Shown: positions 1-64,000 of the stretch, piece by piece | Layout of the letters: each line of letters begins with the position of its first letter | Numbering within the stretch: the stretch's first letter is position 1 | Source: Candidatus Ozemibacter sibiricus | GTDB lineage: Bacteria; Muiribacteriota; Ozemobacteria; Ozemobacterales; Ozemobacteraceae | Assembly (NCBI GenBank): GCA_003327425.1 | Contig: QOQW01000005.1 | Coordinates: 186,001 to 250,000, forward strand | Reading direction: 5' to 3' | Length of the DNA: 64,000 nt | Notes under the pieces: model-generated | Databases searched by the model: none | The model's input: the letters and a program-made list of their open reading frames with translations, nothing else | Told to the model about the DNA's origin: nothing | Translations under genes and position numbers: made by a program

Positions 1-947
1 AGGCGCACGAACTTCGCCTGGCGCAACGCGGGGATGAGCCGGAAGACCCGTTCCTGTTCGCCATGGACGAGGTTGGTCTGGCACCCGACCAGGTTGTACA
101 AGCTCGACAGCAGGTTGTCCTGGCGTAGTTGCAGCACGGCATAGGGGCGCCGCTTGGTGCGCGGATCGATCAGCCCCACCGGTTTGAACGGGCCGAACCG
201 CAACGCTTCGACCCCGGTCGCGGCGATCTGCTCGATGGGCTGGCAGGCGCAGAAGAACTGCTTGCGGGCCTCCTTCTCGAAGGCCGGCAGCTCGATCTTC
301 CTGGCCTTCAACAATTCCGCGACGAAGGTCTCGTATTCTTCCTTGGTCAGCGGACAGTTGATGTGGTCGCCCTTCGCCTCGGGATGGTAGCGGTCGGCCC
401 GGAAGGCATGGTTCAGGTCGATGCTGTCGGCCTCGACGATCGGGGCGATGGCGTCGAAGAACGACAGATGCTTGTGGCCGAACTTCTTGGCCAGGAACTG
501 CAGCATCGCCGGCGAGGTCAGGGGGCCGGTGGCGACGATGACCAGCCCTTCCTCGGGGATCGAGTCAGCCTCTTCGTTGATGAATTCGACCAGGCTGTGG
601 CCTTTGACATAGCGGGTGATCTCGCGGGCGAAGGCGTCGCGATCGACCGCCAGAGCATTGCCCGCCGGAACCCGGTATTTGTAGGCGGTGTCGAGGATGT
701 AGCTGCCGAAGGCCCGCAGTTCCTCTTTCAGCAGACCGGAGGCGCGATCCGGAAGGTTGCTGCCCAGGGAATTGCTGCAGACCAGCTCGGCCAGCAGGTC
801 GGTCTGGTGCGCTCCGGTCCCGACGCGCGGCCGCATCTCGTACAAGCGGACGGGAATGCCGCGGCGCACGAGCTGGAACGTCGCTTCGGTACCGGCCAGG
901 CCTCCTCCGATGATGGTGACGGGAGCAGGATTATTCTTCTTGGGCAC
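1..947 (-). CDS. trmFO: TrmFO, folate-dependent tRNA (uracil-54) methyltransferase, N-terminal part
   Basis: Cytoplasmic FAD enzyme that uses methylenetetrahydrofolate to make ribothymidine at tRNA position 54. About 315 residues are present; the C-terminus lies beyond the left edge. The N-terminal dinucleotide-binding loop reads TIIGGGLAGTEA (residues 11-22), and the conserved CSNSL segment holds Cys57, matching the family's catalytic cysteine. The stretch LRFGPFKPVGL and PYAVLQLRQDN are also family hallmarks. The start is a GTG at 947 with GAAGGAGGA just upstream. The start lies inside the end of topA (17-base overlap), so the two are probably translationally coupled. It is the last visible gene of the HEAT-dprA-smg-topA-trmFO run; topA-trmFO adjacency is common in bacteria. 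Confidence 0.93.
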   Translation of the reverse strand, partial: MPKKNNPAPVTIIGGGLAGTEATFQLVRRGIPVRLYEMRPRVGTGAHQTDLLAELVCSNSLGSNLPDRASGLLKEELRAFGSYILDTAYKYRVPAGNALAVDRDAFAREITRYVKGHSLVEFINEEADSIPEEGLVIVATGPLTSPAMLQFLAKKFGHKHLSFFDAIAPIVEADSIDLNHAFRADRYHPEAKGDHINCPLTKEEYETFVAELLKARKIELPAFEKEARKQFFCACQPIEQIAATGVEALRFGPFKPVGLIDPRTKRRPYAVLQLRQDNLLSSLYNLVGCQTNLVHGEQERVFRLIPALRQAKFVR

Positions 948-3297
948 CCGATCCTCCTTCTCCTGCGGCCATCCGACGATACTTGCAGGCCTTGTTGGAG
1001 CACTTGATGTGCTGGCCCAGTTTCTTGGTGGTGTGCCAGACCAGCGGGGCTTGACACTCGGGGCAGAGTTCGCCGGTGGGCTTTTCCCAGGTGGTCAGCA
1101 TGCAATCGGGATACCGGGAGCACCCATAGAAGACCCGGCGATTCCGCGACTTCTTGATGACCACCTGCCCGCCGCACCCGGGCAACGGACAGGCCACGCC
1201 CGCTGCCTGCACCAGGCGCCGGGTCGTCTTGCACTCGGGATACTTCGAGCAGGCCATGAACCGCCCGAACCGTCCGTTGCGGATGACCATCGGGGCGCCG
1301 CAGGTCTCGCAGGTCTGGTCGGTGGCCTCGACGGCGGGGCCGTTCTTTTCCTTGTACTCGTCGAGAATCTTGCGCAGGGCCACCGGACCGGTCGGGCTGC
1401 CCCCGGCGAACAGCAACAGGTCGTCGGGAATGTTCTCGGTCGAGCGGCAGGTGGGATACCCGGAGCAGGCCAGGAACTTGCCGGTGCGGCCGAGCTTGAC
1501 CAGCATGGGCTTGCCGCATTTCTCGCAGACGCAGTCGGACTGGACCTGCGCGCGCTCGAGCTCGGCATCGACCTTCTTGAGATCGGCCAGGAAGGGGGTG
1601 TAGAACTCCTGCAGCACCCGAACCCAATCCTTCTTGCCCTCTTCCACCTCGTCGAGTTCGCTTTCCATGCGGGCGGTGAAGCCGGGGTTGATGATGTCGC
1701 CGAAGCTGCCGGTCAGCACCTGCATGGCCAGGAAGGCCGCATCGGACGGGCGGAACCGGCCCTCCACCTTGCGCACATAGCCGCGCTGCTGGATCGTTTC
1801 GATGATCGTGGCGTAGGTGCTGGGCCGGCCGATCCCTTCCTTTTCGAGGGTCTTGATCAGGCTCGATTCGGAATAGCGGGGCGGCGGCGCGGTGAAGTTC
1901 TGCTTCTGATCGAGCCCCGCCAAGCTCACCCGCTCTCCTTCGGCCACCTCGGGCAGACGCTGTCGGCCCTCGTCGGTGGGCCCGGCCCCCTCGGCGAGGG
2001 CGTCGACCGGGGTGTCATCTTCGGAGTTGGTTTCGGAATACAGGCGGGTGAACCCGTCGAACAGCTGGGTGGTGCCGGTGGCTTGTAAAAGATGGGGCCC
2101 GGCGGCCAGATCGATGGTGACCACCTCGAACTGGGCCTCGGCCATCTGCGAGGCGACGAAGCGGCGCCAGATCAGGGTGTAGAGCTTGAGCGCCTCGGGT
2201 TTCAGGTAGGGGGCGAGGCGTTCGGGCGTGCGCTCGACCGAGGTGGGGCGGATCGCCTCGTGGGCGTCCTGGGCCCCTTTCTTGGTCTTGAAATAACGGG
2301 GCTGCGGCAGGGAATAGGCGGGCTCGAACGTGCGCGCGATGTAGTCGCGGGCGTCGGCCAGTCCTTCCGGCGAGATGCGGACGGAATCGGTGCGCATGTA
2401 GGTGATGAGGCCGACCGGGCCTTCCGCACCGATCTCGACACCTTCGTACAGCCGCTGGGCGATCGACATGGTGCGCTTGGACGTGAAGGAGAACCGCTGG
2501 GCCGCCTCCTGTTGCAGGGTGCTGGTGATGAAGGGCGGGGGCGGCGCCTGCTTGCGGGCTTTCTTGGTGACGGCGGCGACTTCGATGGTGGCGGCTTCGA
2601 TCTCGCTGGCGATCTGCCTGGCCGCCTCGGCGTTGCCGATGGCCGATTTGCGGCCATGGCTCTTGACCAGCCGGGCGGTGAAGGCCTTCTTGCTTCCCGC
2701 CTTGATCTGGGCGGTGATGGTCCAGAATTCTTCGGGCTGGAAGGCGAGGATCTCGCGTTCGCGTTCGCAGATGAACAGCACCGCCACCGACTGGACGCGG
2801 CCGGCCGACAGACCCAGGCTGACCTTCTTCCAGAGAAGGGGGGACAGGCGATAGCCGACGAGCCGGTCGAGGATGCGTCGCGACTGCTGGGCATTGACCA
2901 GATTGAGATTGATCGGCCGCGGGTGTTCGAGGGCCGCCAGCACATCATCGCGGGTGATCGAATTGAAGGTGACCCGGCAGGGGCTCATCGGGTCGATATT
3001 CAGCACATTGGCCAGGTGCCAGCTGATGGCTTCCCCTTCGCGATCGGGGTCGGGGGCCAAGTAGATGCGGTCGGCGTGGCGAGCCACCTGGCGCAGCCGA
3101 TGGATGACCTCCTCGCGGTCTGTCACCAGATGGAAGGCGGGCACGAACCCGCTGTCGGCATCGACCCCCAGGCGGGTTTCCAGCAGATCGATGACATGTC
3201 CCTTGCTGGCCTCGACGATGAAATCCTTGCCGAGGAACTTGGACAGGGTCTTGATCTTGCCGGGGGACTCGACGATGAGCAGATGTTTGGCTGACAT
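931..3297 (-). CDS. topA: DNA topoisomerase I (type IA)
   Basis: Relaxes negatively supercoiled DNA. The protein has 788 residues, somewhat shorter than E. coli TopA and typical of non-enteric forms. The toprim domain starts at LLIVESPGK near the N-terminus and has the metal-binding DPDREGE at residues 83-89. The active-site tyrosine is in GLITYMRTDS (Tyr300). Four C-terminal zinc-ribbon units follow from about residue 585, including CEKCGKP and CETCGAP; the third has the wider spacing CPLPGCGG and the fourth begins CPECQAP. The ATG at 3297 is preferred over a TTG or upstream codon because AGGAG lies eight bases before it. The gene lies downstream of dprA and smg and overlaps trmFO. Confidence 0.97.
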   Translation of the reverse strand: MSAKHLLIVESPGKIKTLSKFLGKDFIVEASKGHVIDLLETRLGVDADSGFVPAFHLVTDREEVIHRLRQVARHADRIYLAPDPDREGEAISWHLANVLNIDPMSPCRVTFNSITRDDVLAALEHPRPINLNLVNAQQSRRILDRLVGYRLSPLLWKKVSLGLSAGRVQSVAVLFICEREREILAFQPEEFWTITAQIKAGSKKAFTARLVKSHGRKSAIGNAEAARQIASEIEAATIEVAAVTKKARKQAPPPPFITSTLQQEAAQRFSFTSKRTMSIAQRLYEGVEIGAEGPVGLITYMRTDSVRISPEGLADARDYIARTFEPAYSLPQPRYFKTKKGAQDAHEAIRPTSVERTPERLAPYLKPEALKLYTLIWRRFVASQMAEAQFEVVTIDLAAGPHLLQATGTTQLFDGFTRLYSETNSEDDTPVDALAEGAGPTDEGRQRLPEVAEGERVSLAGLDQKQNFTAPPPRYSESSLIKTLEKEGIGRPSTYATIIETIQQRGYVRKVEGRFRPSDAAFLAMQVLTGSFGDIINPGFTARMESELDEVEEGKKDWVRVLQEFYTPFLADLKKVDAELERAQVQSDCVCEKCGKPMLVKLGRTGKFLACSGYPTCRSTENIPDDLLLFAGGSPTGPVALRKILDEYKEKNGPAVEATDQTCETCGAPMVIRNGRFGRFMACSKYPECKTTRRLVQAAGVACPLPGCGGQVVIKKSRNRRVFYGCSRYPDCMLTTWEKPTGELCPECQAPLVWHTTKKLGQHIKCSNKACKYRRMAAGEGGSGAQEE

Positions 3298-3361
3298 GGC
3301 GGCTCCTGGTGCGGCGAACACGGCCGGCCCGCCGAGGCCGGCGGGGCGGTCGCCGGACCGG

Positions 3362-3868
3362 TCAGTTGAGGAACTCGGGCTTGGGCACCCGATCGCTGAG
3401 GAAGGGCATCTCGCCCCGCCCAGGATGCGGATCAGTCATGTACAGGATGAGCCGCAGCCGGGAGGCGCCGACCTCGCGCAGGTCGTTCTTCCAGATGTAC
3501 TCGATCGCCCGCTCGAAATGCAGCGGGCTGATCTGGCCGCTCTCGAGCAGGGTCAGCAGCAGGTGCTGGGCGTCGGCGGTCAGCCGGATCGCCTCGGTGG
3601 CGTGCAGCTGCCGAATGCCGACGGTGCGCGGCTCGTCGCCCGGGTCGCTGCCCGTCGACGGCGGGGCCGCCGTCCCGACGCCGGTGTGGAGAGCCATCAG
3701 GTCGAGACAGCGCATGGCGGTGGCGATGTCTTCCGGCCGAAAGCCCTTCTGGACGAGCTTGTCGATGAGGGGGGAATCCTGTGGCGGCAGCGCGGCCGAA
3801 TCGCCCATGTTCTTGAGGAACAGGGTCATGATCTTCATGATCGTGGCCAGAGGGTTGTTGCTGTTCAT
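3362..3868 (-). CDS. smg: Smg/DUF494 family protein
   Basis: A 168-residue protein of unknown biochemical role. Resemblance to Smg (DUF494) is recognisable from the N-terminal MKIMTLFLKNMG segment, the LIDKLVQKGF-PEDI motif and the later GIRQLHATEA...LLLTLLESG pattern, in the same order as in E. coli Smg. Position supports this: smg lies between dprA and topA in many proteobacteria, exactly as here. The gene begins three bases after the dprA stop codon and precedes topA by 64 bases, so it is almost certainly in the same transcript. The middle (residues 65-80) has a Gly/Pro-rich stretch not seen in E. coli Smg. No catalytic motif is visible. Confidence 0.82.
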   Translation of the reverse strand: MNSNNPLATIMKIMTLFLKNMGDSAALPPQDSPLIDKLVQKGFRPEDIATAMRCLDLMALHTGVGTAAPPSTGSDPGDEPRTVGIRQLHATEAIRLTADAQHLLLTLLESGQISPLHFERAIEYIWKNDLREVGASRLRLILYMTDPHPGRGEMPFLSDRVPKPEFLN

Positions 3869-3871
3869 GGG

Positions 3872-5008
3872 TCACCTCCCCAAAGGGGTCTTGGTCTTGG
3901 ATTGGAAATGGTTGCCCGGGAGCTTGACCAGGGCGTCGCGCATCTCGAGCGTGAGCAGGAGGGAAAACAGGCGATCCCGGCTCCAGCGGCCGTCGAGCAG
4001 GAGACGGTCGAGGGGGACGGGCTCATCGGCGATGGCCGACAGCAGGGCCCATTCGTCATCGTCGAATTTTTGGTCGGCGTGGTCGACGGGGTCGGTGGCG
4101 GGCGCAGGGCGGGCCGGCAGCAGGTGGGCATAATGGGCGATCAGGTCGTCGGGGCGGGCCACCACCTGGGCGCCTTCCTGCAGGAGGGCGATGGTGCCTT
4201 CGGCGGCCCGCGAGCGGATCGAGCCGGGAATGGCGAAGACATCGCGGTTCTGTTCGGCGGCGAGGCGGGCGGTGATCAGCGAACCGCTGCGGGCGCTGGC
4301 TTCGACGACGAGCGTGCCGTGGCAGAGGCCGGCGATGATCCGGTTGCGCACGGGGAAATGCCAGGGCCGGGCGATGGTGCCGGGCGGGTATTCGGAAACC
4401 AGCGCCCCGCGCTGCAGGATGCGCTCACGGACCCGCCGATTGCCGGTCGGATAGACGACGTCGGGGCCGCTGCCCAGGACGGCGAGGGTGAGGCCGTCGG
4501 CGTCGAGGGCGCCGAGGTGGGCGAAGGTGTCGATGCCCAGCGCCAGTCCGCTGACGATGACGAAGCCGGCGGCCGCCAGCGCGTGGGCGAAGTCGCGCGC
4601 GATGTCGAAGCCGAGCTGCGTGCCCTGGCGGGCCCCGACGATGGCCAGGCAGGGCCGGTCGGGCGGCGGCAGGGTGCCCTTGATGAACAGCACCACGGGC
4701 GAATCGGGAATCTGTCGCAGGAGGGGCGGATAGTCGTCGTCGGTGAACCGGACCAGCCGCACCCCCGTGCGGTCGAGCAGGTCGGGCGCGCACAGCGGCG
4801 CCGCCCGCGGCGCCTGCTCGAGGAACCGGCGCAGGCGGGCCGTGGTCCAGCCCGGGACGCGGGCCAGTTCCTCGGGACGGGCGGCGAACACCCGCTCGGG
4901 CGACCCGAATTCCTTGATCAGGCCGGCCTTGATGGTGTCGCCGAGCCAGGTGAGGCCGGCCAGGCGCAGCCAGGGCAGGCGCGGATCGCGGGCAGCCGGA
5001 TCAGCCAT
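3872..5008 (-). CDS. dprA: DNA-processing protein DprA
   Basis: Binds incoming single-stranded DNA and loads RecA in natural transformation; also found in non-competent species. The 378-residue protein shows the Rossmann-like core: AIVGARQGTQLG, then VSGLALGIDTFAH, SEYPPGT, and FPVRNRIIAGL followed by VVEASARSGSLITA. A short N-terminal helix-hairpin-like region and a C-terminal winged-helix-like region (DEWALLSAIADEPVPLDRLL) flank it. The start at 5008 is chosen because it overlaps the stop of the upstream HEAT gene by eight bases (coupled translation); a longer reading frame extends into that gene without support. No comEC or comF homologue is visible in the window, so competence cannot be inferred. 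Confidence 0.95.
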   Translation of the reverse strand: MADPAARDPRLPWLRLAGLTWLGDTIKAGLIKEFGSPERVFAARPEELARVPGWTTARLRRFLEQAPRAAPLCAPDLLDRTGVRLVRFTDDDYPPLLRQIPDSPVVLFIKGTLPPPDRPCLAIVGARQGTQLGFDIARDFAHALAAAGFVIVSGLALGIDTFAHLGALDADGLTLAVLGSGPDVVYPTGNRRVRERILQRGALVSEYPPGTIARPWHFPVRNRIIAGLCHGTLVVEASARSGSLITARLAAEQNRDVFAIPGSIRSRAAEGTIALLQEGAQVVARPDDLIAHYAHLLPARPAPATDPVDHADQKFDDDEWALLSAIADEPVPLDRLLLDGRWSRDRLFSLLLTLEMRDALVKLPGNHFQSKTKTPLGR

Positions 5009-7319
5009 CCGAGAGGGGCTCCTGGGGATTGCGGATGCGCTTGATGACCTTCTGGCACCAGAACACCGTCGTTTCGTCCTTGCCATTCATCGCTTCGGTG
5101 AGGATCGGAATGATCGGCAGGCCGACCCCGGCCAGGGCCTCGGCGGCCAGCGCCCGCACGGCGGCCGCTTCGTGCTTGAACAGCGCGATGAAGGCCTGCG
5201 GCAGCTTCTGGGCCAGCACCACCAGCTGTCGCTTGGCGACCCGGGTTTCCCGCTCATCCTTGCAGCGGTTCAGGTGGTCCATCAGGATCTGGATGCTCTC
5301 GACCCGGCCATGCGCGCCCAGCGCGGTCAAGGCGGCGGTTCGCACGTGGTAGGACCGGTCGTTGAGGGCGCCCGCCAGCACGCTCTGCGCCTTGAGGCCG
5401 GGGAAGACCCCCAGGGCTTCGGCCGCCGCCTGGCGCACCTTCTCTTCGGGATCTTCCAAGAGGATGATGAGCAGGTCGATGCCGCGCTCCTCCCGCAGTT
5501 CGCCGAGGGCGATCGCGGCATTGCGGCGGAGCATGCGATCATCGCTCTCGACGCAATCCTTCAAGGTGTCGAAGACCTTGGGGCCCAGGTTCTGGAAGGC
5601 CTTCACGATGTTGCGGTGGACCTCGGAGTTGCGATCGGACAACCCCCGGATGAGCGGGATGATGGCCCGCGGATCGCCGATGCGGCCCAGCGAGATGGCG
5701 GCGTAGGTGCGCACCCACTCGTTGTCATCGCGCAGCCCGGTGATCAGGATGTCGGTCGACTCGCTGCGGCCGATCAGCCCGAGGGCCTGGCAGGCGCACA
5801 GGCGCAGCTCGGGATCGCCGGTGCGCAGGCATTCATGGATCGCCTCGAGGTGCTGCGCCCCGGTCTGCTCGATGACCTGGCCCATCCAGTAGCGGATGTC
5901 CTCGTTGTCGTTGGCCAGGTTGCGCAGCATCTGCTCGACGCTGAGGTGCTCGAGCTTGCAGATGCTGGTGAAGGCGGCTTTGCGGACGCTCCAGGAGGGG
6001 TCGCACAGGGCCTTGACCAGGTCGCGCATGACCTCGGGACTGCTCGACGAGCCCAGGGCCTTGGCTGCGAAGAACCGGATGTTCTTGTTCTTGTCTTGCA
6101 GCGCCCGCACCAGGTAGGGCATGCCCGCCTCGCCGATGGATTCGAGGATGCGGGTCACCCAGTACCGCACATCGTCGTTGGGGCTTTTCAGCGCCTCGGC
6201 GATGCGGTCGACGCCTTTCTCGCCGATCTCGGCCAGGGCGTAGGCGCAGCTGCGCCGCACGTTCCAGTCGGGGTTCGACAACCCCTCGATCAGGACCGGC
6301 ACCGCCTTGGGACTGCCGATCTCGCCGAGGGTGGCGGCGGCGAAGCTGAGGATGGGGGCCTTGCCCGTCTTGAACAGCCGCATCAACGGCTCGACGACCC
6401 GGGCCCCGATCTTGGTCAAGCCTTTGCGGATGACGTAGCGCTGGTTGTCGTCGACCGCCTCGACATAGGCGAACAGCCGGGCCATCGCCTTGTCGCCGCA
6501 CCGGACCAGCGCCGTCAGGCAGCCGTCCCGGATGTCTTCGTTCGTGTCTTTCAGGGATTCGATCATCAGATCGAAGGCGTTCTCGCCGATCTCGGCGAGG
6601 GCGGTCATCGCGCTCTTGCGGATCGTCCAGTCGGGGTCGGCCAGGCTGTCGATGAGCACCTTGATGACCCGGCGGTCGCCCGATTCGCCGAGGGCGGCGG
6701 CGATGACGTAGCGCAGCTGCTTGTCGCCGGTGCGCAGCGCCTCGAGCAGGATCTTCTGCGCTTTCGGCCCCAGCTTGCCCAGGCACTTGATCGCCCAGAA
6801 CCGGGCGTCTTCGTCGACCGAGCGGGTCACCACCTGCTCGATCATCGGAATGACCTCGTCGCCGTATTTGACCAGCGCTTCCGAGGCGGCCTTGCGCACG
6901 GCCCACCGCTCATCGCCCAGGGCGCGGATCAGGGCCATGATGCCCTGCGGCTCGCGGATCTCGCCCAGCGCCATGGCGGCGAAATGCCGCACATCGGGAT
7001 TCGGGCTCTTGAGCGCCCGCAGGATGGCCGGCGCCCCCTTCGACCCCATGCGGGTCAAGACCTGCAGCGCCCAGTGCTGGATGTCTTCGTTGTAGGAATT
7101 GAGCGCCGCCGACAGCCAGGGCAGCGCTGCCTCCTGGAAGGTCAGCAGGCAGTCGGCGGCGGTCTTGCGCACGATCCAGTGCTCATCGCCGAGGGCATTG
7201 ATCAAGAACTGCAGCACCGCATCTTCCCGCACGCGGCTGATCTCGAGCAGCAGCTCGAGTTTCTTGTCTTTGCTGGCCCGCTGGAACGATTCGATCAGTT
7301 TCTGGGTATAGGGATCCAT
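5001..7319 (-). CDS. HEAT-repeat (PBS-lyase-like) protein
   Basis: A 772-residue protein built almost entirely of tandem HEAT-like repeats of about 31 residues, roughly twenty in all, with signatures such as DERWAVRKAASEAL, DPDWTIRKSAMTAL and NPDWNVRRSCAYAL. There is no signal peptide or transmembrane segment, so it is a cytoplasmic solenoid scaffold or a regulator of another protein. No phycobiliprotein-lyase function is implied outside phototrophs. It is the first gene of the run with dprA, smg, topA and trmFO and overlaps dprA by eight bases, which suggests a link to DNA processing, but that is inference. There is no Shine-Dalgarno sequence before ATG 7319; the promoter lies so close that the mRNA would be nearly leaderless. 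Confidence 0.9.
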   Translation of the reverse strand: MDPYTQKLIESFQRASKDKKLELLLEISRVREDAVLQFLINALGDEHWIVRKTAADCLLTFQEAALPWLSAALNSYNEDIQHWALQVLTRMGSKGAPAILRALKSPNPDVRHFAAMALGEIREPQGIMALIRALGDERWAVRKAASEALVKYGDEVIPMIEQVVTRSVDEDARFWAIKCLGKLGPKAQKILLEALRTGDKQLRYVIAAALGESGDRRVIKVLIDSLADPDWTIRKSAMTALAEIGENAFDLMIESLKDTNEDIRDGCLTALVRCGDKAMARLFAYVEAVDDNQRYVIRKGLTKIGARVVEPLMRLFKTGKAPILSFAAATLGEIGSPKAVPVLIEGLSNPDWNVRRSCAYALAEIGEKGVDRIAEALKSPNDDVRYWVTRILESIGEAGMPYLVRALQDKNKNIRFFAAKALGSSSSPEVMRDLVKALCDPSWSVRKAAFTSICKLEHLSVEQMLRNLANDNEDIRYWMGQVIEQTGAQHLEAIHECLRTGDPELRLCACQALGLIGRSESTDILITGLRDDNEWVRTYAAISLGRIGDPRAIIPLIRGLSDRNSEVHRNIVKAFQNLGPKVFDTLKDCVESDDRMLRRNAAIALGELREERGIDLLIILLEDPEEKVRQAAAEALGVFPGLKAQSVLAGALNDRSYHVRTAALTALGAHGRVESIQILMDHLNRCKDERETRVAKRQLVVLAQKLPQAFIALFKHEAAAVRALAAEALAGVGLPIIPILTEAMNGKDETTVFWCQKVIKRIRNPQEPLSDG

Positions 7320-7330
7320 AGGCGACTCTA

Positions 7331-7359
7331 TTTATACTGAGGCGACCCAGGCAAGTCAA
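7331..7359 (-). promoter_or_regulatory. Sigma-70-type promoter of the HEAT-dprA-smg-topA-trmFO run
   Basis: On the minus strand, TTGACT (7354-7359) and TATAAA (7331-7336) are separated by exactly 17 bases. The expected transcription start is about 7324, only some five bases before the ATG at 7319, which has no ribosome-binding site. Confidence 0.75.
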
Positions 7360-7423
7360 CGGAAATCATCGGAGGGCCGAACCATAGACCAGAACAACCG
7401 TCTTGGGGGTGTCTGGGGCCTGC

Positions 7424-8662
7424 TCAGGGCTTGCCTGGGCTACCGGCCTGCGAGGGAGAGGCGGTGGGCGCGGTCGGTTCGGTCTCGGAGATCTCGACGT
7501 TGACCTGGGCCGGCAGCAATTCCAGCGCTTCGATCGTCTGGGGAAGGGTGGGTGGGCAGGTCAGAGGAACGGTGTAGGTGCCGGGTTTCATGTCCCGCAC
7601 GTCCAGAACCAGAGCGAGATCGGCCGGACGGATCCGGTTCAGGTCTTCCACCAGGCCCTTGAGGACCAGAGTATAGCTCGAGGGGGTGACCATGCAGTGC
7701 TGGTTGGGGGAGTTGCGCACTTTGAGCGGCAACCCGGGGAAGGGGCGGGTCACCGGGGTGACGGCGAGCGCCACCTGGACCAGCACGGTCGGGGTGCCGA
7801 GAATGCGGATGCTCTCCTGGGGAGGGCGCAGGAGGGCCACCACTTCGGAGCTGGCCACCAACGTCGACAGATCGATGGGCAGGGCGGTGATGGTCTCGAC
7901 CTGCTTCAGCACCCGGGGCGGTCCGCTGATGGTGACTTCGGCCGGCGTGACGGTGAACCGATCGAGACGCAGCCCCTCGGGCGGCTTGTTGATGAAAGTG
8001 GGCGAGGCGACCGGCACCGTGCGCGTCGGATACCCCTCTTTGACCAGGATGTCGACCGTGACCCGCTCGGGCGTGATGGTGATCGGCTCGCGGATCTCGC
8101 CGTTGGCGGTGGTCAAGACGACCTTGGCGTTTTCCGACACCGAATTCTTGACATCCTGCAGGAGGATCGAGACCTTCGCACCTGTGATCCGGTCCATGAC
8201 TTGAGGGGGCGCCTCCACCCTGACCCGTCGGTGGTTGAGCACGGGAGGTTCGGCGATATACCCTTCGGCGGTCTGCCCGAGCACTTCAGGAACGATCTCG
8301 AATTCCCGCTCCTGCAGTTGTTCGATCTGCACCACCACCTGGTTGGGGCGCACCGATACGAGGCTCATGCCAGGCGGGAAATTGACCCGCACGGGCACCT
8401 GCACCCGACCGGGGCGGATGTTGAGCAGGTCGATCCAGGGCTGGGCCGCGTTGGGCCCCGCCAGGATGAAATCGCGGCGGGTGCCGTCCAGGGTGATCTC
8501 GACTTCTTCAGTCTCGAGGGTGACGCGGGTCAGGCTCGCCTTGTTGCGGATCTCGATCGTGCCCTTGAAGTTGCGGCGGGCGTGCGGGGAGAGGATCAGG
8601 TTGACGTAGATCCAGAGCAGCGAGCCGAGGATGAGCGAGACGAGCTTCAGGTTGAGGCGCAT
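7424..8662 (-). CDS. cdaR: YbbR-domain protein CdaR, regulator of diadenylate cyclase
   Basis: A 412-residue protein with an N-terminal membrane anchor (LVSLILGSLLWIYVNLIL) followed by four YbbR-type extracytoplasmic beta domains, the first two starting near residues 33 and 130 (for example VEITLDGTRRDF). CdaR proteins bind and tune the membrane diadenylate cyclase CdaA. The gene starts four bases after the cdaA stop codon, which supports this. A Pro/Ser/Thr-rich tail of about 25 residues (TEPTAPTASPSQAGS) ends the protein. In Firmicutes cdaA-cdaR is usually followed by glmM; glmM is not seen here, and the run ends at this gene. Confidence 0.88.
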   Translation of the reverse strand: MRLNLKLVSLILGSLLWIYVNLILSPHARRNFKGTIEIRNKASLTRVTLETEEVEITLDGTRRDFILAGPNAAQPWIDLLNIRPGRVQVPVRVNFPPGMSLVSVRPNQVVVQIEQLQEREFEIVPEVLGQTAEGYIAEPPVLNHRRVRVEAPPQVMDRITGAKVSILLQDVKNSVSENAKVVLTTANGEIREPITITPERVTVDILVKEGYPTRTVPVASPTFINKPPEGLRLDRFTVTPAEVTISGPPRVLKQVETITALPIDLSTLVASSEVVALLRPPQESIRILGTPTVLVQVALAVTPVTRPFPGLPLKVRNSPNQHCMVTPSSYTLVLKGLVEDLNRIRPADLALVLDVRDMKPGTYTVPLTCPPTLPQTIEALELLPAQVNVEISETEPTAPTASPSQAGSPGKP

Positions 8663-8666
8663 GGCG

Positions 8667-9476
8667 TCAGGTGAGCTGGAACATCCGACGGCCGCGGATG
8701 ACCCGTTTGAAGGCGCCGCGCACCAGATCGCGGACGCGGTCCATGGTCAGATCGCGGATCAGCTTGCCGCCCTTGGCGAACGAGATGGTGCCGGTCTCTT
8801 CGCTGACGATGAGGACGAGTGCGTCGGTGATCTCGGTGATGCCGACCGCGGCGCGGTGGCGGGTGCCGACTTCCCTGGCCAGATCGGGGTTCTGGCTGAT
8901 CGGCAGGAAGCAGCTGGCGGCTTCGACGTAGCCGCCCTTGACGATGACCGCCCCATCGTGGAGCGGGGTGAATGGCATGAAGATGGTGTTCAGCAACTCT
9001 GATGTGAGGTGGCTGTGGAGGGGCACGCCCTTGTCGATGAAATCCTTCAGGCCGATGTCCTGCTCGAAGACGATGAGGGCGCCGATGCGCTTCTTCGAGC
9101 AGTTCTCGATGGTCTTGGCCAGCTCTTCGACCAGTTCGCCGATGTTCTCGCTGGGGTGGAACTGATCGGCCAGGATGGTGCCCCGGCCGATGTCCTCGAG
9201 GGCGCGCCGCAGCTCGGGCTGGAAGATGACCACCAGAGCGAGGAAGCCGGTGGGCAGGGTGTTGGCCAGCACCCAGTTGACCGCATGGAAATCGAGGTCG
9301 CGGGTGAAGATCAGCAGCAGGAAGATGATGGCCAGCCCCTTCAGCAGGTTGAAGGCGCGAGTGCCCTCGATCAGCAGCAGGACGCGGTAGATGACCCAGC
9401 TGACCAGCAAGATGTCGAGCAGGTCGAACAGCCGGAAATCCCGCAGGATGGCCCAGAACAGCTCGATCGGACTCAC
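8667..9476 (-). CDS. cdaA: Diadenylate cyclase CdaA (DisA_N/DAC domain)
   Basis: Condenses two ATP to cyclic di-AMP at the inner membrane. The 269-residue protein has three N-terminal transmembrane helices (LLDILLVSWVIYRVLLLI, LLKGLAIIFLLLIF, TLPTGFLALVVIF), then the DAC domain with the DGA motif in LHDGAVIVKGG and the RHRAA motif in GTRHRAAVGI, both catalytic hallmarks. The start is a GTG at 9476 whose last two bases form the TGA of dapA (GTGA overlap), which implies coupled translation; a longer reading frame lies inside dapA and is rejected. c-di-AMP usually governs osmotic balance and wall homeostasis; the dapA neighbour fits a cell-wall link. Confidence 0.95.
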   Translation of the reverse strand: MSPIELFWAILRDFRLFDLLDILLVSWVIYRVLLLIEGTRAFNLLKGLAIIFLLLIFTRDLDFHAVNWVLANTLPTGFLALVVIFQPELRRALEDIGRGTILADQFHPSENIGELVEELAKTIENCSKKRIGALIVFEQDIGLKDFIDKGVPLHSHLTSELLNTIFMPFTPLHDGAVIVKGGYVEAASCFLPISQNPDLAREVGTRHRAAVGITEITDALVLIVSEETGTISFAKGGKLIRDLTMDRVRDLVRGAFKRVIRGRRMFQLT

Positions 9477-10357
9477 CGGGCGAGCAATCCCATCCTTTCG
9501 AGGGTCTGGGCAAGCTGGGCGCGGGGCCCGGCCCCCATCGGCACCAGTGGCAGACGGAACTCGTCCTGCACGCGGCCCATCAGGTGCAGGGCGGTCTTGA
9601 CCGGGATGGGGTTCGCTTCGAGGAACATGGCCCGATGCAGGTCGAGCAGCTCGAAATGGAGGGCGCGGGCCTCGCTCCAGCGCTCGGCCAGGCACGCATC
9701 GGTGAAGGCTTTCATCTTGGCCGGCACCACATTGGCCGTCACCGAGATGGTGCCGCGCCCGCCCAGGGCCATGATCGCGAAGTTGAGCGCATCATCGCCG
9801 CTCAACAGGGCGAATCCGGCGGGGGCCCGGGCCAGGATGTCCATGATCTGGTCGAGGTTGCCCGAGGCTTCTTTGACCGCCTTGATATTGGGCACGCGCG
9901 CCAGCTCGAGGGTGGTGGCCGCGGTCATGTTCACTCCGGTGCGACCCGGAACATTGTACAGGACGACCGGCAGCGTGGTGGCGCTGGCGACGGCCTGGAA
10001 GTGGGCCAGCAGGCCGGCTGGCGTCGGCTTGTTGTAATAGGGGGCGACGACCAGGACCGCCTCGGCGCCGAGGTCGGCAGCCCGTCGGGTCATCTCGACC
10101 GCGCTGGCGGTGGCGTTGCCGCCGGTACCGAACATCAACCGGATCTTGCCGCCCACCCGCCGGGCCACCATCTGCATCAGGGCGGCGCGTTCGTCGGCCG
10201 ACAGCGTGGCTGACTCGCCGGTGGTGCCGCAGATGACGAGGCCGTCGGTGCGAGCTTCGAGGTGGAAGTCCAGCAGGCCGAACAGGGCCCGCTCATCGAT
10301 CTTGCCGTTGTGGAATGGGGTGACCAGGGCCACCCAGGAACCGTCAAGCCGTACCAT
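9473..10357 (-). CDS. dapA: 4-hydroxy-tetrahydrodipicolinate synthase
   Basis: Condenses pyruvate and aspartate semialdehyde in the lysine/diaminopimelate pathway. At 294 residues it has the usual family length. Visible landmarks are the substrate-loop GTTGESATL, YNVPGRTGVN containing the catalytic tyrosine, and the Schiff-base lysine in AVKEASGN. The start at 10357 has AAAGGAT upstream at suitable spacing. It is the first gene of a three-gene run with cdaA and cdaR and overlaps cdaA by four bases. The co-transcription suggests coordination of peptidoglycan precursor supply with c-di-AMP level. Confidence 0.97.
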   Translation of the reverse strand: MVRLDGSWVALVTPFHNGKIDERALFGLLDFHLEARTDGLVICGTTGESATLSADERAALMQMVARRVGGKIRLMFGTGGNATASAVEMTRRAADLGAEAVLVVAPYYNKPTPAGLLAHFQAVASATTLPVVLYNVPGRTGVNMTAATTLELARVPNIKAVKEASGNLDQIMDILARAPAGFALLSGDDALNFAIMALGGRGTISVTANVVPAKMKAFTDACLAERWSEARALHFELLDLHRAMFLEANPIPVKTALHLMGRVQDEFRLPLVPMGAGPRAQLAQTLERMGLLAR

Positions 10358-10413
10358 GGTGCGAGATCCTTTCCAGGAATCTATTCCCTCTCAGGGCGGG
10401 GCGATCGGGTTCC

Positions 10414-10442
10414 ACTATATCACAAATGCCGCCAGTTGTCCC
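10414..10442 (-). promoter_or_regulatory. Candidate promoter of dapA-cdaA-cdaR
   Basis: On the minus strand, GGGACA (10437-10442, four of six consensus bases) and TATAGT (10414-10419) are 17 bases apart. The expected start is near 10407, giving a leader of about 50 bases before dapA. Confidence 0.5.
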
Positions 10443-10627
10443 AGTTAAGTCGCCCGACCAGTTCCTGAAACGCTAGGGCGCAGGCGCGAGGGAACGCCGA
10501 TCTTCCGACCCGGTTGAACCTCAGCGTTCCGACGCCGCCAACCCTGAACCAGACCGCTTGGAGGCGATCCCTGGCGGGAGCCGGGTGGTTTGACTTCATA
10601 GGCATGGGAGGGGTATCCTCTCTCTCG

Positions 10628-11323
10628 ATGAGTCATCGCGCCCCGCCACCGGTCGAGAATACCGGGCTGAAGCCGCTCCTGCTCTGCTGTCGCCCCGAGG
10701 AGGGGAAGATCGGGCCGCCTGATTTTCTCGCCGGCGTTCCTGGCCTCGCGCCGTGGGAAGCCGCCGTTTCCCATTCGGCGGTCGAACATGGCTGGCTGCG
10801 GGTGCTGGCCGCCCGCGGGCCGGTCTTCGTCGAGGCCGAAGCCGATCGGCTGCTGGCGGGCCTCGAGCGGTTCGATCTGCTGGTCGTCGCCCCGCTCAGC
10901 CTCAACTCCCTGGCCAAATTCGCTCTGGGGCTGCGCGATTCCTTCCCGGCGCGGGTGTTCGGCGCCATGGCCGATCTGGGGCGGCCCATCCTGCTCGAGA
11001 CCTCGGGCCTGCCCCGCCCCGATACCCGCATCAATCCCCACTACGCCAAGATCTACCGCCGCTATTGGGAAACCCTGAACGGGGGCTCCATCGCCGGGTT
11101 CACCCCGGAGACGTTCGCCGCCGTGATCGACCGGCTGGTGCGCACCCGGCGGGCGCTGGCCGGCCAGCCTCCCGCCTTGGCCGGGCGGCGGGTGATCACG
11201 CGCGATGACGTCCTGGCCGCCTACCAGGCCATGACCCCGCTGGTTGTCCCGCCGGGAACGCTGCTGACCGACCTCGCCCGCGAAGAGGCCGAAGCGCGTG
11301 GCGTGCCCATCCGATTCGAATGA
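10628..11323 (+). CDS. Flavoprotein (PF02441/CoaC-like fold), function unassigned
   Basis: A 231-residue protein with a flavoprotein-type core: DLLVVAPLSLNSLAKFALGL resembles the FMN-binding ALTANT-type segment of the CoaC/EpiD family, followed by the nucleotide-fold strand GRPILLE. The C-terminal tail VPPGTLLTDLAREEAEARGV resembles the short tail found on some microcompartment-associated flavoproteins and adenosyltransferases, but no microcompartment genes are present. The start is uncertain: ATG 10628 is used, with a GGGAGGGG stretch about 15 bases upstream; ATG 10604 is also in frame. The next gene, fchA, follows 41 bases later, so a role in one-carbon or cofactor chemistry is possible but unproven. 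Confidence 0.7.
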   Translation: MSHRAPPPVENTGLKPLLLCCRPEEGKIGPPDFLAGVPGLAPWEAAVSHSAVEHGWLRVLAARGPVFVEAEADRLLAGLERFDLLVVAPLSLNSLAKFALGLRDSFPARVFGAMADLGRPILLETSGLPRPDTRINPHYAKIYRRYWETLNGGSIAGFTPETFAAVIDRLVRTRRALAGQPPALAGRRVITRDDVLAAYQAMTPLVVPPGTLLTDLAREEAEARGVPIRFE

Positions 11324-11364
11324 CCATTCTAAAACCTGATCCAATTTGAGGAGACCGTCCCATC

Positions 11365-12012
11365 ATGCCGATCGAACGAATGACCAACAAATCCCTGAAA
11401 GATTTCACCCTGGCTGTCGCCTCCAATTCCTTCGCGCCCGGCGGCGGGTGCGTGTCGGCGCTGGCCGGCAGCCTGGCCGCCGCGCTGGCGCAGATGGTCT
11501 TCAGCCTGACGATCGGCAAGAAGAAATACGCCGAATTCGACGCCGAGAACACGGCGCTGGCCGGCCAGGTCGCCGAGCATCTCAAGGTGCTGCTCGAGTG
11601 CGTCGATCGTGACGCCGACGGCTGCGATCGCATCATGGAGGCCATGGCCCTGCCCAAAGATACCGAAGTCGAGAAGACCCGTCGCAAGCTGGCCATCTCC
11701 GAAGCCAGCAAGCTGGCCAACGAGGCTCCGCTGGCGGTCTGCGAGCGCTCTCTCGAATTGCTCCGGCTGTTCCGCAACTCGTTGACCAAGGTCAACCGCA
11801 ACACCATCTCCGACTGGGCCGTCGGCGCGTTCCAAGCCTATACCGCGCTCGAGGGGGCCATGATGAATGCCAAACTGAACTGCGCCTCCATCGACGACCC
11901 AGTCTACTGTCGCGAGCTGGCCGAGCGGTTCCGCCGCATGCTGGGGGAAGGGCGCGCCCTGCTCGATCAGATCCGCGCCGACGTCCATGCCATGGTCGAC
12001 GCCAGCAACTGA
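11365..12012 (+). CDS. fchA: Formimidoyltetrahydrofolate cyclodeaminase family protein
   Basis: Converts 5-formimidoyl-THF to methenyl-THF and ammonia; also called methenyltetrahydrofolate cyclohydrolase (FchA) in clostridia. The 215-residue protein matches the stand-alone all-helical cyclodeaminase family: the opening SLKDFTLAVAS, the folate-binding APGGGCVSALAGSLAAAL, and later DADGCDRIMEAMALPK are characteristic. The start at 11365 has GAGGAG about 11-16 bases upstream; the next in-frame ATG (MTNKSL) is also possible. No glutamate formimidoyltransferase domain is attached. It is preceded closely by a flavoprotein gene. Confidence 0.9.
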   Translation: MPIERMTNKSLKDFTLAVASNSFAPGGGCVSALAGSLAAALAQMVFSLTIGKKKYAEFDAENTALAGQVAEHLKVLLECVDRDADGCDRIMEAMALPKDTEVEKTRRKLAISEASKLANEAPLAVCERSLELLRLFRNSLTKVNRNTISDWAVGAFQAYTALEGAMMNAKLNCASIDDPVYCRELAERFRRMLGEGRALLDQIRADVHAMVDASN

Positions 12013-12312
12013 CGGCGCCGCCGTCCAGGCGATCTCGGCGCCGCCGCGAGGTGGCGAGGCGCCACGGGCGCAACCGATGACCGAAAGGTGGGCGGCAGCC
12101 CGATCGGAGCACGATCGGCGGCTGACCGGCGAGGCAGGCCGCGAGGTGATCGCCGCGATCAGGGAGCCGGGCTTGCCCACCGCCCCGGCCCAGGATCCGA
12201 CCGAGGTCGGGGGAGCCTGAGGGGCTCGCCTGAATTCGCTTGCCGAAGCATAGGGAGGGCGTGGTATACTCCCTGCACCAATTTCCGACCGATCCACGGC
12301 GAGGAGGATTGC
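12013..12312. other. Intergenic region between fchA and yebC
   Basis: No convincing gene. A 47-codon frame from 12077 has no ribosome-binding site and no recognisable motif. Near the end lies TATACT (12265-12270), a possible -10 box for yebC; the best -35 match, TTGCCG at 12240, is 19 bases away and weak. Confidence 0.5.
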
Positions 12313-13077
12313 ATGTCAGGTCACAACAAGTGGGCCAAGGTCAAGCATGTCAAGGCCAAGATGGACGCCATCAAAGGGCGGCAGTTCACCAAGATCATCA
12401 AGGAGATCACCATCGCGGCGCGCAATGGGGGCGGCGATCCCAGCAGCAACCCCCGGCTGCGCAGCGCTTTGCAGGCCGCCAAAGATGCCAACATGCCGAA
12501 GGACAACATCGACCGGGCCATCAAGAAAGGCACCGGCGAACTCGAGGGCGTTTCCTATGAGGAAGTGACCTACGAAGGCTATGCCCCGGGTGGAGTTGCC
12601 CTCATCATCCGCTGTCTGACCGACAACAAGAACCGCACCGTGGCCGAGATCGGCAAGATCCTCAGCAAGGGCGGCGGCAACATGGGCGTGCCGGGCTGCG
12701 TCTCGTTCATGTTTGAGAACAAAGGCTATTTCTACGTTTCCAAAGAGGCCAATCCCGGGCTGACCGAAGACAAGCTGACCGACATCGTGCTCGAGGCGGG
12801 CGCCGAAGATTTCAAGGTACAAGCCGATGGCTTCGAGATCATCTGCGATCCTTCAGCCTATCTCGATGTTCGCCCCAAACTCGAAGCCCAGGGGATCAAG
12901 ATCGAAGAAGCCAAGCAGACGATGTTGCCCAAGACCACCGTGAAGGTCACCGGCAGCGATGTCGGCAAGGTCCTGCGGCTCATCGACAGCATCGAAGAGC
13001 ACGACGACGTGCAGGATTGCTACCACAACGCCGAGATCTCCGACGAAGACATGGAGAAGGCGGCCGCCGAGGCCTGA
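12313..13077 (+). CDS. yebC: YebC/PmpR family protein (translation factor or transcriptional regulator)
   Basis: A 254-residue member of the YebC/TACO1 family, which in recent work aids translation of difficult peptide motifs and was earlier described as a DNA-binding regulator. The N-terminus MSGHNKWAKVKHVKAK and the internal SKGGGNMGVPGCVSFMF are near-invariant family signatures. GAGGAGG lies just upstream of ATG 12313; a longer in-frame extension upstream is rejected. As in many genomes it precedes ruvAB, but the usual ruvC between yebC and ruvA is absent here. Confidence 0.96.
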   Translation: MSGHNKWAKVKHVKAKMDAIKGRQFTKIIKEITIAARNGGGDPSSNPRLRSALQAAKDANMPKDNIDRAIKKGTGELEGVSYEEVTYEGYAPGGVALIIRCLTDNKNRTVAEIGKILSKGGGNMGVPGCVSFMFENKGYFYVSKEANPGLTEDKLTDIVLEAGAEDFKVQADGFEIICDPSAYLDVRPKLEAQGIKIEEAKQTMLPKTTVKVTGSDVGKVLRLIDSIEEHDDVQDCYHNAEISDEDMEKAAAEA

Positions 13078-13122
13078 TCGCCCGTTCGTCTCGCCTGTCT
13101 TCCGCTCTTCATTTCGTTCCGC

Positions 13123-13156
13123 CGCGCGGATGCCCCGAGCCGGGAGCATCCGCGCG
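13123..13156. terminator. Hairpin after yebC
   Basis: Eleven-base-pair perfect inverted repeat (CGCGCGGATGC at 13123-13133, complement at 13146-13156) with a 12-base loop, 45 bases past the yebC stop. There is no T-run, so it may act in a Rho-dependent or attenuation manner rather than as a classical terminator. Confidence 0.5.
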
Positions 13157-13305
13157 ATGGCATCGGGATGTCCCGCTTCCGGCCATGGCGTGAGGGGGCC
13201 TGGGCCTGAGCGCAGGGCTTGCCAGCGGGGCCAGGACGGAGTAGCATGACACCCGCCGCCGCTGGTTGGTCGATACCCACGGCGAGCTGAAAGGATGGGC
13301 GCGCG

Positions 13306-13923
13306 GTGATCGATTGCATTCGAGGCTTGCTCCTGGAGAAAGAGCTCCAGCGGGCGGTCGTCGACGTCAACGGGTTGGGGCTTGAGGCGCAGATTCCTTT
13401 CTCCAGCTTCCGCCTTCTTGGGGAGCGAGGCTCAGAAGTCACCCTGCTGACCCATCTGCAGTGGCGCGAAGATGGCCCGCAGCTCTTCGGGTTCGCCACC
13501 GCCGCCGAACGCGCGCTCTTCCGGCTGCTGATCAAAGTCGACAAAGTCGGGCCCAAGCTCGCTCTGAACCTGATGTCGGCGGCCGACCCCGATCAGCTCG
13601 TAGGGATGATCCTGACCGGCAACGTGCGGGCTCTGACCGCCCTCAAGGGAGTTGGCGAGAAGCTGGCCTCGCGGCTCGTCGTCGAGCTGAAGGAACCGCT
13701 GGCCAAAGCCGGGCTGGGCGCAGCCGGGCCGCAGCCGGCCGCCGCCCCGCCGCCCGAGCGCATCGGCCTGGCGTGCGAGCGCGAAGCCCGCGAAGCCCTG
13801 GAGACCCTGGGCTACTCGCTGCGCGAGATCGAACGCATGCTGGGGAAAGTGGCCGCCGAGCTGCCTCCCGACGCCGAGCTGACGCGCGTCGTCGAGAGCG
13901 CCCTGCGCCACGGCTCGCCATGA
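13306..13923 (+). CDS. ruvA: Holliday junction branch migration protein RuvA
   Basis: Binds four-way junctions and recruits RuvB. The 205-residue protein shows an N-terminal OB-fold (MIDCIRGLLLEKELQRAVVD), two helix-hairpin-helix segments (LIKVDKVGPKLALNLMS and LTALKGVGEKLASRLVVELK), a Pro/Ala-rich linker, and the C-terminal RuvB-contacting domain (AREALETLGYSLREIERML). The start is GTG 13306 with AAGGA about 11 bases upstream. ruvB follows after 20 bases. Confidence 0.96.
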   Translation: MIDCIRGLLLEKELQRAVVDVNGLGLEAQIPFSSFRLLGERGSEVTLLTHLQWREDGPQLFGFATAAERALFRLLIKVDKVGPKLALNLMSAADPDQLVGMILTGNVRALTALKGVGEKLASRLVVELKEPLAKAGLGAAGPQPAAAPPPERIGLACEREAREALETLGYSLREIERMLGKVAAELPPDAELTRVVESALRHGSP

Positions 13924-13943
13924 GCCTCCGCCTGCCCTGACCC

Positions 13944-15101
13944 ATGGTCCGCTCGCGCAAGAAACCGCCGACCTCGTCGTTGTTGCCGCCCGATCTGCCG
14001 CCCGCCCCGCCGCCTCTGCCGGCGGAAGGCAGCATCGGCAGCGGGGCGGCGCCCGGCGCCTCGGTGCTGTCGCCGCGCCCCCTCGCCGACGAAGAGGAAG
14101 GGATGGCCCCCTCCTTGCGGCCTCGCCGCTTCCAGGAGTTCATCGGCCAGCGCCAGATCGTCGACAAGCTGCAGATCTTCATCGCCGCCGCTCGCCAGCG
14201 CGGCGAGCCGCTCGACCATACCCTCCTGCTGGGACCGCCCGGCCTGGGCAAGACCACCCTGGCCAATGTCATCGCCGCCGAGATGGGCGTGCAGATCCGC
14301 ATCACCAGCGGCCCGGTGCTGACCCGGGCCGGCGACGTGGCCGCCCTGCTGACCGGGCTGCAGGCCCGCGATGTGCTGTTCATCGACGAGATCCATCGGC
14401 TCAACAAGAGCGTCGAAGAGGTATTGTACCCCGCCATGGAGGACTACCACTTCGACGTCCTGATCGGGAAGGGCCCCACCGCGCGCAGTCTTCGTCTCAA
14501 GGTGCAACCCTTCACCCTGATCGGGGCCACCACCCGCGAGGGCGATGTGGCGGCCCCGCTGCGCAGCCGGTTCGGGGTCGTGTCGCGCCTCGACTATTAC
14601 ACGACCGACGAGCTGATCCAGCTTCTGCATTCGGTGGCTCGCCGGCTCCATTTCCCGGTCGAAGACGACGCCGCGGCCGAGATCGCCCGCCGCGCTCGCG
14701 GCACCCCGCGCGTGGCCATTCGGCTCTTCAAGCGCATGCGCGACGTGGCCCAGGTCGAAGGAAGCCCCGCCATCACCGCCGCGACCGTCGCGCGGGGCAT
14801 GGAGATGCTGAAGGTCGATCGGCTCGGCCTCGATTACATCGACCGGCGCATCCTCGAAGTGCTGTTGCGACGGTTCGATGGGGGGCCGGTCAGTCTCGAC
14901 ACCCTGGCGGTCTCGGTAGGCGAGGAGCCCGACACGCTCTACGACGTCTACGAGTCGTTCCTCATCCAGATCGGCTTCTTGGCCCGCACCAACCGGGGAC
15001 GGGTGGCCACGCGCCTGGCCTGGGAATACATGGGCCTGAAACCGCCCGCCGATCGCGTCCTCGACGATCCCCAGAAACGTCTGTTCCCCGACGACGATTG
15101 A
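13944..15101 (+). CDS. ruvB: Holliday junction DNA helicase RuvB
   Basis: AAA+ motor for branch migration. The 385-residue protein carries the RuvB core from about residue 59 (RPRRFQEFIGQ), Walker A GPPGLGKTT at 97-105, Walker B VLFIDEIHRL, sensor segment GATTREGDVAAPLRSRFG, and the winged-helix end (GFLARTNRGRVAT). It differs from standard RuvB in a Pro/Ala/Ser-rich extension of about 50 residues at the N-terminus (PPDLPPAPPPLP). Position 13944 is the first ATG; a start at ATG 14103 (MAPSLRPRRF) would remove most of the extension and give a normal-length protein, so the true start is unsettled. Confidence 0.96.
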   Translation: MVRSRKKPPTSSLLPPDLPPAPPPLPAEGSIGSGAAPGASVLSPRPLADEEEGMAPSLRPRRFQEFIGQRQIVDKLQIFIAAARQRGEPLDHTLLLGPPGLGKTTLANVIAAEMGVQIRITSGPVLTRAGDVAALLTGLQARDVLFIDEIHRLNKSVEEVLYPAMEDYHFDVLIGKGPTARSLRLKVQPFTLIGATTREGDVAAPLRSRFGVVSRLDYYTTDELIQLLHSVARRLHFPVEDDAAAEIARRARGTPRVAIRLFKRMRDVAQVEGSPAITAATVARGMEMLKVDRLGLDYIDRRILEVLLRRFDGGPVSLDTLAVSVGEEPDTLYDVYESFLIQIGFLARTNRGRVATRLAWEYMGLKPPADRVLDDPQKRLFPDDD

Positions 15102-15104
15102 ACA

Positions 15105-15129
15105 AGAACCTGCTTGCCAAGCGGGTTCT
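15105..15129 (+). terminator. Hairpin directly after ruvB
   Basis: An 11-base-pair stem (AGAACCTGCTT at 15105-15115 pairing with 15119-15129, one G-T pair) with a three-base loop starts three bases after the ruvB stop. A T5 run follows only some 20 bases later, so termination is plausible rather than certain. Confidence 0.5.
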
Positions 15130-15143
15130 CCAGGCGGCGACGG

Positions 15144-15172
15144 TTGCTTTTTCCCGCGGGAGGGGGTAGACT
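15144..15172 (+). promoter_or_regulatory. Candidate promoter for the DUF362-mutS-DUF2325 run
   Basis: TTGCTT (15144-15149) and TAGACT (15167-15172) are 17 bases apart, about 70 bases before the DUF362 start and just after the ruvB hairpin. The match to consensus is moderate. Confidence 0.4.
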
Positions 15173-15241
15173 TTCCCCACCCGGCGGCGAGCCCCTGTGA
15201 GGCGTTCGGCCGGGGTACCCCTCGATGAAAGGGGCTCGACC

Positions 15242-16375
15242 ATGGCCTCCCGAAAGAGCAGGATTCCGGTCTATACCATCGGGTTGCGGGCCAAAGGCCC
15301 GGCCGACAGTCATCTGGCCAAGATCGCGCGGCTGGCTGAGCGGATCGGCATGAAGAAGTTCCCCTGGCGCGACAAGCTGGTTGCCGTCAAGACCCATTTC
15401 GGCGAACGCGGCAATTCCGCCTTCCCGCGGCCCATCTATGTGCGGCCCCTGGTCGATCTGATCAAAGCGGGGGGCGGCAAGCCGTTCCTGGCCGAGACCG
15501 CCACGCTCTACACCGGCAGCCGCAGCAACGCCCCCGATCACATCGAAACCGCCCTCCGGCACGGGTTCGGCCCCGAGGTCACCGGCGCCCCCATCTTCAT
15601 CTGCGATGGCCTGACCGGTCGCGATCACCGGATGGTGAAGGTGGCCGGGCGGCACTATACCGAAGTATCGGTAGCGGCCGGCATCCACGAGGCCGATGCG
15701 CTGGTGGTGCTGTCCCATTTCAAGGGGCACGAGGTGACCGGCTTCGGCGGCGCCATCAAGAACCTGGGCATGGGCTGCTGTTCGCGGTCGGCCAAACTGG
15801 CCATGCATACCTCGATCCGGCCCTCCGTGCTCGAGAAGAAGTGCGTGCGGTGCGGCCGCTGTTTCGCCTGGTGCGCGGCGGGCGCCATCGGCCAGCAGAA
15901 GCCTGACGGGCCGGTGACGATCGATCCGGCGAAATGCCGCGGGTGCGGCGAATGCCTCGTCTCGTGCCGGGTCGGGGCCATCCGCATCAATTGGAGCGAA
16001 GATACGCGCGGGGTCACCGAAAAAATGGTCGAACACGCCTTCGCCGTGCATGCCCCCAAGGCTGGGGCGGCCTTCTACCTCAACATCCTGATCGATATCG
16101 TGCCGTTGTGCGATTGCTACGGTTTTTCCGATGCCCCGGTGGTTCCCGATATCGGCTTCGCCGCCTCGACCGACCCGGTCGCCCTCGACGCGGCCTGCCT
16201 CGATCTGGTCGAAGCCCAGATCGGGCTGGCCCAGAGCGCGTTGGGTCGGTCGGTGCCGGCCGACCGCTCGAAGTTCGCGCTGGTCCATCCTGAGCTGGAG
16301 ATCCGGGCCCAGCTCGAGCATGCGGCGGCCATCGGCTTCGGTTCGGTAGCGTATGAGCGGATCGCCCTCGACTGA
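15242..16375 (+). CDS. DUF362 protein with two 4Fe-4S clusters
   Basis: A 377-residue protein of the DUF362 family, whose members carry a ferredoxin-like insert and have no firmly known reaction. The N-terminal half has VAVKTHFGERGN and the SHFKGHEVTGFGGAIKNLG segment characteristic of the family. Two cysteine sets follow: CVRCGRCFAWC and CRGCGECLVSC, each of 4Fe-4S type, with a further CC pair in GMGCCSRS. The start at 15242 has AAAGGGG some eight bases upstream; a longer frame beginning at 15197 is rejected. No signal peptide is seen, so it is cytoplasmic. Its end overlaps the likely start of mutS. Confidence 0.88.
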   Translation: MASRKSRIPVYTIGLRAKGPADSHLAKIARLAERIGMKKFPWRDKLVAVKTHFGERGNSAFPRPIYVRPLVDLIKAGGGKPFLAETATLYTGSRSNAPDHIETALRHGFGPEVTGAPIFICDGLTGRDHRMVKVAGRHYTEVSVAAGIHEADALVVLSHFKGHEVTGFGGAIKNLGMGCCSRSAKLAMHTSIRPSVLEKKCVRCGRCFAWCAAGAIGQQKPDGPVTIDPAKCRGCGECLVSCRVGAIRINWSEDTRGVTEKMVEHAFAVHAPKAGAAFYLNILIDIVPLCDCYGFSDAPVVPDIGFAASTDPVALDAACLDLVEAQIGLAQSALGRSVPADRSKFALVHPELEIRAQLEHAAAIGFGSVAYERIALD

Positions 16376-19355
16376 TCGCGACCAGCCGATGGCCATGGCC
16401 GGGGGGGAGACCGGGGAACGCCCCCCCGCCGAAGCCTCCGCCCCCGCCGCCGAACCGGCAACGGCGGCGGCCGGCCTCGACGACAAGGGCCTGACCCCGC
16501 TTCTGCAGCAGTACAAAGACCTCAAGGCCCAGAACCCGCAGGCCATTCTGCTGTTCCGCTGCGGCGACTTCTATGAGACTTTCTTCGATGATGCCGTGGT
16601 GGCGGCGCGCGAGCTGCAGATCACCCTGACCGCCCGGGGCCGGACCGGCACCGGCCAGCCGGTGCCTCTGGCCGGTGTGCCGTACCACAGCGTGATGACC
16701 TATGTCGCGCGGTTGGTCCAGAAAGGCTTCACGGTCGCCATCTGCGAGCAGATGGAAGATCCCAAGCAGGCCAAGGGGCTGGTCAAGCGCGAGGTGGTGC
16801 GCATTTTGACGCCCGGTACCATCGCCGATCCGCAGTTGCTCGAGGAAAAGTCCAACAACTGGCTGACCGCCTTCGGACGTCGAGGAGAGCGATTCTGCCT
16901 GGCCGCCGTCGAGCTGTCGACCGGGGAAATGATCATCACCAGCGGCGACAAGGTCGAAATGGGCCTGCTGCCCGAGGAATTCACCCGCCTCTCGCCTCGC
17001 GAGGTGTTGTTGCTGGAAGGCGGAGATGACCCTCTCGAAGAGGGGGGGCGGTGCGGCGACCGTGGCCGACAGACCCGATCCAGCGGCCGAGATGCCGACG
17101 AACCTCCGGAAATTCCTGATGGGAGCGACCTTTCCGACGCCGGGGTGGGCGGGGGCGACCCCGCTGGCCCAATCGCGATCGGCGCCGCCGGGGCAGGGGC
17201 CAAGGCCGACCCCGGGGAGCCGGTCATCAGCGGCGCTGAACGAAGAGAATCGCGACCTGCTCCCTCTAGCCCCTCTTCCAGCGCCCCGTCGGGGCGAACG
17301 GGCGGGACCGGGCGGGCGGCCTGGGTGCCGCCGTGGCAGGCGCTGCGGCCCGAGGTGCATGTGCGCCGCGTGGGCGAGGCCGAGGCGGTCGAGGCGCTGG
17401 CGACGCTCTTTCCGCGCGAGCCGCGGGCGCGGTTCCTGGCCTTGCCGCCGCTCGAGCTGCGGGTGCTGGGCATCCTCGCCGAATATTTGCTCGATACCCA
17501 GAAATGCTCGCTGGGTCATCTGCGCTACCCGCAGCCGTACCGGCTGGGCGATGGCATGGTGCTCGACGAGGCCACGCTGCGCAATCTCGAGCTGCTGCCC
17601 GACGGCCGCGAACGCACCCTGGGCGGCACGCTGTTCGAAGTGGTCAACCGAACTCGCACCGCGATGGGCGCCCGGCTGCTGAAACGATGGCTGCTCAAGC
17701 CGTTGATTCAAGTCGCTCCCATACTCGAACGCCAGGAGCGGGTGGCGGCGTTGCATGCCGATCCGGTGCTGCTGGCCGAGGTGCGCGAGGCGTTGAAGGG
17801 CGTTCCCGATCTCGAACGGCTGCTGTCGCGCATCGTCCTGGGCAGTCGCAACCCGCGCGATGCGCAGGCGCTCGGTCTCGGACTGGCCCGGCTGCCGTTC
17901 TTGCATGAGCGTCTGAAGAATACGCCGCTGGCCGATGTCGCCGACGAACTCGCTCCCTTGCCCGATCTCGAAGGCCTCATCGCCAGAACTCTGCGAGAAT
18001 CGCTGCCGGCCGCCCTCACCGACGGCGGGGTCATCGCCGATGGGGTCGATCCGGCGCTCGATGAGCTGCGCGGGCTCCTGCGGGACGGCGACCGCTGGTT
18101 GGCGGCCTTCGAAGAGAAAGAAAGGGCCGCTACCGGCATCAAGACCTTGCGGGTGCGCAAGAACAACGTGTTCGGCTATTTCATCGAGATCTCGAAAGGC
18201 CTGGCCGACAAGGCGCCTGCGCACTACGTGCGCAAGCAGACCCTGACCACGGGCGAACGCTACATCACGGCCGAATTGAAAGAGTATGAGACCAAGGTGT
18301 TCTCGGCTCACGATCGCTCGATCGCCCTCGAAAAGGAGATCTACGAGCGGTTGGTGGAGCGGATTCGCGAGCAGATCCCGGCCATCCAGCGGGCGGCGGC
18401 CGGGCTGGCCCGCCTCGATGTGCTGGCCTCGCTGGCCTGGCTAGCCCAGGAGCGGCGGTTCGTGCGCCCGGTCATCGTCGAGGAGAACCGGCTCGAGATC
18501 AGGGGCGGGCGCCATCCCGTGGTCGAGGCCTTCCTGCCGGCCGGCGAATTCCACCCCAACGATACCATCCTCGATGCCGAACGGCGGCAGGCGATCATCA
18601 CCGGTCCCAACATGGCCGGCAAGTCGACCTACCTGCGGCAGACCGCTCTGCTGGTGCTGCTGGCCCAGATCGGCTCGTTCGTGCCGGCCGAGTCGGCGGT
18701 GATCGGCATCGTCGATCGCATCTTCACCCGGGTCGGGGCTTCCGACAACCTGATTCGGGGGCAGTCGACCTTCATGGTCGAGATGATGGAAACCTCGCTG
18801 ATCCTGAAGAATGCCACCGAACGCAGCCTGCTCATTCTCGACGAGATCGGGCGCGGTACCTCGACCTTCGACGGCCTGGCTCTGGCCTGGGCCATCCTCG
18901 AGCACATCAATCAGGTGACGCGGGCGCGCACCCTGTTCGCCACCCATTACCACGAGCTGACCGACCTGGTGCCGGTGCTGCCGCAGTTGTTCAATCTGAA
19001 CGTCGCGGTCCATCATGATGAGAAGTCGGGGGAAATGGTCTTCCTGCACGCCATCGAAGAGGGGCCGTCGAACAAATCCTACGGCATCGAAGTGGCTCGG
19101 CTGGCCGGGCTGCCGTCGGGGGTCATCGATCGCGCCCGTGAGATCCTGTTCGAACTCGAGAAGACCGAGCAGGACGAAGTGGGGCGGGTCACGCGGGCGG
19201 TACGGCGTCCGCCGCAGGCCAAGCCCCAGCAGTTGTCGCTGTTCGCCCCGCAGATGCTGCTGGCCGAGACGGTGCGGGCCATCGACGTGAACAACCTGAC
19301 GCCGCTCGAGGCGCTGAACCTGCTGGCCCGGCTGAAGGACATGGCGAATGGCTGA
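16353..19355 (+). CDS. mutS: DNA mismatch repair protein MutS, with a low-complexity insertion
   Basis: Recognises mismatches and signals repair through its ATPase. Up to 1000 residues, well above the usual 850-880. The mismatch-contacting Phe-x-Glu motif is in GDFYETF (near residue 72), the P-loop is GPNMAGKST starting at residue 751, and LILDEIGRGTSTFDGLA is the Walker B/signature region. The excess length comes from a Gly/Ala/Pro/Ser-rich insertion at about residues 223-326 within the connector domain, and an Ala-rich N-terminal leader of about 40 residues. The start is uncertain: ATG 16353 lies within the end of the DUF362 gene and ATG 16389 is an alternative; neither has a clear ribosome-binding site. 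Confidence 0.96.
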   Translation: MSGSPSTDRDQPMAMAGGETGERPPAEASAPAAEPATAAAGLDDKGLTPLLQQYKDLKAQNPQAILLFRCGDFYETFFDDAVVAARELQITLTARGRTGTGQPVPLAGVPYHSVMTYVARLVQKGFTVAICEQMEDPKQAKGLVKREVVRILTPGTIADPQLLEEKSNNWLTAFGRRGERFCLAAVELSTGEMIITSGDKVEMGLLPEEFTRLSPREVLLLEGGDDPLEEGGRCGDRGRQTRSSGRDADEPPEIPDGSDLSDAGVGGGDPAGPIAIGAAGAGAKADPGEPVISGAERRESRPAPSSPSSSAPSGRTGGTGRAAWVPPWQALRPEVHVRRVGEAEAVEALATLFPREPRARFLALPPLELRVLGILAEYLLDTQKCSLGHLRYPQPYRLGDGMVLDEATLRNLELLPDGRERTLGGTLFEVVNRTRTAMGARLLKRWLLKPLIQVAPILERQERVAALHADPVLLAEVREALKGVPDLERLLSRIVLGSRNPRDAQALGLGLARLPFLHERLKNTPLADVADELAPLPDLEGLIARTLRESLPAALTDGGVIADGVDPALDELRGLLRDGDRWLAAFEEKERAATGIKTLRVRKNNVFGYFIEISKGLADKAPAHYVRKQTLTTGERYITAELKEYETKVFSAHDRSIALEKEIYERLVERIREQIPAIQRAAAGLARLDVLASLAWLAQERRFVRPVIVEENRLEIRGGRHPVVEAFLPAGEFHPNDTILDAERRQAIITGPNMAGKSTYLRQTALLVLLAQIGSFVPAESAVIGIVDRIFTRVGASDNLIRGQSTFMVEMMETSLILKNATERSLLILDEIGRGTSTFDGLALAWAILEHINQVTRARTLFATHYHELTDLVPVLPQLFNLNVAVHHDEKSGEMVFLHAIEEGPSNKSYGIEVARLAGLPSGVIDRAREILFELEKTEQDEVGRVTRAVRRPPQAKPQQLSLFAPQMLLAETVRAIDVNNLTPLEALNLLARLKDMANG

Positions 19356-21705
19356 TCCCTACTGGGATCCGATCTTCGCGCGGCTGCAGAATGATCTCGA
19401 CCTGCTCCGCCTGATGGCGGCCGACCTCGACGATGCGGTGCTGCTGGGCTGTCTGGGGCCGAATCCGTCGCTGCAGAAGCAGTTGGGGCCGTTCGTCAAA
19501 GGGCGCCGGGTGACCAATCGGCCGGCGTTCCTCGAAGGGCTGCGGCGGGCGGCCGCGCGTGACGAAGCCCTGCGTCAGATCCTGTTCTTCTCGTGGATCA
19601 CCAGCAACGCGGCGACGATGAAATTTCCGACCGTGCCGGCCGACGAGGCGGCCCTGGCTCGGCTGCGGGCCGGCGAGTTCGGTCCTCCGGCCAAGATCGC
19701 CATCCTGGCCCGCATCGACCCGCGGCCGGCGGCGGTGGCGTTGCTGAACCGGTTTCTGGACGAGGGGCGTGCTCCGGCCGCGACCGATGTCTCGAGCGGT
19801 TCTCTGGCTCAACCCCCCACCGACCACGAAGGGCCTCCATCGCCGAAGGCTGAGCCGGCGAGCGCCGCCGCCGACGCTCGTCTGGCCGACCTCGAACGCC
19901 GTCTGCGCGAGGCGCTCGAAGAAGCCAAGACCTTGCGACGTCGCCTGAAAGAGGTCGAAGCCGAGCGGCACACTCTGCAGCAGCGGGCTTCGCAGCAGGG
20001 CGCCGAGCTGGCCCGTCGGCAGGAGGAGCTGGCGAATGCCGTAACCACCGCTGCCCGGTGGCAGGCCGAGGTCGAACGGCTGACGACAGCCGCGCGAGCC
20101 GCTCGTCCGGCGTCGGAGGGTCACCCGACCGGGCCGGTCCCCGTGCACCTTGAGCCTGCCGGCCCGCCGCCGAAAAGGGGCGAACCTCCTGCGTCGTCGG
20201 GAGGCGATCGTGAGCGGGAAGAGCTGCGTCGCCGCGTCGCTTCATTGGAAGAGGCGGTGAACCGACGTGCGGCGGCCATCGAGCGGCTCGAACACGATCT
20301 GGCTGAAGCCCGCGAGCGGGCTGCCCACCGTGAGGAGCAGACCGAGCAGATCGAGCGCCTGCAGCAACGAGTGGCAGAACAGGCCGCCGAGCTTCGGGCG
20401 TGGCGTCAGGGCATCCTGGGGCGGGTCGTGGCCCGGACCCGCGAAGGTGGCCGTGGCGGCGTCGTTTGTTTGGTGGAATTGCCTGGTGGCGGGTTGGTCC
20501 GGGTGCCAGAGCGCCGTTTCCAACCCTGCCCGCCACTCGAGGGCGAGTGGGTGGTGGTAGGTCGGATGGGAGGGGCAGGCGAACTCCGAACTGATCGGGC
20601 GCCATTGCCTGGCCGCCAACTCCCTCGTGAACGCCTCGGAACAGATGGACAAGCTGAGCAAGCGCTGCCAGGCGATGGCTCGTCTCGACCTTCCCAGCTT
20701 GACCAAGCGTCGGAAGCGGTGGTGGAAAGCGGGGCCGCCCCTGCCTCTGAAATACAAGATCAGGGTGTGGCGGCCCTTAGGTCGATCGACCCAAATGTGC
20801 CCACGCCTGCCAGCAGTGATGGCTCCGACTTCGTAAGCTTGAATTGGGGGTGGACGCTGGAAGCCAACCAGCGGATCGAACGGATCGGCATCCTCGTGCG
20901 CCGAGAAGGGGAGTGGTTCCTGGAAGGGGATGAAGAGACCTGGCCTGTCGCCGTTTCCCTTGATCAGGCCGATGAGGGCCGGCCGGCCGTCGGCATCTGG
21001 CTGCCCGCTCTGGGCGAGCGACCGGCAGCGGTGCGGGCGGTGCGATGGCTGTCCACCCGCGAGGTGCCTCCCCCGCAGACGTTTGCCTCATGGTCGACGT
21101 TGGAGCGGTTCTGGCGCCTGCTGCCCTTCGCCCCCGAAGAGATGGCGCGGTTTCTGCGCGAGACCGGCGTGGCGTGCACCATCCAATCGGATGGCGTTTC
21201 CTTCGAACGAGATGTTCGCGCTGTCTTAGGAGGGCTGCGCGGGCGTCTGCCGCTCGGCCATGTCTGCGAGCGCCCCGCCTGCCGAGAGACCGCGCGCGGG
21301 CGCCCCGGGTTCTGGCGAGCGGCCGGGCCTGACGATCGATGCGATGTCTGCGGGGCCGTCGATGGTGGCGCCGAGCCGGCACCCGCCGAGATCTACGATT
21401 TCGGCGGCCTTCGGGTGGTCATCGTCGGCGGCGATGCCGTGGGTGCGCGGTACGTCGAAGCGCTGGCGTCCCATCGCCTGCAGGTCGAGTGGCACAGCGG
21501 CTTCGCTGGGCTTGGCCCCCTGCGCGAGGGGTTGGGCGGGGCCGCCGCCGTCGTCATCGTGCTGCGGCAGGTCTCGCACACCGTGGTGCGCGAGCTGTTG
21601 CTCGTCGCCCAGGCGGCCGGGGTGCCGGTGCTGTTCAGCCCGGTGCGTGGGGTGTCTGGTGTTTTGCGTGTGCTGGTCGAATTCCTGCGGCCGACGCGCT
21701 GCTGA
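19348..21705 (+). CDS. Coiled-coil protein with C-terminal DUF2325 domain
   Basis: A 785-residue cytoplasmic protein of unknown function. In order: a helical N-terminal region (1-140); a long Arg/Glu/Ala-rich coiled coil (about 170-360) broken by Pro-rich linkers; a small beta-rich region (GRVVARTREGG...LVRVPERRF); a disordered stretch; a second globular region with a zinc-like Cys set (CERPAC and CDVCG); and a C-terminal DUF2325 domain (VVIVGGDAVGARYVEAL ... VLRQVSHTVVRELLL). The DUF2325 call is by pattern. The gene overlaps mutS by eight bases, so both are probably translated together; a role with MutS is possible but nothing in the sequence proves it. Confidence 0.8.
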   Translation: MADPYWDPIFARLQNDLDLLRLMAADLDDAVLLGCLGPNPSLQKQLGPFVKGRRVTNRPAFLEGLRRAAARDEALRQILFFSWITSNAATMKFPTVPADEAALARLRAGEFGPPAKIAILARIDPRPAAVALLNRFLDEGRAPAATDVSSGSLAQPPTDHEGPPSPKAEPASAAADARLADLERRLREALEEAKTLRRRLKEVEAERHTLQQRASQQGAELARRQEELANAVTTAARWQAEVERLTTAARAARPASEGHPTGPVPVHLEPAGPPPKRGEPPASSGGDREREELRRRVASLEEAVNRRAAAIERLEHDLAEARERAAHREEQTEQIERLQQRVAEQAAELRAWRQGILGRVVARTREGGRGGVVCLVELPGGGLVRVPERRFQPCPPLEGEWVVVGRMGGAGELRTDRAPLPGRQLPRERLGTDGQAEQALPGDGSSRPSQLDQASEAVVESGAAPASEIQDQGVAALRSIDPNVPTPASSDGSDFVSLNWGWTLEANQRIERIGILVRREGEWFLEGDEETWPVAVSLDQADEGRPAVGIWLPALGERPAAVRAVRWLSTREVPPPQTFASWSTLERFWRLLPFAPEEMARFLRETGVACTIQSDGVSFERDVRAVLGGLRGRLPLGHVCERPACRETARGRPGFWRAAGPDDRCDVCGAVDGGAEPAPAEIYDFGGLRVVIVGGDAVGARYVEALASHRLQVEWHSGFAGLGPLREGLGGAAAVVIVLRQVSHTVVRELLLVAQAAGVPVLFSPVRGVSGVLRVLVEFLRPTRC

Positions 21706-21727
21706 ACCCCGCCCCCGTCCTTCGACG

Positions 21728-22351
21728 TCAGGGAACGCGGGAGGGGCTGGTATGGCCGAGGCGAGACATCGGCGGGAACACCATCCGCAGGTCGATGGCC
21801 AGCCCCGGAAACAATGGTGTCTCGATGGTCTCGTGCTCGCCGTGGACGCATGGCTGGCCGAAGCGGCCAGGCGGTTCCAGGCGATAGATCGTGACGATGC
21901 GGTCGCCAGGCGAGACCAGCCAGTATTCCTTGACTCGGTGGCGTTCGTACAGGTCTCGCTTGGTGATGTGGTCGCGCGAGGCGGTACTGGGTGAAACGAT
22001 CTCGATCACCAGGTCGGGGGCGCCACGGCACCCTTGGTCGTCGAGCTTTTGCGGGTCGCAGACCACCACGATGTCGGGCTGGACGACCGTGTCGATCTGT
22101 TCATCGGCTTCCTGGTGGTTCGGCAAGCGGACGTCGAAAGGGGCTGCATGGACTTCGCAGGGATGGCCTTGAAAGAAGTTGGCCAACTGGCGCACCAGTT
22201 CGGTCGACACCAGCGAGTGCTGCCGGTTCGGCGCAGGGCCCATGTTCACCGCCTGGCCATCGATCAATTCCCAGCGTTCGTTATCTGGCCAGGTGGCATA
22301 GTCGCGGTAGGTGAAACGGTGGGGGTGAGGAGTGCCGCCCGGCCGGGGCAT
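21728..22351 (-). CDS. Uma2-family (DUF820) restriction-endonuclease-like protein
   Basis: A 207-residue protein of the Uma2 family, which has a PD-(D/E)xK nuclease fold and unknown physiological role. Characteristic segments are ERWELIDGQAVNM, VVQPDIVVVCDPQKL, GAPDLVIEIVSPSTASRD and KEYWLVSPGDRIVTIY; the D in QPDIVVV, the E in VIEI and following residues form the expected active-site arrangement. The ATG at 22351 is chosen because AAAGGAGG lies just upstream; longer frames are rejected. It converges on the DUF2325 gene with a 22-base gap. A paralogue lies at 61208-61903. Confidence 0.88.
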   Translation of the reverse strand: MPRPGGTPHPHRFTYRDYATWPDNERWELIDGQAVNMGPAPNRQHSLVSTELVRQLANFFQGHPCEVHAAPFDVRLPNHQEADEQIDTVVQPDIVVVCDPQKLDDQGCRGAPDLVIEIVSPSTASRDHITKRDLYERHRVKEYWLVSPGDRIVTIYRLEPPGRFGQPCVHGEHETIETPLFPGLAIDLRMVFPPMSRLGHTSPSRVP

Positions 22352-22388
22352 GGAATGACTGCCTCCTTTCGCGCAGGTCTCGTCGGAG

Positions 22389-22417
22389 TTTACCACATTC
22401 AGTGCTGAGAACAGAAT
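22389..22417 (+). promoter_or_regulatory. Candidate promoter for the sigma factor gene
   Basis: TTTACC (22389-22394) and CAGAAT (22412-22417) are 17 bases apart, about 50 bases before the proposed start codon. The -10 is identical to the one proposed for fabG. The match is moderate. Confidence 0.35.
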
Positions 22418-22467
22418 GGGGCTGGCAATGGCTGGGCAGAGGCTCAACAAAAGGGAGCCTTCAGCCG

Positions 22468-23457
22468 ATGGAAGGGGTTGATCCGCCGGAGAAGGCCCGT
22501 CTCCGTGGTGCTGCCGACTTCCTTTTCCTCCAAGGAGCTGGAACTAGGCAAGGTCTGGGCAGTTGCTGGTCGCATCTTTGGCAAGGAACAGGTGCCGAAT
22601 TGGCCGCATCGCAAAGGAACCAATTCCATCAGAATCGGTTGCTGAAAGAGTATTTCCGCGACCTGAAGCGCTTCCCGCCGTTGTCGAAGCGGGAGGAAGA
22701 GGTCTTGCTGCGCCAGTTCAAGCAAGGCGATCCCCGGGCGCGGGCCCGGTTGATCCTGTCGAATCTGCGGTTCGTCGTGGCGGTGGCCAAACGGTACAAG
22801 TTCATCAAGGACGTGCCGTTCGAAGATCTGATCGCGGTGGGGAATCTAGGCCTGATGCGGGCGGCGCGCCGCTTCAACCATGCCCACAAGGTGCGGTTCA
22901 TCTCGTATGCCGTCTGGTGGATCCGACAGGCCATCATCCAGGTCATTTCGATGCACACCCATCCGATCAGGCTGCCGCTCAATCGGGTGCACCAGGGACT
23001 CAAGCTGAAGAAGCTCGAGGAACAGCTGTCGAAAAAGCTGAATCGGAAGCCCACTCTTGAAGAGCTGGCCCGCGAGGCCGGCATGAAGACGCAGGATCTG
23101 CGCAAATTCCTGGCCGATAACCCCGTGGTGCTATCGCTCGACAGCACGCCGGTCGATCCGGATGAAGAACTCTATCTGCGCGATGTCATCACCGACCCCA
23201 AGGGCGATCCGCTGGTGCAGGCCGAGCAGCGGTCGTTGCGCGAAGAGGTGGAAAAAGTGATGGCCGCCCTCACCGATCGCGAGAAACTGGTCATCAGTTT
23301 CCGCTTCGGCTTGCAGTCGCAGCGGGCCTGCACGCTCGAAGAGATCGGCAAACTGCTGGGGCTCACCCGCGAGCGGGTGCGCCAGATCGAAGCCCAAGCC
23401 CTCGAGAAGCTGCGCCATCCCTCTCGCGCCGCCCGCCTGGGCATTTTCCGGACGTGA
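22468..23457 (+). CDS. Sigma-70 family RNA polymerase sigma factor (group 1/2/3 type)
   Basis: A 329-residue sigma factor with regions 1.2, 2, 3 and 4 but no region 1.1. Region 1.2 begins at LLKEYFRDLKRFPPLSKREE; region 2 contains RLILSNLRFVVAVAKRY, FEDLIAVGNLGLMRAARRF and the -10-binding YAVWWIRQAI; region 3 has RLPLNRV; region 4 ends with the helix-turn-helix CTLEEIGKLLGLTRERVRQIEAQAL. It looks like an RpoS/RpoH-size factor; which role it has cannot be decided. The roughly 50 residues before region 1.2 are not conserved-looking, and the start is uncertain: ATG 22468 has AAGGGAG ten bases upstream, but a later start is possible. Confidence 0.92.
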   Translation: MEGVDPPEKARLRGAADFLFLQGAGTRQGLGSCWSHLWQGTGAELAASQRNQFHQNRLLKEYFRDLKRFPPLSKREEEVLLRQFKQGDPRARARLILSNLRFVVAVAKRYKFIKDVPFEDLIAVGNLGLMRAARRFNHAHKVRFISYAVWWIRQAIIQVISMHTHPIRLPLNRVHQGLKLKKLEEQLSKKLNRKPTLEELAREAGMKTQDLRKFLADNPVVLSLDSTPVDPDEELYLRDVITDPKGDPLVQAEQRSLREEVEKVMAALTDREKLVISFRFGLQSQRACTLEEIGKLLGLTRERVRQIEAQALEKLRHPSRAARLGIFRT

Positions 23458-23469
23458 CCCTCGGCCCTG

Positions 23470-23489
23470 GCGCCGAGGCGCCTCGGCGC
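23470..23489. repeat. Perfect 20-base palindrome after the sigma gene
   Basis: A perfect inverted repeat without spacer, centred on GGCGCC, begins 13 bases after the sigma factor stop codon. It could form a cruciform or weak transcript end, or be a protein-binding site; no T-run follows. Confidence 0.55.
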
Positions 23490-23570
23490 GAAGCGACAGG
23501 ATAGAGGGGAACGCCTGACCGTTGGTTGCCCAGCAGCCACGAGCCTGGGCACCGTTGGTGATCGTTGTGA

Positions 23571-23605
23571 CCAACAAAACGGGCGGGGCCACCAAGGCCC
23601 CGCCC
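23571..23605 (-). terminator. Intrinsic terminator of the large lipoprotein gene
   Basis: Read on the minus strand, a perfect ten-base-pair GC stem (23596-23605 with 23581-23590) with a five-base loop is followed by GTTTTGTTGG. It lies 18 bases after the stop codon at 23624. Confidence 0.85.
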
Positions 23606-23623
23606 GCTGCAGATCTGCCTACG

Positions 23624-26600
23624 TCAGCGCGGATCGAACGAACGAATGAGCAGGTTGTTCGTCGGACCATCAGCACATAGCACATACACCCGTTTGCGGA
23701 CATCGTCGTAGAAAACGCTCTGCCCTGACAGAGGTAGGAAGGAAAATTCGGGTGGGTTATCGGCGAAGAAGAGGCTCGTTGGTTGCCCTTTGGCATCGGC
23801 TTTGACAAAGAAGGCGGGCGGGGTAGAACCCTGGAGAATGCCCCAATATCCACCTCGTCCATCGGCCACTCCTCGCCCCAGCCCAGGAGAAACAGTATCG
23901 ATCTGTTCGACATTCTTTTCATTGAGGTAAAAACTGGTGAAAGCTGTGTTGTAGTATGTCGCGTTTTGCGTTCCGACCCCAAAGGTTGTAGGAGTCAGAG
24001 CCATCAATCCTCTGATGGATTCAGTGAAGTCAGTGCGGAGGCCACGAGACTCAAAGCCATCCGAGGCGTCGAATCCCTCTAATCGAGGTCCTCCGATGGC
24101 CACATTATAGGCCAGGATGAAGTAGCGGCCGTTGTTTCGAAGGAGAATCGCAAAATTATAGGGGCTGTTGCCATTGAGGGGGAGAGTGGAAGTTGCGTAA
24201 ATGACATTGAGACTGTCATCGAGCACCCGGACTTGACACGTCGAAGACCCTGGTTCATGCTCGAACAGGGCGATTCGTCGCGTCTCTGGCTCGACGGTGA
24301 GAAGCCGTTCGGTTGATCCTGAGGTGAGTGCAAGAGGGGAGCCGATCGGGCCGACGAGATCGCCGTCATACATCTTCAAAAGATTGTTCGCGCCGTCGGT
24401 GACGTAGACATGGGTCGAATCGAGGGCGGCGAATACATCGTTGGAACCGATGGTCATGGTGGCCACGACCAAGGCCGATGAGGGGTTGACGGCTCGCAGA
24501 TAGTAAGTCCCCCCGGAAGTCTTGATCAGGATGTTCTGGCCTGGAACCAGGGCCGCATCGACGAATGGATCACTGGTCCAGTCGATATCACCGACGAGAG
24601 AGGAATATTCGGTGGGTGAGGGCGGGGTCGGGAAGGGGGACGAAATGGCGACGGGGCCGGTGATCGACCCACGCAAGCCACGCACCGTGACGGTGTAAGT
24701 GATGTTGGGCCTCACGTTGCCGAAGGTCACGATGGTTGCCGAGGTTTCGATGGTCTGAGTCGCCAGGCCATCGGTGATGGTTGCCCGATATGCGGTTGCA
24801 AACGGAATCGGCGGCCATTTGACCTCGACCTGGGTGGGCCGGGGATCGATCGCCAGGCTCCCTGGGGCGAGACCATCGAGATTGCGGAACAGAGGTGTCG
24901 AAGCCACGGCTTGCGAGCCGTCGGGGTTGGTGAGTCGCAGCGTATAGGTGCCTGGAGCCAAGTCTCTGATCTGGAAGATGGCCTGCCCACCGGGCCAAGG
25001 CGTCAACGCGGGCGGCAGGTCGATGCCATTGGCGCTGGCCTTGGTGCGAACCGGATTGTCGAACAGATTGGTGCCATTGACCTGCAGGTTGTAGCTGGCA
25101 TCGATGGTGTAGCTGACAATGCCCGGGGCGGTCAGATTGAGGGGAATGGCTGCCATGCCATTGATCTGGACGAGCTGTTTCGACGCCAGGGCGAAGGGAG
25201 GAATCGCCATACCGAAGCCATACCCCTGATCGGGAGGCAACGACAGAACATAGTCATTGCCCGAAGTAGGAGGAATGTTCTCGAACCGGAAACGACCAGT
25301 GGGATCGGTCATGACCTCGAAGCGGGCTTTGGTGGCTGAGTTGGTGAGAACGACCTCCAACGTTTTGCCCGCAGGAACGTTCGTGAAATCGAGCTGGCCT
25401 TCGACCGTGCCGGTGAACAGGGCGATGGGATTGACATTGATGACGGTGGGATACCCGGTGTTGGGGGTGACGACCTCGATGGGCGGCAGAACGCCGGCGG
25501 GGCGATAGTCGCGCGAACGGATGCGGATGTCATACCACCCGATCGGGATGGCCGGGAAGGAGAACGAGCCGACGGCATCGGTCTCCACTTCCATCAAGAA
25601 ATTGTCGGTGGTCGACGCCAATTGCACGACGATGCCGGAATGATTTTCCCCGGGCATGACGAACTGGGTTTTGAGAACGGTGCCGAAAACGACCGCGACC
25701 GGCTTGGGAGGCAAAGGAACGGCGGAATAGGAACGGTTGACGTTGGCGTTCAGAACCACGGTATCGGTGGCCGTGGGAGTGTTCAGCCGATAGCGGCCCT
25801 GGACGCTGAAATCGTAGGTTCCGCTCGGAATGCCCGAGAATACGAACTTGCCGGAGGGATCGGTAATCGAGGTGAAGGACAGGTTGCCCGGCGGCATTTG
25901 CCGCAGCAACAGGCTGAGGCCGCCGTTATCGAACTCGTCGGCGAGCCGCGGCGTCTTGGCGATGGTGCCTTCGAAGGTGAAGACGGCGCCGGGAGGCACG
26001 ACCGGTCGCGCCACCAGCGTGGTGTTCACGTGGTTGCTGGTGGTGATCGTGAACGTATAGGGGGTCGGATTCAGCTCATATCGCCCCGCCAATGACAACG
26101 CATAGGTATCGGCGGGCAGGTTGTCGAAGATGAAATCCCCTGCTCCGTTGGTGACGGCGAAGAAGGTGGCACCATTGGGGCTCGTCAATAGGAGATTGAG
26201 GCCGCTGTTGTCGATCTCATCACCCAGCCTGACCTGCTTGGTGATGCGGCCGGTGAACTGGTAGCGCGGTCCCGGGGGCGCCAGCAGACTCACGGTCAGC
26301 AGGCCCGACAGCGTCGTGCCCGGTACGGAGATGGTGGCCGAGCCATTGATCACGGTCAAACCGGCGTTGGGGCCATTGACCAGCGCCCAGGGGGAGAGGG
26401 CCACCAGACGCCAGGTGCCGTGCGGCACGGTGAAGGAGAATCCACCGTTGCTTTCGGTGACGGCCATATGCGAACCCGAGGGGTTGACCAGCATCAGATT
26501 GATGCCGCCATTGGTCGTCTCATGCGCCAGCAGGAGGGTCTTGGTCGCCACGCCGTTCAGAGTCGCGGTCGGCAGAGTAGTGGACCGGGGAGTCAGCACG

Positions 26601-27538
26601 AAGTTCTCGATCGTGAGGGTGGTGCCGGGAAGGACCGTGAACGGACCGGAAGCGAGGGGAAGATAGGCCTCGGCGGCGAACTCGAGCTGGTAGGTACCGC
26701 TGGCCAGGCCATGCAGCTGGAAATTGCCGGCCGGATCGGTCAACGTCACGGCGGCGGTCTGGCCGGGCAACGGCAGGCGTCGGGCCAGCACCAGAATGCC
26801 CGCCTGGGCGGGGTTGGTCTTGCCGGCCAGGATGCCGGTGCCGGGCTGCGACACCGGGGCCAGCGTCAGCACCCCGACGTTGTGGGTGGCGCCCGGGGGC
26901 ACGACGACCGGCAGCGGCGCGGTCAGGGCGAACCCACCGAGGGTGGCCCGCAGCGAAAAGGTGGTGCTGGCCGGCACGTTGGAGATGGTGAAGGCCCCGG
27001 TTTCATCGGTCAGGGCGACGAACGAGGTGCCTTGCAGGTAGACCAGTCCTCCCGCCAGGGTGGGAGCCCCGGGCGCGCTGATCTGACCAGCAATCGTGCC
27101 GGTCGGCGTGATCAGGGCATTGACTTCGGTGATGGCGCCCAGGACGATGCCGGGTTGCGCGAACTGATGGGTGGCATCCATGATGGCCACCAGGGTGTAC
27201 TCGCCCACCGGGATCTGCTCGAAGGCATACCGCCCACTCTGATCGCTGGTCGTGGAATACGCGCCGTTGATGGCTCCGGCCCGCATGGTGCCGTGCACGG
27301 CCGCCAGGCGATCGAGACCGGCCTGTTCGGCCACCGCGGTCGGATACAGGGCGACGACGGCATTGGCCACGGGGCGGCCGTTGTAGGAGACGATCCCGCG
27401 CAGCGAGGCGAACGAACCCGTTGCGACCGGACCCATGGGGTTGGTCGTGCCGCCGCCTCCTCCGCCGCCGCCACAACCGATCATCAGGCCGATGGCCAGA
27501 AGCAACGTGCCGAACACCAGGATGGGGGGCTTCTTCAT
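23624..27538 (-). CDS. Large surface lipoprotein with repeated carboxypeptidase-regulatory-like domains
   Basis: A 1304-residue predicted lipoprotein. The signal peptide ends in the lipobox MIGC, followed by a Gly8 run and Thr. About eight to nine beta-sandwich repeats of the carboxypeptidase-regulatory/Cna-B type follow to about residue 800, marked by recurring GxFxFxxxPxGTYxL patterns (SGRYAFEQIPVGEYTL, SGKFVFSGIPSGTYDF). Three adjacent repeats share the KTxxLADExDNxGLxLLL pattern. Then come a TIG-like stretch, a fibronectin-III-like stretch (TYTVTVRGLRG) and a C-terminal region of about 270 residues that looks like a beta-propeller (VFAALDSTHVYVTDGANN). The start at 27538 has GAGGAG upstream. 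An extracellular structural or binding role is likely; it follows a smaller lipoprotein with one similar domain. Confidence 0.87.
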   Translation of the reverse strand: MKKPPILVFGTLLLAIGLMIGCGGGGGGGGTTNPMGPVATGSFASLRGIVSYNGRPVANAVVALYPTAVAEQAGLDRLAAVHGTMRAGAINGAYSTTSDQSGRYAFEQIPVGEYTLVAIMDATHQFAQPGIVLGAITEVNALITPTGTIAGQISAPGAPTLAGGLVYLQGTSFVALTDETGAFTISNVPASTTFSLRATLGGFALTAPLPVVVPPGATHNVGVLTLAPVSQPGTGILAGKTNPAQAGILVLARRLPLPGQTAAVTLTDPAGNFQLHGLASGTYQLEFAAEAYLPLASGPFTVLPGTTLTIENFVLTPRSTTLPTATLNGVATKTLLLAHETTNGGINLMLVNPSGSHMAVTESNGGFSFTVPHGTWRLVALSPWALVNGPNAGLTVINGSATISVPGTTLSGLLTVSLLAPPGPRYQFTGRITKQVRLGDEIDNSGLNLLLTSPNGATFFAVTNGAGDFIFDNLPADTYALSLAGRYELNPTPYTFTITTSNHVNTTLVARPVVPPGAVFTFEGTIAKTPRLADEFDNGGLSLLLRQMPPGNLSFTSITDPSGKFVFSGIPSGTYDFSVQGRYRLNTPTATDTVVLNANVNRSYSAVPLPPKPVAVVFGTVLKTQFVMPGENHSGIVVQLASTTDNFLMEVETDAVGSFSFPAIPIGWYDIRIRSRDYRPAGVLPPIEVVTPNTGYPTVINVNPIALFTGTVEGQLDFTNVPAGKTLEVVLTNSATKARFEVMTDPTGRFRFENIPPTSGNDYVLSLPPDQGYGFGMAIPPFALASKQLVQINGMAAIPLNLTAPGIVSYTIDASYNLQVNGTNLFDNPVRTKASANGIDLPPALTPWPGGQAIFQIRDLAPGTYTLRLTNPDGSQAVASTPLFRNLDGLAPGSLAIDPRPTQVEVKWPPIPFATAYRATITDGLATQTIETSATIVTFGNVRPNITYTVTVRGLRGSITGPVAISSPFPTPPSPTEYSSLVGDIDWTSDPFVDAALVPGQNILIKTSGGTYYLRAVNPSSALVVATMTIGSNDVFAALDSTHVYVTDGANNLLKMYDGDLVGPIGSPLALTSGSTERLLTVEPETRRIALFEHEPGSSTCQVRVLDDSLNVIYATSTLPLNGNSPYNFAILLRNNGRYFILAYNVAIGGPRLEGFDASDGFESRGLRTDFTESIRGLMALTPTTFGVGTQNATYYNTAFTSFYLNEKNVEQIDTVSPGLGRGVADGRGGYWGILQGSTPPAFFVKADAKGQPTSLFFADNPPEFSFLPLSGQSVFYDDVRKRVYVLCADGPTNNLLIRSFDPR

Positions 27539-27567
27539 ACGTTCACTCCTCAATCGATCCTGAGCGA

Positions 27568-28233
27568 TCATTCGACGATGATCCCGCTGATGGTTTCAGA
27601 CTGGTAATCCTTCCGTTGGATGACCAGGTCATAGGTGCCGGGCGGCAGATCGACGAACCGGTAGAATCCTTGGGCGTCAGAGGTCGTGCTGGCCACTTGC
27701 GTTCCGGCCCGGAAGAGCGTGACGAGCGCTCCCTCGACCGGAGTCCCGGTATTTTTGTCGAGGACGAATCCCTGGATGCCGGTGGCCGTGACCACGGCGG
27801 CGGGCAGGCTTTCGACCTCGATGTCATTGAGACGCCACGCTCCCTCTTCGAAGAGCATGCGGAAACGGATGAGCGATTGCCCGACCGCCAGGTCGCGGTA
27901 GAGGTAAGACGTGTGAATGATGGCCTCATTGGCGGAGAGATATTCCACTCGGTCCACGCGAAGTTCCCAGAGGTCTTCGGAGAAGAAGTCCCGAAAACGG
28001 ATGGTTCCCATCGAGGTCGAGGATGGAGATGTGGTTGTGGTCTGAGCCATCAGCAGCAGGGGGCCTCCGGATTCTTGCCAGGTGGCCATGTGCGACCGCA
28101 GGGCGACATCGGGAGGCGGTGCCAGGAGGGGCCGGGGCCCGGCTTCTTGTCTTCCCTGGCAGCCGGCCAGCAGGATCGACATGGCCATCAGGCCGATACA
28201 ACCAAGAATCCATCTCGGCGAAGGAATGCTCAT
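27568..28233 (-). CDS. Lipoprotein with one carboxypeptidase-regulatory-like domain
   Basis: A 221-residue predicted lipoprotein: hydrophobic signal with lipobox LAGC, a low-complexity linker, a central alpha/beta region of about 90 residues resembling an NTF2/SnoaL-like fold (IIHTSYLYRDLAVGQ...FRMLFEEGAWRLNDIEVE), and a C-terminal carboxypeptidase-regulatory domain (GFVLDKNTGTPVEGALVTLF...GFYRFVDLPPGTYDLVI). The start at 28233 has GGGAGG upstream. It ends 29 bases before the large lipoprotein gene and shares its last domain type, so the pair is likely an operon. The central-domain assignment is weak. Confidence 0.8.
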   Translation of the reverse strand: MSIPSPRWILGCIGLMAMSILLAGCQGRQEAGPRPLLAPPPDVALRSHMATWQESGGPLLLMAQTTTTSPSSTSMGTIRFRDFFSEDLWELRVDRVEYLSANEAIIHTSYLYRDLAVGQSLIRFRMLFEEGAWRLNDIEVESLPAAVVTATGIQGFVLDKNTGTPVEGALVTLFRAGTQVASTTSDAQGFYRFVDLPPGTYDLVIQRKDYQSETISGIIVE

Positions 28234-28264
28234 ACGACCTCCCGGAGAGATCATCTACGCCAGC

Positions 28265-28293
28265 AGTCTACTCCTCCGTGGCTCGAACTTCAA
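28265..28293 (-). promoter_or_regulatory. Promoter of the two-lipoprotein operon
   Basis: On the minus strand TTGAAG (28288-28293) and TAGACT (28265-28270) are 17 bases apart, about 30 bases before the start at 28233. Confidence 0.55.
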
Positions 28294-28425
28294 CATATGG
28301 CCGCAGGGGCGTCCCCCCTGAAGATCCACGGTCCTGCGGGCGCCAGAACCGGGGTGACCCCCGACGGGGCGGAAGGTGGTGGGGAATGCTGGGAATGGCG
28401 GTTAAAGGCTGTTCCCGCGGCCGGT

Positions 28426-28842
<417 letters not shown>

Positions 28843-28871
28843 GCAGACTCCTTCCTTCAGGTGATTCGGCC

Positions 28872-28900
28872 TTGACGGCCGGCTGTTCGCAGGGTATACC
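28872..28900 (+). promoter_or_regulatory. Promoter for the small zinc-ribbon gene
   Basis: TTGACG (28872-28877) and TATACC (28895-28900) are 17 bases apart, 45 bases before ATG 28946. The -10 lies in GGTATACC, a palindrome, so the opposite strand presents the same hexamer toward yjbQ. Confidence 0.65.
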
Positions 28901-28945
28901 TGAGGCGTCGCCAACGCAATCCACCCATGAACAGGAATCTGCACC

Positions 28946-29227
28946 ATGCTTGAACGAATTGACCGACTCGTGTTCTATTTCCAGATCGAATGCGCCATGT
29001 GCCACAACCTGCTCAAGGTCAGCCACGTGGTCATGGAAGAGCAGAAGGGCATTCTGATCTGCTCTCTATGCGGCAAAAGCATCAAGGTGCCCGATCCCGA
29101 GATGATCATCAAGGCCTCGAAAGACCTCAACGCCTACCTCGGCGACAACCTCAACGCCAAATTCATCAAACTCATCTTGAACGACAAGTTCAAAGTCGAG
29201 GATGCCGTGCCGGCGGCCGGGCACTGA
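28946..29227 (+). CDS. Small zinc-ribbon-like protein, function unknown
   Basis: A 93-residue protein with two CxxC pairs, CAMC (residues 17-20) and CSLC (about 39-42), spaced as in a zinc ribbon, followed by a helical C-terminal half ([26 protein letters not shown]). CAGGAA lies upstream of ATG 28946 and a good promoter precedes it. Lack of signal peptide or membrane helix suggests a cytoplasmic protein. I do not recognise a family. It stands alone between two divergent/convergent neighbours. Confidence 0.75.
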
Positions 29228-29268
29228 TGCTCATGTCGCTCGGCGCGGGGTGCGCGCGGCGATGTGGC

Positions 29269-29829
29269 TCACTTCTCCAGCCGAGCCAGAACCCCGCGGT
29301 TGACCTCGGCCACCGAGGTCGGGGCACTCAGCGCTTCGATGAGGGCGGCGGCGAACTCGAAGGTGGTGCCGGCCGCCCGTGAGGTGATGAAGCGCCCATC
29401 GATGACCACCCGGCTTTCATCGTAGACCACCCCGGCCATCTTCTCGCGCATGGCGGGGTGAGATGTCAGGCGTCGCCCCTGGGCGACTCCAGCTGCCACC
29501 AGCACCGTCGGCGCCGCGCAGATGGCGGCCAGCCAGACGTCGTTGGCCGCCAGCCGACGGATCAGATCCAGCACTCGCGCGTCGTTGGCCAGATGTCGGA
29601 TGCCTTCGAGCCCGCCGGGCAGAACCAGCGCGCGGCAGTCAGCGGCGGCGAGCCGGTCGAACGGCAGGTCCGGGAGCATGGCGATGCCGCGCGATCCGGT
29701 CACCGGTTCGACCCGATCGGCAAGGGACACGGTCTGCACCGGCAGGCCGGCCCGTCGCAGCATATCGACGGTGATGACAAGCTCCATCTCTTCGAATCCG
29801 GGGGCCATCAGAACATAGACGTTGGACAT
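29269..29829 (-). CDS. DJ-1/PfpI family protein
   Basis: A 186-residue member of the DJ-1/ThiJ/PfpI superfamily. The conserved acid is in APGFEEMELVI and the nucleophile-elbow cysteine in AAICAAPTVLVAAG; ALVLPGGLEGIRHL is the glutamine-amidotransferase-like strand-turn. DJ-1-type members act in glyoxal or protein-glycation repair and oxidative stress; the exact activity here cannot be told. The start at 29829 has AGGAGAT upstream. It lies 38 bases after the TPR metallopeptidase gene on the same strand, so the two are probably co-transcribed. Confidence 0.9.
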   Translation of the reverse strand: MSNVYVLMAPGFEEMELVITVDMLRRAGLPVQTVSLADRVEPVTGSRGIAMLPDLPFDRLAAADCRALVLPGGLEGIRHLANDARVLDLIRRLAANDVWLAAICAAPTVLVAAGVAQGRRLTSHPAMREKMAGVVYDESRVVIDGRFITSRAAGTTFEFAAALIEALSAPTSVAEVNRGVLARLEK

Positions 29830-29867
29830 GCTTCGATCTCCTGCGGTGGGATGGACGGCAGCGTGGG

Positions 29868-31217
29868 TCACTCGGCGCGGATGAACTCGGTCAGCTCGGT
29901 CTCGAAGTCGCTCATGTTGCGCCCCGTGCCGCTTTCGATGGCCTCTTCGATGGGGCGGCCTCGCGCCAGGACCTGGAAGATCTCGAGGAGGGCCGGCAGG
30001 CCGAATCGCTGCAGCAGAAAGGCCACCGCCACCTTCGAGTGGATGTATTTCAGAGAGATCTCTTCGTCGTTGCCTTTCGTCTTCATGTTCAGCTCGATAG
30101 CATTCAAGCGGGGAAACGACGGGAGAGTCTTGAACTTCGTTTCGAACAGGTGCCGGTCGGCCGGGTGGAAGGCGAAGCCGTCCCCATACCGGACCTTGGC
30201 CTCGTAATACTCGGCCAGCCCCTCGGTCAGCCAGGCGGGATGATTCCGATTGGTCAGGACGTTGACCAGAATGTGGGTCAGTTCGTGGGCGAACAGGCTT
30301 TTGATGCGGGGTCCATCCAAGGGACCGTCTTCGTAGGGCACCCCGATGCGAAGATTCTGGGCATAGCCGCCGACCCAGCCCTGGCTGTCATTGACCTGGT
30401 GGAAATCGGCCTTACGGTAGAAGACGACGAAGACCTTGCCCTCGGGCTTGACCTGCAGCTCGCCGGCCACGAGGTCGAACACCTCGTCGAGCGTATCGAG
30501 GGCCATGGCGGCGAGATCGTCGCGGGTGGGCCCGCTGAACTGGACGACGAAGCGGTGGCTCTCCATGGCGTCGCCGCCGCCGGTGGCCGCTTCCTGGCGC
30601 TGCGCTTTCTCGATCCGCTCGCGCAGTTCGGCTGCTTCTTCGCTGCTGGGGCGCATGGTCAGGGCGGTTTCCCAGACGTCGATGGCGCGATCGAACTGGC
30701 GCAGCTCGGCATAGGTGCGGCCCAGGGAGATCAACGTCGGGACATGGTCGGGTTTCAGGTCGCGGGCTTTTTCGAGAAAGTTGACGGCCTCGTCGTAGCG
30801 CAGCAGGGAACGACAGATGAAGCCGGCCAGCAGTTGATTGTGGAAATCTTCGGGGGCCAGGGCGAGAGCCCGCTGGATGTGCTCGTAGGCCAGGTTGGCG
30901 TCGCCGACTTCGTAGCCGGCTCTGGCCAGTTCATACGCCAGCCGTTCGTCGTCGGGGGCGAACTCCAGGGCTTCCTGGAGGTAGCCCAGCCGCTCGTCAG
31001 CGGCAAGGTCGGGTTGCGTCGAACGGATACGCAGCAGGGTGGCCATCTTCTGGCGCAGCTCGTCGGTGGCCTCGCCGCGGTCGATCTGCTGGCGAAGGGC
31101 CTCGATGCGGCGGGTGAGATCGGTCCATTGGTCGGCTTGGCCAGGGATGGGGAGAAGGAAGAAGCCGACGGCCAGGCCGAGGCTGGCTACCAGTGGCAGC
31201 AAGGAGCGGCGGAACAT
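29868..31217 (-). CDS. TPR protein with C-terminal gluzincin (MA-like) metallopeptidase domain
   Basis: A 449-residue exported protein. A signal peptide (LLPLVASLGLAVGFFLLPIPGQAD) is followed by TPR repeats to about residue 210 (for example LGRTYAELRQFDRAIDVWETAL) and a metallopeptidase domain with HELTH (HExxH zinc motif) and the downstream glutamate ligand in TEGLAEYYE. Likely a periplasmic or surface protease or chaperone. ATG 31217 is preferred because GGGAGGTG lies upstream and a TAGAAT -10-like hexamer overlaps the alternative ATG at 31244. Confidence 0.88.
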   Translation of the reverse strand: MFRRSLLPLVASLGLAVGFFLLPIPGQADQWTDLTRRIEALRQQIDRGEATDELRQKMATLLRIRSTQPDLAADERLGYLQEALEFAPDDERLAYELARAGYEVGDANLAYEHIQRALALAPEDFHNQLLAGFICRSLLRYDEAVNFLEKARDLKPDHVPTLISLGRTYAELRQFDRAIDVWETALTMRPSSEEAAELRERIEKAQRQEAATGGGDAMESHRFVVQFSGPTRDDLAAMALDTLDEVFDLVAGELQVKPEGKVFVVFYRKADFHQVNDSQGWVGGYAQNLRIGVPYEDGPLDGPRIKSLFAHELTHILVNVLTNRNHPAWLTEGLAEYYEAKVRYGDGFAFHPADRHLFETKFKTLPSFPRLNAIELNMKTKGNDEEISLKYIHSKVAVAFLLQRFGLPALLEIFQVLARGRPIEEAIESGTGRNMSDFETELTEFIRAE

Positions 31218-31309
31218 CGACAGGCGCACCTCCCTCCCCTTCATTCTACACCGATCCAGGAGATGATGAACAGGTCGCCCTGCCGGAGACCAGGGGATCG
31301 CGCCATGCG

Positions 31310-31338
31310 TTGACAGAATCCCTGGTCCTTTCTATAAT
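31310..31338 (+). promoter_or_regulatory. Near-consensus sigma-70 promoter
   Basis: TTGACA (31310-31315), 17-base spacer, TATAAT (31333-31338): both hexamers are perfect. It drives the two-helix membrane protein at 31370, whose ATG is 31 bases after the -10. Confidence 0.9.
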
Positions 31339-31369
31339 CCGCACCATTCCCACTGGAAGGAGTCTGGAC

Positions 31370-31675
31370 ATGCCCTCACCCGAAGTTCTCGAACGGCGCC
31401 TGCGCATTATGAGTTTCATCTTCGTGGCGATCGGCATTCTGCTGACGATCGGCAATTCCGTGATCGCTTCCCAGTTGGCCGCAGGAGCCCTGACCCCTGC
31501 CCAGCTCGCCAATCTGCCGCAGGGCGAGGTGATGGCGAAGCTGCTGACACAGGTGGCTTACGATGGGTTCGCCAATCGGTGCCTGGGCACGGGGCTGTTT
31601 TTCATCCAGCTGGGTATCCTGTTCTTCGTCTATCTGCTGTTCAGCAAGGTCCGGATCATCGAGGGGACGATGTAG
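31370..31675 (+). CDS. Small two-helix membrane protein, function unknown
   Basis: A 101-residue protein with two predicted transmembrane helices: IMSFIFVAIGILLTIGNSVIA near the N-terminus and a second, GLFFIQLGILFFVYLLF, near the C-terminus, joined by a loop of about 35 residues. AAGGAG lies eight bases before ATG 31370. It has the strongest promoter in the window, so it may be abundant. No family recognised. It converges on the GT9 gene after 17 bases. Confidence 0.8.
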   Translation: MPSPEVLERRLRIMSFIFVAIGILLTIGNSVIASQLAAGALTPAQLANLPQGEVMAKLLTQVAYDGFANRCLGTGLFFIQLGILFFVYLLFSKVRIIEGTM

Positions 31676-31692
31676 GCCCTTCGTTGCCCTGG

Positions 31693-32934
31693 TCAATCGA
31701 GGGCGAGAAGAGCGGGGCGGAGGATCTCGTACACCTGCTCGGGCGTGATGACCCGCAGGCAGACATTGTCGTCGCATGGGGTCTTGCGATGGTTGGCCGC
31801 GCTGACGCAGGGAGAACAGGCGAGGCCGGCATAGATCGGGGTGGTCGGGCCGAGCGATCCATAGAGGCGGGGCGTTTCGGGGCCGAAGAAGACGTAGGTG
31901 GGAAGGGCGGTGACGGCCGCGAAGTGGGCCGGCCCTGAATCATTGCTGAGCATGAAGGCGGCCTGGCGATAGAGGGCGGGCAGTTCGGCGAGAGTGGTGG
32001 CGCCAGCGAAGTTGGCGCAGCGGTCGCCACCAGGGGCTTGTCGCAAGGCGGCCGGGATGGCGTCGAGTCCGTCGCGTTCGCTGGGAGCCCCGGTCAGCAG
32101 GATGAAGACCCGCGGGTGGCGTTCGAGGATGAGCCGCGCCAGAGCGATGTAGTTGGCTTGCGGCCACCGGCGCAGCGGTAGCAGATCGCTGGCGTTGGCG
32201 TTGAACAGGACCAGGCGATGCTGCGCTGGATCATAGGTCGGCGCCCATTCCTGGATGCGAGTGCGCATGGCGGCTTCCTCGGCCGGGGTGACGACCGCTT
32301 GCGGCAGGGCCAGCGCCGAGTCGGGAACCACGATCTTGGCGTAGGGGGTCTCGGGCTGCGTGGCGGTGACGGCATGGGCCAGGGCGAAGAAGTTCTTGGT
32401 GATGTGGATGTGCGGATTGTAGGCCACTTTGTGCGTCAACAGGTCGCCGCGGTAGAGACCTTCATTGGTGAAGGCGTGGAATCCCACCCGGCGGCGGGCG
32501 CCGCTGAGGCCGGTGAGCAGGGCGGTGAACCGGCTGAACAGCTCGAGGTCGACGACGGTGTCGATCCGGCGGCGGCGCGCCCAGATCAAGAAGGTCAGCG
32601 TGTCCCAGGCGAGGTGGAACAGCCCGTCTTCGCGGATGGTTCGGATGTTCTCTTCGGGAATGGGGCGCAGCAGATCGAGGCTGGCCTTGTTGCGAGCGAA
32701 GATGAGGAAGAACGGGACGAGGCCATGATCGCGTTGCAGGTGGCGCAGCACGGGATCGACCAGGATGGTGCTGCCCATTTCTGACAACTCGATGAACAAG
32801 ACGTGGCGGGGCGGCTGGGGGGGGCGTGGGAACAGCCATTCCCAGGCCTTGACGGCGAGGGTGACCAGGAACGTCAGGGGGATGCCGACCCAGTAGTCGA
32901 TGGCGCGCATGGTGTCGATCTGCATGGCGCCCAT
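31693..32934 (-). CDS. Glycosyltransferase family 9 (heptosyltransferase-like)
   Basis: About 413 residues of GT9 type, the family of ADP-heptose:LPS heptosyltransferases. The GT-B fold shows the N-terminal HVLFIELSEMGSTILVDPVL, the central VVDLELFSRFTALL, and the C-terminal donor-binding LSNDSGPAHFAAVTALPTYVFFGPETP. A membrane-proximal hydrophobic segment (IPLTFLVTLAVKAWEWLF) precedes the catalytic domain, unusual for cytosolic heptosyltransferases. The start is uncertain; ATG 32934, 32925 and 32910 are in frame and none has a clear ribosome-binding site. Neighbours on the same strand are a GT39-type enzyme and a TMTC-like protein, suggesting a surface-glycan role. Confidence 0.88.
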   Translation of the reverse strand: MGAMQIDTMRAIDYWVGIPLTFLVTLAVKAWEWLFPRPPQPPRHVLFIELSEMGSTILVDPVLRHLQRDHGLVPFFLIFARNKASLDLLRPIPEENIRTIREDGLFHLAWDTLTFLIWARRRRIDTVVDLELFSRFTALLTGLSGARRRVGFHAFTNEGLYRGDLLTHKVAYNPHIHITKNFFALAHAVTATQPETPYAKIVVPDSALALPQAVVTPAEEAAMRTRIQEWAPTYDPAQHRLVLFNANASDLLPLRRWPQANYIALARLILERHPRVFILLTGAPSERDGLDAIPAALRQAPGGDRCANFAGATTLAELPALYRQAAFMLSNDSGPAHFAAVTALPTYVFFGPETPRLYGSLGPTTPIYAGLACSPCVSAANHRKTPCDDNVCLRVITPEQVYEILRPALLALD

Positions 32935-33056
32935 GATACGGTCGTCGGTGATCGGAGTCAAAGCGTCTGCAGGAAGCCAGAAATATCGTTGTCGTCAGCG
33001 GTGGGATGCTGCGCCACCGACCTTGCCCAGGCGGAGCAGGCGAACAAGTCGCGGGC

Positions 33057-34637
33057 TCAGGGAGATGGGGAGACCGGCCGACGGAACACCAGGGGTTCGC
33101 GACTGCTCTGGAGGGTGGTGATGGTAATGGTGCGCAGCAACCGGCCGCGTGAGAAGATCGGGTGGCTCTCCGAGGCGTTGGGGCCGTGGAAGCGTTGGGA
33201 AAACCCTGCGGCTTCGGAATGCCGGCCTTCGTCGACATAGGCCAGATCGGTGCCAGGAGGCAGCGAGCGGTCGCCCCACCAGAAGGCCCATTGGCCGGCG
33301 CCGTTGACCTCGGCGATGCGGTCGGGGGGCAGGCCGCCGTAGAAGGCGACCAAGGCGGTCAGGGGCGCTCCTTGGCCGACGAAGAAAAGCCGCCGCCCGG
33401 TGCGTTCGTCGAACGCGCGCAGGGCGGTTCCCATCTGGGTCCAGCCGTGCAGGCGCGTCGAGACATCCGAACGGACGGGGATGGGCAGGAGCAGGGTCAG
33501 CGCCTGGAGGGCGGCGAGCACGGCGAGCAGCCCGGAGGTACCCAGGATCCAGAAGTGACGGCGCCGCGGGGTGGGCCCTTCCCTCAGCCATTCGGCGACC
33601 AGGGGCATGAGTGGCAGGTAGGCGACCTGCGGCCAGTTGGCCTCTACCTTCGAGCGCAGGCCGTTGTAGGCGAAGAAGCAGAGCATGGGCAGGCCGGCCG
33701 CCGCCAGGAAGAACCGCCGCTCGTCGCCGGTTCGCCAGGCTGCCTTCAAGCGCGTCAGGCCCACGATCCAGAGGGCGATCAGCAGCAACGGTCCGATGGT
33801 CACCACCTGACCGCCCAGGAAATCTCCGAGGTTGACCAAGAACGGACGAGGACTGGCCTGCAACCCGTGATGCAACTGGAAGCGGAGCGAAGCCCAGTCG
33901 TGTTCGAGGTTCCAGATCAGGACGGGGACGGTGCCCAGGGCGGCCAGGCCGACCATCAGCCAGAAGGGGCCGCGGCCGATCTGGGCGCGCAGCCGGGGAA
34001 AGGCCAGCATGGTGGCGGCGATGCCGGGCACCAGGAAGATCATGGTGTATTTCGACATGGCGCCCAGTCCGAGGGCCAGACCGGTCAACAGCCAGGGCCG
34101 AAGGCCGACCGGAGAGGCGGCCGGGGCCGGCTCGGCGGATGGAGGAGAGGCGCCAGGAGCGGCGGTGTCGGCCGCCGTCGCGTTGCCCAGAAGCTCCAGA
34201 AATGCGGTGGTGGCGGCGATCCAGGCCATGGCGAGCGGGACGTCGGGAGTGGTGATGAAGCCCAGGGCCAGCCCGGCCGGGGTCAGGTGGGGGAGGGCGG
34301 CGGCCAGACAGCCGGTACGAGCGCTGCCGAGATGGTCGCGGCCGATGACATACAGCAGCCAAGACACCACCCCGATGCCGATCCAGGCCGGCAACCGCAC
34401 GGCGACGACGCTGTCGCCGAAAACGAGGCGTCCCAGGGCGATGAGGTAGCCGACCATGGGCGGATGGTCGTAGTAGGACCAATCGGGCCGGCGAGCGTAT
34501 TCCCAGTAGTAGGCTTCATCCGGTGTCAGATCGAGCGCCAGCCCCAGAACCAGTCGCAGGGCCAGCCCGCCGAACCAGACCATCCAGAAGCGTCGTTCCC
34601 AAACGTCCGTTTCAGGCATCATGCTTTCCATTACCAT
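33057..34637 (-). CDS. Membrane glycosyltransferase of the GT39/GT83 (ArnT/PMT) type
   Basis: About 526 residues with many transmembrane helices. The signature near the N-terminus is LDLTPDEAYYWEYARRP followed by YYDHPPMVGYLI, characteristic of lipid-linked sugar transferases (ArnT-like and PMT_2). These use polyprenyl-phosphate sugars to glycosylate lipid A, proteins or glycans on the outer face of the membrane; the substrate here is unknown. An Ala/Pro-rich insertion (about residues 150-180) interrupts an outer loop. The C-terminal 120 residues form a soluble extracytoplasmic domain. Several in-frame ATG codons exist at the start; 34637 is the first, and no ribosome-binding site decides. 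Confidence 0.87.
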   Translation of the reverse strand: MVMESMMPETDVWERRFWMVWFGGLALRLVLGLALDLTPDEAYYWEYARRPDWSYYDHPPMVGYLIALGRLVFGDSVVAVRLPAWIGIGVVSWLLYVIGRDHLGSARTGCLAAALPHLTPAGLALGFITTPDVPLAMAWIAATTAFLELLGNATAADTAAPGASPPSAEPAPAASPVGLRPWLLTGLALGLGAMSKYTMIFLVPGIAATMLAFPRLRAQIGRGPFWLMVGLAALGTVPVLIWNLEHDWASLRFQLHHGLQASPRPFLVNLGDFLGGQVVTIGPLLLIALWIVGLTRLKAAWRTGDERRFFLAAAGLPMLCFFAYNGLRSKVEANWPQVAYLPLMPLVAEWLREGPTPRRRHFWILGTSGLLAVLAALQALTLLLPIPVRSDVSTRLHGWTQMGTALRAFDERTGRRLFFVGQGAPLTALVAFYGGLPPDRIAEVNGAGQWAFWWGDRSLPPGTDLAYVDEGRHSEAAGFSQRFHGPNASESHPIFSRGRLLRTITITTLQSSREPLVFRRPVSPSP

Positions 34638-34833
34638 CTGTTCCAAGACCGAGCAAGGGGGGGAGGTTCATTTGGTTCTGGGTGGGCCGAGAGGCTTGGG
34701 CCCCGCACGGATCACAGGCTCGCAGAGCGTGGCGCCGGCAAGGAACCGCCGGTTCGATGCCACGTTCCCTGTTTCGTGGGTGTTCAGGCCATCGCGGTTC
34801 GGTCGGCGTGGCAACCTCTTGGCGTCGCCTTCG

Positions 34834-36612
34834 TCATGGTGATGAGGGAAGCACGCGGGCGAGGGCGCGGACGGCGGGGTGATCCGGGGCGCGTGCCAGG
34901 ATCTGGGCCAGCTCGGCCCGGGCGGCGGCCCAATCCCGGGCCCCCACCCGGGCGGTGGCCCGGCCGATCCGGGCGTCGAGATCGTCGGGTCTGGACTGCA
35001 GCACCGCGTCGAACTGCACGACGGCTTCATCCCATCGTTCTTCGCGCAATAGCGCCACCCCCAACTGGTGGTGGGCCAGAGACAGCCCCGGATAGAGCTG
35101 CAGGGTGTGCCCGAACAGGGTGTGGGCACTCTGCCAGACCTCGCATTGGCGATAGGTGAGCAGGCCGAGGCCGAGCGAGAGCAGGACCATCCCGGCCAGC
35201 CAGGCCGAGCGGGCTGAGGGGCCCGGCATGGTCAGGTAGATGCTGGCGGCGGCCAGGGCGAGGCCGGCGAGGGGAACGTACATGAAATGATCGCTGGTCA
35301 AGATCGGCATGCCTACGCGTACCAATTGCGAGAGCGGGGCCAGGGCGACGGCGAAGAACATGGCGCCGAAGGTGAAGAGAGGATCGCGCTGACGGGTCTG
35401 CCAGGCGCACCAGGCCAGACCCGCCACCAATGCGGGAGCAAGCCAGTATGACCAGGGAAACGTATCGGCGGGACCTTCCGGAATGGGATACAGACAGGAC
35501 AGTCCGACTGGCCAGACGAATGAACCGAGCTGGAAGAGCACGCCGCGGGCGGCCACCAGCACCCGTTCGAGCGTCGGCACGGCTGGCATCTGCGGGGCGG
35601 CGGCCAGCCAGGCCACTCCGGCCCCGATTAAGCTGATGACAGCGGCCCAGGCGAGGTCCACGCCGAGATCTGCCCATCGCCTGGCGAGTTCTCGCCATCC
35701 TGGTCGTGGAGCAGGAGCGGGCGGGGCGTCGGCGGTGCGATCCGGCCGCGACGCGTGGGCTGGGTGGGGCAGCTGGGCGGGCCGGTCGGCGGGCGGTTCG
35801 GTTCGGCCTGGCTCATCGACGGCCCCTGGCGCCCTCGGGGGGGCGGCCGTCGTTTCTGTCTCTCCGGTCGGCAAGAAAGTCGTTGCTATCAGCGTTGAAG
35901 CCGGCGAAGGCTTGTGGTCAAGAAATGAAGTGCGGTACAAGAAAAGGCGTTGCAGTAGCACGATGACCGGAAAGACGAACGCTGTTCCCTTGGCCAGGAT
36001 TGCTCCGATCAAGCAGAGGAGGGAAAGCCACTGAAGAAAGCAGGCCGGATTTCGAAACTGGCCCAAGCAACCTCGGCTGACCGGTGGGTTTGGCCCTTCC
36101 ACTGGCCGGATGAGCGAGCGCCGGTCGGCCCACGTCTGAGCCGCCAGAGCGGCGAAGAACAGCAGGCCCGACAGGACCGTGCGCTGGCCGGTGGCCCAGG
36201 CCACGCTCTCCACCTGCAGCGGGTGGAGGCCGAACACCAGGCCGGCTGCCAGTGCCAAGCGACGGTCATCCGTCAGAGCGGCGATCCAGAGGCCGACCAG
36301 CAGGGTGGTCGTCAGATGCAGGCCCAGAGTGACGGTATGCAGCCATCCGGGGTCGAGGTCGAACCATCGCTTCTGCAGCGCCCAGGCCAGGAAGGCGAGC
36401 GGCGAGTAGGTATACTGCCAGCTCGCGGTGAACATGCGCCGGATCGAGTCCCACGACCAGTCCTGGACCCATGGCTGTTCCAGGATCATGTCGGCCTCGT
36501 CGAGATGGGTGAAGCCGTTGTCCATGACGGGCCGGAAGGCAATCGCAATCACACCTACCACGCCCGCCCAGGCCAACACCCACCGCGCGTCAGAAAGGCG
36601 TCGATCGTTCAT
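34834..36612 (-). CDS. TMTC-like membrane protein with C-terminal TPR repeats
   Basis: A 592-residue polytopic protein. The first luminal loop has LDEADMILEQPWVQDW and YTYSPLAFLAWALQ, and the helix segment FGLHPLQVESVAWATGQRT is the hallmark of the TMTC/DUF1736 family of protein O-mannosyltransferase-like proteins. About ten helices follow, interrupted by a Pro/Ala/Thr-rich cytoplasmic insertion of about 60 residues (near 235-300). The C-terminal 100 residues are TPR repeats (LAHHQLGVALLREERWDEAV). AGGAA precedes ATG 36612. Divergent from the PH-like gene. Confidence 0.82.
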   Translation of the reverse strand: MNDRRLSDARWVLAWAGVVGVIAIAFRPVMDNGFTHLDEADMILEQPWVQDWSWDSIRRMFTASWQYTYSPLAFLAWALQKRWFDLDPGWLHTVTLGLHLTTTLLVGLWIAALTDDRRLALAAGLVFGLHPLQVESVAWATGQRTVLSGLLFFAALAAQTWADRRSLIRPVEGPNPPVSRGCLGQFRNPACFLQWLSLLCLIGAILAKGTAFVFPVIVLLQRLFLYRTSFLDHKPSPASTLIATTFLPTGETETTAAPPRAPGAVDEPGRTEPPADRPAQLPHPAHASRPDRTADAPPAPAPRPGWRELARRWADLGVDLAWAAVISLIGAGVAWLAAAPQMPAVPTLERVLVAARGVLFQLGSFVWPVGLSCLYPIPEGPADTFPWSYWLAPALVAGLAWCAWQTRQRDPLFTFGAMFFAVALAPLSQLVRVGMPILTSDHFMYVPLAGLALAAASIYLTMPGPSARSAWLAGMVLLSLGLGLLTYRQCEVWQSAHTLFGHTLQLYPGLSLAHHQLGVALLREERWDEAVVQFDAVLQSRPDDLDARIGRATARVGARDWAAARAELAQILARAPDHPAVRALARVLPSSP

Positions 36613-36862
36613 GATTCCTTCCCTGCTGAAGCTGAAATTGACATGAACATCGGCGACTTGGCAAGCGGGCTCGCCCAAACGTGCCGAGTTTGGAGGTTCA
36701 TTCCATGGTACCATGAGCGCCCTTGCGATGGAGGGATACAATGCTCGCCTGTGGAGCGTGGAACATCTGCAAGGGGTGAACTGTCGGGCAGAGATTCCGA
36801 CAACCACGCCCTGGAGCACTTTCATGGGAATCTGGGATTGTCGCCATCGACGTTGAGACACC

Positions 36863-36891
36863 TTGCCCGATGGAGGAAATTCAGGTAGGAT
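36863..36891 (+). promoter_or_regulatory. Promoter placed for a leaderless mRNA
   Basis: TTGCCC (36863-36868) and TAGGAT (36886-36891) are 17 bases apart; only six bases separate the -10 from ATG 36898, so transcription should start at or next to the start codon. Confidence 0.6.
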
Positions 36892-36897
36892 GCGGGC

Positions 36898-38169
36898 ATG
36901 CCGCCGATGCCGCCCCATCTGCCAGCCGCCGTTCTGGCCGATCTCCAGCCGTATTTCGAAGCTGGGGAAAAGGTGATCGGCGCCATTTCCGCCGGGTCGG
37001 GGCAGATCGGTCGGCCCGGTGAGCTGTGGCTGGTGCTGACCGGCACGCGCCTCTACTTCCACACCCGAGAGACCGGCAAAGATCCCGTCATTGCGCTGTT
37101 GCCGCGCAGCGACCTGGCCTCGATCACCTACTACCAGCATTCGCGCGGGATCACCCTGACCTTCGTGCCGCGCTCGTCGCCGCGCAGCGTCAGCAAGATC
37201 TCCTTCCCCAAGACCCAGCGGGCGGCTGTCGAGACCTTCTGCGAGCCTCTCGCCTCTCTGATCACCTTCGAGGCGGAAGGTCGCCCGGGGGCCAGCTCCC
37301 AAGCTGAGCCTCCCGGCGGTCCCCTGTCAGGCACCCCACTGCGGCCGCTGGCCGAGGATGCCCCCGCCCCTCCGCGTCCATCAACGGGTGGAGGCATCCC
37401 GTCCTCACCCGCTCCTCCGCTCAGCCCCGAACCGAGCCGGGCAGCAGCCGCCGGTGGGCAGAGATCGCCGGGAACCCCCGCCCCCTCTGGACCCACCGCC
37501 GCTCCGGGGTCGCCCGTCACCGCCGCTCCTGACACGATGCCCGCTGGTCGGTCGAGCCCAGCTCAGGCCGTCCCCGGCCTGGCCGAACGGGCGTTTCCGG
37601 CGCCGTCCCCGGCTCAGCCGGTCGAGGCGCCTGAGCTGCCGGCGCCGCTCCGCTCTGCGGGTGCCTCGACCGCGTCGGCCCGGCCTGCCTCTGCCCCCGT
37701 CGATCGAGCGCGTGAACCGCCGCGGGTCGAATGGCCGGCGGGTGGCCAGCGCAGCGAAGCCTCGCCTCCAGGCCGCTCTCTGGCGCCGGGCGCTTCTGCC
37801 GGGACGTCGACCGGGGCGGTGCCAGGAGCGGTCGGCCGCCCTGCCCCGACGGCGACCGGTTCTGAACGCCGATCTCCTGGCGAAACCGGAACGCGCGCCA
37901 GCATCTCTTCCGAAAAAAGCCCTCCTGGCGGCTCGTCGACCCCTGCCTTCGGGGTGGCCGCCCCTGCTTCTGCCTCGTCCGGGGCCAGGCCGGCGGCCAC
38001 TCGGGGGCCGGGTGTGGCGCCAACGGGTGTGGCGGCCGCCGACGTTCGCTTGGCCTCTGAAGCAGGGGAAGGCCCCGGCTTCCGATGCACGCTGCTGGCG
38101 ACGGCCGCGGCCTTGACCGTGGCCTTCCTCTGGTATCGCCTGTTCCGGGCCTTGTCTGGAAGTCGATGA
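36898..38169 (+). CDS. Tail-anchored protein with PH-like N-terminal domain and long disordered linker
   Basis: A 423-residue protein. Residues 1-125 look like a bacterial PH/GRAM-type domain (GELWLVLTGTRLYFHTRET...ITYYQHSRGITLTFVPRS...KISFPKTQRAAVETF). Residues 130-395 are a Pro/Ala/Ser/Gly-rich disordered linker. The C-terminus is a single hydrophobic helix (LLATAAALTVAFLWYRLF), so the PH-like domain would sit in the cytoplasm tethered to the membrane. The stop codon overlaps the ATG of the sugar transferase (ATGA), indicating translational coupling. Domain assignment is by pattern only. The coding frame is supported by the conserved-looking ends despite other long frames in the linker. Confidence 0.72.
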   Translation: MPPMPPHLPAAVLADLQPYFEAGEKVIGAISAGSGQIGRPGELWLVLTGTRLYFHTRETGKDPVIALLPRSDLASITYYQHSRGITLTFVPRSSPRSVSKISFPKTQRAAVETFCEPLASLITFEAEGRPGASSQAEPPGGPLSGTPLRPLAEDAPAPPRPSTGGGIPSSPAPPLSPEPSRAAAAGGQRSPGTPAPSGPTAAPGSPVTAAPDTMPAGRSSPAQAVPGLAERAFPAPSPAQPVEAPELPAPLRSAGASTASARPASAPVDRAREPPRVEWPAGGQRSEASPPGRSLAPGASAGTSTGAVPGAVGRPAPTATGSERRSPGETGTRASISSEKSPPGGSSTPAFGVAAPASASSGARPAATRGPGVAPTGVAAADVRLASEAGEGPGFRCTLLATAAALTVAFLWYRLFRALSGSR

Positions 38170-39566
38170 CCGAGGATCCGGCCTCCCCGCGCCAGCCGAT
38201 GTCCGGCGCTCACCCGGCCGGGCCTTCCACCGCTGCGCATCGCCGGGCCTTCCACTGGCTCTTCCTGCTGCCCGCCCTGGCCGACACCCTGACCCTGGCC
38301 CTCGCGGGCACGCTGGCCTACCTGCTGCGCACCTCCTCCCTGTTCGAGGTCGACGACTACCTGCGCAACCCTCGGCAATATCTGCTCATGCTGGGCGTGG
38401 CCATCGCGCTGTGGCACATCCTGCTGGCCTGGCGTGGCGGCTATGCCAACCGCCTCCTCTTCTTCCGCATCGACGAGCTGCAGTTGCAGTTCAACACCTC
38501 GCTGATCCTTCTCCTGTTGCTGATGGCGGGCACCTTCCTCTATCGCCAGTACGACTACTCACGCCTCATCCTGTTCTTCGGGTGGGGCTTCTTCGTGGTG
38601 CTGGGCAGCCTCGGTCGGCAGGTCTCGCACCGGCTGCGGGAGGCGCTGCACCGGCGGGGGTGGGCGCGGCGGGACGTCCTGCTGGTGGGGAAGGGCGAGC
38701 GGCGGCGTTTGCTGGCCACCCGTCTGCGCGAACATCCTGGCCTCGGGGTGCGGCTGCGGCGCCTGCCGGCCAGCGTCTCGCTCGTCGATTTCCTGGCCGC
38801 CACCCCCATCGACGAGCTGTTCCTGTTCAGCGATCGGGTCGCCTACGAGAACATCTGGGTCCTGCGCGAACGCAGCTGCAACCCGGATCTAGTCATCCAT
38901 CTCGTCCCGCCGTTCGGCAACCTGTACCTGCGCAACCTGAGCGGCGGGTTCTTCGACGGCACGGTCATGATCAGTCTCGACAGCCCGATGGCCCGGCGCT
39001 GGATGCTGGCGACCAAGCGGGCCATCGACGCGGTCACCGCGGCCGTCTTCCTGGCGCTGCTCTCGCCGCTGCTCCTGCTGCTGGCCGTGCTGATCAAGCT
39101 CGATTCCCCCGGCCCCGTGCTGTTCCGGCAGCGGCGGGTCGGCCTGGGCGGACGCGAGTTCACCATCCTCAAATTCCGCTCGATGTTCGTCGAAGCCGAT
39201 CCCTATGCGGTGACGCCCACCGATCGCTCCGATCCGCGCATCACGCGGGTGGGGTCGTTCCTGCGCTCGACCGGGCTCGACGAGCTGCCCCAGTTGTGGA
39301 ACGTCCTGGTCGGCGAGATGAGCCTGGTCGGGCCGCGTCCCGAGATGCCCTTCATCGCCAAGGGCTACACGCCGCTCGAAGCCAAGCGGTTGCAGGCCCG
39401 CCCCGGCATCACCGGCCTGTGGCAGGTCTATGCCCGCTCGAGCCACCTGCCCATCCATCATCACGTCGAGTTCGACTTGTACTATATCGAAAATATGTCA
39501 TTGAGCCTCGATCTGATGATTCTGCTCGACACCATTCCCACGCTCATCCTGCGCACCGGTATTTGA
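38166..39566 (+). CDS. Polyprenyl-phosphate glycosylphosphotransferase (WbaP/WcaJ type)
   Basis: A 466-residue enzyme that starts polysaccharide repeat-unit synthesis by placing a sugar-1-phosphate on undecaprenyl phosphate. Four N-terminal transmembrane helices (31-150), a CoA-binding-like domain (about 165-270), then a fifth hydrophobic reentrant helix and the catalytic domain with [46 protein letters not shown] and SLVGPRPE, all family hallmarks. ATG 38166 overlaps the stop of the upstream gene. The rest of the polysaccharide locus is not contiguous here. Confidence 0.94.
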
Positions 39567-39577
39567 CCATGAGGCAA

Positions 39578-39618
39578 GGGCGGCGAGGCGTCCTTCCCAA
39601 CGGGTCGCCTCGCCGCCC
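39578..39618. terminator. Bidirectional hairpin between convergent genes
   Basis: A perfect 13-base-pair GC-rich stem (GGGCGGCGAGGCG at 39578-39590 with 39606-39618) and a 15-base loop lie between the stops at 39566 (+) and 39651 (-). No T-run; it could end both transcripts. Confidence 0.65.
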
Positions 39619-39650
39619 CCGGAAGCGCCGGGCACGGCGGGACCGCGACG

Positions 39651-41636
39651 TTACAGGCCGAGCACGATCTCCAGGTAGTCTTTGGTGACGATGTCGCCTT
39701 CGGCGCCGCCCAGGAATTTCAGCAGCTCGTAGACCAGCTTCGATTTCTGCTCGGCATCGGCCTTGCTCCAGGTGCGGCTCTTCACCTCGAGGAAGTGGCC
39801 CAGCTCGGGCTTGGTCACCTGATCGATGTTGACGTAGAAGTCGGTTTCCCGGAACCGGACGAGGTAGCGGCGGCGGTCTTTCTGGATCTCGACCTCCGAT
39901 GACGGCTTGAAATACTCGCGGTAGAAGCGCAGGCTGTTGGTGGCAGGAGCGAGGTAGCGGCTGCGCGACAGCAAGGCCTGCTCCTGCGTCGGATAGAGAG
40001 GATCCTGGCCGATCAGGGTCAGGCGGGCGCGGGCGCCGACGATTTCGTCCTTGTCGTTCAACAGTTCGTCTTCCCGGTAGCGCAGGCGTCCCTGGGAGCT
40101 GCCGGCGAACAGGAAGTAGGTATCGAACTGCCGGTAGTGCTTCATGTACTCGATGGCGATCTCGGGGCGGGCGAGGGCGGCTACGACCGGGGCGGGATCG
40201 GCGATCCGCACCTTCATCTGGATCTCGAAGCTCTCTTCTTCCATGGCGCCGCCGATGGCGACGAGCTTCGACAGCACGCTCTTCTCGCGATGGGTCAGGA
40301 AGGTGTCGATGCGGCGGGCGTACTCCATCGCCCGGTTGATCAGCGCCTTCTCGTCGAGGGTCAGCACCTTGCGATCGCGCATCAGCCACTTGCCGTTGAC
40401 CATGGTATCGGTGACATCGCTGGCCTTGGTGGCATAGACGAGCCGGGCATAGGGCGCGTTCTTGTCGCGCAGGAAATAGGGCATGTTGTGGGTGGGGCTG
40501 ACATCGACCAGGATCAGATCGGCCCGTTTCCCGACCACCAGCGAACCGGTCTGCTCTTCGAGGTGGCAGGCGGCGGCGCTGCCGCGAGTCGCCATGTAGA
40601 CCGCGGTGCGAGCCGGCACCGCGGTGGGATCGCCGGACTGCAGTTTGGCCAGGAAGCTGGCCAGGCGCATCTCCTCGAACATGTCGAGATCGTTGTTGGA
40701 GGCGGGGCCGTCGGTGCCGATGCCGACCTTGACGTGCAGATCGTTCATCCGCTTGATGGGCGCCGCGCCCGAGGCCAGCTTGAGGTTGCTGCTGGGGTTG
40801 TGGGCGACGCCCGCCCCCACGTTGTGCAGGGCCCGCATCTCGCCTTCGTCGATGTGCACGCAGTGGGCAGCGATGACCTTGGCGTTGAACAGGTGGTGCT
40901 TCTTCATGTAGGGAATGACCGGCATGCCGGTCTCGGCGCGGACCGCTTCGACCTCCTGAGCCGTTTCGGCGAGATGGATCTGGAGCGGCACATCGAACTC
41001 GACGGCCATTTCCATGCAGGCCTTCAAGATCTCGGGCGTGGTGGTGTAGGGCGCGTGCGGGGCGACGCTGGGCGTGATCAACGGATGCCCCTTCCATTTC
41101 TGGATGAAGGCGCGCGTGTAGGCCAGCGCTTCTTCGTAGAATTTGGCGTCGGGGGTGGGGAACTTCAGCACGGACGAGCCGCAGATGGCACGCAGGCCGG
41201 CCTCGGCCGCCCCTTCCGCCACGGCCTCTTCGTAGTAGAACATGTCGGCGAAGCAGGTGGTGCCGCCCCGGATCATCTCGGCGCAGGCCAGCTGGGTGCC
41301 CAGCTTGACGAACTCGGGCGAGACGAATTCGCGTTCGACCGGCATCATGTAGCCCATCAGCCAGACGTCGAGGCGCAGGTCATCAGCCAGGCCGCGCATC
41401 AAGGTCATCGGCACGTGGGTGTGGGCGTTGATCAACCCTGGCATCAAGATTTTGCCCTGGCAGTCGATCGTCTCGTGGCCCTGCCACTTGCTGCGGACCT
41501 CGCTTTCCGGCCCGACGGCGACGATGCGGTCGCCCTGGACGGCCAGAGCGCCGGGGAAATGCTGTCGGAAAGCATCGTCCATGGTCAGGACGAGCGCATT
41601 GGTGAAGAGGATGTCAGCTTGTTGCATCGGAGGCAT
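39651..41636 (-). CDS. Fusion of an MtaD/SsnA-type amidohydrolase with a C-terminal CYTH domain
   Basis: A 661-residue two-domain protein. Residues 1-445 are a metal-dependent amidohydrolase like S-adenosylhomocysteine/methylthioadenosine deaminases: NAHTHVP (His72, His74), IHLAET (His221), AHCVHID and GTDGPASNNDLDMF (Asp309) give the metal site. Residues 468-661 resemble a CYTH (CyaB/thiamine-triphosphatase) tunnel domain: FEIQMKVRI at 470-478 in place of the usual ExExK, FDTYFLF, GRLRYRE, RYLVRFRE, and VNIDQVTKPELGHFLEVKS with Glu617. The second glutamate of the first motif is Gln473. The frame is continuous across the junction with no sign of a shift. ATG 41636 has AAAGGA just upstream; 41627 is an alternative. 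Confidence 0.85.
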   Translation of the reverse strand: MPPMQQADILFTNALVLTMDDAFRQHFPGALAVQGDRIVAVGPESEVRSKWQGHETIDCQGKILMPGLINAHTHVPMTLMRGLADDLRLDVWLMGYMMPVEREFVSPEFVKLGTQLACAEMIRGGTTCFADMFYYEEAVAEGAAEAGLRAICGSSVLKFPTPDAKFYEEALAYTRAFIQKWKGHPLITPSVAPHAPYTTTPEILKACMEMAVEFDVPLQIHLAETAQEVEAVRAETGMPVIPYMKKHHLFNAKVIAAHCVHIDEGEMRALHNVGAGVAHNPSSNLKLASGAAPIKRMNDLHVKVGIGTDGPASNNDLDMFEEMRLASFLAKLQSGDPTAVPARTAVYMATRGSAAACHLEEQTGSLVVGKRADLILVDVSPTHNMPYFLRDKNAPYARLVYATKASDVTDTMVNGKWLMRDRKVLTLDEKALINRAMEYARRIDTFLTHREKSVLSKLVAIGGAMEEESFEIQMKVRIADPAPVVAALARPEIAIEYMKHYRQFDTYFLFAGSSQGRLRYREDELLNDKDEIVGARARLTLIGQDPLYPTQEQALLSRSRYLAPATNSLRFYREYFKPSSEVEIQKDRRRYLVRFRETDFYVNIDQVTKPELGHFLEVKSRTWSKADAEQKSKLVYELLKFLGGAEGDIVTKDYLEIVLGL

Positions 41637-41663
41637 TCATTCCTTTCGCAGTTCGTTGCCGGC

Positions 41664-41693
41664 ATCATACCTGTCTTCCCCAGCAGGGTGCAA
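41664..41693 (-). promoter_or_regulatory. Candidate promoter of the amidohydrolase-CYTH gene
   Basis: On the minus strand TATGAT (41664-41669) is a good -10; the -35 candidate TTGCAC (41688-41693) is 18 bases away and weak. Confidence 0.4.
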
Positions 41694-41779
41694 CCTCCGA
41701 ACAAGGCCAACGCATCCCGAAGTCTTCAGGGGCAGCCAGGACTCATCGGCCTGACCGCGGGGAAAAACCATGGACTCGC

Positions 41780-41823
41780 CAGCCGAACGGCTAAGTACTT
41801 TCAGCCGAACGGCCCTGTACAGG
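41780..41823. repeat. Direct repeat pair plus palindrome
   Basis: CAGCCGAACGGC occurs at 41780-41791 and again at 41802-41813, exactly 22 bases apart, and the second copy is followed at once by the palindrome CCTGTACAGG (41814-41823). The rest of the 294-base gap 41637-41930 holds no gene. Confidence 0.55.
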
Positions 41824-41930
41824 TAATGGCGATCGGGGGCCAGGGGGCGGTGGCCGCTGGCCATGATTGGTTGGATGCCGGTGCCAGCCGGCTCCGATGG
41901 CAGGCGCCGCGGCAGGCGGCGCGGCGGCGG

Positions 41931-43709
41931 TTACAGATCGCCGGTCGAGAACTGGCCCCAGAGGTTCGAGAAGAACTGGATGGCGCGGCCGGATTTCGAC
42001 CGCAACCCGCTGCGGATCAGCTTGACCAGGTAGGGGGTCTGGGCCCGCAAGGGGCGTCGCGGCACCAGCGCCACTTCGGTATCGTTCGCCGACCACTGCA
42101 CCGAAAACCAGGTCTCGAGCGCGGGGCCATCGATGGCCACGGTGGTTCCCCTCTGGACATCGGTGGCTTCCAGGCGCAGGTCCTGCTTCAAGGTCGCGCG
42201 GTCCATGGAACGATCGAAGCGCAGAGTGAAGGGGCCCGACCGCGATACGCCAGTGTCGCCGTTGCGGGGCGACGTGGAGACGACGCGAGGATCGCCATCT
42301 TCATCGGTAGTGAAGGTGCCGAACATGCCGGCGTAGCTGCGCAGCAGGCGGCCGTCGCGGGCGCGGGCGTTCCAGCGGGTGACCGAGAAGCTGTAGCGGC
42401 GCAGCGGACGCAGCGGCGTCTTCGGCGTCAAGCGCACGATGGTGTCGCCATCCCATTGCACGGTGAATCGGTTGGGGATGTCAGTTCCGGCCAGCACCAG
42501 GGTCGTGCGGCTCTCGGGTTCCTGGATGACCATCTCCATGTCGTGGAACACGGTGGCCTGCTCCATGGGCTGGCCGAATCCGATCTCGAACGGGCCGGTG
42601 ACCGGCACCGCCTTCTGACCGTTGAACGGCTTCGTCCAGGAGACGATGGCCTCGGTGCGGAAGGTGGCGTTTTGGGGCACCATCCGGGCCCGCACCAGGG
42701 TCACCCCGTCGATGAACACCGGAACCCTATAGCCCGACAGGGCGTGGTACCCGGACTTGGTTACGCGCAGCAAGGCTTCGCTGCCGGGCAGCTCGGCGGT
42801 CAGGAAGGCGAGACCGCCCTGCGCCACCTGCTGACCGGTGCCGACCTGCACGGTGACCTCCGACATCGGCTTGTACTCGCCGGCGGTTTGTTCTACCACC
42901 TGCACTTCCACGCCGCCGCGTTTCGTCAAGAACGAATCGCCGCGGGCGACGGCGACGGTGACCCCGTCGAACCCCGGAAAGAACTGGACGGAATCGCTGA
43001 GCGTGCCGGCCCGGGCGGGCAGGGCCAGCTGGTAGCGGGCCTCCCAATCGAGGTATTGGATGACCACCTCGGTCGCACTGGCCACCAGAGGGCCGTTGTC
43101 GAGGGCGAGCTCGACCTGTCCGGTGGGGCCGGAAATCCCGGTCAACCCCAGGGCGGGCAGGCTGACCCGGGCCTGGGCCAGCGGCAGGAAGGCCGTGGCC
43201 TGGGTGTCGCTCATGGTCCCGGCGTACAGCGAGCGGCGGTCGACCTGGAGCGACAGACGGTAGAGGCGTCCCCCCACCACCTCGACGGCGGTGCGGGCGG
43301 TGGCGGCGCCGCCTTTGCGGTCGTCGACCCGGCAGGCGATCTCGGCGGTGACCGCGCGGTCGGGCGCCTTCCAGGTGATCTGGTTCGACGACTGGGCGAT
43401 GATGGTGCCTTCCGAGGCGGTCCAGAAGAATTGCAGCGGGTCGCCGTCAGGGTCGAGCGCTTCCGCGAACAGGGTCACTTCCTGCCCGAAGCCGACCAGG
43501 GCCATCGCTGAACGGACAGAGATGATGGGTTTGCCATTGGCAGGAGGGATACCTGAGGATTCGGAGGCGAGGCTTTCGCCCTCGCGCAGGAGGGCTTCCC
43601 GGTTGACCGCCACCGAGTTGGCATTGGTGCAACCCGACATGATCGCGGTCAACACGGCTACCGCCGTCAGGAACAGGATCAGCTTGCCGCTGAGCGGAAT
43701 GCGTGACAT
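41931..43709 (-). CDS. Lipoprotein with Ig-like (Big_5/SbsA-type) domains
   Basis: A 592-residue predicted lipoprotein (signal with lipobox IMSGC). After a PKD/cadherin-like domain (LFAEALDPDGDPLQFFW, residues 75-145), beta-rich middle domains follow, then two copies of a bacterial Ig-like domain of the Big_5 type, each opening PVTGPFEIGF... or VSRSGPFTLRF... with the DRSMDRATL/QPMEQATV pattern and a closing LRPLRRYSFSV or LRAQTPYLVKL strand. GGAGGTG precedes ATG 43709. Probably a cell-surface adhesive or structural protein. The 2H phosphoesterase gene lies 78 bases upstream on the same strand. Confidence 0.82.
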   Translation of the reverse strand: MSRIPLSGKLILFLTAVAVLTAIMSGCTNANSVAVNREALLREGESLASESSGIPPANGKPIISVRSAMALVGFGQEVTLFAEALDPDGDPLQFFWTASEGTIIAQSSNQITWKAPDRAVTAEIACRVDDRKGGAATARTAVEVVGGRLYRLSLQVDRRSLYAGTMSDTQATAFLPLAQARVSLPALGLTGISGPTGQVELALDNGPLVASATEVVIQYLDWEARYQLALPARAGTLSDSVQFFPGFDGVTVAVARGDSFLTKRGGVEVQVVEQTAGEYKPMSEVTVQVGTGQQVAQGGLAFLTAELPGSEALLRVTKSGYHALSGYRVPVFIDGVTLVRARMVPQNATFRTEAIVSWTKPFNGQKAVPVTGPFEIGFGQPMEQATVFHDMEMVIQEPESRTTLVLAGTDIPNRFTVQWDGDTIVRLTPKTPLRPLRRYSFSVTRWNARARDGRLLRSYAGMFGTFTTDEDGDPRVVSTSPRNGDTGVSRSGPFTLRFDRSMDRATLKQDLRLEATDVQRGTTVAIDGPALETWFSVQWSANDTEVALVPRRPLRAQTPYLVKLIRSGLRSKSGRAIQFFSNLWGQFSTGDL

Positions 43710-43787
43710 GGCGACACCTCCGGGTCTCTGCCTCCGCTATCGGAGGAAGTCGCCGATTTCTTGAGAGACGCGCCGGGTGGGTTTCGC

Positions 43788-44594
43788 TCAGGGCGCGGTC
43801 GGCAGGTCGGTGGGGGCCGAGGCCGGCAGCAAGGGGAAGATGGCGCTCGGGGTGGCGATCTGCCCCTTGCGGTCGGCTTCGCCGATGCCGATGGCGATCA
43901 CCTGTCCGGCGATGGGCAGGGCATAGGCGGGGTTCTTCCCGTTCTTCGCGAGGAACCGGGCGAGGGCTTCGCCGTCGGCATTGGCCAGCAAGGTCAGATG
44001 CGGTTCGAACTGGGAAAAGACGTTCGGACTGCCGTACTGCTTGATGCATTCGACCTTTTCTGGATTGTCTTTCGCCCACTCGGGGATGAAGCTGGTCGGC
44101 GACCGCAGCGGGGACGCCAGGCCGACGATGGCATCGGAGAGGCTCTGCAGGTTGCGATCGCGTTCGAGATCGAGGAAGAACCAGTTGTCCTTGGTGATCT
44201 GCAAGCGGGTGGTGCGGGCCGGAAAGGCGCGGGTGGTCGCGGCGAAGGCTTTGACGCGGGAGACCAGCTCATCCAGGACAGCCGGCGGGTAGTTGGTCAT
44301 GTACAAAGTGCAGTGGATCTGGAAGCCGAGCTGGGGAAAGGTCGACAGGCCTTCCTGGTCCATCAGGTCCTGGCTGACGGCGCGAACGGCCGCCTCGATC
44401 TCGGGAGACAGGACCGCGAAGATGTTCAGTTTGACGTCGCGCGGGGCATCGGCGGGAGCGGTGGTGCTTGTGGCAGGGGCGGAGGAGGAGGGAAGCTGCG
44501 CCAGACTGCCGGCGGGACCGAGCGCCACGAACGCCAGAACAAGGAGCAAGTCGAAGAAGGGCCCGCGGATCAGGGAGCGGAAGAAGCGTGACAT
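43788..44594 (-). CDS. Exported 2H phosphoesterase superfamily protein
   Basis: A 268-residue protein with an N-terminal signal (FDLLLVLAFVALGPAGSLAQ), a short Ser/Thr/Ala-rich linker, and a 2H (LigT-like) domain with the two HxTx motifs: HCTL in QIHCTLYM and HLTL in FEPHLTLLAN. Such enzymes act on cyclic phosphodiesters of nucleotides or RNA in the cytosol; export makes this one unusual. GGAGGT precedes ATG 44594; a longer frame reaches upstream without support. The substrate is unknown. Confidence 0.83.
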   Translation of the reverse strand: MSRFFRSLIRGPFFDLLLVLAFVALGPAGSLAQLPSSSAPATSTTAPADAPRDVKLNIFAVLSPEIEAAVRAVSQDLMDQEGLSTFPQLGFQIHCTLYMTNYPPAVLDELVSRVKAFAATTRAFPARTTRLQITKDNWFFLDLERDRNLQSLSDAIVGLASPLRSPTSFIPEWAKDNPEKVECIKQYGSPNVFSQFEPHLTLLANADGEALARFLAKNGKNPAYALPIAGQVIAIGIGEADRKGQIATPSAIFPLLPASAPTDLPTAP

Positions 44595-44750
44595 GGGGGT
44601 ACCTCCAGCAGCGATGGATCGTCCGGCCCGGCGGCGCGGCCTCAGGTAGTATGCCACCCTCGCGGCTGCTTGGCAATCGCCAGGCTCCCTGGCATGGCAC
44701 GAAGCCTTGTCGCGGCCCAGATAAGGGAATTCTTGGGAGCGCGGTTTCCG

Positions 44751-44779
44751 TTGACTCGGTACCGTGAATCTGGTATAGT
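44751..44779 (+). promoter_or_regulatory. Promoter of rpmF-plsX-fabK-fabD
   Basis: TTGACT (44751-44756), 17-base spacer, TATAGT (44774-44779); one mismatch in each hexamer. The start is about 35 bases before rpmF. Confidence 0.8.
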
Positions 44780-44816
44780 CGAAGATCCAGTTCAATCGTT
44801 CGAAGGAGTTTCTCCC

Positions 44817-45005
44817 ATGGGCGCGTGTCCAAAACATCGTGTTTCCCGGCTGAGCAAGTATCATCGACGCATGCACGACAAGCTGCCGCCGTTGCCTTTG
44901 GCCAAGTGCACCAACTGCTTCGAGATCAAGCTGGCCCATCGGGTCTGCCCTAACTGCGGCCACTACAACAAGAAGACGAAGGTGTTCGAGGTCGAGAAGG
45001 CCTGA
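44817..45005 (+). CDS. rpmF: Ribosomal protein bL32
   Basis: A 62-residue protein of the large ribosomal subunit. It keeps the four-cysteine zinc set (CTNC and CPNC, about 16 residues apart), the zinc-containing form, with GHYNKKTKVFEVEKA at the end. The N-terminus (MGACPKHRVSRLSKYHRRM) is somewhat divergent from the usual PK-K-S motif. AAGGAG (44803-44808) precedes ATG 44817. rpmF-plsX adjacency is widely conserved. Confidence 0.93.
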   Translation: MGACPKHRVSRLSKYHRRMHDKLPPLPLAKCTNCFEIKLAHRVCPNCGHYNKKTKVFEVEKA

Positions 45006-45019
45006 GCCTCGCCCGCGGC

Positions 45020-46027
45020 ATGAAGATCGCCGTCGATGTCATGGGGGGCGACTTCGCTCCCCGCGAGCTGGTCCTCGGAGCGCAGGAATATCTCAAGACC
45101 GGAACGGCCGGTCTGATCCTGGTCGGGCGCGAGAGCGAGATCCGGCAGATCCTGCCTGAGCTGCCGGCCAATTGCGAGATCGCCGATACCCCCGAGTTCG
45201 TCGAGATGGGGGAGACTCCGACCGTCGCTCTACGCAAGAAGAAGAATGCGTCGGTGGCCGTGGCGGCCCGTCTGGTGAAGCAGAACAAGGCGGCCGCCTT
45301 CCTGTCGGCTGGCAGCACGGGGGCGCAGCTGGCGGCCTGTCTGCTCGAGATCGGGCGCATTCCCGGGGTCGAGCGCCCGCCCATTTCGGTGCTGCTGCCG
45401 ACCGCTCGCGAGCATGGGGTGCTGGTCTGCGACGTCGGCGCCAATGTCGACTGCCGCCCCCTCCATCTGCTGCAGTTCGCGTTGATGGGTTCGGCCTACT
45501 ACGAAGCCATCTGTCGCACCCCCCGGCCGCGGGTGGGCCTGCTGAACGTCGGTTCCGAACCCGGCAAGGGCAATGAGCAGGTCAAAGCGGCCTATGAGCT
45601 GCTGGCCAAAGCCCCGATCAATTTCATCGGCAACATCGAGCCCGACCACATGTATGCCGGGGAAGCCCATGTCGTGGTCTGCGACGGGTTCGTCGGCAAC
45701 ATCCTGCTGAAGGCCAGCGAGGGCGTGGCCGAGATGATCATGAACCCGCTCAAGCAGGTCATCGCCCAAGCCGGCCTGCCACCGGCCGTCGCCGGGCAGT
45801 TGGCCACCCAGTTGCGTCGCTACCAGCCCGACGCCCCCGAATACAGCGGGGCCCCGCTGCTGGGCATCGCCGGCGGAGCCATCGTCTGCCATGGCAAGTC
45901 GAAGGCCCGGGTCATCGCCCATGCGCTGCGCCTGGCCGTCGACTACGCCCAGACCGACGTCATCGGGACCATCGCCCAGCAGGTCGCCCGAGCGGGCCTC
46001 GCCGGCACCCCGGACAGAGCCCGGTGA
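45020..46027 (+). CDS. plsX: Phosphate acyltransferase PlsX
   Basis: Makes acyl-phosphate from acyl-ACP for phospholipid synthesis. The 335-residue peripheral membrane enzyme has the start MKIAVDVMGGDFAPRELV, FLSAGSTGAQLA, VCDVGANVDC, LLNVGSEPGKGNEQVK and VVCDGFVGNILLKASEG, all strongly conserved. The ribosome-binding site is weak; the gene lies 14 bases after rpmF and may be coupled to it. fabH, which usually follows plsX, is missing; fabK is next. Confidence 0.97.
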   Translation: MKIAVDVMGGDFAPRELVLGAQEYLKTGTAGLILVGRESEIRQILPELPANCEIADTPEFVEMGETPTVALRKKKNASVAVAARLVKQNKAAAFLSAGSTGAQLAACLLEIGRIPGVERPPISVLLPTAREHGVLVCDVGANVDCRPLHLLQFALMGSAYYEAICRTPRPRVGLLNVGSEPGKGNEQVKAAYELLAKAPINFIGNIEPDHMYAGEAHVVVCDGFVGNILLKASEGVAEMIMNPLKQVIAQAGLPPAVAGQLATQLRRYQPDAPEYSGAPLLGIAGGAIVCHGKSKARVIAHALRLAVDYAQTDVIGTIAQQVARAGLAGTPDRAR

Positions 46028-46108
46028 AGGCGCCGCGTCGGGGGCCGGCGCGCCGTGCCGGCCGGCCCCGTTCCACCCTTTATCATACCCTTTTCGGGAG
46101 GTCGAACC

Positions 46109-47116
46109 ATGATTGACACCCGCATCACCCGGCTTCTTGGCATCCGGTACCCGATTCTGCAGGGAGGAATGGCCTGGGTCAGTTCCTCCGGCCTCGTCGC
46201 GGCGGTCAGCAATGCGGGTGGCCTGGGGGTGCTCGGCTCCGGCTCGATGGATCTCGACCACCTCCGCCAGGAGATCCACGCCATCAAAGCGCAGACGTCG
46301 GCGCCCTTCGGGGTCAACATCATGCTGATGATGCCGAACGCCGCCGAGATCGTCGACATCTGCCTGAAGGAACGGGTTCCCGTCGTCACCACAGGGGCCG
46401 GCAACCCCGGGCCGTATGTCAAGGCATTCAAGGAGAACGGCACCAAGGTGATCCCGGTCGTCTCGTCGGTCGCCTTGGCCAAGCGGCTCGAGCGCTCGGG
46501 CGTCGATGCCGTCATCGCCGAGGGCACCGAATCGGGTGGGCACATCGGCGAGATCACCACCATGGTGCTCATTCCCCAGATCGTCGATGCGGTGTCCATC
46601 CCCGTCATCGCGGCCGGCGGCATCGCCGATGCCCGCGGCCTGGTCGCCGCCTTCGCCCTCGGGGCCGAAGGAGTGCAGATGGGCACCCGCTTCATCCTGG
46701 CGCGCGAGTGCCATGTCCACCCCAATTACAAGCGCGTGGTGGCGCAGGCGAAAGATCGTGATACCATCGCCACCGGCCATTCGACCGGGCATCCGGTGCG
46801 GGTCATCATGAACAAGTTGGCGCGGCAGTACGTCGAGGCCGAGAAACGGGGCGCCACTCCCGAAGAGCTCGACGCGATGGGGAAGGGAGCCCTGCGCCGC
46901 GCCGCCATCGATGGCGACGTCGAAGAGGGAACGGTGATGGCCGGGCAGATCTGCGGCCTGATCGATACCGAAGAACCGGTCGCCGCCATCTTCGCCCGGT
47001 TCGCCGACGAGCTGCCCCGGGTGTTCGCGCGTCTAGCCAGCCTTGCCCAGACCATGCGGCCAGCGGCTCCCGCCCATGAATCTACCCAATCCCAGACCAA
47101 GGAAGTGCATGCATGA
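46109..47116 (+). CDS. fabK: Enoyl-[acyl-carrier-protein] reductase II (FabK)
   Basis: FMN enzyme that reduces enoyl-ACP, the last step of each elongation cycle. The 335-residue protein matches FabK closely: LGIRYPILQGGMAWVSS, GVNIMLMM, GTESGGHIGE, PVIAAGGIADARG, EGVQMGTRFI, and the C-terminal GKGALRRAAIDGDVEEG and VMAGQICGLI. GGGAGG precedes ATG 46109. The stop overlaps the fabD start by four bases. An Ala/Ser/Thr/Gln tail of about 20 residues is unusual. Confidence 0.95.
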   Translation: MIDTRITRLLGIRYPILQGGMAWVSSSGLVAAVSNAGGLGVLGSGSMDLDHLRQEIHAIKAQTSAPFGVNIMLMMPNAAEIVDICLKERVPVVTTGAGNPGPYVKAFKENGTKVIPVVSSVALAKRLERSGVDAVIAEGTESGGHIGEITTMVLIPQIVDAVSIPVIAAGGIADARGLVAAFALGAEGVQMGTRFILARECHVHPNYKRVVAQAKDRDTIATGHSTGHPVRVIMNKLARQYVEAEKRGATPEELDAMGKGALRRAAIDGDVEEGTVMAGQICGLIDTEEPVAAIFARFADELPRVFARLASLAQTMRPAAPAHESTQSQTKEVHA

Positions 47117-48051
47117 ATGTTCTGATCTTCCCCGGACAAGGTTCGCAGAAAGTCGGCATGGCCAAGGCCATGGTCGAAGCCTGGCCCTGGGCGGCCGAAC
47201 TGGCGGCCCGCACCGACCGGATCCTCGGGCGCCCCCTCAGCACCGTGTGTTTCGAGGGGCCGGAAAGCGCTCTGAAAGAAACCACCACCACCCAGCCGGC
47301 CATCTTCTTCACCGCCGCGCTCCTGGTCGAGGCCCTGCGCCGGCAGCAGTTCCTGTTCGGGGCCGCCGCTGGCCACAGCCTGGGGGAATATGCCGCCCTC
47401 TATGCGGCCGGGGTGGCTTCGTATGATGATCTGCTCCGGCTCGTCGACGAGCGGGCCCGCGCCATGGAGACCGCCTGCCCGTCGGGCACCGGCGCCATGG
47501 CGGCGGTGATGATGCTGTCCCGCGAGGCGCTCGAGGCCGTGTGCCAGGAAGCCTCGGCCCTCGGCGTCTGCGTCGTGGCCAACGAGAACTGCCCCGGCCA
47601 GCTCGTCATCAGCGGGGCGCGGGCCGCGGTGGCGCGCGCCGGCGAACTCGCGACCCAGAAGGGCGCCAAACGCGTCATTCCCCTCGAGGTGTCCGGGCCG
47701 TTCCATTCTCCTTTGATGGGTCCTGCGCGCGATCGGCTCGCGGCGATGCTTGAGACCATCCCCTTCGCCGATGCTCGAGTTCCTGTCTATACCAACGTCG
47801 ATGGCCGTCCGACCACGGCGGCCGCCGACCTCAAGCGCAAGCTGCTCGACCAGCTGACCGGCTCGGTACGCTGGGAGACCTCGGTCCACCAGATGTGGAA
47901 GGATGGCTTCCGCACGTTCATCGAACTGGGCGCGAGCAAAGTGGTCGGTCCTCTGGTCAAGAAGACCGTGGCCGAGGCGACCATCGCCTATGCCGGCGAT
48001 CCCGCCACGGTGCAGGCGCTCGTCGCGCCCGCTGCCACCGTCTCGGCCTAG
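47113..48051 (+). CDS. fabD: Malonyl-CoA:ACP transacylase
   Basis: Transfers malonyl from CoA to ACP. A 312-residue protein with PGQGSQKVGM, the catalytic GHSLGEYAAL serine elbow, VVANENCPGQLVISG, the histidine in SGPFHSPLM, and TNVDGRP. ATG 47113 overlaps the fabK stop. It ends the first lipid transcript; a UUCG-loop hairpin follows about 107 bases later. Confidence 0.97.
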   Translation: MNVLIFPGQGSQKVGMAKAMVEAWPWAAELAARTDRILGRPLSTVCFEGPESALKETTTTQPAIFFTAALLVEALRRQQFLFGAAAGHSLGEYAALYAAGVASYDDLLRLVDERARAMETACPSGTGAMAAVMMLSREALEAVCQEASALGVCVVANENCPGQLVISGARAAVARAGELATQKGAKRVIPLEVSGPFHSPLMGPARDRLAAMLETIPFADARVPVYTNVDGRPTTAAADLKRKLLDQLTGSVRWETSVHQMWKDGFRTFIELGASKVVGPLVKKTVAEATIAYAGDPATVQALVAPAATVSA

Positions 48052-48157
48052 AGCGGCGGCGAGACGACGCCGGGCCCGAACTCTTCCAGCTTGCGCTGTC
48101 GGCACCGCATTCGGCCACGAAAGGCGCTCTACCGAGAGAGAGGAAAGATGCCGATTT

Positions 48158-48173
48158 CCGCCTTTCGAGGCGG
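48158..48173 (+). terminator. UUCG-loop hairpin after fabD
   Basis: CCGCCT TTCG AGGCGG: a six-base-pair stem with the stable UUCG tetraloop, about 107 bases after the fabD stop. There is no immediate T-run; terminator or processing role is possible. Confidence 0.4.
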
Positions 48174-48407
48174 CCGGGGTTCCCTCAATTTTATGCTATT
48201 GGCGAAAGCGGGTAGTCGGCAGATGATGATCGCAGGATGGGCCGAGGCGGGGCTAGCCGACGCTGTCGTCAGCACCGCCACCGCGAAAAGGGGTTCGAGC
48301 CTGAGTTGGAGCGACCGACATACGCCTTGTCGAGCCAAGGCGCCAGTGGAACCATGAAAGCAGGTGTGTCCAGCGAGTTCCCTTCTTGGCAATCGGTGAT
48401 TTTCCCC

Positions 48408-48436
48408 TTGACAGGCAATGGGTTTTTGGGCAGAAT
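48408..48436 (+). promoter_or_regulatory. Promoter of fabG-acpP-NMO-fabF
   Basis: Perfect -35 TTGACA (48408-48413), 17 bases, then CAGAAT (48431-48436). This splits the lipid genes into two transcripts. Confidence 0.6.
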
Positions 48437-48489
48437 ACAGCACCTTCCCTCTGTTCCCTGAGGGAGAGCCATTGATGGGAGGTGCCCCC

Positions 48490-49236
<747 letters not shown>

Positions 49237-49271
49237 AACTAACGAACCACCCCATACAGGAGGTCACCCAC

Positions 49272-49508
49272 ATGAGCAACTATTTCGAGGAAATCAAGCG
49301 CATCGTCGTCGACAAGCTCCAGGTGGACGAGAAGCAGGTCACCATGGAAGCCAGCTTCATCGAAGATCTCGGCGCCGACAGCCTCGACACCGTCGAGCTG
49401 GTCATGGACCTGGAAGAGCATTTCGGCATCGAGATTCCCGACGAGGATGCCGAGAAGCTGAAGACCGTCAAGGACGCCGTCGACTACATCACCCAGAAGA
49501 AAGGCTGA
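49272..49508 (+). CDS. acpP: Acyl carrier protein
   Basis: A 78-residue acidic carrier protein. The phosphopantetheine serine is Ser37 in [19 protein letters not shown] precedes ATG 49272. It follows fabG and precedes a FabK-like gene and fabF. Confidence 0.98.
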
Positions 49509-49597
49509 GTCCGACGTCCTTGCGATATCCTGACGGCCGGCGCGGCCCGGGCTTGGGTCGGGCCGCCGGTCGGTCCTCTTCGGAGCGCTGAACCTTT

Positions 49598-50551
49598 GTG
49601 AAGATCCTGCCGCGGCTGGTCATCGGCAACCTGCGTCCCCGCTTTCCGATCATTCAGGGGGGGATGGCTATCCGCGTGTCGACAGGGCGTCTGGCCGGGG
49701 CGGTCGCCCGCGAGGGCGGCATCGGCCTGATCGCCGGATCGGGCATGCAGCCCGACGAGCTGCGTCAGGAGATCCGGCTCGCCCGCAGCATCGCCAACGG
49801 CGGCTATATCGGGGTCAACACCCTGGTCGCGGCCACCGAGTTCATGAAAGTGATGGAAACGGCGGTTGACGAGGGGATCGACGTGCTGGTGGCGGGAGCC
49901 GGCTTCTCGCGCGATCTGCTTGCCCTCGGCCAGCGAGCCGGGGTACCGGTGGTGCCGATCGTCTCGACCGCTCGCCTGGCGGTGCTGGCCGAACAGCTGG
50001 GCGCGGCCGCCGTGGTCGTCGAAGGCAAGGAAGCCGGGGGACATCTGGGCACCACCAAATCATCGCGTGTGCTCTACCCGCTGGTCAAAGCGGCGGTGAA
50101 GATTCCCGTGCTGATCGCCGGAGGGATCGCCGACCGCGACGACCTGCTCGAAGTGCTGCGCATGAATGTCGATGGCGTGCAGATCGGCACCCGCTTCGCG
50201 GCCAGCCTCGAAAGCAACGCGGCTCCCGCCTTCAAGGAGCGCTACCTGCAAGCGCGCGAAGGAGACGTGTTCAAGATCCACAGCCCGGTCGGGCTGCCGG
50301 GCAATGCGCTGTCGACGCCGTTCTCCGATCGCATCGCCCAGGGGCCCATCCCGGTCGAGCGCTGCGACGGCTGTCTCAAGCGGTGTTCCCGCATCTTCTG
50401 CATCGTTCGGGCGCTCACCGAAGCGAAGGACGGCCACCTCGACCGGGGGCTGGTCTTCGCCGGCGAGCATGTCTACAAGATCAAGGAGATCCTGTCGGTG
50501 GCCGAGATCTTCCACCGGTTCTTCGACGGGCTCGAGTTCAAGGACGCGTGA
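49598..50551 (+). CDS. Nitronate monooxygenase/FabK-like flavin oxidoreductase
   Basis: A 317-residue TIM-barrel FMN protein related to 2-nitropropane dioxygenase and FabK: FPIIQGGMAIRVSTG, VVEGKEAGGHLG, VLIAGGIADRDDL, and GVQIGTRFAAS. The C-terminal segment has CDGCLKRCSRIFC, a Cys-rich motif seen in the clostridial-type members and not in FabK. The start is GTG 49598 with GGAG about 12 bases upstream. Its location between acpP and fabF implies a fatty-acid role, perhaps a second enoyl or acyl reductase or an unsaturation function, but this is inference. Confidence 0.85.
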   Translation: MKILPRLVIGNLRPRFPIIQGGMAIRVSTGRLAGAVAREGGIGLIAGSGMQPDELRQEIRLARSIANGGYIGVNTLVAATEFMKVMETAVDEGIDVLVAGAGFSRDLLALGQRAGVPVVPIVSTARLAVLAEQLGAAAVVVEGKEAGGHLGTTKSSRVLYPLVKAAVKIPVLIAGGIADRDDLLEVLRMNVDGVQIGTRFAASLESNAAPAFKERYLQAREGDVFKIHSPVGLPGNALSTPFSDRIAQGPIPVERCDGCLKRCSRIFCIVRALTEAKDGHLDRGLVFAGEHVYKIKEILSVAEIFHRFFDGLEFKDA

Positions 50552-50624
50552 CCCGCGGTCCCCCTCCGGGGGGGGGCCGGCCGGCGCGCCGATCACCACG
50601 ATCACCACCAGGAGGCCATCACCA

Positions 50625-51857
50625 ATGAACAGGGTGTTCGTCACCGGCCTGGGCGCTGTCACGCCCATCGGCATCGGCATCGAAGAGTTCGCGGCCGGTC
50701 TGCGCGCCGGCCGCAGCGGCGTCGGGCCCATCACCTCCTTCGATGCCAGCCAGCATTCCGTCAAGATCGCGGCCGAGGTCAAGGGGTTCGATCCGAGCCC
50801 GTACATCGCGAAGAAAGAGATCCGGCGCCATGATCGGTATTCCCAGTTCGCCATGGCCGCCTCGCACATGGCCCTCCAGCAGGCGCGGCTCGAGCCGGGC
50901 ACCTTCGATCCGCGGCGGGTCGGGGTCATCTTCTCCACCGGCATCGGCGGCATCCAGACCTTCGAAGCCGAGCACGACGTGATCCGGGGCCAGGGCCCGG
51001 GGCGGGTCAGCCCCTTCCTGGTGCCGATGATGATCTGCAATATCGCTTCGGGCTACATCGCCATGGCCCATGGCTTCAAAGGGCCGAACTTCTGCGTGGT
51101 TTCGGCCTGCGCGTCGGGCCTGCACGGCATGGGCGAAGCCTACCTCAAGCTGGCCCACGGCCTGATCGACATCTGCGTGACCGGGGGCGCCGAGGCGGCC
51201 ATCACGCCCCTGACCGTCGCCGGGTTCGCCCAGATGAAGGCGCTGTCGACCCGCAATGACGCTCCCGAGAAGGCGTCTCGCCCCTTCGATGCCGACCGGG
51301 ACGGCTTCGTCATGGGCGAGGGCGCCGGCGCCCTGATCTTCGAGACGGAAGCCAGCATGCAACGGCGCGGCGTCACGCCGCTGGCCGAGGTCATCGGCTA
51401 CGGGGCCAGCGCCGATGCCTACCACCTGACCGCCCCCGAGCCCAACGGCGAGGGCGCTTTCCAGGCCATGTCCGAGGCCATCGCCTTCCGGCAGACCCCG
51501 CCGACCACCTTCAACTACGTCAACTGCCACGGCACCTCGACCCCGCTCGGCGACGTGGCCGAGATTCTCGCCATCAAGCGGGTCTTCGGCGATCATGCGA
51601 AATCGCTCATGGTCAATGCCACCAAGTCGATGATCGGGCATTTGCTGGGCGCGGCCGGCGCCGTCGGGGCCGTTGCCACCGTGCTGCAGATCTCGCGCGG
51701 GTTCGTGCATCCCACCATCAATCTCGATCGCTGCGACGAGCGGATCGATCTCGATTGCGTGCCGCACACCGCGCGCGAAGCCCGCATCGAGGCCGCGCTG
51801 GTCAACTCGTTCGGGTTCGGCGGCCAGAATGCCTGTCTCGCCTTCCGCCGGGTCTGA
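50625..51857 (+). CDS. fabF: 3-oxoacyl-[acyl-carrier-protein] synthase II
   Basis: Condensing enzyme for chain elongation; 410 residues. The catalytic triad appears as Cys162 in VVSACASG, His in NCHGTSTPLGD, and His in KSMIGHLLGAAG. FVTGLGAVTPIG starts the protein. AGGAGG lies nine bases before ATG 50625; a longer frame into the previous gene is rejected. It ends the second lipid transcript, with a terminator 30 bases after the stop. Confidence 0.97.
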   Translation: MNRVFVTGLGAVTPIGIGIEEFAAGLRAGRSGVGPITSFDASQHSVKIAAEVKGFDPSPYIAKKEIRRHDRYSQFAMAASHMALQQARLEPGTFDPRRVGVIFSTGIGGIQTFEAEHDVIRGQGPGRVSPFLVPMMICNIASGYIAMAHGFKGPNFCVVSACASGLHGMGEAYLKLAHGLIDICVTGGAEAAITPLTVAGFAQMKALSTRNDAPEKASRPFDADRDGFVMGEGAGALIFETEASMQRRGVTPLAEVIGYGASADAYHLTAPEPNGEGAFQAMSEAIAFRQTPPTTFNYVNCHGTSTPLGDVAEILAIKRVFGDHAKSLMVNATKSMIGHLLGAAGAVGAVATVLQISRGFVHPTINLDRCDERIDLDCVPHTAREARIEAALVNSFGFGGQNACLAFRRV

Positions 51858-51887
51858 TCGCCCCCCTCGGCTCTGCTGACTGCGACC

Positions 51888-51928
51888 ACCCCCGCCGTCG
51901 CCTATTCCCAACCGGCGGGGGTTGTTTT
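51888..51928 (+). terminator. Terminator of the fab cluster
   Basis: A ten-base-pair stem (51888-51897 with 51913-51922), 15-base loop, followed by TGTTTTAT. Its loop contains the -35 of the following promoter. Confidence 0.75.
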
Positions 51929-51933
51929 ATAAT
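51905..51933 (+). promoter_or_regulatory. Candidate promoter of spoVS
   Basis: TTCCCA (51905-51910) and the perfect TATAAT (51928-51933) are 17 bases apart; the start lies about 45 bases before spoVS. Confidence 0.6.
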
Positions 51934-51983
51934 GGAAGCAGAGGGACGGTTTCCTCCCACAGAAACCCGAAGAGAGGCTACGC

Positions 51984-52247
51984 ATGGAAATCCTCCGAGT
52001 CGCATCATCATCCAACCCCAAGTCCGTGGCGGGCGCCATCGCGGCGGTTCTCGAGCACGACACCCGGGTCGAGCTGCTGGCCGTCGGGGCCGGGGCCGTC
52101 AACCAGACGGTCAAGGCCATCGCCGTCACGCGTGGCTACGTCGCTCCCAAAGGCATCGAGCTGGTCACCATCATTGCTTTCGCCAAGATCGAAATTGACG
52201 GAAACGAAAAAACCGCCATCAAGTTCATCGTCGAAGCCCATCACTGA
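51984..52247 (+). CDS. spoVS: SpoVS-family protein
   Basis: An 87-residue Alba-like small protein. MEILRVASSSNPKSVAGAIA, AVGAGAVNQTVKAIAVTRG, and the C-terminal KTAIKFIVEAHH match SpoVS over its full length. SpoVS supports sporulation in Bacillus but homologues occur in non-sporulating phyla (Thermotogae, Deinococcus and others), so no sporulation claim is made. AGAGAGG precedes ATG 51984. Confidence 0.93.
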   Translation: MEILRVASSSNPKSVAGAIAAVLEHDTRVELLAVGAGAVNQTVKAIAVTRGYVAPKGIELVTIIAFAKIEIDGNEKTAIKFIVEAHH

Positions 52248-52299
52248 AGCCCTCTTCGGGGCGACACCGCCGTCGGCGGAGCGCGGGGCGGCCGGCGGG

Positions 52300-54075
52300 G
52301 TGGCGGGGCGGCCCCCCGGGCCGGCGTCGGGCGGCTCCCATTGGTGGCGGCCGGTCGGGTGGATGATGCTGGCGGTCTTCTCCCTGGGCCCATGGTTCCT
52401 GCCAGCTCCCGCCGATCGGGCCGGGTTCGAGGTGCCTGGCCCGGCGAACCATCAAGAAGAGGCCGGCCAGCCGGAAGAACGGATTGGTCTGGCCGGGGTC
52501 GCGTCTCCATCGGGTGGCAGTGGGAGCCTGGGCGGCGTGCGGGGCCAGCGACCCGCGCGCAACCGGTCGGGCCTCTGGCGGCCTGCGCCATGGGCGGCCG
52601 AGGCGGCCGAAATCGCCAGCTCCAAGATCCCCGAGCTGAAGAAGCGATTGCAAGATGATCCCACCGACCGCGAGGCGCTGCTGGCCCTGGCCCTGGAATA
52701 CAGTCTCGAGCGGCAGTATGACAAAGCGGTCGAGACCTACTTCGCCCTGCTGAGGATCGACCCCAATAATTTCCATGCCTACAACAATCTTGGTATTTTG
52801 TACAAGAAGGCCGGCCAGTATCGCGACAGTCTGTACTGCTACCAGCAGGCCCAGAAGATCGATCCCAACTCCTACTGGGTGCCCTACAACATGGGGCTGG
52901 CCTACGAGGCGATGGGCCGCATGCAGGAGGCCCGCGAAGCCTACGGCCGGGCGCTCTCGCTCAACCCTGATTTCACCCTGGCGTTGCAGCGACTGCGCGA
53001 GCTGTCCGAGGAGGCGGGCGCGGTCAAGCCGCTGCCCAAGCCGCCCGGAGCCCAGATCTACCTCGCCGATGGGCCAGACGGGCAGCCCCGGCTCGTGGGC
53101 GGGAGCGGCGCCGCCGCCCCCGCCGGCGGGCCGGCTCCTTCTGGAACGCCCGCGGGTGCGGCGGGGGGCGGGAAACCGGCCGCGCCTTCACCTGCGGCTG
53201 CTGTCGTGGCCGAAAAGCCGCCCGCCGAAAAGCCGTCGACCGGAGCGGGGCGGCCGGCGGTCGCCAAGCCCAAGCCCGGGCATGGCTTGCGCACCGCCCG
53301 CACCGGCCCCGGCGCCGCGCTCTTCAACCAGGCCATGGACGCGCTCGAACGCGATGACCTGCCCAAGGCCATCGAGTTCTACGTGCGGTGCGTGCTGACC
53401 GAACGCGATTTCCTGGCCGAACCCGAGAACGGGCTGATCGCCAAGGGGCTCGCCCTGCTGCGCGATCGGCCCAACATCATGAAGGACGGCCTCTTCTACC
53501 GCGGCTTCTTCACCGCCATCACCGGCAACCTGGCCGGCGCGGTGAACGATCTCAAGATCTACCTCGAGCAAGGCCCCGAGCAGAAGGTCATGGAGACCGT
53601 CTTCCTCGAGGAGGCCCATCGCCTGGTCGCCCGCTACGAACGCGAGGTCGCCGAGCTCGAGGCCCTCAAGGCCAAACAAGCCGCGGAAGCGGCGGCGCTG
53701 GCCGAGGCGCGGGCGGCGGCGGCGCGGGCCGCCTCGGCCACCGCTACCTTCACGCCGCGTCTCGACGATGTCACCCTCAAGCAGATGGATGTCGATGCGA
53801 TCATCGACGAGGCCAACCGCCTGTCGCGCGACGCGCGCATCCTCGATGCCATCGCGGTCCTCAAGGTGGGCCTCGAGAAGGACCCCGACAATCTGACCCT
53901 TCTGATGGCCATGGCCAACGCCTATACCGACCTGATGTTCCTCAAGGGCGACAACGAGGCCGGCCGCATGGCCCGCGAGCTGTTCGCCCGCGTGGTGACC
54001 CAGGCTCCGCCCGATGCCAAAGAGCACAAGCTCGCCCAGAGCTTCATCGAGGAACTCGACAACCGGTTGAAGTGA
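52300..54075 (+). CDS. Membrane-anchored or exported TPR protein
   Basis: About 591 residues. A hydrophobic segment near the start (MMLAVFSLGPWFLPAPA) serves as anchor or signal; then a disordered stretch, a TPR block (about 115-220; YNNLGILYKKAGQYRDSLYCYQQAQKIDP), a Pro/Ala/Gly-rich linker (about 250-330), a second helical/TPR region, an Ala-rich coiled coil, and a final TPR-like unit. The start is uncertain: GTG 52300 gives an Arg-containing head before the hydrophobic segment, while ATG 52363 would begin within it. No function recognised. It lies about 50 bases after spoVS on the same strand. Confidence 0.75.
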   Translation: MAGRPPGPASGGSHWWRPVGWMMLAVFSLGPWFLPAPADRAGFEVPGPANHQEEAGQPEERIGLAGVASPSGGSGSLGGVRGQRPARNRSGLWRPAPWAAEAAEIASSKIPELKKRLQDDPTDREALLALALEYSLERQYDKAVETYFALLRIDPNNFHAYNNLGILYKKAGQYRDSLYCYQQAQKIDPNSYWVPYNMGLAYEAMGRMQEAREAYGRALSLNPDFTLALQRLRELSEEAGAVKPLPKPPGAQIYLADGPDGQPRLVGGSGAAAPAGGPAPSGTPAGAAGGGKPAAPSPAAAVVAEKPPAEKPSTGAGRPAVAKPKPGHGLRTARTGPGAALFNQAMDALERDDLPKAIEFYVRCVLTERDFLAEPENGLIAKGLALLRDRPNIMKDGLFYRGFFTAITGNLAGAVNDLKIYLEQGPEQKVMETVFLEEAHRLVARYEREVAELEALKAKQAAEAAALAEARAAAARAASATATFTPRLDDVTLKQMDVDAIIDEANRLSRDARILDAIAVLKVGLEKDPDNLTLLMAMANAYTDLMFLKGDNEAGRMARELFARVVTQAPPDAKEHKLAQSFIEELDNRLK

Positions 54076-54156
54076 GATCGGGGCTTCCGGGCCGGGGCGC
54101 TCCCCAAGCCCGTTGCTGTCAGGCGCCCGCCCTGCCGTCTTGTCGCCGCGGGGGAA

Positions 54157-54246
54157 GCGGCCGTCTTGTGTGCTGCCGAACGCGTCGCGTTCGGCACAGA
54201 CGGTGAACAGGGGTCCAGGGGCCGGTGGCCCCTGGTGGTGCTTTCG
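54157..54246. repeat. Two-hairpin intergenic element, copy A
   Basis: Starts with GCGGCCGTC, then a ten-base-pair hairpin (TGCCGAACGC at 54174-54183 with 54187-54196), an 18-base spacer, and a nine-base-pair hairpin (CCAGGGGCC at 54215-54223 with 54227-54235). Copy B is at about 60968-61057. It lies between convergent genes, in a gap without genes (54076-54353). Confidence 0.75.
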
Positions 54247-54353
54247 GGGCAGAGACCAGGGGGTCGTGTGGGCCCCTTGCCGGTGGCGCCAGGCCTCTGG
54301 CTGTACCCTTGTTCCCAAGCGTCCGGCGGTGGTCGCTGGCGAGCCGGGTGCTG

Positions 54354-55349
54354 CTACCAGCGGATGGTGACGCCCGTCTGGATCTGATCGTCGAAGCCGT
54401 ACGGGCGGTAGGTGCGCAGGTTCTTCGTCCAGGCCAGCTCGACCACGGCGTGGCGCGTCGGAGCCAGCCGCAGGCCGAGCACCAGATCCATAGTGTCCTT
54501 GTCGTCGCCGGCCTGCACCTCGCCGGTCAGTTCGCCGATCAGCGTGGCGTGCTCGGTCGCCTCGTAGCTCATGGCCAGGGCGTAGAAGAACCGGTCGTCG
54601 ACGTTCTCGGAGTTGAGGATGGCGCCGAGCTGGAGGTTGGCCACCGTCCAGTCGGTCTCGCGGGTGGTGACCACGCCGTAGAGCTTCAGCTCATCCTCGC
54701 GGCGCGAGCCGGCCGGCAGCATGCGCTCGGGGTTGCCGGTGGTGACGTAGGCGGTGGCCCCGTAGGCGAACCGATAGTAGGAACGGTCGGGCAGGTAGGT
54801 GGCCTTCCAACCCAGGCGCAGGTTGCCCACCCCGGCATTCTCGTCGGCCGGCGTGCCGTAGGTGCGCGGCGCGGCGAGATCCCAGCGATGGGTGGGGATG
54901 GTCACCGCCCACTCGGCCCACTCGCCGAGGTAGTTGAACGACAGCAGCAGCGAACTCACCGAGCCCTTGTCTTCCCCCCGGTAGGCCACGCCGCGGCGGG
55001 AGGTGAGTTCGTGGTATTCGAAGCGGGCGCCGGCGAACATCCGGCCCGGCTCGAGCTTGTCAGCCGTCTCCGAGACGAAGAAACCGACCAGCCCGTCCCG
55101 ATTCAGCGCGCAGCGCGGCGTCTCCCGCAGGAGCGGGCGGGTGGCGCGCGTTCCCGCCTTCCCCTCGGCCCCCGGCATCGAGAAGACCTCGAAGCTCTGT
55201 CCATCATAGAGGCGGACAGCGGCGGCGGCCTGAGCCGGCGCTGTCCGGCCCAGGCCCAGGGCCGGGGCCAGGCTCCAGGCCAGGACCAGCAGCACGAGCA
55301 GGCGGCAGGGGGGGGGCAATGGTCGGCGAGCGTCAGAGCGTTTCGACAT
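54354..55349 (-). CDS. Predicted outer-membrane beta-barrel protein
   Basis: A 331-residue exported protein. The signal peptide (LLVLLVLAWSLAPALGLGRTAPAQA) is followed by alternating amphipathic strands with aromatic girdles (ARFEYHELTSRRGVAY, YRFAYGATAYVTTG, GLRLAPTRHAVVELAW), and the chain ends in a C-terminal Trp after VTIRW, the usual beta-barrel end signal. About 12-14 strands can be drawn by eye. Family not recognised. The start at 55349 lies inside the end of the large TPR gene (17-base overlap), so the two are co-translated. Confidence 0.78.
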   Translation of the reverse strand: MSKRSDARRPLPPPCRLLVLLVLAWSLAPALGLGRTAPAQAAAAVRLYDGQSFEVFSMPGAEGKAGTRATRPLLRETPRCALNRDGLVGFFVSETADKLEPGRMFAGARFEYHELTSRRGVAYRGEDKGSVSSLLLSFNYLGEWAEWAVTIPTHRWDLAAPRTYGTPADENAGVGNLRLGWKATYLPDRSYYRFAYGATAYVTTGNPERMLPAGSRREDELKLYGVVTTRETDWTVANLQLGAILNSENVDDRFFYALAMSYEATEHATLIGELTGEVQAGDDKDTMDLVLGLRLAPTRHAVVELAWTKNLRTYRPYGFDDQIQTGVTIRW

Positions 55350-58300
55350 ACATGCGCAGCAGCCGGGAATGCGGGAACGGCGGAGACATGAACTCCAGGA
55401 TGTTCAGCAGAGCCCGGGCTTCCTTCTTGTGGGCAGGGGATTTGGCTTTCAGATACAGGATCGTCTCGGCCATGGCCTGGTAGAATTGGTGCTCGGCGCG
55501 AGCCGGGGCCAGGGCGATGACGTTCTTGCACTCGGCGATGGCCTCGGGGAAGCGCCCGGTGAACAGGTAGATGACGGCGAGGTTGGAGTGGGCGTCGGCG
55601 TCGCCGGGATTGCTGTCGAGCACGCGCTTCCAGACCTTCTCGGAGCGCCCCAGCAGGACGAACGCGGGGTCGAACCGGATCGGCCCGCTCATCATCTCCC
55701 ACTGGCCGACCGCCTCCTGGCCCTTGCCGCCGAGCCAGTAGAGATTGCCCAGGGCCAGCCGGGGGAAGGGATTGGTCGGGTGATGCGTGACCGCGGTCGA
55801 GACCGCCTCGAAGGCGTCCTTGAAGTTGCCGTTGAGCAGATGCAGGTAGCCGAGGTTCATCAGCACGTCGAGGTTCCTGGGTGAGGTTTCCCGGGCCTTG
55901 ACGAAGGCGGCGAGGGCGTCGCCCATGAAGCCCTTCTCGGCGGCCTCCAGGCCCTGCTTCACCAGATCGTCGGCCGGATCGGCCGGTCGCGTCGGGGGCC
56001 GCGGCCCGGCCAGCTTGTATTTCGAACTCATCTTGACTTCAGGCGGGGCGTATTTCAGGGCTTTGGCCTTGAAGTCGCCCAGTTTCTGGCTCACCCAGCG
56101 GCGTTCGGCCTCGGTCATGGTCGGTTTCTGGCCGACCTTGAGGGGAGCGGTCTGGGGTGCGCGGGCCAGCACCGGGAAATTCTGCAGGTGTTTGAGCACC
56201 CACATCTTCTCGTCGTGGCTCATGCTCGGACCGTACTGGGCGAGCTTGTCGGCGGGGGGGGGAGGCAGATCGGCGATGGGGGGCCGGCCAGCGCCGGTCG
56301 CCTTGTCGGTCATCTGCTGGCCGACGTCCTGGACATGTTCATACGAAGGGGCGCGGGCGGGGGCCATCAGGCGGCCCAGTTCCCAGAGCTTCTTGCGGGC
56401 GTGCCGCTTGATCGAGGAATCGGCCGGGGCATGGGTGTAGAGGGTCTCGTAGGCGTCGCGGGCCGGCTTGTAGCGGCCGAGCCGGATGCGGCTCAGGCCC
56501 AGCAGGGCCCAGCTCTTCAGATGGCGGGGGTTGTTCCGCACGGCGGCCAGCCCGTAGCTTTCGGCCGCTTCGAACTGGCCTTCCTCGTAGGCCATCAGAC
56601 CGAGATAGTATGGAGGTTCAGGATCGTTGGGATTGATACCTTGGGCTTTCAAGAACGCGTCGCGGGCGGCTTCGCGCTGCCGCAACCGATGGCGCATCTT
56701 GCCCAGGTTGAACTGCAGATCGTAGTGGTTGGGATTGATGGTGGCCGCCTTTTCCCAGGCGCGCAACGCCGGGGCGCTCAGGCCCCATTTGGCGTACATG
56801 TCGCCCAGCTCGTACCAGGGCTCGAAGGCGTGCGGCGCCAGCCGCTGCAGCTCGAGGTAGATCTCGCGGGCGTGGTTGACCAGGCCCTTCGCCCGGTAGT
56901 CCATGGCCTTCTTCAGCATCTTCTCGAGAGGAACGGTGGTCTTGATCGTCGGCACCGGCAGGTCGGCATGCCGCTCATGCGCGGCGGCCAGGCGGTCGTG
57001 GAGGTCCTTGACCACCTTGGCGACCACCTCGGTGGGCGGCAGCTTCTTCTGCATCTCGGCGAGCATGGCGATCGCCTCGGGCGCCTTGCCGGTCTTGGCC
57101 AGGGTGATCGCCTTGAACAGCGCGGCTTTGGTGTGATCGGGGCGGGCGGCCAGCACGGCGTCGAAGCAGGCCAGGGCTTTGGCGTAGTCGGTGGCCAGGT
57201 AGTGGGCGAGGCCGAGGTTGTAGCGAGCCAGCAGGTAGGTCGGCCGCAGGGCCAGCGCCTGGTCGAGGTCGGCGATCGCCTTGTCGATCTGGCCCATCTT
57301 GAACCGCACCCAGCCGCGGGTATGATGGAACTCGGCGCGGCCGGCCTCGAGGGCGATCGCCTGGTCGGCCAGCGCCAGGGCCTGGTCGAGGTCGCGGCCT
57401 TTCAGCGCCATCAGGTAGGCGATGTTCGACAGGCTCTCGGCGTTGCGCGGGTCGATGGCCCGGGCCTTCTTGAACGAGTCGAGGGCCTCTTCGAAGCGCC
57501 CCAGCTCCATGTAGCACCAGCCGAGCACATTCGGGATCTCGGCGATGTCCTGGTGCTGCTTCTGCATGGCCAGCAACCGCCGGATCGCTTCGGGGATGTT
57601 CCGCTTGTCGAGCAGGTCCTGCACCTCGCGGAACCCCGGGTAGAGGTTCTCGAGATCGCGCTCGGTGCGGCGGCCGCCCAGACCGGGCAGGTGTTTGACG
57701 GGGGTGCCCGAGGGGTAGACGAAGACCTTGGGCTTGCCTTCAGGAAGGGATGGCCCCGGCTGGAAGGTCTCGCCGGCCGAGGTGACCCGATCCATCAACA
57801 GTTTGATGGCTTTGATGGCGCGGGCGGCCTGCGGGCTCTTGGGCGGCGACTGGCGCAGAACCTGCCGCATCTCGGAGATGGCGGCCAGGTATTCGCGCTT
57901 CCCGGCCAGGAAGACGGCCCGGGCGAACCGGCCCTCCAGGAATTCGGGGTCGATCTCGAGCGCCTTGTCGATCGACTCGAGGGCGGTGCCATGATCGCGG
58001 CGGCTCCAGTTGCAGACGGCCAGGCCGTAGTAGCTCTGCACGAGGCGCCGTTCCAGGGCCTTGGCCTTCATCTCCATTTCGACCGCTTCGTCGGCCTTGT
58101 TCTGGTCGAGGAGCTTCTTGGCCTGGGTCTTCATCTCACGGGCCCGTGTCTCGCCGAGGGCGATGGCCTGTTCGAAAGCGAGCGAACTCTGATGGTAGAT
58201 GCGCAGTTTGAGGAAGGCCCGGCCCAGGTGGTAGAAGGCGTCGAGATTGGTCGGGTCGAGCTGGGTGCTGCGTTTGAGGGCGTTCTTGGCGGCCTCGTAG

Positions 58301-59064
58301 TCGCCGGCCGCCTTGGTCAGCAGGCCGTAGACGTAGGTGGCCTGGGCCAGGTTGCGTTTCAGGCCGTTGATCTTGCGGGCGGTGGCGACCGCCTTGTCGT
58401 TGAGCTGGGCCGCCTTCTGCTCGAGGAAGATCGCCGCCAGCTCTTCGAGGCGCTTGTCGATGGCGGCGATCAGGCGGCGGGTGTAGTCTTCGGCCTCGAT
58501 CGGCTTCTTGAAGGCGTAGGCCAGCTCGGCGAGGTGGAAGAGCGCGCGGGGGTGGGCGTCGTTGAGCGACAGGCACTTCTGGAAGGCGCGGTAGGCCTCT
58601 TCCTTGTCGCCGTTCTGCTGCAGGGCGTAACCCAGCAGATACCAGGTTTCGGCGTCGCCGCCGAAGGCCTTGATGGCGCGTTTGAAGCTGGCGGCCGCCT
58701 CGGCGAACTTCTTCTCGGTCAGCAGTTTGTTGCCGGCGGCCGTCTCGTCAGCCGCGGTCTTCTGGCGCTTGGCACGGTCTTCGGCCTTCTCGCGGGCGAC
58801 GCGTTCGGCGGTCTGCTTGTCGAGCGACAGGACGACGATGTCATAGGCCCGCTGTCGCACCGGGTGGCCGGCCGGAGCGTCGGCCATCACCTGGCGGCCG
58901 AACTTGACGGCTTCGTCCCATTTGCCCGCTGCGTAGAGCGCCTCGAGGGTGGCGAGGGCGGCGTTCAGCCGTTTCTGCTGGCCGAAGTCGATGGTGGCTA
59001 GCCCTGCCGCCGGGAGCAGCAGCAGGAACAAGAGAACGACCGCCCAGGTTTGCCTCCTGACCAT
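55333..59064 (-). CDS. Very long exported TPR protein
   Basis: A 1243-residue protein with a signal peptide (VVLLFLLLLPAAGLA) and TPR repeats along most of its length (YLLGYALQQNGDKEEAYRAFQKCL, YELGDMYAKWGLSAPALRAWEKA, YYLGLMAYEEGQFEAAESYG and many more), probably 20 or more. A few charged linkers interrupt. Likely a periplasmic scaffold. The downstream, overlapping gene encodes a beta-barrel, as in some polysaccharide-export systems where a TPR lipoprotein or domain partners a barrel; that match is inference. ATG 59064 has no clear ribosome-binding site. Confidence 0.85.
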   Translation of the reverse strand: MVRRQTWAVVLLFLLLLPAAGLATIDFGQQKRLNAALATLEALYAAGKWDEAVKFGRQVMADAPAGHPVRQRAYDIVVLSLDKQTAERVAREKAEDRAKRQKTAADETAAGNKLLTEKKFAEAAASFKRAIKAFGGDAETWYLLGYALQQNGDKEEAYRAFQKCLSLNDAHPRALFHLAELAYAFKKPIEAEDYTRRLIAAIDKRLEELAAIFLEQKAAQLNDKAVATARKINGLKRNLAQATYVYGLLTKAAGDYEAAKNALKRSTQLDPTNLDAFYHLGRAFLKLRIYHQSSLAFEQAIALGETRAREMKTQAKKLLDQNKADEAVEMEMKAKALERRLVQSYYGLAVCNWSRRDHGTALESIDKALEIDPEFLEGRFARAVFLAGKREYLAAISEMRQVLRQSPPKSPQAARAIKAIKLLMDRVTSAGETFQPGPSLPEGKPKVFVYPSGTPVKHLPGLGGRRTERDLENLYPGFREVQDLLDKRNIPEAIRRLLAMQKQHQDIAEIPNVLGWCYMELGRFEEALDSFKKARAIDPRNAESLSNIAYLMALKGRDLDQALALADQAIALEAGRAEFHHTRGWVRFKMGQIDKAIADLDQALALRPTYLLARYNLGLAHYLATDYAKALACFDAVLAARPDHTKAALFKAITLAKTGKAPEAIAMLAEMQKKLPPTEVVAKVVKDLHDRLAAAHERHADLPVPTIKTTVPLEKMLKKAMDYRAKGLVNHAREIYLELQRLAPHAFEPWYELGDMYAKWGLSAPALRAWEKAATINPNHYDLQFNLGKMRHRLRQREAARDAFLKAQGINPNDPEPPYYLGLMAYEEGQFEAAESYGLAAVRNNPRHLKSWALLGLSRIRLGRYKPARDAYETLYTHAPADSSIKRHARKKLWELGRLMAPARAPSYEHVQDVGQQMTDKATGAGRPPIADLPPPPADKLAQYGPSMSHDEKMWVLKHLQNFPVLARAPQTAPLKVGQKPTMTEAERRWVSQKLGDFKAKALKYAPPEVKMSSKYKLAGPRPPTRPADPADDLVKQGLEAAEKGFMGDALAAFVKARETSPRNLDVLMNLGYLHLLNGNFKDAFEAVSTAVTHHPTNPFPRLALGNLYWLGGKGQEAVGQWEMMSGPIRFDPAFVLLGRSEKVWKRVLDSNPGDADAHSNLAVIYLFTGRFPEAIAECKNVIALAPARAEHQFYQAMAETILYLKAKSPAHKKEARALLNILEFMSPPFPHSRLLRMYVETL

Positions 59065-59577
59065 ATGCCAGATCTACCATCGGCAGATTGGCCCAAACCC
59101 GTGACGGAAAATACCCGATGGTTGATAGCGGGGTCGGGTCGGATGGGTCATCACGCTGCCGACCGTGGGCACGCGAGCCAGGCTTGGCCGGTCGCCACCA
59201 GGGCGCCTGGCGGCGTCCGGCTGACCGTTGGTTGAGGCCGCGCGTCGCGGCCCCCGCTTTCTTTCCTGGTCCTGGTTTTCGCAGCCGTGTCGCGCAGGAA
59301 TCGAAGCGACGAGAGGTTGCGAGTTTCGCTTTTCGGCGCGGCGGATGGCCGACCGCTTGCCAGCCTTCGGTGCGGTGCTCTGCCCCGCCTCGCCCCTCGG
59401 CCTATCAAACGCATGAAGCCGACCAGGGCGGAGGCAAGCCGGCTGGTTTCAGGGCTGGCGGCAGATCGGCCGCGTCGTTCTTCCCTGGGAGTCGGGCGGG
59501 GGAGCGGTCGGATCATGGGTGCGGGGAAATGGAAAATCGGACGATGTATGAGGGAGCGCCGATCTGGAGGAGGAACC
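59065..59577. other. Divergent intergenic region before the ion-channel gene
   Basis: About 510 bases with no gene called. A long plus-strand frame runs in from 59287 in the frame of the channel gene but lacks a start signal. A GGCCGCG-CGT-CGCGGCC hairpin is at 59236-59252. No promoter stands out. Confidence 0.5.
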
Positions 59578-60903
59578 GTGGGCAAGTTGGTGCGAAGAGG
59601 GGTGTTCGTAGGGCTGGCCTGTCTGGTCTGGGCGATGGGCGGGGGGGGCCTGATGTCGAAAGTGGTGGCTCAGGCGGCCGGGCAGCCAGCGGCGGCCCTT
59701 GCCTCGGCCCCGACGATGGAGATACTGCTGCCGTCGGGGCCCGACGCTCGTGCCGGGCTCGAACCTTCTTCCGAAGCCCAGGGAGAAGGCCGGCCCTTGT
59801 CAAATGAAGATCTGAAGCTCGAAGCAGGACCCGAAGGGGCGGGCGAGCCCGCCCGCCACGAGCCGGCGACTCGGCGTTCTCCCGTCAGCGGTTCTGTTCC
59901 GTTGGGTGAACCCATGGCGGCGGGGCGCTCTGGTCGGACGGGGCCAGTGGCAGCGACTGCTTCTTCCCAACCATCAGAAGCCGCTGGTGCCGCCGCGGTG
60001 GCGAGCGGGCCGTTGACTGTGCAGATCGGGCTGTATGTGCTCGATCTGGCCCACCTCGACCTGAAAGAGAGCAGCTTCTTCGCCGACTTCTACATCTGGT
60101 ACAAATGGCGCGACCGGCCCGGCCAGGAGTGGAACCCCAGCAACATCGAGTTCATGAACGGGACCATCGAAATGGCGACGCCGCTGGCGACCGACACGTT
60201 CGGCGAGGTGCGGTACGCGTCGCAACGCATCAAGGGGCGGTTCCGGGGGCGGTTCGATCTGCGGGCCTACCCGTTCGACCGGCAGCGGCTGCCCATCGTC
60301 ATCGAAGACAGCTCGATGCCGGCGAGCCGATTGGTGTTCGAACCCGACCCCAATAATACCCGCATCGGTCGCTGGATCGAAGCGGGCGTGCAGGTTCCCG
60401 ACTGGAAGGTGGCCGGAGCGCGCGTCTACACCGATCAGCATGTCTATGACACCGACTTCGGCGACAGCTACACTTCGTCCGACACCCGGACCATCTACCA
60501 CCGCTTCAATTTCGAGATCCGGCTGGAGCGGCTGTTCGTGCCGCACCTGATCAAGTTCATCATTCCGTTGCTGGTCATCGCCGGCATGGCCTACCTGGTC
60601 TTCTGGATCAACGCCAGCGAGTTCGAGGCGCAGTGCGGCATCTGCGTCACCGCCCTGCTGACCGCCGTGGCGCTCCACATCTCCCAGGCCGATGCCCTGC
60701 CGGCGGTGGGGTATCTGGTGATTTCCGACAAGATCTTCATCGTTTTCTATGTCTTCATCTTCACGGCGCTCGCTCAGACCGTCGTGGCCAACAACCACGC
60801 CAAGCGTGGGCGCATCCGGGTCGCCATGGCCCTCGATGAATTCTTCCGGTGGGCCTACCCGCTCGGGCTGCTGTTCTTCTGCGTGCTGGCCATGGCCTTC
60901 TGA
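59578..60903 (+). CDS. Pentameric ligand-gated ion channel homologue (Cys-loop superfamily)
   Basis: A 441-residue membrane protein of the prokaryotic pLGIC family. Order: signal peptide (about 1-34), an Ala/Pro/Ser-rich region (35-140), the beta-sandwich ligand-binding domain with AYPFDRQRLPIVIEDS (the Pro-loop), and four transmembrane helices: M1 LIKFIIPLLVIAGMAYLVFWI, M2 with CVTALLTAVALHIS, M3 KIFIVFYVFIFTALAQTVVA, and M4 YPLGLLFFCVLAMAF at the very end. The start is GTG 59578 with GGAGGAGG just upstream. As in other bacterial members the extracellular Cys pair is absent. The ligand is not predictable. It stands before a Uma2 gene, with an intergenic element between. Confidence 0.88.
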   Translation: MGKLVRRGVFVGLACLVWAMGGGGLMSKVVAQAAGQPAAALASAPTMEILLPSGPDARAGLEPSSEAQGEGRPLSNEDLKLEAGPEGAGEPARHEPATRRSPVSGSVPLGEPMAAGRSGRTGPVAATASSQPSEAAGAAAVASGPLTVQIGLYVLDLAHLDLKESSFFADFYIWYKWRDRPGQEWNPSNIEFMNGTIEMATPLATDTFGEVRYASQRIKGRFRGRFDLRAYPFDRQRLPIVIEDSSMPASRLVFEPDPNNTRIGRWIEAGVQVPDWKVAGARVYTDQHVYDTDFGDSYTSSDTRTIYHRFNFEIRLERLFVPHLIKFIIPLLVIAGMAYLVFWINASEFEAQCGICVTALLTAVALHISQADALPAVGYLVISDKIFIVFYVFIFTALAQTVVANNHAKRGRIRVAMALDEFFRWAYPLGLLFFCVLAMAF

Positions 60904-60967
60904 TGGCGGGGGGCAGGGGCTGAACGGCCTGGCGCGATCTCGGCCGGCTGCCGTCTCGTGCCCCCGG

Positions 60968-61057
60968 CGCGGCCGTCGTTCTCCTGCCGAACGCACAACG
61001 TTCGGCAGGGAAAGAAGGCAGGGGTCCAGGGGCCGTCGGCCCCTGGCGGCGTCTTCC
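60968..61057. repeat. Two-hairpin intergenic element, copy B
   Basis: GCGGCCGTC at the start, an 11-base-pair hairpin (60983-60993 with 60999-61009), 16-base spacer, and a nine-base-pair hairpin (61026-61034 with 61038-61046). The outer parts of the stems are the same as copy A, the loops differ. The gap 60904-61207 holds no gene; a weak promoter TTGCTG/TAGACT (61124-61153) lies before the Uma2 gene. Confidence 0.75.
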
Positions 61058-61207
61058 GGTGCTCGGCTGGTGGCGGGCGTTCTGCCTGAATTGGCGTTGG
61101 CTTGGAGGGGGGCGTGCGCTCGGTTGCTGGGGTCGAGGAGCCGGTGCTAGACTATGAGCGGGTGGCTCGACGGCAGGGTCGAGCGCCGCCAGCTTGAGGA
61201 GGGAGAG

Positions 61208-61903
61208 ATGTCCGAACCGCGTCGAGCCTTGCCGACCACGTCCTTCACCTACGGGGATTACCTCGTCTGGCCCAGCGACGAACGCTGGGAATTGATCGAT
61301 GGAGAGGCCTTCGACATGTCGGCCGCTCCCTCGCTCGATCATCAGGAAATGCTGGGCGAGCTGGGCGCACAATTGCGCACGTTCCTTCGTGGGAAATCCT
61401 GCCGGGTCTTTCTCGCGCCAGATGTCATCCTGCCGCGAGGCGACGAGGCTGATGCCGCGGTGCGAACCGTGGTGCGGCCCGACCTCGCCGTGGTGTGCGA
61501 TCCCGCCAAGATGGATGGCAAACGGATTCGGGGCGCTCCTGATCTGGTCATCGAGATCCTTTCCCCGGCCACGGCTTCGCATGATTGCCTGCGCAAGCGG
61601 CGGGTCTACGAGAAGGCCGGCGTGCGCGAGTTCTGGCTGGTGCATCCGGTCGACCGCATTGTCACCGTGTTTCGTCGCACCGGCCAGAACGGCTTCGGTC
61701 CGCCCGATTACTACGATGCCGATTCGAAGGTGCCGGTCTCGGTCGTGCCCGGCCTGGAGGTCGACCTGTCGTTGCTCTTTCCGCCGTTGATCCAGGAAGT
61801 GCGCGAAAGCCCGCGTCAATATGGGAAGCCGCCGACTCCGACCGACGAAGACGAGCCGTCCGCTCGCCGTGCTTCCCGGCGCGCGTCGCGTTCCCGGCGC
61901 TGA
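61208..61903 (+). CDS. Uma2-family (DUF820) protein
   Basis: A 231-residue paralogue of the Uma2 protein at 21728-22351: ERWELIDGEAFDM, VVRPDLAVVCDPAKM, GAPDLVIEILSPATASHD, REFWLVHPVDRIVTVF. Restriction-endonuclease-like fold; function in the cell unknown. It differs by a basic Arg/Ser-rich tail (SARRASRRASRSRR) that could bind nucleic acid. GGAGGGAG lies before ATG 61208. Confidence 0.87.
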   Translation: MSEPRRALPTTSFTYGDYLVWPSDERWELIDGEAFDMSAAPSLDHQEMLGELGAQLRTFLRGKSCRVFLAPDVILPRGDEADAAVRTVVRPDLAVVCDPAKMDGKRIRGAPDLVIEILSPATASHDCLRKRRVYEKAGVREFWLVHPVDRIVTVFRRTGQNGFGPPDYYDADSKVPVSVVPGLEVDLSLLFPPLIQEVRESPRQYGKPPTPTDEDEPSARRASRRASRSRR

Positions 61904-61924
61904 GCTCGCTCCTGAGAAAGATCC

Positions 61925-62344
61925 ATGGCGGTCATCACGCGCTATCTCGAACATGCCACCAAAGGAAACGGGCATGCGATCGACCTCACCCCCGATCTGG
62001 CGCGGATGCTGCGCGAGACCGGGCTGCGCCACGGCGCTTGCACCGTGTTCGTGCCGGGCGCGACGGGCGGACTGACGACCGTCGAATACGAGCCGGGCTT
62101 GCTGCTCGATCTGCAAGAACTGTGGGAACGCCTGGCTCCGGCTCGGGCGACCTACCATCATGACGCCACCTGGCACGACGGCAACGGGCATTCCCACGTG
62201 CGGGCCTCGCTGGTCGGTCCCTCGCTGACCGTCCCCTTCGTGGATGGCGCCTTCACGCTCGGCACCTGGCAACAGGTGGTCTTCCTCGACTTCGACATCC
62301 GGCCGCGCACCCGCCGGCTCGTGCTGCAGTTCATCGGGGAGTAA
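61925..62344 (+). CDS. YjbQ/UPF0047 family protein, second type
   Basis: A 139-residue YjbQ-family protein: GLRHGACTVFVPGATGGLTTVEYEPG, then GNGHSHVRASLVG and FTLGTWQQVVFLDFDIRPRTRRLV. The sequence differs from the copy at 28426-28842 and belongs to the type with TVFVPGATGGLTT. GAGAAAG lies before ATG 61925. It follows the Uma2 gene by 21 bases and may be co-transcribed. Confidence 0.88.
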   Translation: MAVITRYLEHATKGNGHAIDLTPDLARMLRETGLRHGACTVFVPGATGGLTTVEYEPGLLLDLQELWERLAPARATYHHDATWHDGNGHSHVRASLVGPSLTVPFVDGAFTLGTWQQVVFLDFDIRPRTRRLVLQFIGE

Positions 62345-62789
62345 CCTTGCGGGGCGACGGTTCCCGGCGTGCGACTTCCTCTGTGGAGCTGTGCGGTCGG
62401 CCCACCTGCCGCAATCTTCGTCGAGCTTCGCCTTGCGGTATCGCCATCTTCGAGCGATGGCGAGGAGGTGGCGCCGGCCGACCGCCGGTGAGGGTCATCG
62501 GCGCGGCGCGCTGGTGGTGAGCCGTAGCCAGCTGGGCCCGTTCTCTCGCCACGGCGGGTCTCAGATCGGCAACCTTCGGTGGGCGGCACGGTCTCGACCG
62601 CCGCGGCCTGCCCAGAACCGCGGCCGTCCGAACAGTCTTCCCGAATCGCCGGTCTTGGCTCGGTGCCTCCTGCTCGACCGTTCCTGATTGTCGGCTCTTG
62701 ACCGGCGGTGGCGGTAGCGGCCTTTCCGAAACACAGCCACGGCCCCCGGCTCGTGACGAACCGAGGGCCGCGGCGGTGGGCCGGGCAGC
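62345..62789. other. Intergenic region between yjbQ-like and ygfK-like genes
   Basis: About 445 bases between convergent genes. No gene, repeat or terminator was recognised; short frames on both strands lack start signals and motifs. Confidence 0.5.
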
Positions 62790-64000
62790 CTACGCCGAGA
62801 AGCAGCTTCCCTTCAAGGATTTAAAGAGCAGGCCCATGGTGACGGCATGGTCGAGCACGATCTCGGCCGGCGCCCCGTCGGCGGGCTGCACGGTTTCGAC
62901 GGTCAGCGTAACGGGGTGCAGGCGGGCGCGCACGCCGCGGCCCTCGTACCAGAAGGCGCCGTTGCGGGCTTCGAGCCGCTCGACCTGCCCATCGACGCGC
63001 GCCAGCAGCGACGACGGAGTCAGGTGGTAGCCGTTGGTTTCGCGCTGCCAGCTTGCTTCCGTCAGGTAGAACTTGGGCTTGTCTTGATAGGGGGCGCCGC
63101 TGGTCGGGCAGAAGGTGGTGCAATTGCCGCACTCGTTGCAGAAGTCGCCGATGTTCAGGGTCTGCGGTTCCTGGGTCAGGCGCAGTGTGCGGGTCTTCTC
63201 GAGCCGGTAGGCGTTGCCGTCGCGGGTGCCTTTGTAGATCGAGACCTCGAGGGGGGCGATCCGGTAGGCGCGGTTGGCCCGGTTGGGGCAGACGGTGACG
63301 CAGACGTTGCAGACGTCGTTGCAGTAGAGGCAGCGGTCGGCTTCGCGCCGGGCCTCCTCTTCGGTCAGTTCGCGCACGACCGGGGCGAAGCCCTGGCGGC
63401 GCTCGACCTCGATCTCGGGCAGGGCCAGCCCCGGTACCCGCCGAGCGGCGCGCTGCTGGAACTGCGCCGGGGTGAGGCCCTTGGGCAGGCGCACGGGGCC
63501 CGTCTCGAGGCCGCGGCCGGCCCGGGCGATGATGGCCAGGGCGGCTTTCTTGCCGTCGGCCAGAGCTTTGACGATGCTGGCCGGGCCGCGCACCGCATCG
63601 CCGCCGGCGAACACGCCGGGCAGCTTCGTCTCGCCGGTGCCGGGGTCGGTCTCGAGGTCGGCGGCCGACAGGAAATCGGCCACGAGATCCTGCCCGATGG
63701 CGGGAATGATCGTGTCGAACGGCAGCTCGACGAGCGCGCCCTCGATCTTCTCGGGGCGGCGCCGGCCATCGGGGCCTTTCTCGCCGAGCCGCATCTTCTG
63801 GCATTGCAGCGCGGCGACCCGGCCGTCGCGCACCACCACCGCCACCGGAGCGTGCCGTTCGAGCAGCTCGATGCCTTCGGCCCGCGCCGCTCGCACCTCT
63901 TCCTGGTCGGCCGGCATCTCGGCGGCGGTGCGGCGGTAGACGATCACGACCTTCCCGGTCTCGCCAACCAGCCGGCGGGCGGTGCGGGCCGCATCCATCG
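62790..64000 (-). CDS. ygfK: YgfK-like iron-sulfur flavoprotein (putative selenate reductase subunit), C-terminal part
   Basis: About 403 residues; the N-terminus lies beyond the right edge (the first visible residues MDAARTARRL are part of an internal NADPH-binding motif, not a start). The visible part has the FAD/NADPH oxidoreductase segment (FAGGDAVRGPASIVKALADGKKAA), a 4Fe-4S region CLYCNDVCNVCVTVCPNRAN, and a later CNECGNCTTFCP site. These, in this order, resemble E. coli YgfK. The reaction is not established; the family occurs with purine or selenium-linked hydroxylases. Confidence 0.82.
   Translation of the reverse strand, partial: MDAARTARRLVGETGKVVIVYRRTAAEMPADQEEVRAARAEGIELLERHAPVAVVVRDGRVAALQCQKMRLGEKGPDGRRRPEKIEGALVELPFDTIIPAIGQDLVADFLSAADLETDPGTGETKLPGVFAGGDAVRGPASIVKALADGKKAALAIIARAGRGLETGPVRLPKGLTPAQFQQRAARRVPGLALPEIEVERRQGFAPVVRELTEEEARREADRCLYCNDVCNVCVTVCPNRANRAYRIAPLEVSIYKGTRDGNAYRLEKTRTLRLTQEPQTLNIGDFCNECGNCTTFCPTSGAPYQDKPKFYLTEASWQRETNGYHLTPSSLLARVDGQVERLEARNGAFWYEGRGVRARLHPVTLTVETVQPADGAPAEIVLDHAVTMGLLFKSLKGSCFSA

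Follow-up and report, generated by a model that had tools for sequence, protein, structure and literature searches.

In Candidatus Ozemibacter sibiricus, a single gene joins an amidohydrolase of the deaminase type to a domain with a predicted CYTH/TTM tunnel fold, and the tunnel residues expected around the second catalytic metal are changed in a coordinated way in all 101 distinct fusion sequences compared. Both halves are familiar, a known deaminase family and a known fold; the systematic change of the metal-2 site is what sets the fusion CYTH apart. The gene occupies positions 39651..41636 on the minus strand of the window, the 64,000-nt stretch of contig QOQW01000005.1 analyzed here; all domains and motifs of the gene given below with coordinates lie on this strand, which the original prediction did not state. 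The frame is open and uninterrupted, as had been claimed, and encodes 661 amino acids followed by a stop codon (39651-39653), with homologues of the same length. Residues 4-449 (40290..41627) form the amidohydrolase domain (TRZ/ATZ, MTA/adenosine-type deaminase-like), and residues 470-661 (39654..40229) the CYTH/TTM-fold domain.

The two domains are connected by a conserved segment, residues 450-469 (40230..40289), with the pattern RExSxLSKLxAIGGxxxEES, which ranks among the best conserved parts of the protein. R450, E451 and K457 are invariant in 88 sequences, and the segment is still recognizable in divergent members. AlphaFold confidence drops in this region, and the interdomain geometry of the model (pTM 0.77) is not reliable because the linker is of low confidence.

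The same domain order is found in 13 genomes of Riflebacteria, the window's family, and at about 90 Chloroflexota loci. The original prediction had raised the danger of a sequencing error joining two genes; no stop separates the domains in the 13 Riflebacteria genomes or in the Chloroflexota copies, where 80/80 retained loci read through the joint and are full length unless cut by a contig end. In a phylum sample of Chloroflexota, the fusion is present in 32 of 151 genomes; the frames span 650-824 aa in 31 of the 32 and 347 aa in the remaining one, and one has an internal TGA. Divergent members from large genomes retain the fusion. An artefact, in which mis-assembly or a frameshift joined two genes, is rejected as vanishingly improbable: related genomes carry the uninterrupted fusion, the identical joint recurs in about 100 assemblies, including single-contig chromosomes of several million bases, divergent members also lie on contigs of 6,346,587 and 5,258,541 bases, and nothing was found in its favor. 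Our comparison set holds 108 fusion sequences, or 83 clusters at 90% identity; 101 of the C-terminal halves are distinct, and some genomes are present in two collections.

The N-terminal half matches Amidohydro_1 (Pfam PF01979) over residues 63-418 with an E-value of 4.8e-71, and its metal ligands, noted in the original prediction, are invariant. We take H72 and H74 of the HxH motif (41415..41423) to be metal ligands, as in the family, and E101 in a PxE motif (41334..41336) is presumably the ribose-hydroxyl-binding glutamate, by analogy with TM0936. The HLAE motif (40965..40976) supplies the metal ligand H221 and the expected catalytic acid/base E224, and D309 (40710..40712) is a further metal ligand. 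All of these residues, together with W92, H194 and H258, are invariant in the 108 fusions, and the HxH, His, Asp and catalytic Glu of amidohydrolases and MTA/SAH deaminase-like enzymes are represented by H72, H74, H221, E224, H258 and D309. The nearest structures are 4f0r/4f0s, 3lnp, 4dzh, 4gbd and 4dyk (37-39% identity, TM ~0.95); TM0936 (1p1m) is more distant at 31% identity. With the MTA/SAH/adenosine-type deaminases (4f0r/4f0s, 4dzh, 4gbd/4dyk, 1p1m) the fusion shares the fold (TM 0.92-0.96 by target) and every metal and catalytic position, and with the 4f0r and 4gbd enzymes also a VLxFPTP-like loop; at ~38% identity it differs by its C-terminal CYTH domain, absent from these enzymes. The earlier domain call, an SAH/MTA-deaminase type, is right; the MTA/adenosine-type deaminases 4f0r and 4gbd are closer than TM0936, and the fusion deaminase falls below every NCBIfam equivalog cut-off. 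By homology, the substrate is most likely a 5'-modified adenosine, with 5'-methylthioadenosine, 5'-deoxyadenosine, SAH and adenosine as candidates. All 10 genomes tested carry SAH hydrolase and PNP-family genes. Clearing SAH or MTA thus does not obviously call for the deaminase, and a gap-filling role as a substitute for SAH hydrolase or MTA phosphorylase is not supported.

The CYTH half eludes simple searches. The window copy has no match to Pfam PF01928 and matches the NCBIfam cyaB model TIGR00318 with an E-value of 7.8e-6 and 25.8 bits against a curated cut-off of 57.95; it lies under the curated cut-offs of both models. Relatives behave similarly: 66 of 79 match TIGR00318 (best E 3.5e-9, sub-threshold) and 12 of 79 match PF01928 (best E 3.1e-6). 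A PDB search with the single C-terminal sequence returned only the Pyrococcus TTM 2dc4 at a non-significant E of 0.48, and a profile built from the 13 Riflebacteria sequences recovered no TTM, so that fold comparison was needed. Aligned by hhalign to 21 CyaB-type Chloroflexota proteins, the family reached 81-82% probability over ~155-162 columns, while 16 unrelated neighbor families used as controls gave at most 2.1%. For residues 450-661, AlphaFold predicts (pLDDT 86.6, pTM 0.83) an eight-stranded beta tunnel with a plug helix, as a CYTH/TTM fold demands, and the best Foldseek match of this model in the PDB is SaTTM in its triphosphate complex (7ns9; E 7.6e-9, prob 1.00, TM 0.63/0.73), with CyaB, Pyrococcus TTMs including PH1819, ThTPase, AtTTM1, AtTTM3 and Mediator Med18 among further matches. 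The CYTH/TTM fold is thus established at the level of prediction: the anticipated tunnel emerged in the model, profile evidence exists in the sub-threshold cyaB matches and the hhalign alignment, and every motif named beforehand is in place (EIQMK at 471-475, FDTYF, GRLRYRE, RYLVRFRE, VNIDQV and E617).

Within this predicted tunnel, the substitutions concentrate on the putative metal-2 shell, whereas the metal-1 Glu and most phosphate-binding residues are retained. The hallmark ExExK reads E471-x-Q473-x-K475 (40212..40226; codons checked), position 473 being Gln in 101/101 distinct fusions and Glu in 21/21 CyaB-type relatives. In R558-S-R560 (39957..39965), R560 stands in place of an invariant CyaB-type Glu, again with Arg in all 101 fusions and Glu in all 21 relatives. 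The ExE of strand 8 has become E617-x-K619 (39780..39788; codons checked), invariant in the 101 fusions, in which the metal-1 Glu is kept and the metal-2 Glu, present in 21/21 relatives, is Lys. Both hallmarks of a catalytic TTM phosphatase, ExExK and ExE, are therefore absent from 101/101 distinct sequences. In addition, no fusion keeps the Lys of LTxK; I, V, L, M or T stands in its place. The EIQMK motif had been read as a small deviation; it is the rule in the fusion family and not noise, one element of a metal-2 shell changed coordinately in every distinct copy.

The remaining tunnel is strictly conserved. D505 and Y507 of the DxY motif (40116..40124), which in SaTTM serves water placement (PMC8233210), are invariant in the 101 distinct fusions, and their columns read ExN in the CyaB-type set. 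R519, R521 and D523 (40068..40082) form the RxR + Asp element that binds phosphate in TTMs (PMC8233210, PMC4641920). In the basic strand K586, R588 and R590 (39867..39881), the first two correspond to K110 and R112 in CyaB-type numbering, and R590 is an additional invariant Arg of the fusions. E471, K475, R519, R521, D523, R558, K586, R588, D605, E617 and Y654 are invariant across the 101 fusions; the same set without D523 and with T540 is common to all fusions and the CyaB-type proteins. Compared with CyaB-type CYTH domains and SaTTM, the fusion thus shares the tunnel strand order, the first Glu and the Lys of ExExK, RxR, KxR, the metal-1 Glu and the plug-helix Tyr, and differs by ExQxK and ExK, the patch Glu changed to Arg, the lost LTxK Lys and the extra conserved Arg.

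Published structures give these changes a mechanistic reading. In solved TTMs the first Glu of ExE (E169 in AtTTM3, E160 in YgiF, E135 in SaTTM) holds metal 1 (PMC4641920, PMC8233210). In YgiF the Glu residues of ExExK (E4, E6) and the second one of ExE (E162) hold metal 2, which positions and activates the water for attack, and catalysis suffers when these residues are mutated (PMC4641920); the second ExE Glu is likewise a metal-2 ligand in SaTTM (PMC8233210). AtTTM3 Lys-76 and YgiF Lys-69 help to orient one metal-2 ligand (PMC4641920). The LTxK Lys in the CyaB-type set probably occupies this position. By this mechanism, Q473, R560 and K619 would remove the catalytic metal-2 site. In the SaTTM-Mg crystal, E7, at the position of Gln473, touched metal 1 too (PMC8233210), so metal 1 may also be affected. 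Weak or altered catalysis is possible, since Gln can coordinate a metal and the patch Glu E471 remains.

In the model that we propose, a CYTH/TTM tunnel is a fixed part of a metal-dependent enzyme that deaminates 5'-modified adenosines. The tunnel would bind a triphosphate-like ligand, be it an NTP, tripolyphosphate or other phosphorylated anion, without hydrolyzing it, and ligand binding would tune deaminase activity via the conserved interdomain segment. Taken as a whole, the chances of this model seem to us evenly balanced. Rather than cutting a phosphate-rich molecule, the tunnel probably holds or senses it. The original prediction had left room for an active triphosphate enzyme; the coordinated metal-2 shell change in 101/101 distinct copies makes binding of a triphosphate-like ligand the better supported description, and the invariance of the remaining tunnel residues suggests retained binding rather than decay. 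A role in nucleotide salvage or signaling, also raised originally, is a possible reading. A more specific version, in which a silenced TTM tunnel with a metal-2 site turned basic acts in Chloroflexota as an allosteric receptor for a triphosphate signal, controls deamination of SAM by-products and was passed to Riflebacteria, is one that we put forward tentatively and with some doubt; if true, it would add a new type of metabolic control in bacteria.

The conserved tunnel could also belong to a bifunctional enzyme whose CYTH half is still a catalyst (a tripolyphosphatase, a nucleotide triphosphatase or an enzyme with new chemistry), K619 and R560 replacing metal 2. Across 101 distinct proteins the tunnel residues, among them the metal-1 Glu, RxR and DxY, do not vary, as in an active site; moreover, plant TTM2 has neither ExExK nor ExE, yet pyrophosphatase activity was reported (PMC8233210). 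AtTTM1/2 (SSN cluster 7) resemble the fusion in coupling an enzyme domain to a TTM that keeps RxR and DxY, but their partner is a phosphoribulokinase-type kinase and they are confined to plants and Amoebozoa (PMC8233210). We nevertheless consider a catalytic CYTH half unlikely: the YgiF metal-2 ligands E6 and E162 are Q and K here, another patch Glu is R, and patch-Glu mutations strongly lower activity in AtTTM3 and YgiF (PMC4641920). A class IV adenylate cyclase (CyaB) is rejected, since HFxxxxExExK and ExA are absent, no HF precedes the motif and ExK stands instead; a thiamine triphosphatase is rejected, since W/YxRxR is absent, position 517 being Arg in the window copy and R, I, M or rarely Y among relatives. 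At the other extreme, the fold might serve as an oligomerization or docking module only, with no small ligand. Mediator Med18 is among the Foldseek matches, and other CYTH folds without known catalysis exist, but a scaffold needs none of the more than 12 charged, strand-alternating tunnel residues that are invariant in 101 distinct proteins from two phyla, which makes a purely structural role very unlikely.

The basic character of the altered site raises a further alternative, in which long-chain polyphosphate would run through the tunnel, as in Vtc4p, and link adenosine salvage to phosphate stores. Yeast Vtc4p is described as basic where AtTTM3 has Glu-2, -4, -90 and -171 and as having metal site 1 only (PMC4641920), and the three positions that would correspond are Q, R and K in the fusions, the match to Glu-90 being our own assignment; Vtc4p differs as the polyP polymerase of a membrane complex. 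A polyphosphate-glucose phosphotransferase gene lies near the fusion gene in 22 Chloroflexota loci, but such glycogen and PPGK neighbors, which Riflebacteria lack, may reflect nothing more than synteny. In Anaerolineaceae, for example, glgA, malQ and the phosphotransferase gene form a cluster downstream of the fusion (L026, L029, L031 and others). PPK1 is not a constant companion of the fusion: it is absent from fusion genomes including G005, G006, G011 and G057 and from 6 of the 13 Riflebacteria fusion genomes (7 have it), and among another 29 Chloroflexota genomes with the fusion, 9 lack it. This weakens polyphosphate as an obligatory ligand, and we regard a polyphosphate reader as distinctly unlikely. 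The family is a clean, naturally repeated case in which TTM metal site 2 has been changed and the rest kept, so that the idea of a TTM acting as a sensor can be tested directly.

In a tree of the deaminase half, all Riflebacteria copies form one group within Chloroflexota (SH-aLRT 98-99, from a quick method with long outgroup branches), which suggests a single lateral transfer from Chloroflexota to Riflebacteria. In a sample of Chloroflexota genomes, unfused homologues occur at 40% identity or less and all homologues above 46% identity are fused. In the sister genus g11 the deaminase stands unfused: it ends just before the linker (L014 6104-7519 and L015 5954-7363, minus strand; L016 partial) and lacks the CYTH half. 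Its long branch is nested inside the fused Riflebacteria group, which is best explained by the CYTH half having been lost later. At 7 of the 85 columns that are near-invariant in the fusions both g11 proteins differ, and the catalytic positions are all kept. Coupling of CYTH and deaminase would therefore have been dispensable at least once, and g11 offers a natural control.

None of the open-access papers searched contains both 'amidohydrolase' and 'CYTH domain', and the architecture is apparently undescribed in this literature. A survey from 2021 lists HD hydrolase, exopolyphosphatase, nucleotidyl kinase and CHAD as partners of CYTH (PMC8233210). E. coli YgiF (CYTH-CHAD) is likewise a bacterial two-domain protein, but its CYTH is N-terminal, both metal sites are intact and the partner is CHAD.

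In the window the fusion gene stands alone: its same-strand upstream neighbor encodes an Ig-like-domain protein, and a convergent sugar transferase gene lies on the other side; two genes upstream, 43791-44600 (minus strand) encodes a protein with DUF1045 and 2'-5' RNA ligase-like matches. In Chloroflexota, a CinA N-terminal-type gene (COG1058; MoCF_biosynth + CinA_KH, for example L029:3463-4641:+) precedes the fusion on its strand in 57 of the 94 loci that extend far enough upstream, usually within ~90 bases and sometimes overlapping the fusion by a few bases; the C-terminal ~130 residues of its product have no Pfam match. Characterized COG1058 proteins are ADP-ribose pyrophosphatases (PMC3680494), a suggestive, lineage-limited link to adenosine-nucleotide turnover. 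As a general partner the CinA-N operon is rejected: it occurs in Chloroflexota only, mostly Anaerolineae, and none of the Riflebacteria or Chloroflexia loci examined has it. Directly after the fusion gene, 13 Chloroflexota loci encode a ~410-aa protein without a Pfam match (for example L057:6657-7889:+). A second CYTH match occurs in the window's genome (G000:C19:36542-37078) and in a sister genome (G002:C118:44572-44997), inside frames of 857-958 aa that would represent a further multidomain CYTH protein.

Follow-up and report, generated by a model that had tools for sequence, protein, structure and literature searches.

The window, the whole stretch of DNA analysed here, comprises 64,000 nucleotides of Candidatus Ozemibacter sibiricus, whose genome amounts to 5.68 Mb in 58 contigs. 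It carries an intact open reading frame of 441 codons with a GTG start and a TGA stop, preceded by a ribosome-binding site, GGAGGAGG, and the parts of the gene and of its product are collected in Table 1. By its sequence and its modelled fold, the product is a standard bacterial pentameric ligand-gated ion channel (pLGIC). No RNA elements were detected in the window by Rfam at the gathering threshold or by ARAGORN.

Table 1. Positions of the channel gene and of its parts in the window.
Feature	Positions	Strand	Basis
Ribosome-binding site	59566..59573	+	read from sequence; GTG start 4 bases on
pLGIC gene	59578..60903	+	ORF, Pfam, PDB sequence searches
Signal peptide, residues 1-34	59578..59679	+	boundary by eye; model helices 2-21 and 25-33
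Disordered Ala/Pro/Ser/Gly-rich head, residues 35-144	59680..60009	+	composition, pLDDT
Extracellular (periplasmic) beta-sandwich ligand-binding domain, residues 145-318	60010..60531	+	model, fold comparison
Y172 = ELIC Tyr38 (loop D)	60091..60093	+	ungapped alignment
E191 = ELIC Glu77	60148..60150	+	alignment
Pro-loop YPFD, residues 231-234	60268..60279	+	alignment A2
E243 = ELIC Glu131 (loop B)	60304..60306	+	alignments
Y307 = ELIC Phe188 (187 in the numbering of the 2011 paper; loop C)	60496..60498	+	alignments
M1, residues 320-343, kink proline P330	60535..60606	+	model, alignment A2
M2 pore helix, residues 349-371	60622..60690	+	model
E350 at -2' = GLIC E222	60625..60627	+	alignments
CGIC: C353 at 1', C356 at 4'	60634..60645	+	alignments
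M3, residues 382-409	60721..60804	+	model
M4, residues 413-440	60814..60897	+	model

The pLGIC identity, proposed in the sequence-only reading together with a clear Pro-loop and four clear transmembrane helices, is borne out on all three counts: Pfam, sequence searches of the PDB and fold comparison of an AlphaFold model agree on it, and the profile search, which could have placed the protein outside the family, favours pLGIC. The membrane-domain profile PF02932 (Neur_chan_memb) reaches 44.4 bits, well above its cut-off of 28.1. The ligand-binding domain alone fails in Pfam, as PF02931 (Neur_chan_LBD) scores 18.5 bits, under a cut-off of 26 that is a detection threshold and no defining trait of pLGICs; the likely cause of the low score is a shortened beta2-beta3 segment. 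The NCBIfam models LIC (3.6e-20) and LGIC_1 (1.4e-16) also match, both with scores far under the model cut-offs. Among PDB sequences, phmmer matched a GLIC-GABA-A chimera (2.2e-18), wild-type GLIC (3eam; 6.7e-14) and also ELIC, and a profile of the family matched wild-type GLIC at 7.8e-23. The AlphaFold model, made with the 47-row alignment A2, has a mean pLDDT of 77.1, with 246 of its 441 residues at 90 or above, and its core consists of ten strands and four membrane helices, the M3-M4 linker being only three residues long. Foldseek gave an E value of 3e-24 against known pLGIC chains and VIA-align gave Z scores of 24.6-25.8 over residues 141-441 for GLIC, GluCl, GlyR and GABA-A chains, and all rows shown by the two programs are pLGICs.

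Alignment A2 was drawn from 80 ORF matches in 79 loci, eight of which were removed manually (fragments, near-duplicates, one locus containing an unread base, and some just to thin the set); it holds 46 of the 72 remaining references, namely the top 20 and every second of the rest, and reaches 47 rows with the window protein. P232, D234, W276, R318 and P330 are kept in all 46 relatives. The Pro-loop proline and its F/YPxD motif are given as absolutely conserved in pLGICs in Table 1 of Jaiteh et al. (2016, PMC4795631). The beta9 tryptophan (W276), the pre-M1 arginine (R318), the M1 proline (P330) and the M2-M3 proline (P375) are all present, the last at a position where only 23 of the 46 relatives have proline. 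The cysteine pair that flanks the Pro-loop in metazoan Cys-loop receptors is absent from the protein sequence, in which the only cysteines beyond the signal peptide are C353, C356 and those in M4.

The segment from F167 to N194 is 28 residues long, and its length is 23-29 in every one of the 47 rows of A2, whereas the corresponding segment of GLIC, counted on the alignment, has 44. The missing part sits between beta2 and the loop-A motif. Judged from the alignment, the shortening is a property of the whole aligned group, including the channels fused to a binding protein, and not of this gene. Loss of the loop-A W-x-P, which a gap in the HMMER alignment had suggested, is ruled out, as EWNPSNIEFMN keeps W185 and P187, with a loop-A register that is uncertain in that W185 stands one column off GLIC W72 in one alignment. 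A literature search found no publication title on a shortening of beta2-beta3, although such a paper may still exist.

It is in the pore that the sequence-only reading has to be corrected. It had found no identifiable glutamate at the usual selectivity position, and it missed the one in FEAQCGICVTALL because the helix was quoted only from CVTALL on. M2 reads F349 E350 A351 Q352 C353 G354 I355 C356 V357 T358 A359 L360 L361, and HMMER pairs seFEAQCGIC of the family with tSYEANVTLV of GLIC, so that E350 falls opposite GLIC E222 at -2' in an ungapped alignment. From E350 (-2') to P375 (23') there is no gap against GLIC, and the further pairs are Q352 with N224, T358 with S230, L361 with I233, A365 with A237, I368 with I240, and P375 with P247, in the customary prime numbering of GLIC. 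Among the 46 relatives in A2, the -2' position is acidic in 41 (Glu in 29, Asp in 12), the rest having Asn (4) or Gly (1), and L361 at 9' is Leu in all 46. By the account of Jaiteh et al. (PMC4795631), Leu occupies M2 9' in 75% and a basic residue M2 0' in 79%, the latter being frequent and non-defining. The basic 0' residue is the sole residue of the superfamily motif that is not kept here, Q352 taking its place; pLGIC membership is still allowed, because GLIC itself has N224 there. ELIC differs in carrying Glu at -1' and Arg at 0', against Glu at -2' and Gln at 0' in the window protein. From its sequence the channel is probably cation-selective, although Jaiteh et al. (PMC4795631) warn that pre-M2 residues are in general no predictor of selectivity in prokaryotes.

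The putative agonist pocket resembles that of ELIC, the primary-amine-gated channel of Erwinia/Dickeya. As described in PMC3119659, bromopropylamine bound to ELIC has its amino group near Glu77 and Glu131, and none of the principal-side residues studied by mutation to alanine, these two included, left a mutant that responded to cysteamine. Both glutamates are kept in the alignment as E191 and E243, Tyr38 is kept as Y172, Phe188 is replaced by Y307, these aromatic residues forming walls of the pocket, and loop A reads IEFMN where ELIC has LEFIN. The aromatic box is, however, incomplete: Phe133 and Asn103 of ELIC are both Ser in the window protein (S245 and S215), and the partner of Tyr175 is unsure, being F294 in one alignment and T292 in another. 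Because S245 replaces Phe133, we liken the protein to ELIC and do not file it as an orthologue. On these residues, the channel is probably amine-gated.

Tasneem et al. (2004, PMC549065) described bacterial pLGICs that carry a periplasmic binding protein type I domain as a fusion partner. Such channels share with the window protein the shortened beta2-beta3 segment and an M2 consensus of FEAxVxIQVTALLSAVAL, but they carry Peripla_BP_6, have Gln or Arg at the E243 position, and form a clade separated from the stand-alone channels with 100/100 support. Peripla_BP_6 was found in 26 of the 28 ORFs scanned (27 of the fused group and one stand-alone paralogue, L034), two more rows of the fused group being truncated at contig ends or by their frames (L097, L107); the window protein has no Pfam match to a periplasmic-binding-protein domain at E values up to 1. 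E243 is Glu in 17/17 stand-alone rows and in 0/29 rows of the fused group, and F294 is likewise invariant in the 17 and absent from the 29. With a single split on the tree, the contrast of 17 against 29 at E243 counts as one event and not as 46, and the position of GLIC in that tree is untrustworthy (branch 3.62). The pattern fits, and does not prove, an arrangement in which the canonical pocket would be the sensing site of stand-alone channels and the added domain that of fused ones.

The long Ala/Pro/Ser-rich disordered head that had been read between the signal peptide and the first strand is real and covers about 110 residues. It contains 59% Ala/Pro/Ser/Gly, against 24% in the core, and pLDDT is below 50 at residues 30-107, 109-122 and 124-136; low pLDDT with few aligned rows is alone a weak sign of disorder, and the composition agrees with it. 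Three other ORFs of the window (16353-19355, 50166-51857 and 51922-54075) contain 80-residue stretches with 64-71% Ala/Pro/Ser/Gly (0.65, 0.64 and 0.71, against 0.59 for the head, in a crude set of 43 window ORFs), a weak control because at least some of them may be shadow frames and not genes. The possibility that the head is non-coding or results from a wrong start is disfavoured by the signal peptide and by the in-frame heads of the orthologues, while GC3, at 0.64 in the head and 0.89 in the core, counts against uniform coding pressure.

All three genus-level orthologues have heads. Identity to the nearest orthologue (G002) is 37/77 in the head and 278/297 in the core, and to the G001 orthologue 27/90 and 229/297. 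Against G002, the core has a dN of 0.04 and a dS of 0.56, and the head a dN of 0.57 and a dS of 2.05, both of them saturated and alignment-dependent; no head dS was computable against G001. The G002 copy lies at a contig end and its alignment to the window begins only 85 bases in, so that its signal peptide falls outside the part compared. The spacing from the hydrophobic signal stretch to the first strand is 103 residues in the G001 orthologue and 43 in the G001 paralogue. Two distant Riflebacteria pLGICs have 98 and 118 residues there, and five proteins of the sister genus, as well as one from a further genus, have 4-9. In this survey, the automatic value of 237 for the window protein was discarded, as it stems from a spurious hydrophobic stretch ahead of the start, and three intended loci gave no pattern match or no sensible value (L106). 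Heads were thus gained or lost more than once. By sequence comparison, the head is recent, fast-evolving and lineage-specific. Additions at the N terminus of bacterial pLGICs have been on record since 2004 (PMC549065), and DeCLIC, compared here by its description and unaligned, is likewise a pLGIC with an N-terminal addition and Leu at 9', although its addition consists of two folded jelly-roll lobes and not of a disordered stretch; the aligned GLIC chains have no such head. Since sister-genus orthologues lack a head and N-terminal additions were already known, the head is no marker of a new channel type, and it is real and unremarkable.

Overall, the reading that we favour, with some reserve, is that the gene encodes a subunit of an inner-membrane, cation-selective, probably amine-gated homopentamer, as suggested by sequence and model. 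A homopentamer is proposed because only one pLGIC was detected in the source genome, by protein search and by PF02932 (a PF02931 search of that genome gave no match, but it gave none in any control genome either). A small primary amine or similar cation would bind at the subunit interface beneath loop C, with E191 and E243 holding its amino group, and the Pro-loop/M2-M3 interface would pass binding on to the gate at Leu 9', while the ring of E350 would give the pore its cation selectivity. The head is probably a periplasmic tether or bristle under weak constraint rather than a ligand-binding domain.

In the likeliest of the alternatives, though still a rather unlikely one, the same kind of channel would be gated by something other than an amine, either by protons as in GLIC (Gloeobacter violaceus) or, like DeCLIC, by a divalent ion, and the acidic pocket would be where protons or metal bind. 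Carboxylates are abundant in the pocket (E191, E243, D244), and of the wild-type channels GLIC matches best by sequence and has one of the closest folds (6hz0 over residues 141-441: Z 24.9, rmsd 2.6, 23% identity). However, GLIC has R77 and I131 where the window protein has the two glutamates, and E181 in place of Y307, so that the pattern is that of ELIC. Redox tuning of the amine-opened pore, in which dithiol/disulfide or metal exchange at the CxxC would couple a periplasmic signal to the cytoplasmic redox state, is very unlikely. The motif does sit where the pore helix starts on the cytoplasmic side, and it occurs as C-[G/A]-I-C in 10/10 proteins of the close Riflebacteria clade (ten proteins from nine genomes) and in 0/11 of the other Riflebacteria rows aligned; its conservation alone shows no redox role, because many of its neighbours in the helix are equally invariant.

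We give a slightly smaller chance again to the head being a sensor, that is, a ligand- or partner-binding region that replaces the periplasmic-binding-protein domain of the fused relatives. Peripla_BP_6 stands at the same end of those relatives, and heads are present in the three orthologues of the genus, but the nearly continuous low pLDDT, the poor identity of the head beside that of the core, and the six orthologues of sister genera with almost nothing at this place all speak against such a function. Least likely of all is that the gene is decaying or its product does not conduct. A relative in G009 is indeed broken into short frames, whereas the window ORF is intact with a ribosome site, the core has the low dN beside dS given above, and the superfamily motif residues are all kept but the basic 0'. 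For the favoured amine-gated channel, the presence of the selectivity glutamate removes the claim that would make the channel odd, and the ELIC-like acidic pocket suggests a testable ligand class and makes this Riflebacteria channel a further, if modest, test case; the head contributes little. A biological role was known for no pLGIC of a unicellular organism, as put in Jaiteh et al. (2016, PMC4795631).

In the phylum, 21 of the 39 genomes searched contain a pLGIC match. The gene neighbourhood is kept within the genus, where it comprises a divergent TPR protein, a Uma2 protein, a UPF0047 protein and a YgfK-like oxidoreductase. That of the sister genus is different, with a BtpA protein, one protein that matches nothing in Pfam, a deaminase and an Smr protein. 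A chemical-sensing operon was considered and rejected, as the neighbours in neither genus point to a ligand. The Uma2-family gene lies directly downstream of the channel gene at 61154-61903, and two stretches homologous to it stand around the channel at locus L030 of G001. In the sister genus, a BtpA-family gene is next downstream in all five loci (L032, L033, L035, L036 and L037; called by homology for all five and by Pfam on one), and its start lies within about 15 bases of the channel stop in the four loci read. Literature searches for pLGICs with Planctomycetes and for Riflebacteria with ion channels found no paper. In addition, pLGIC-like sequence in short frames at 45395-45648 of G009 contig 84 (L129/L135) is apparently a decaying gene. 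Finally, a long Riflebacteria pLGIC relative (L026, on contig 1 of G017) has a Cache-type N-terminal domain, and the phylum thus has several pLGIC architectures.
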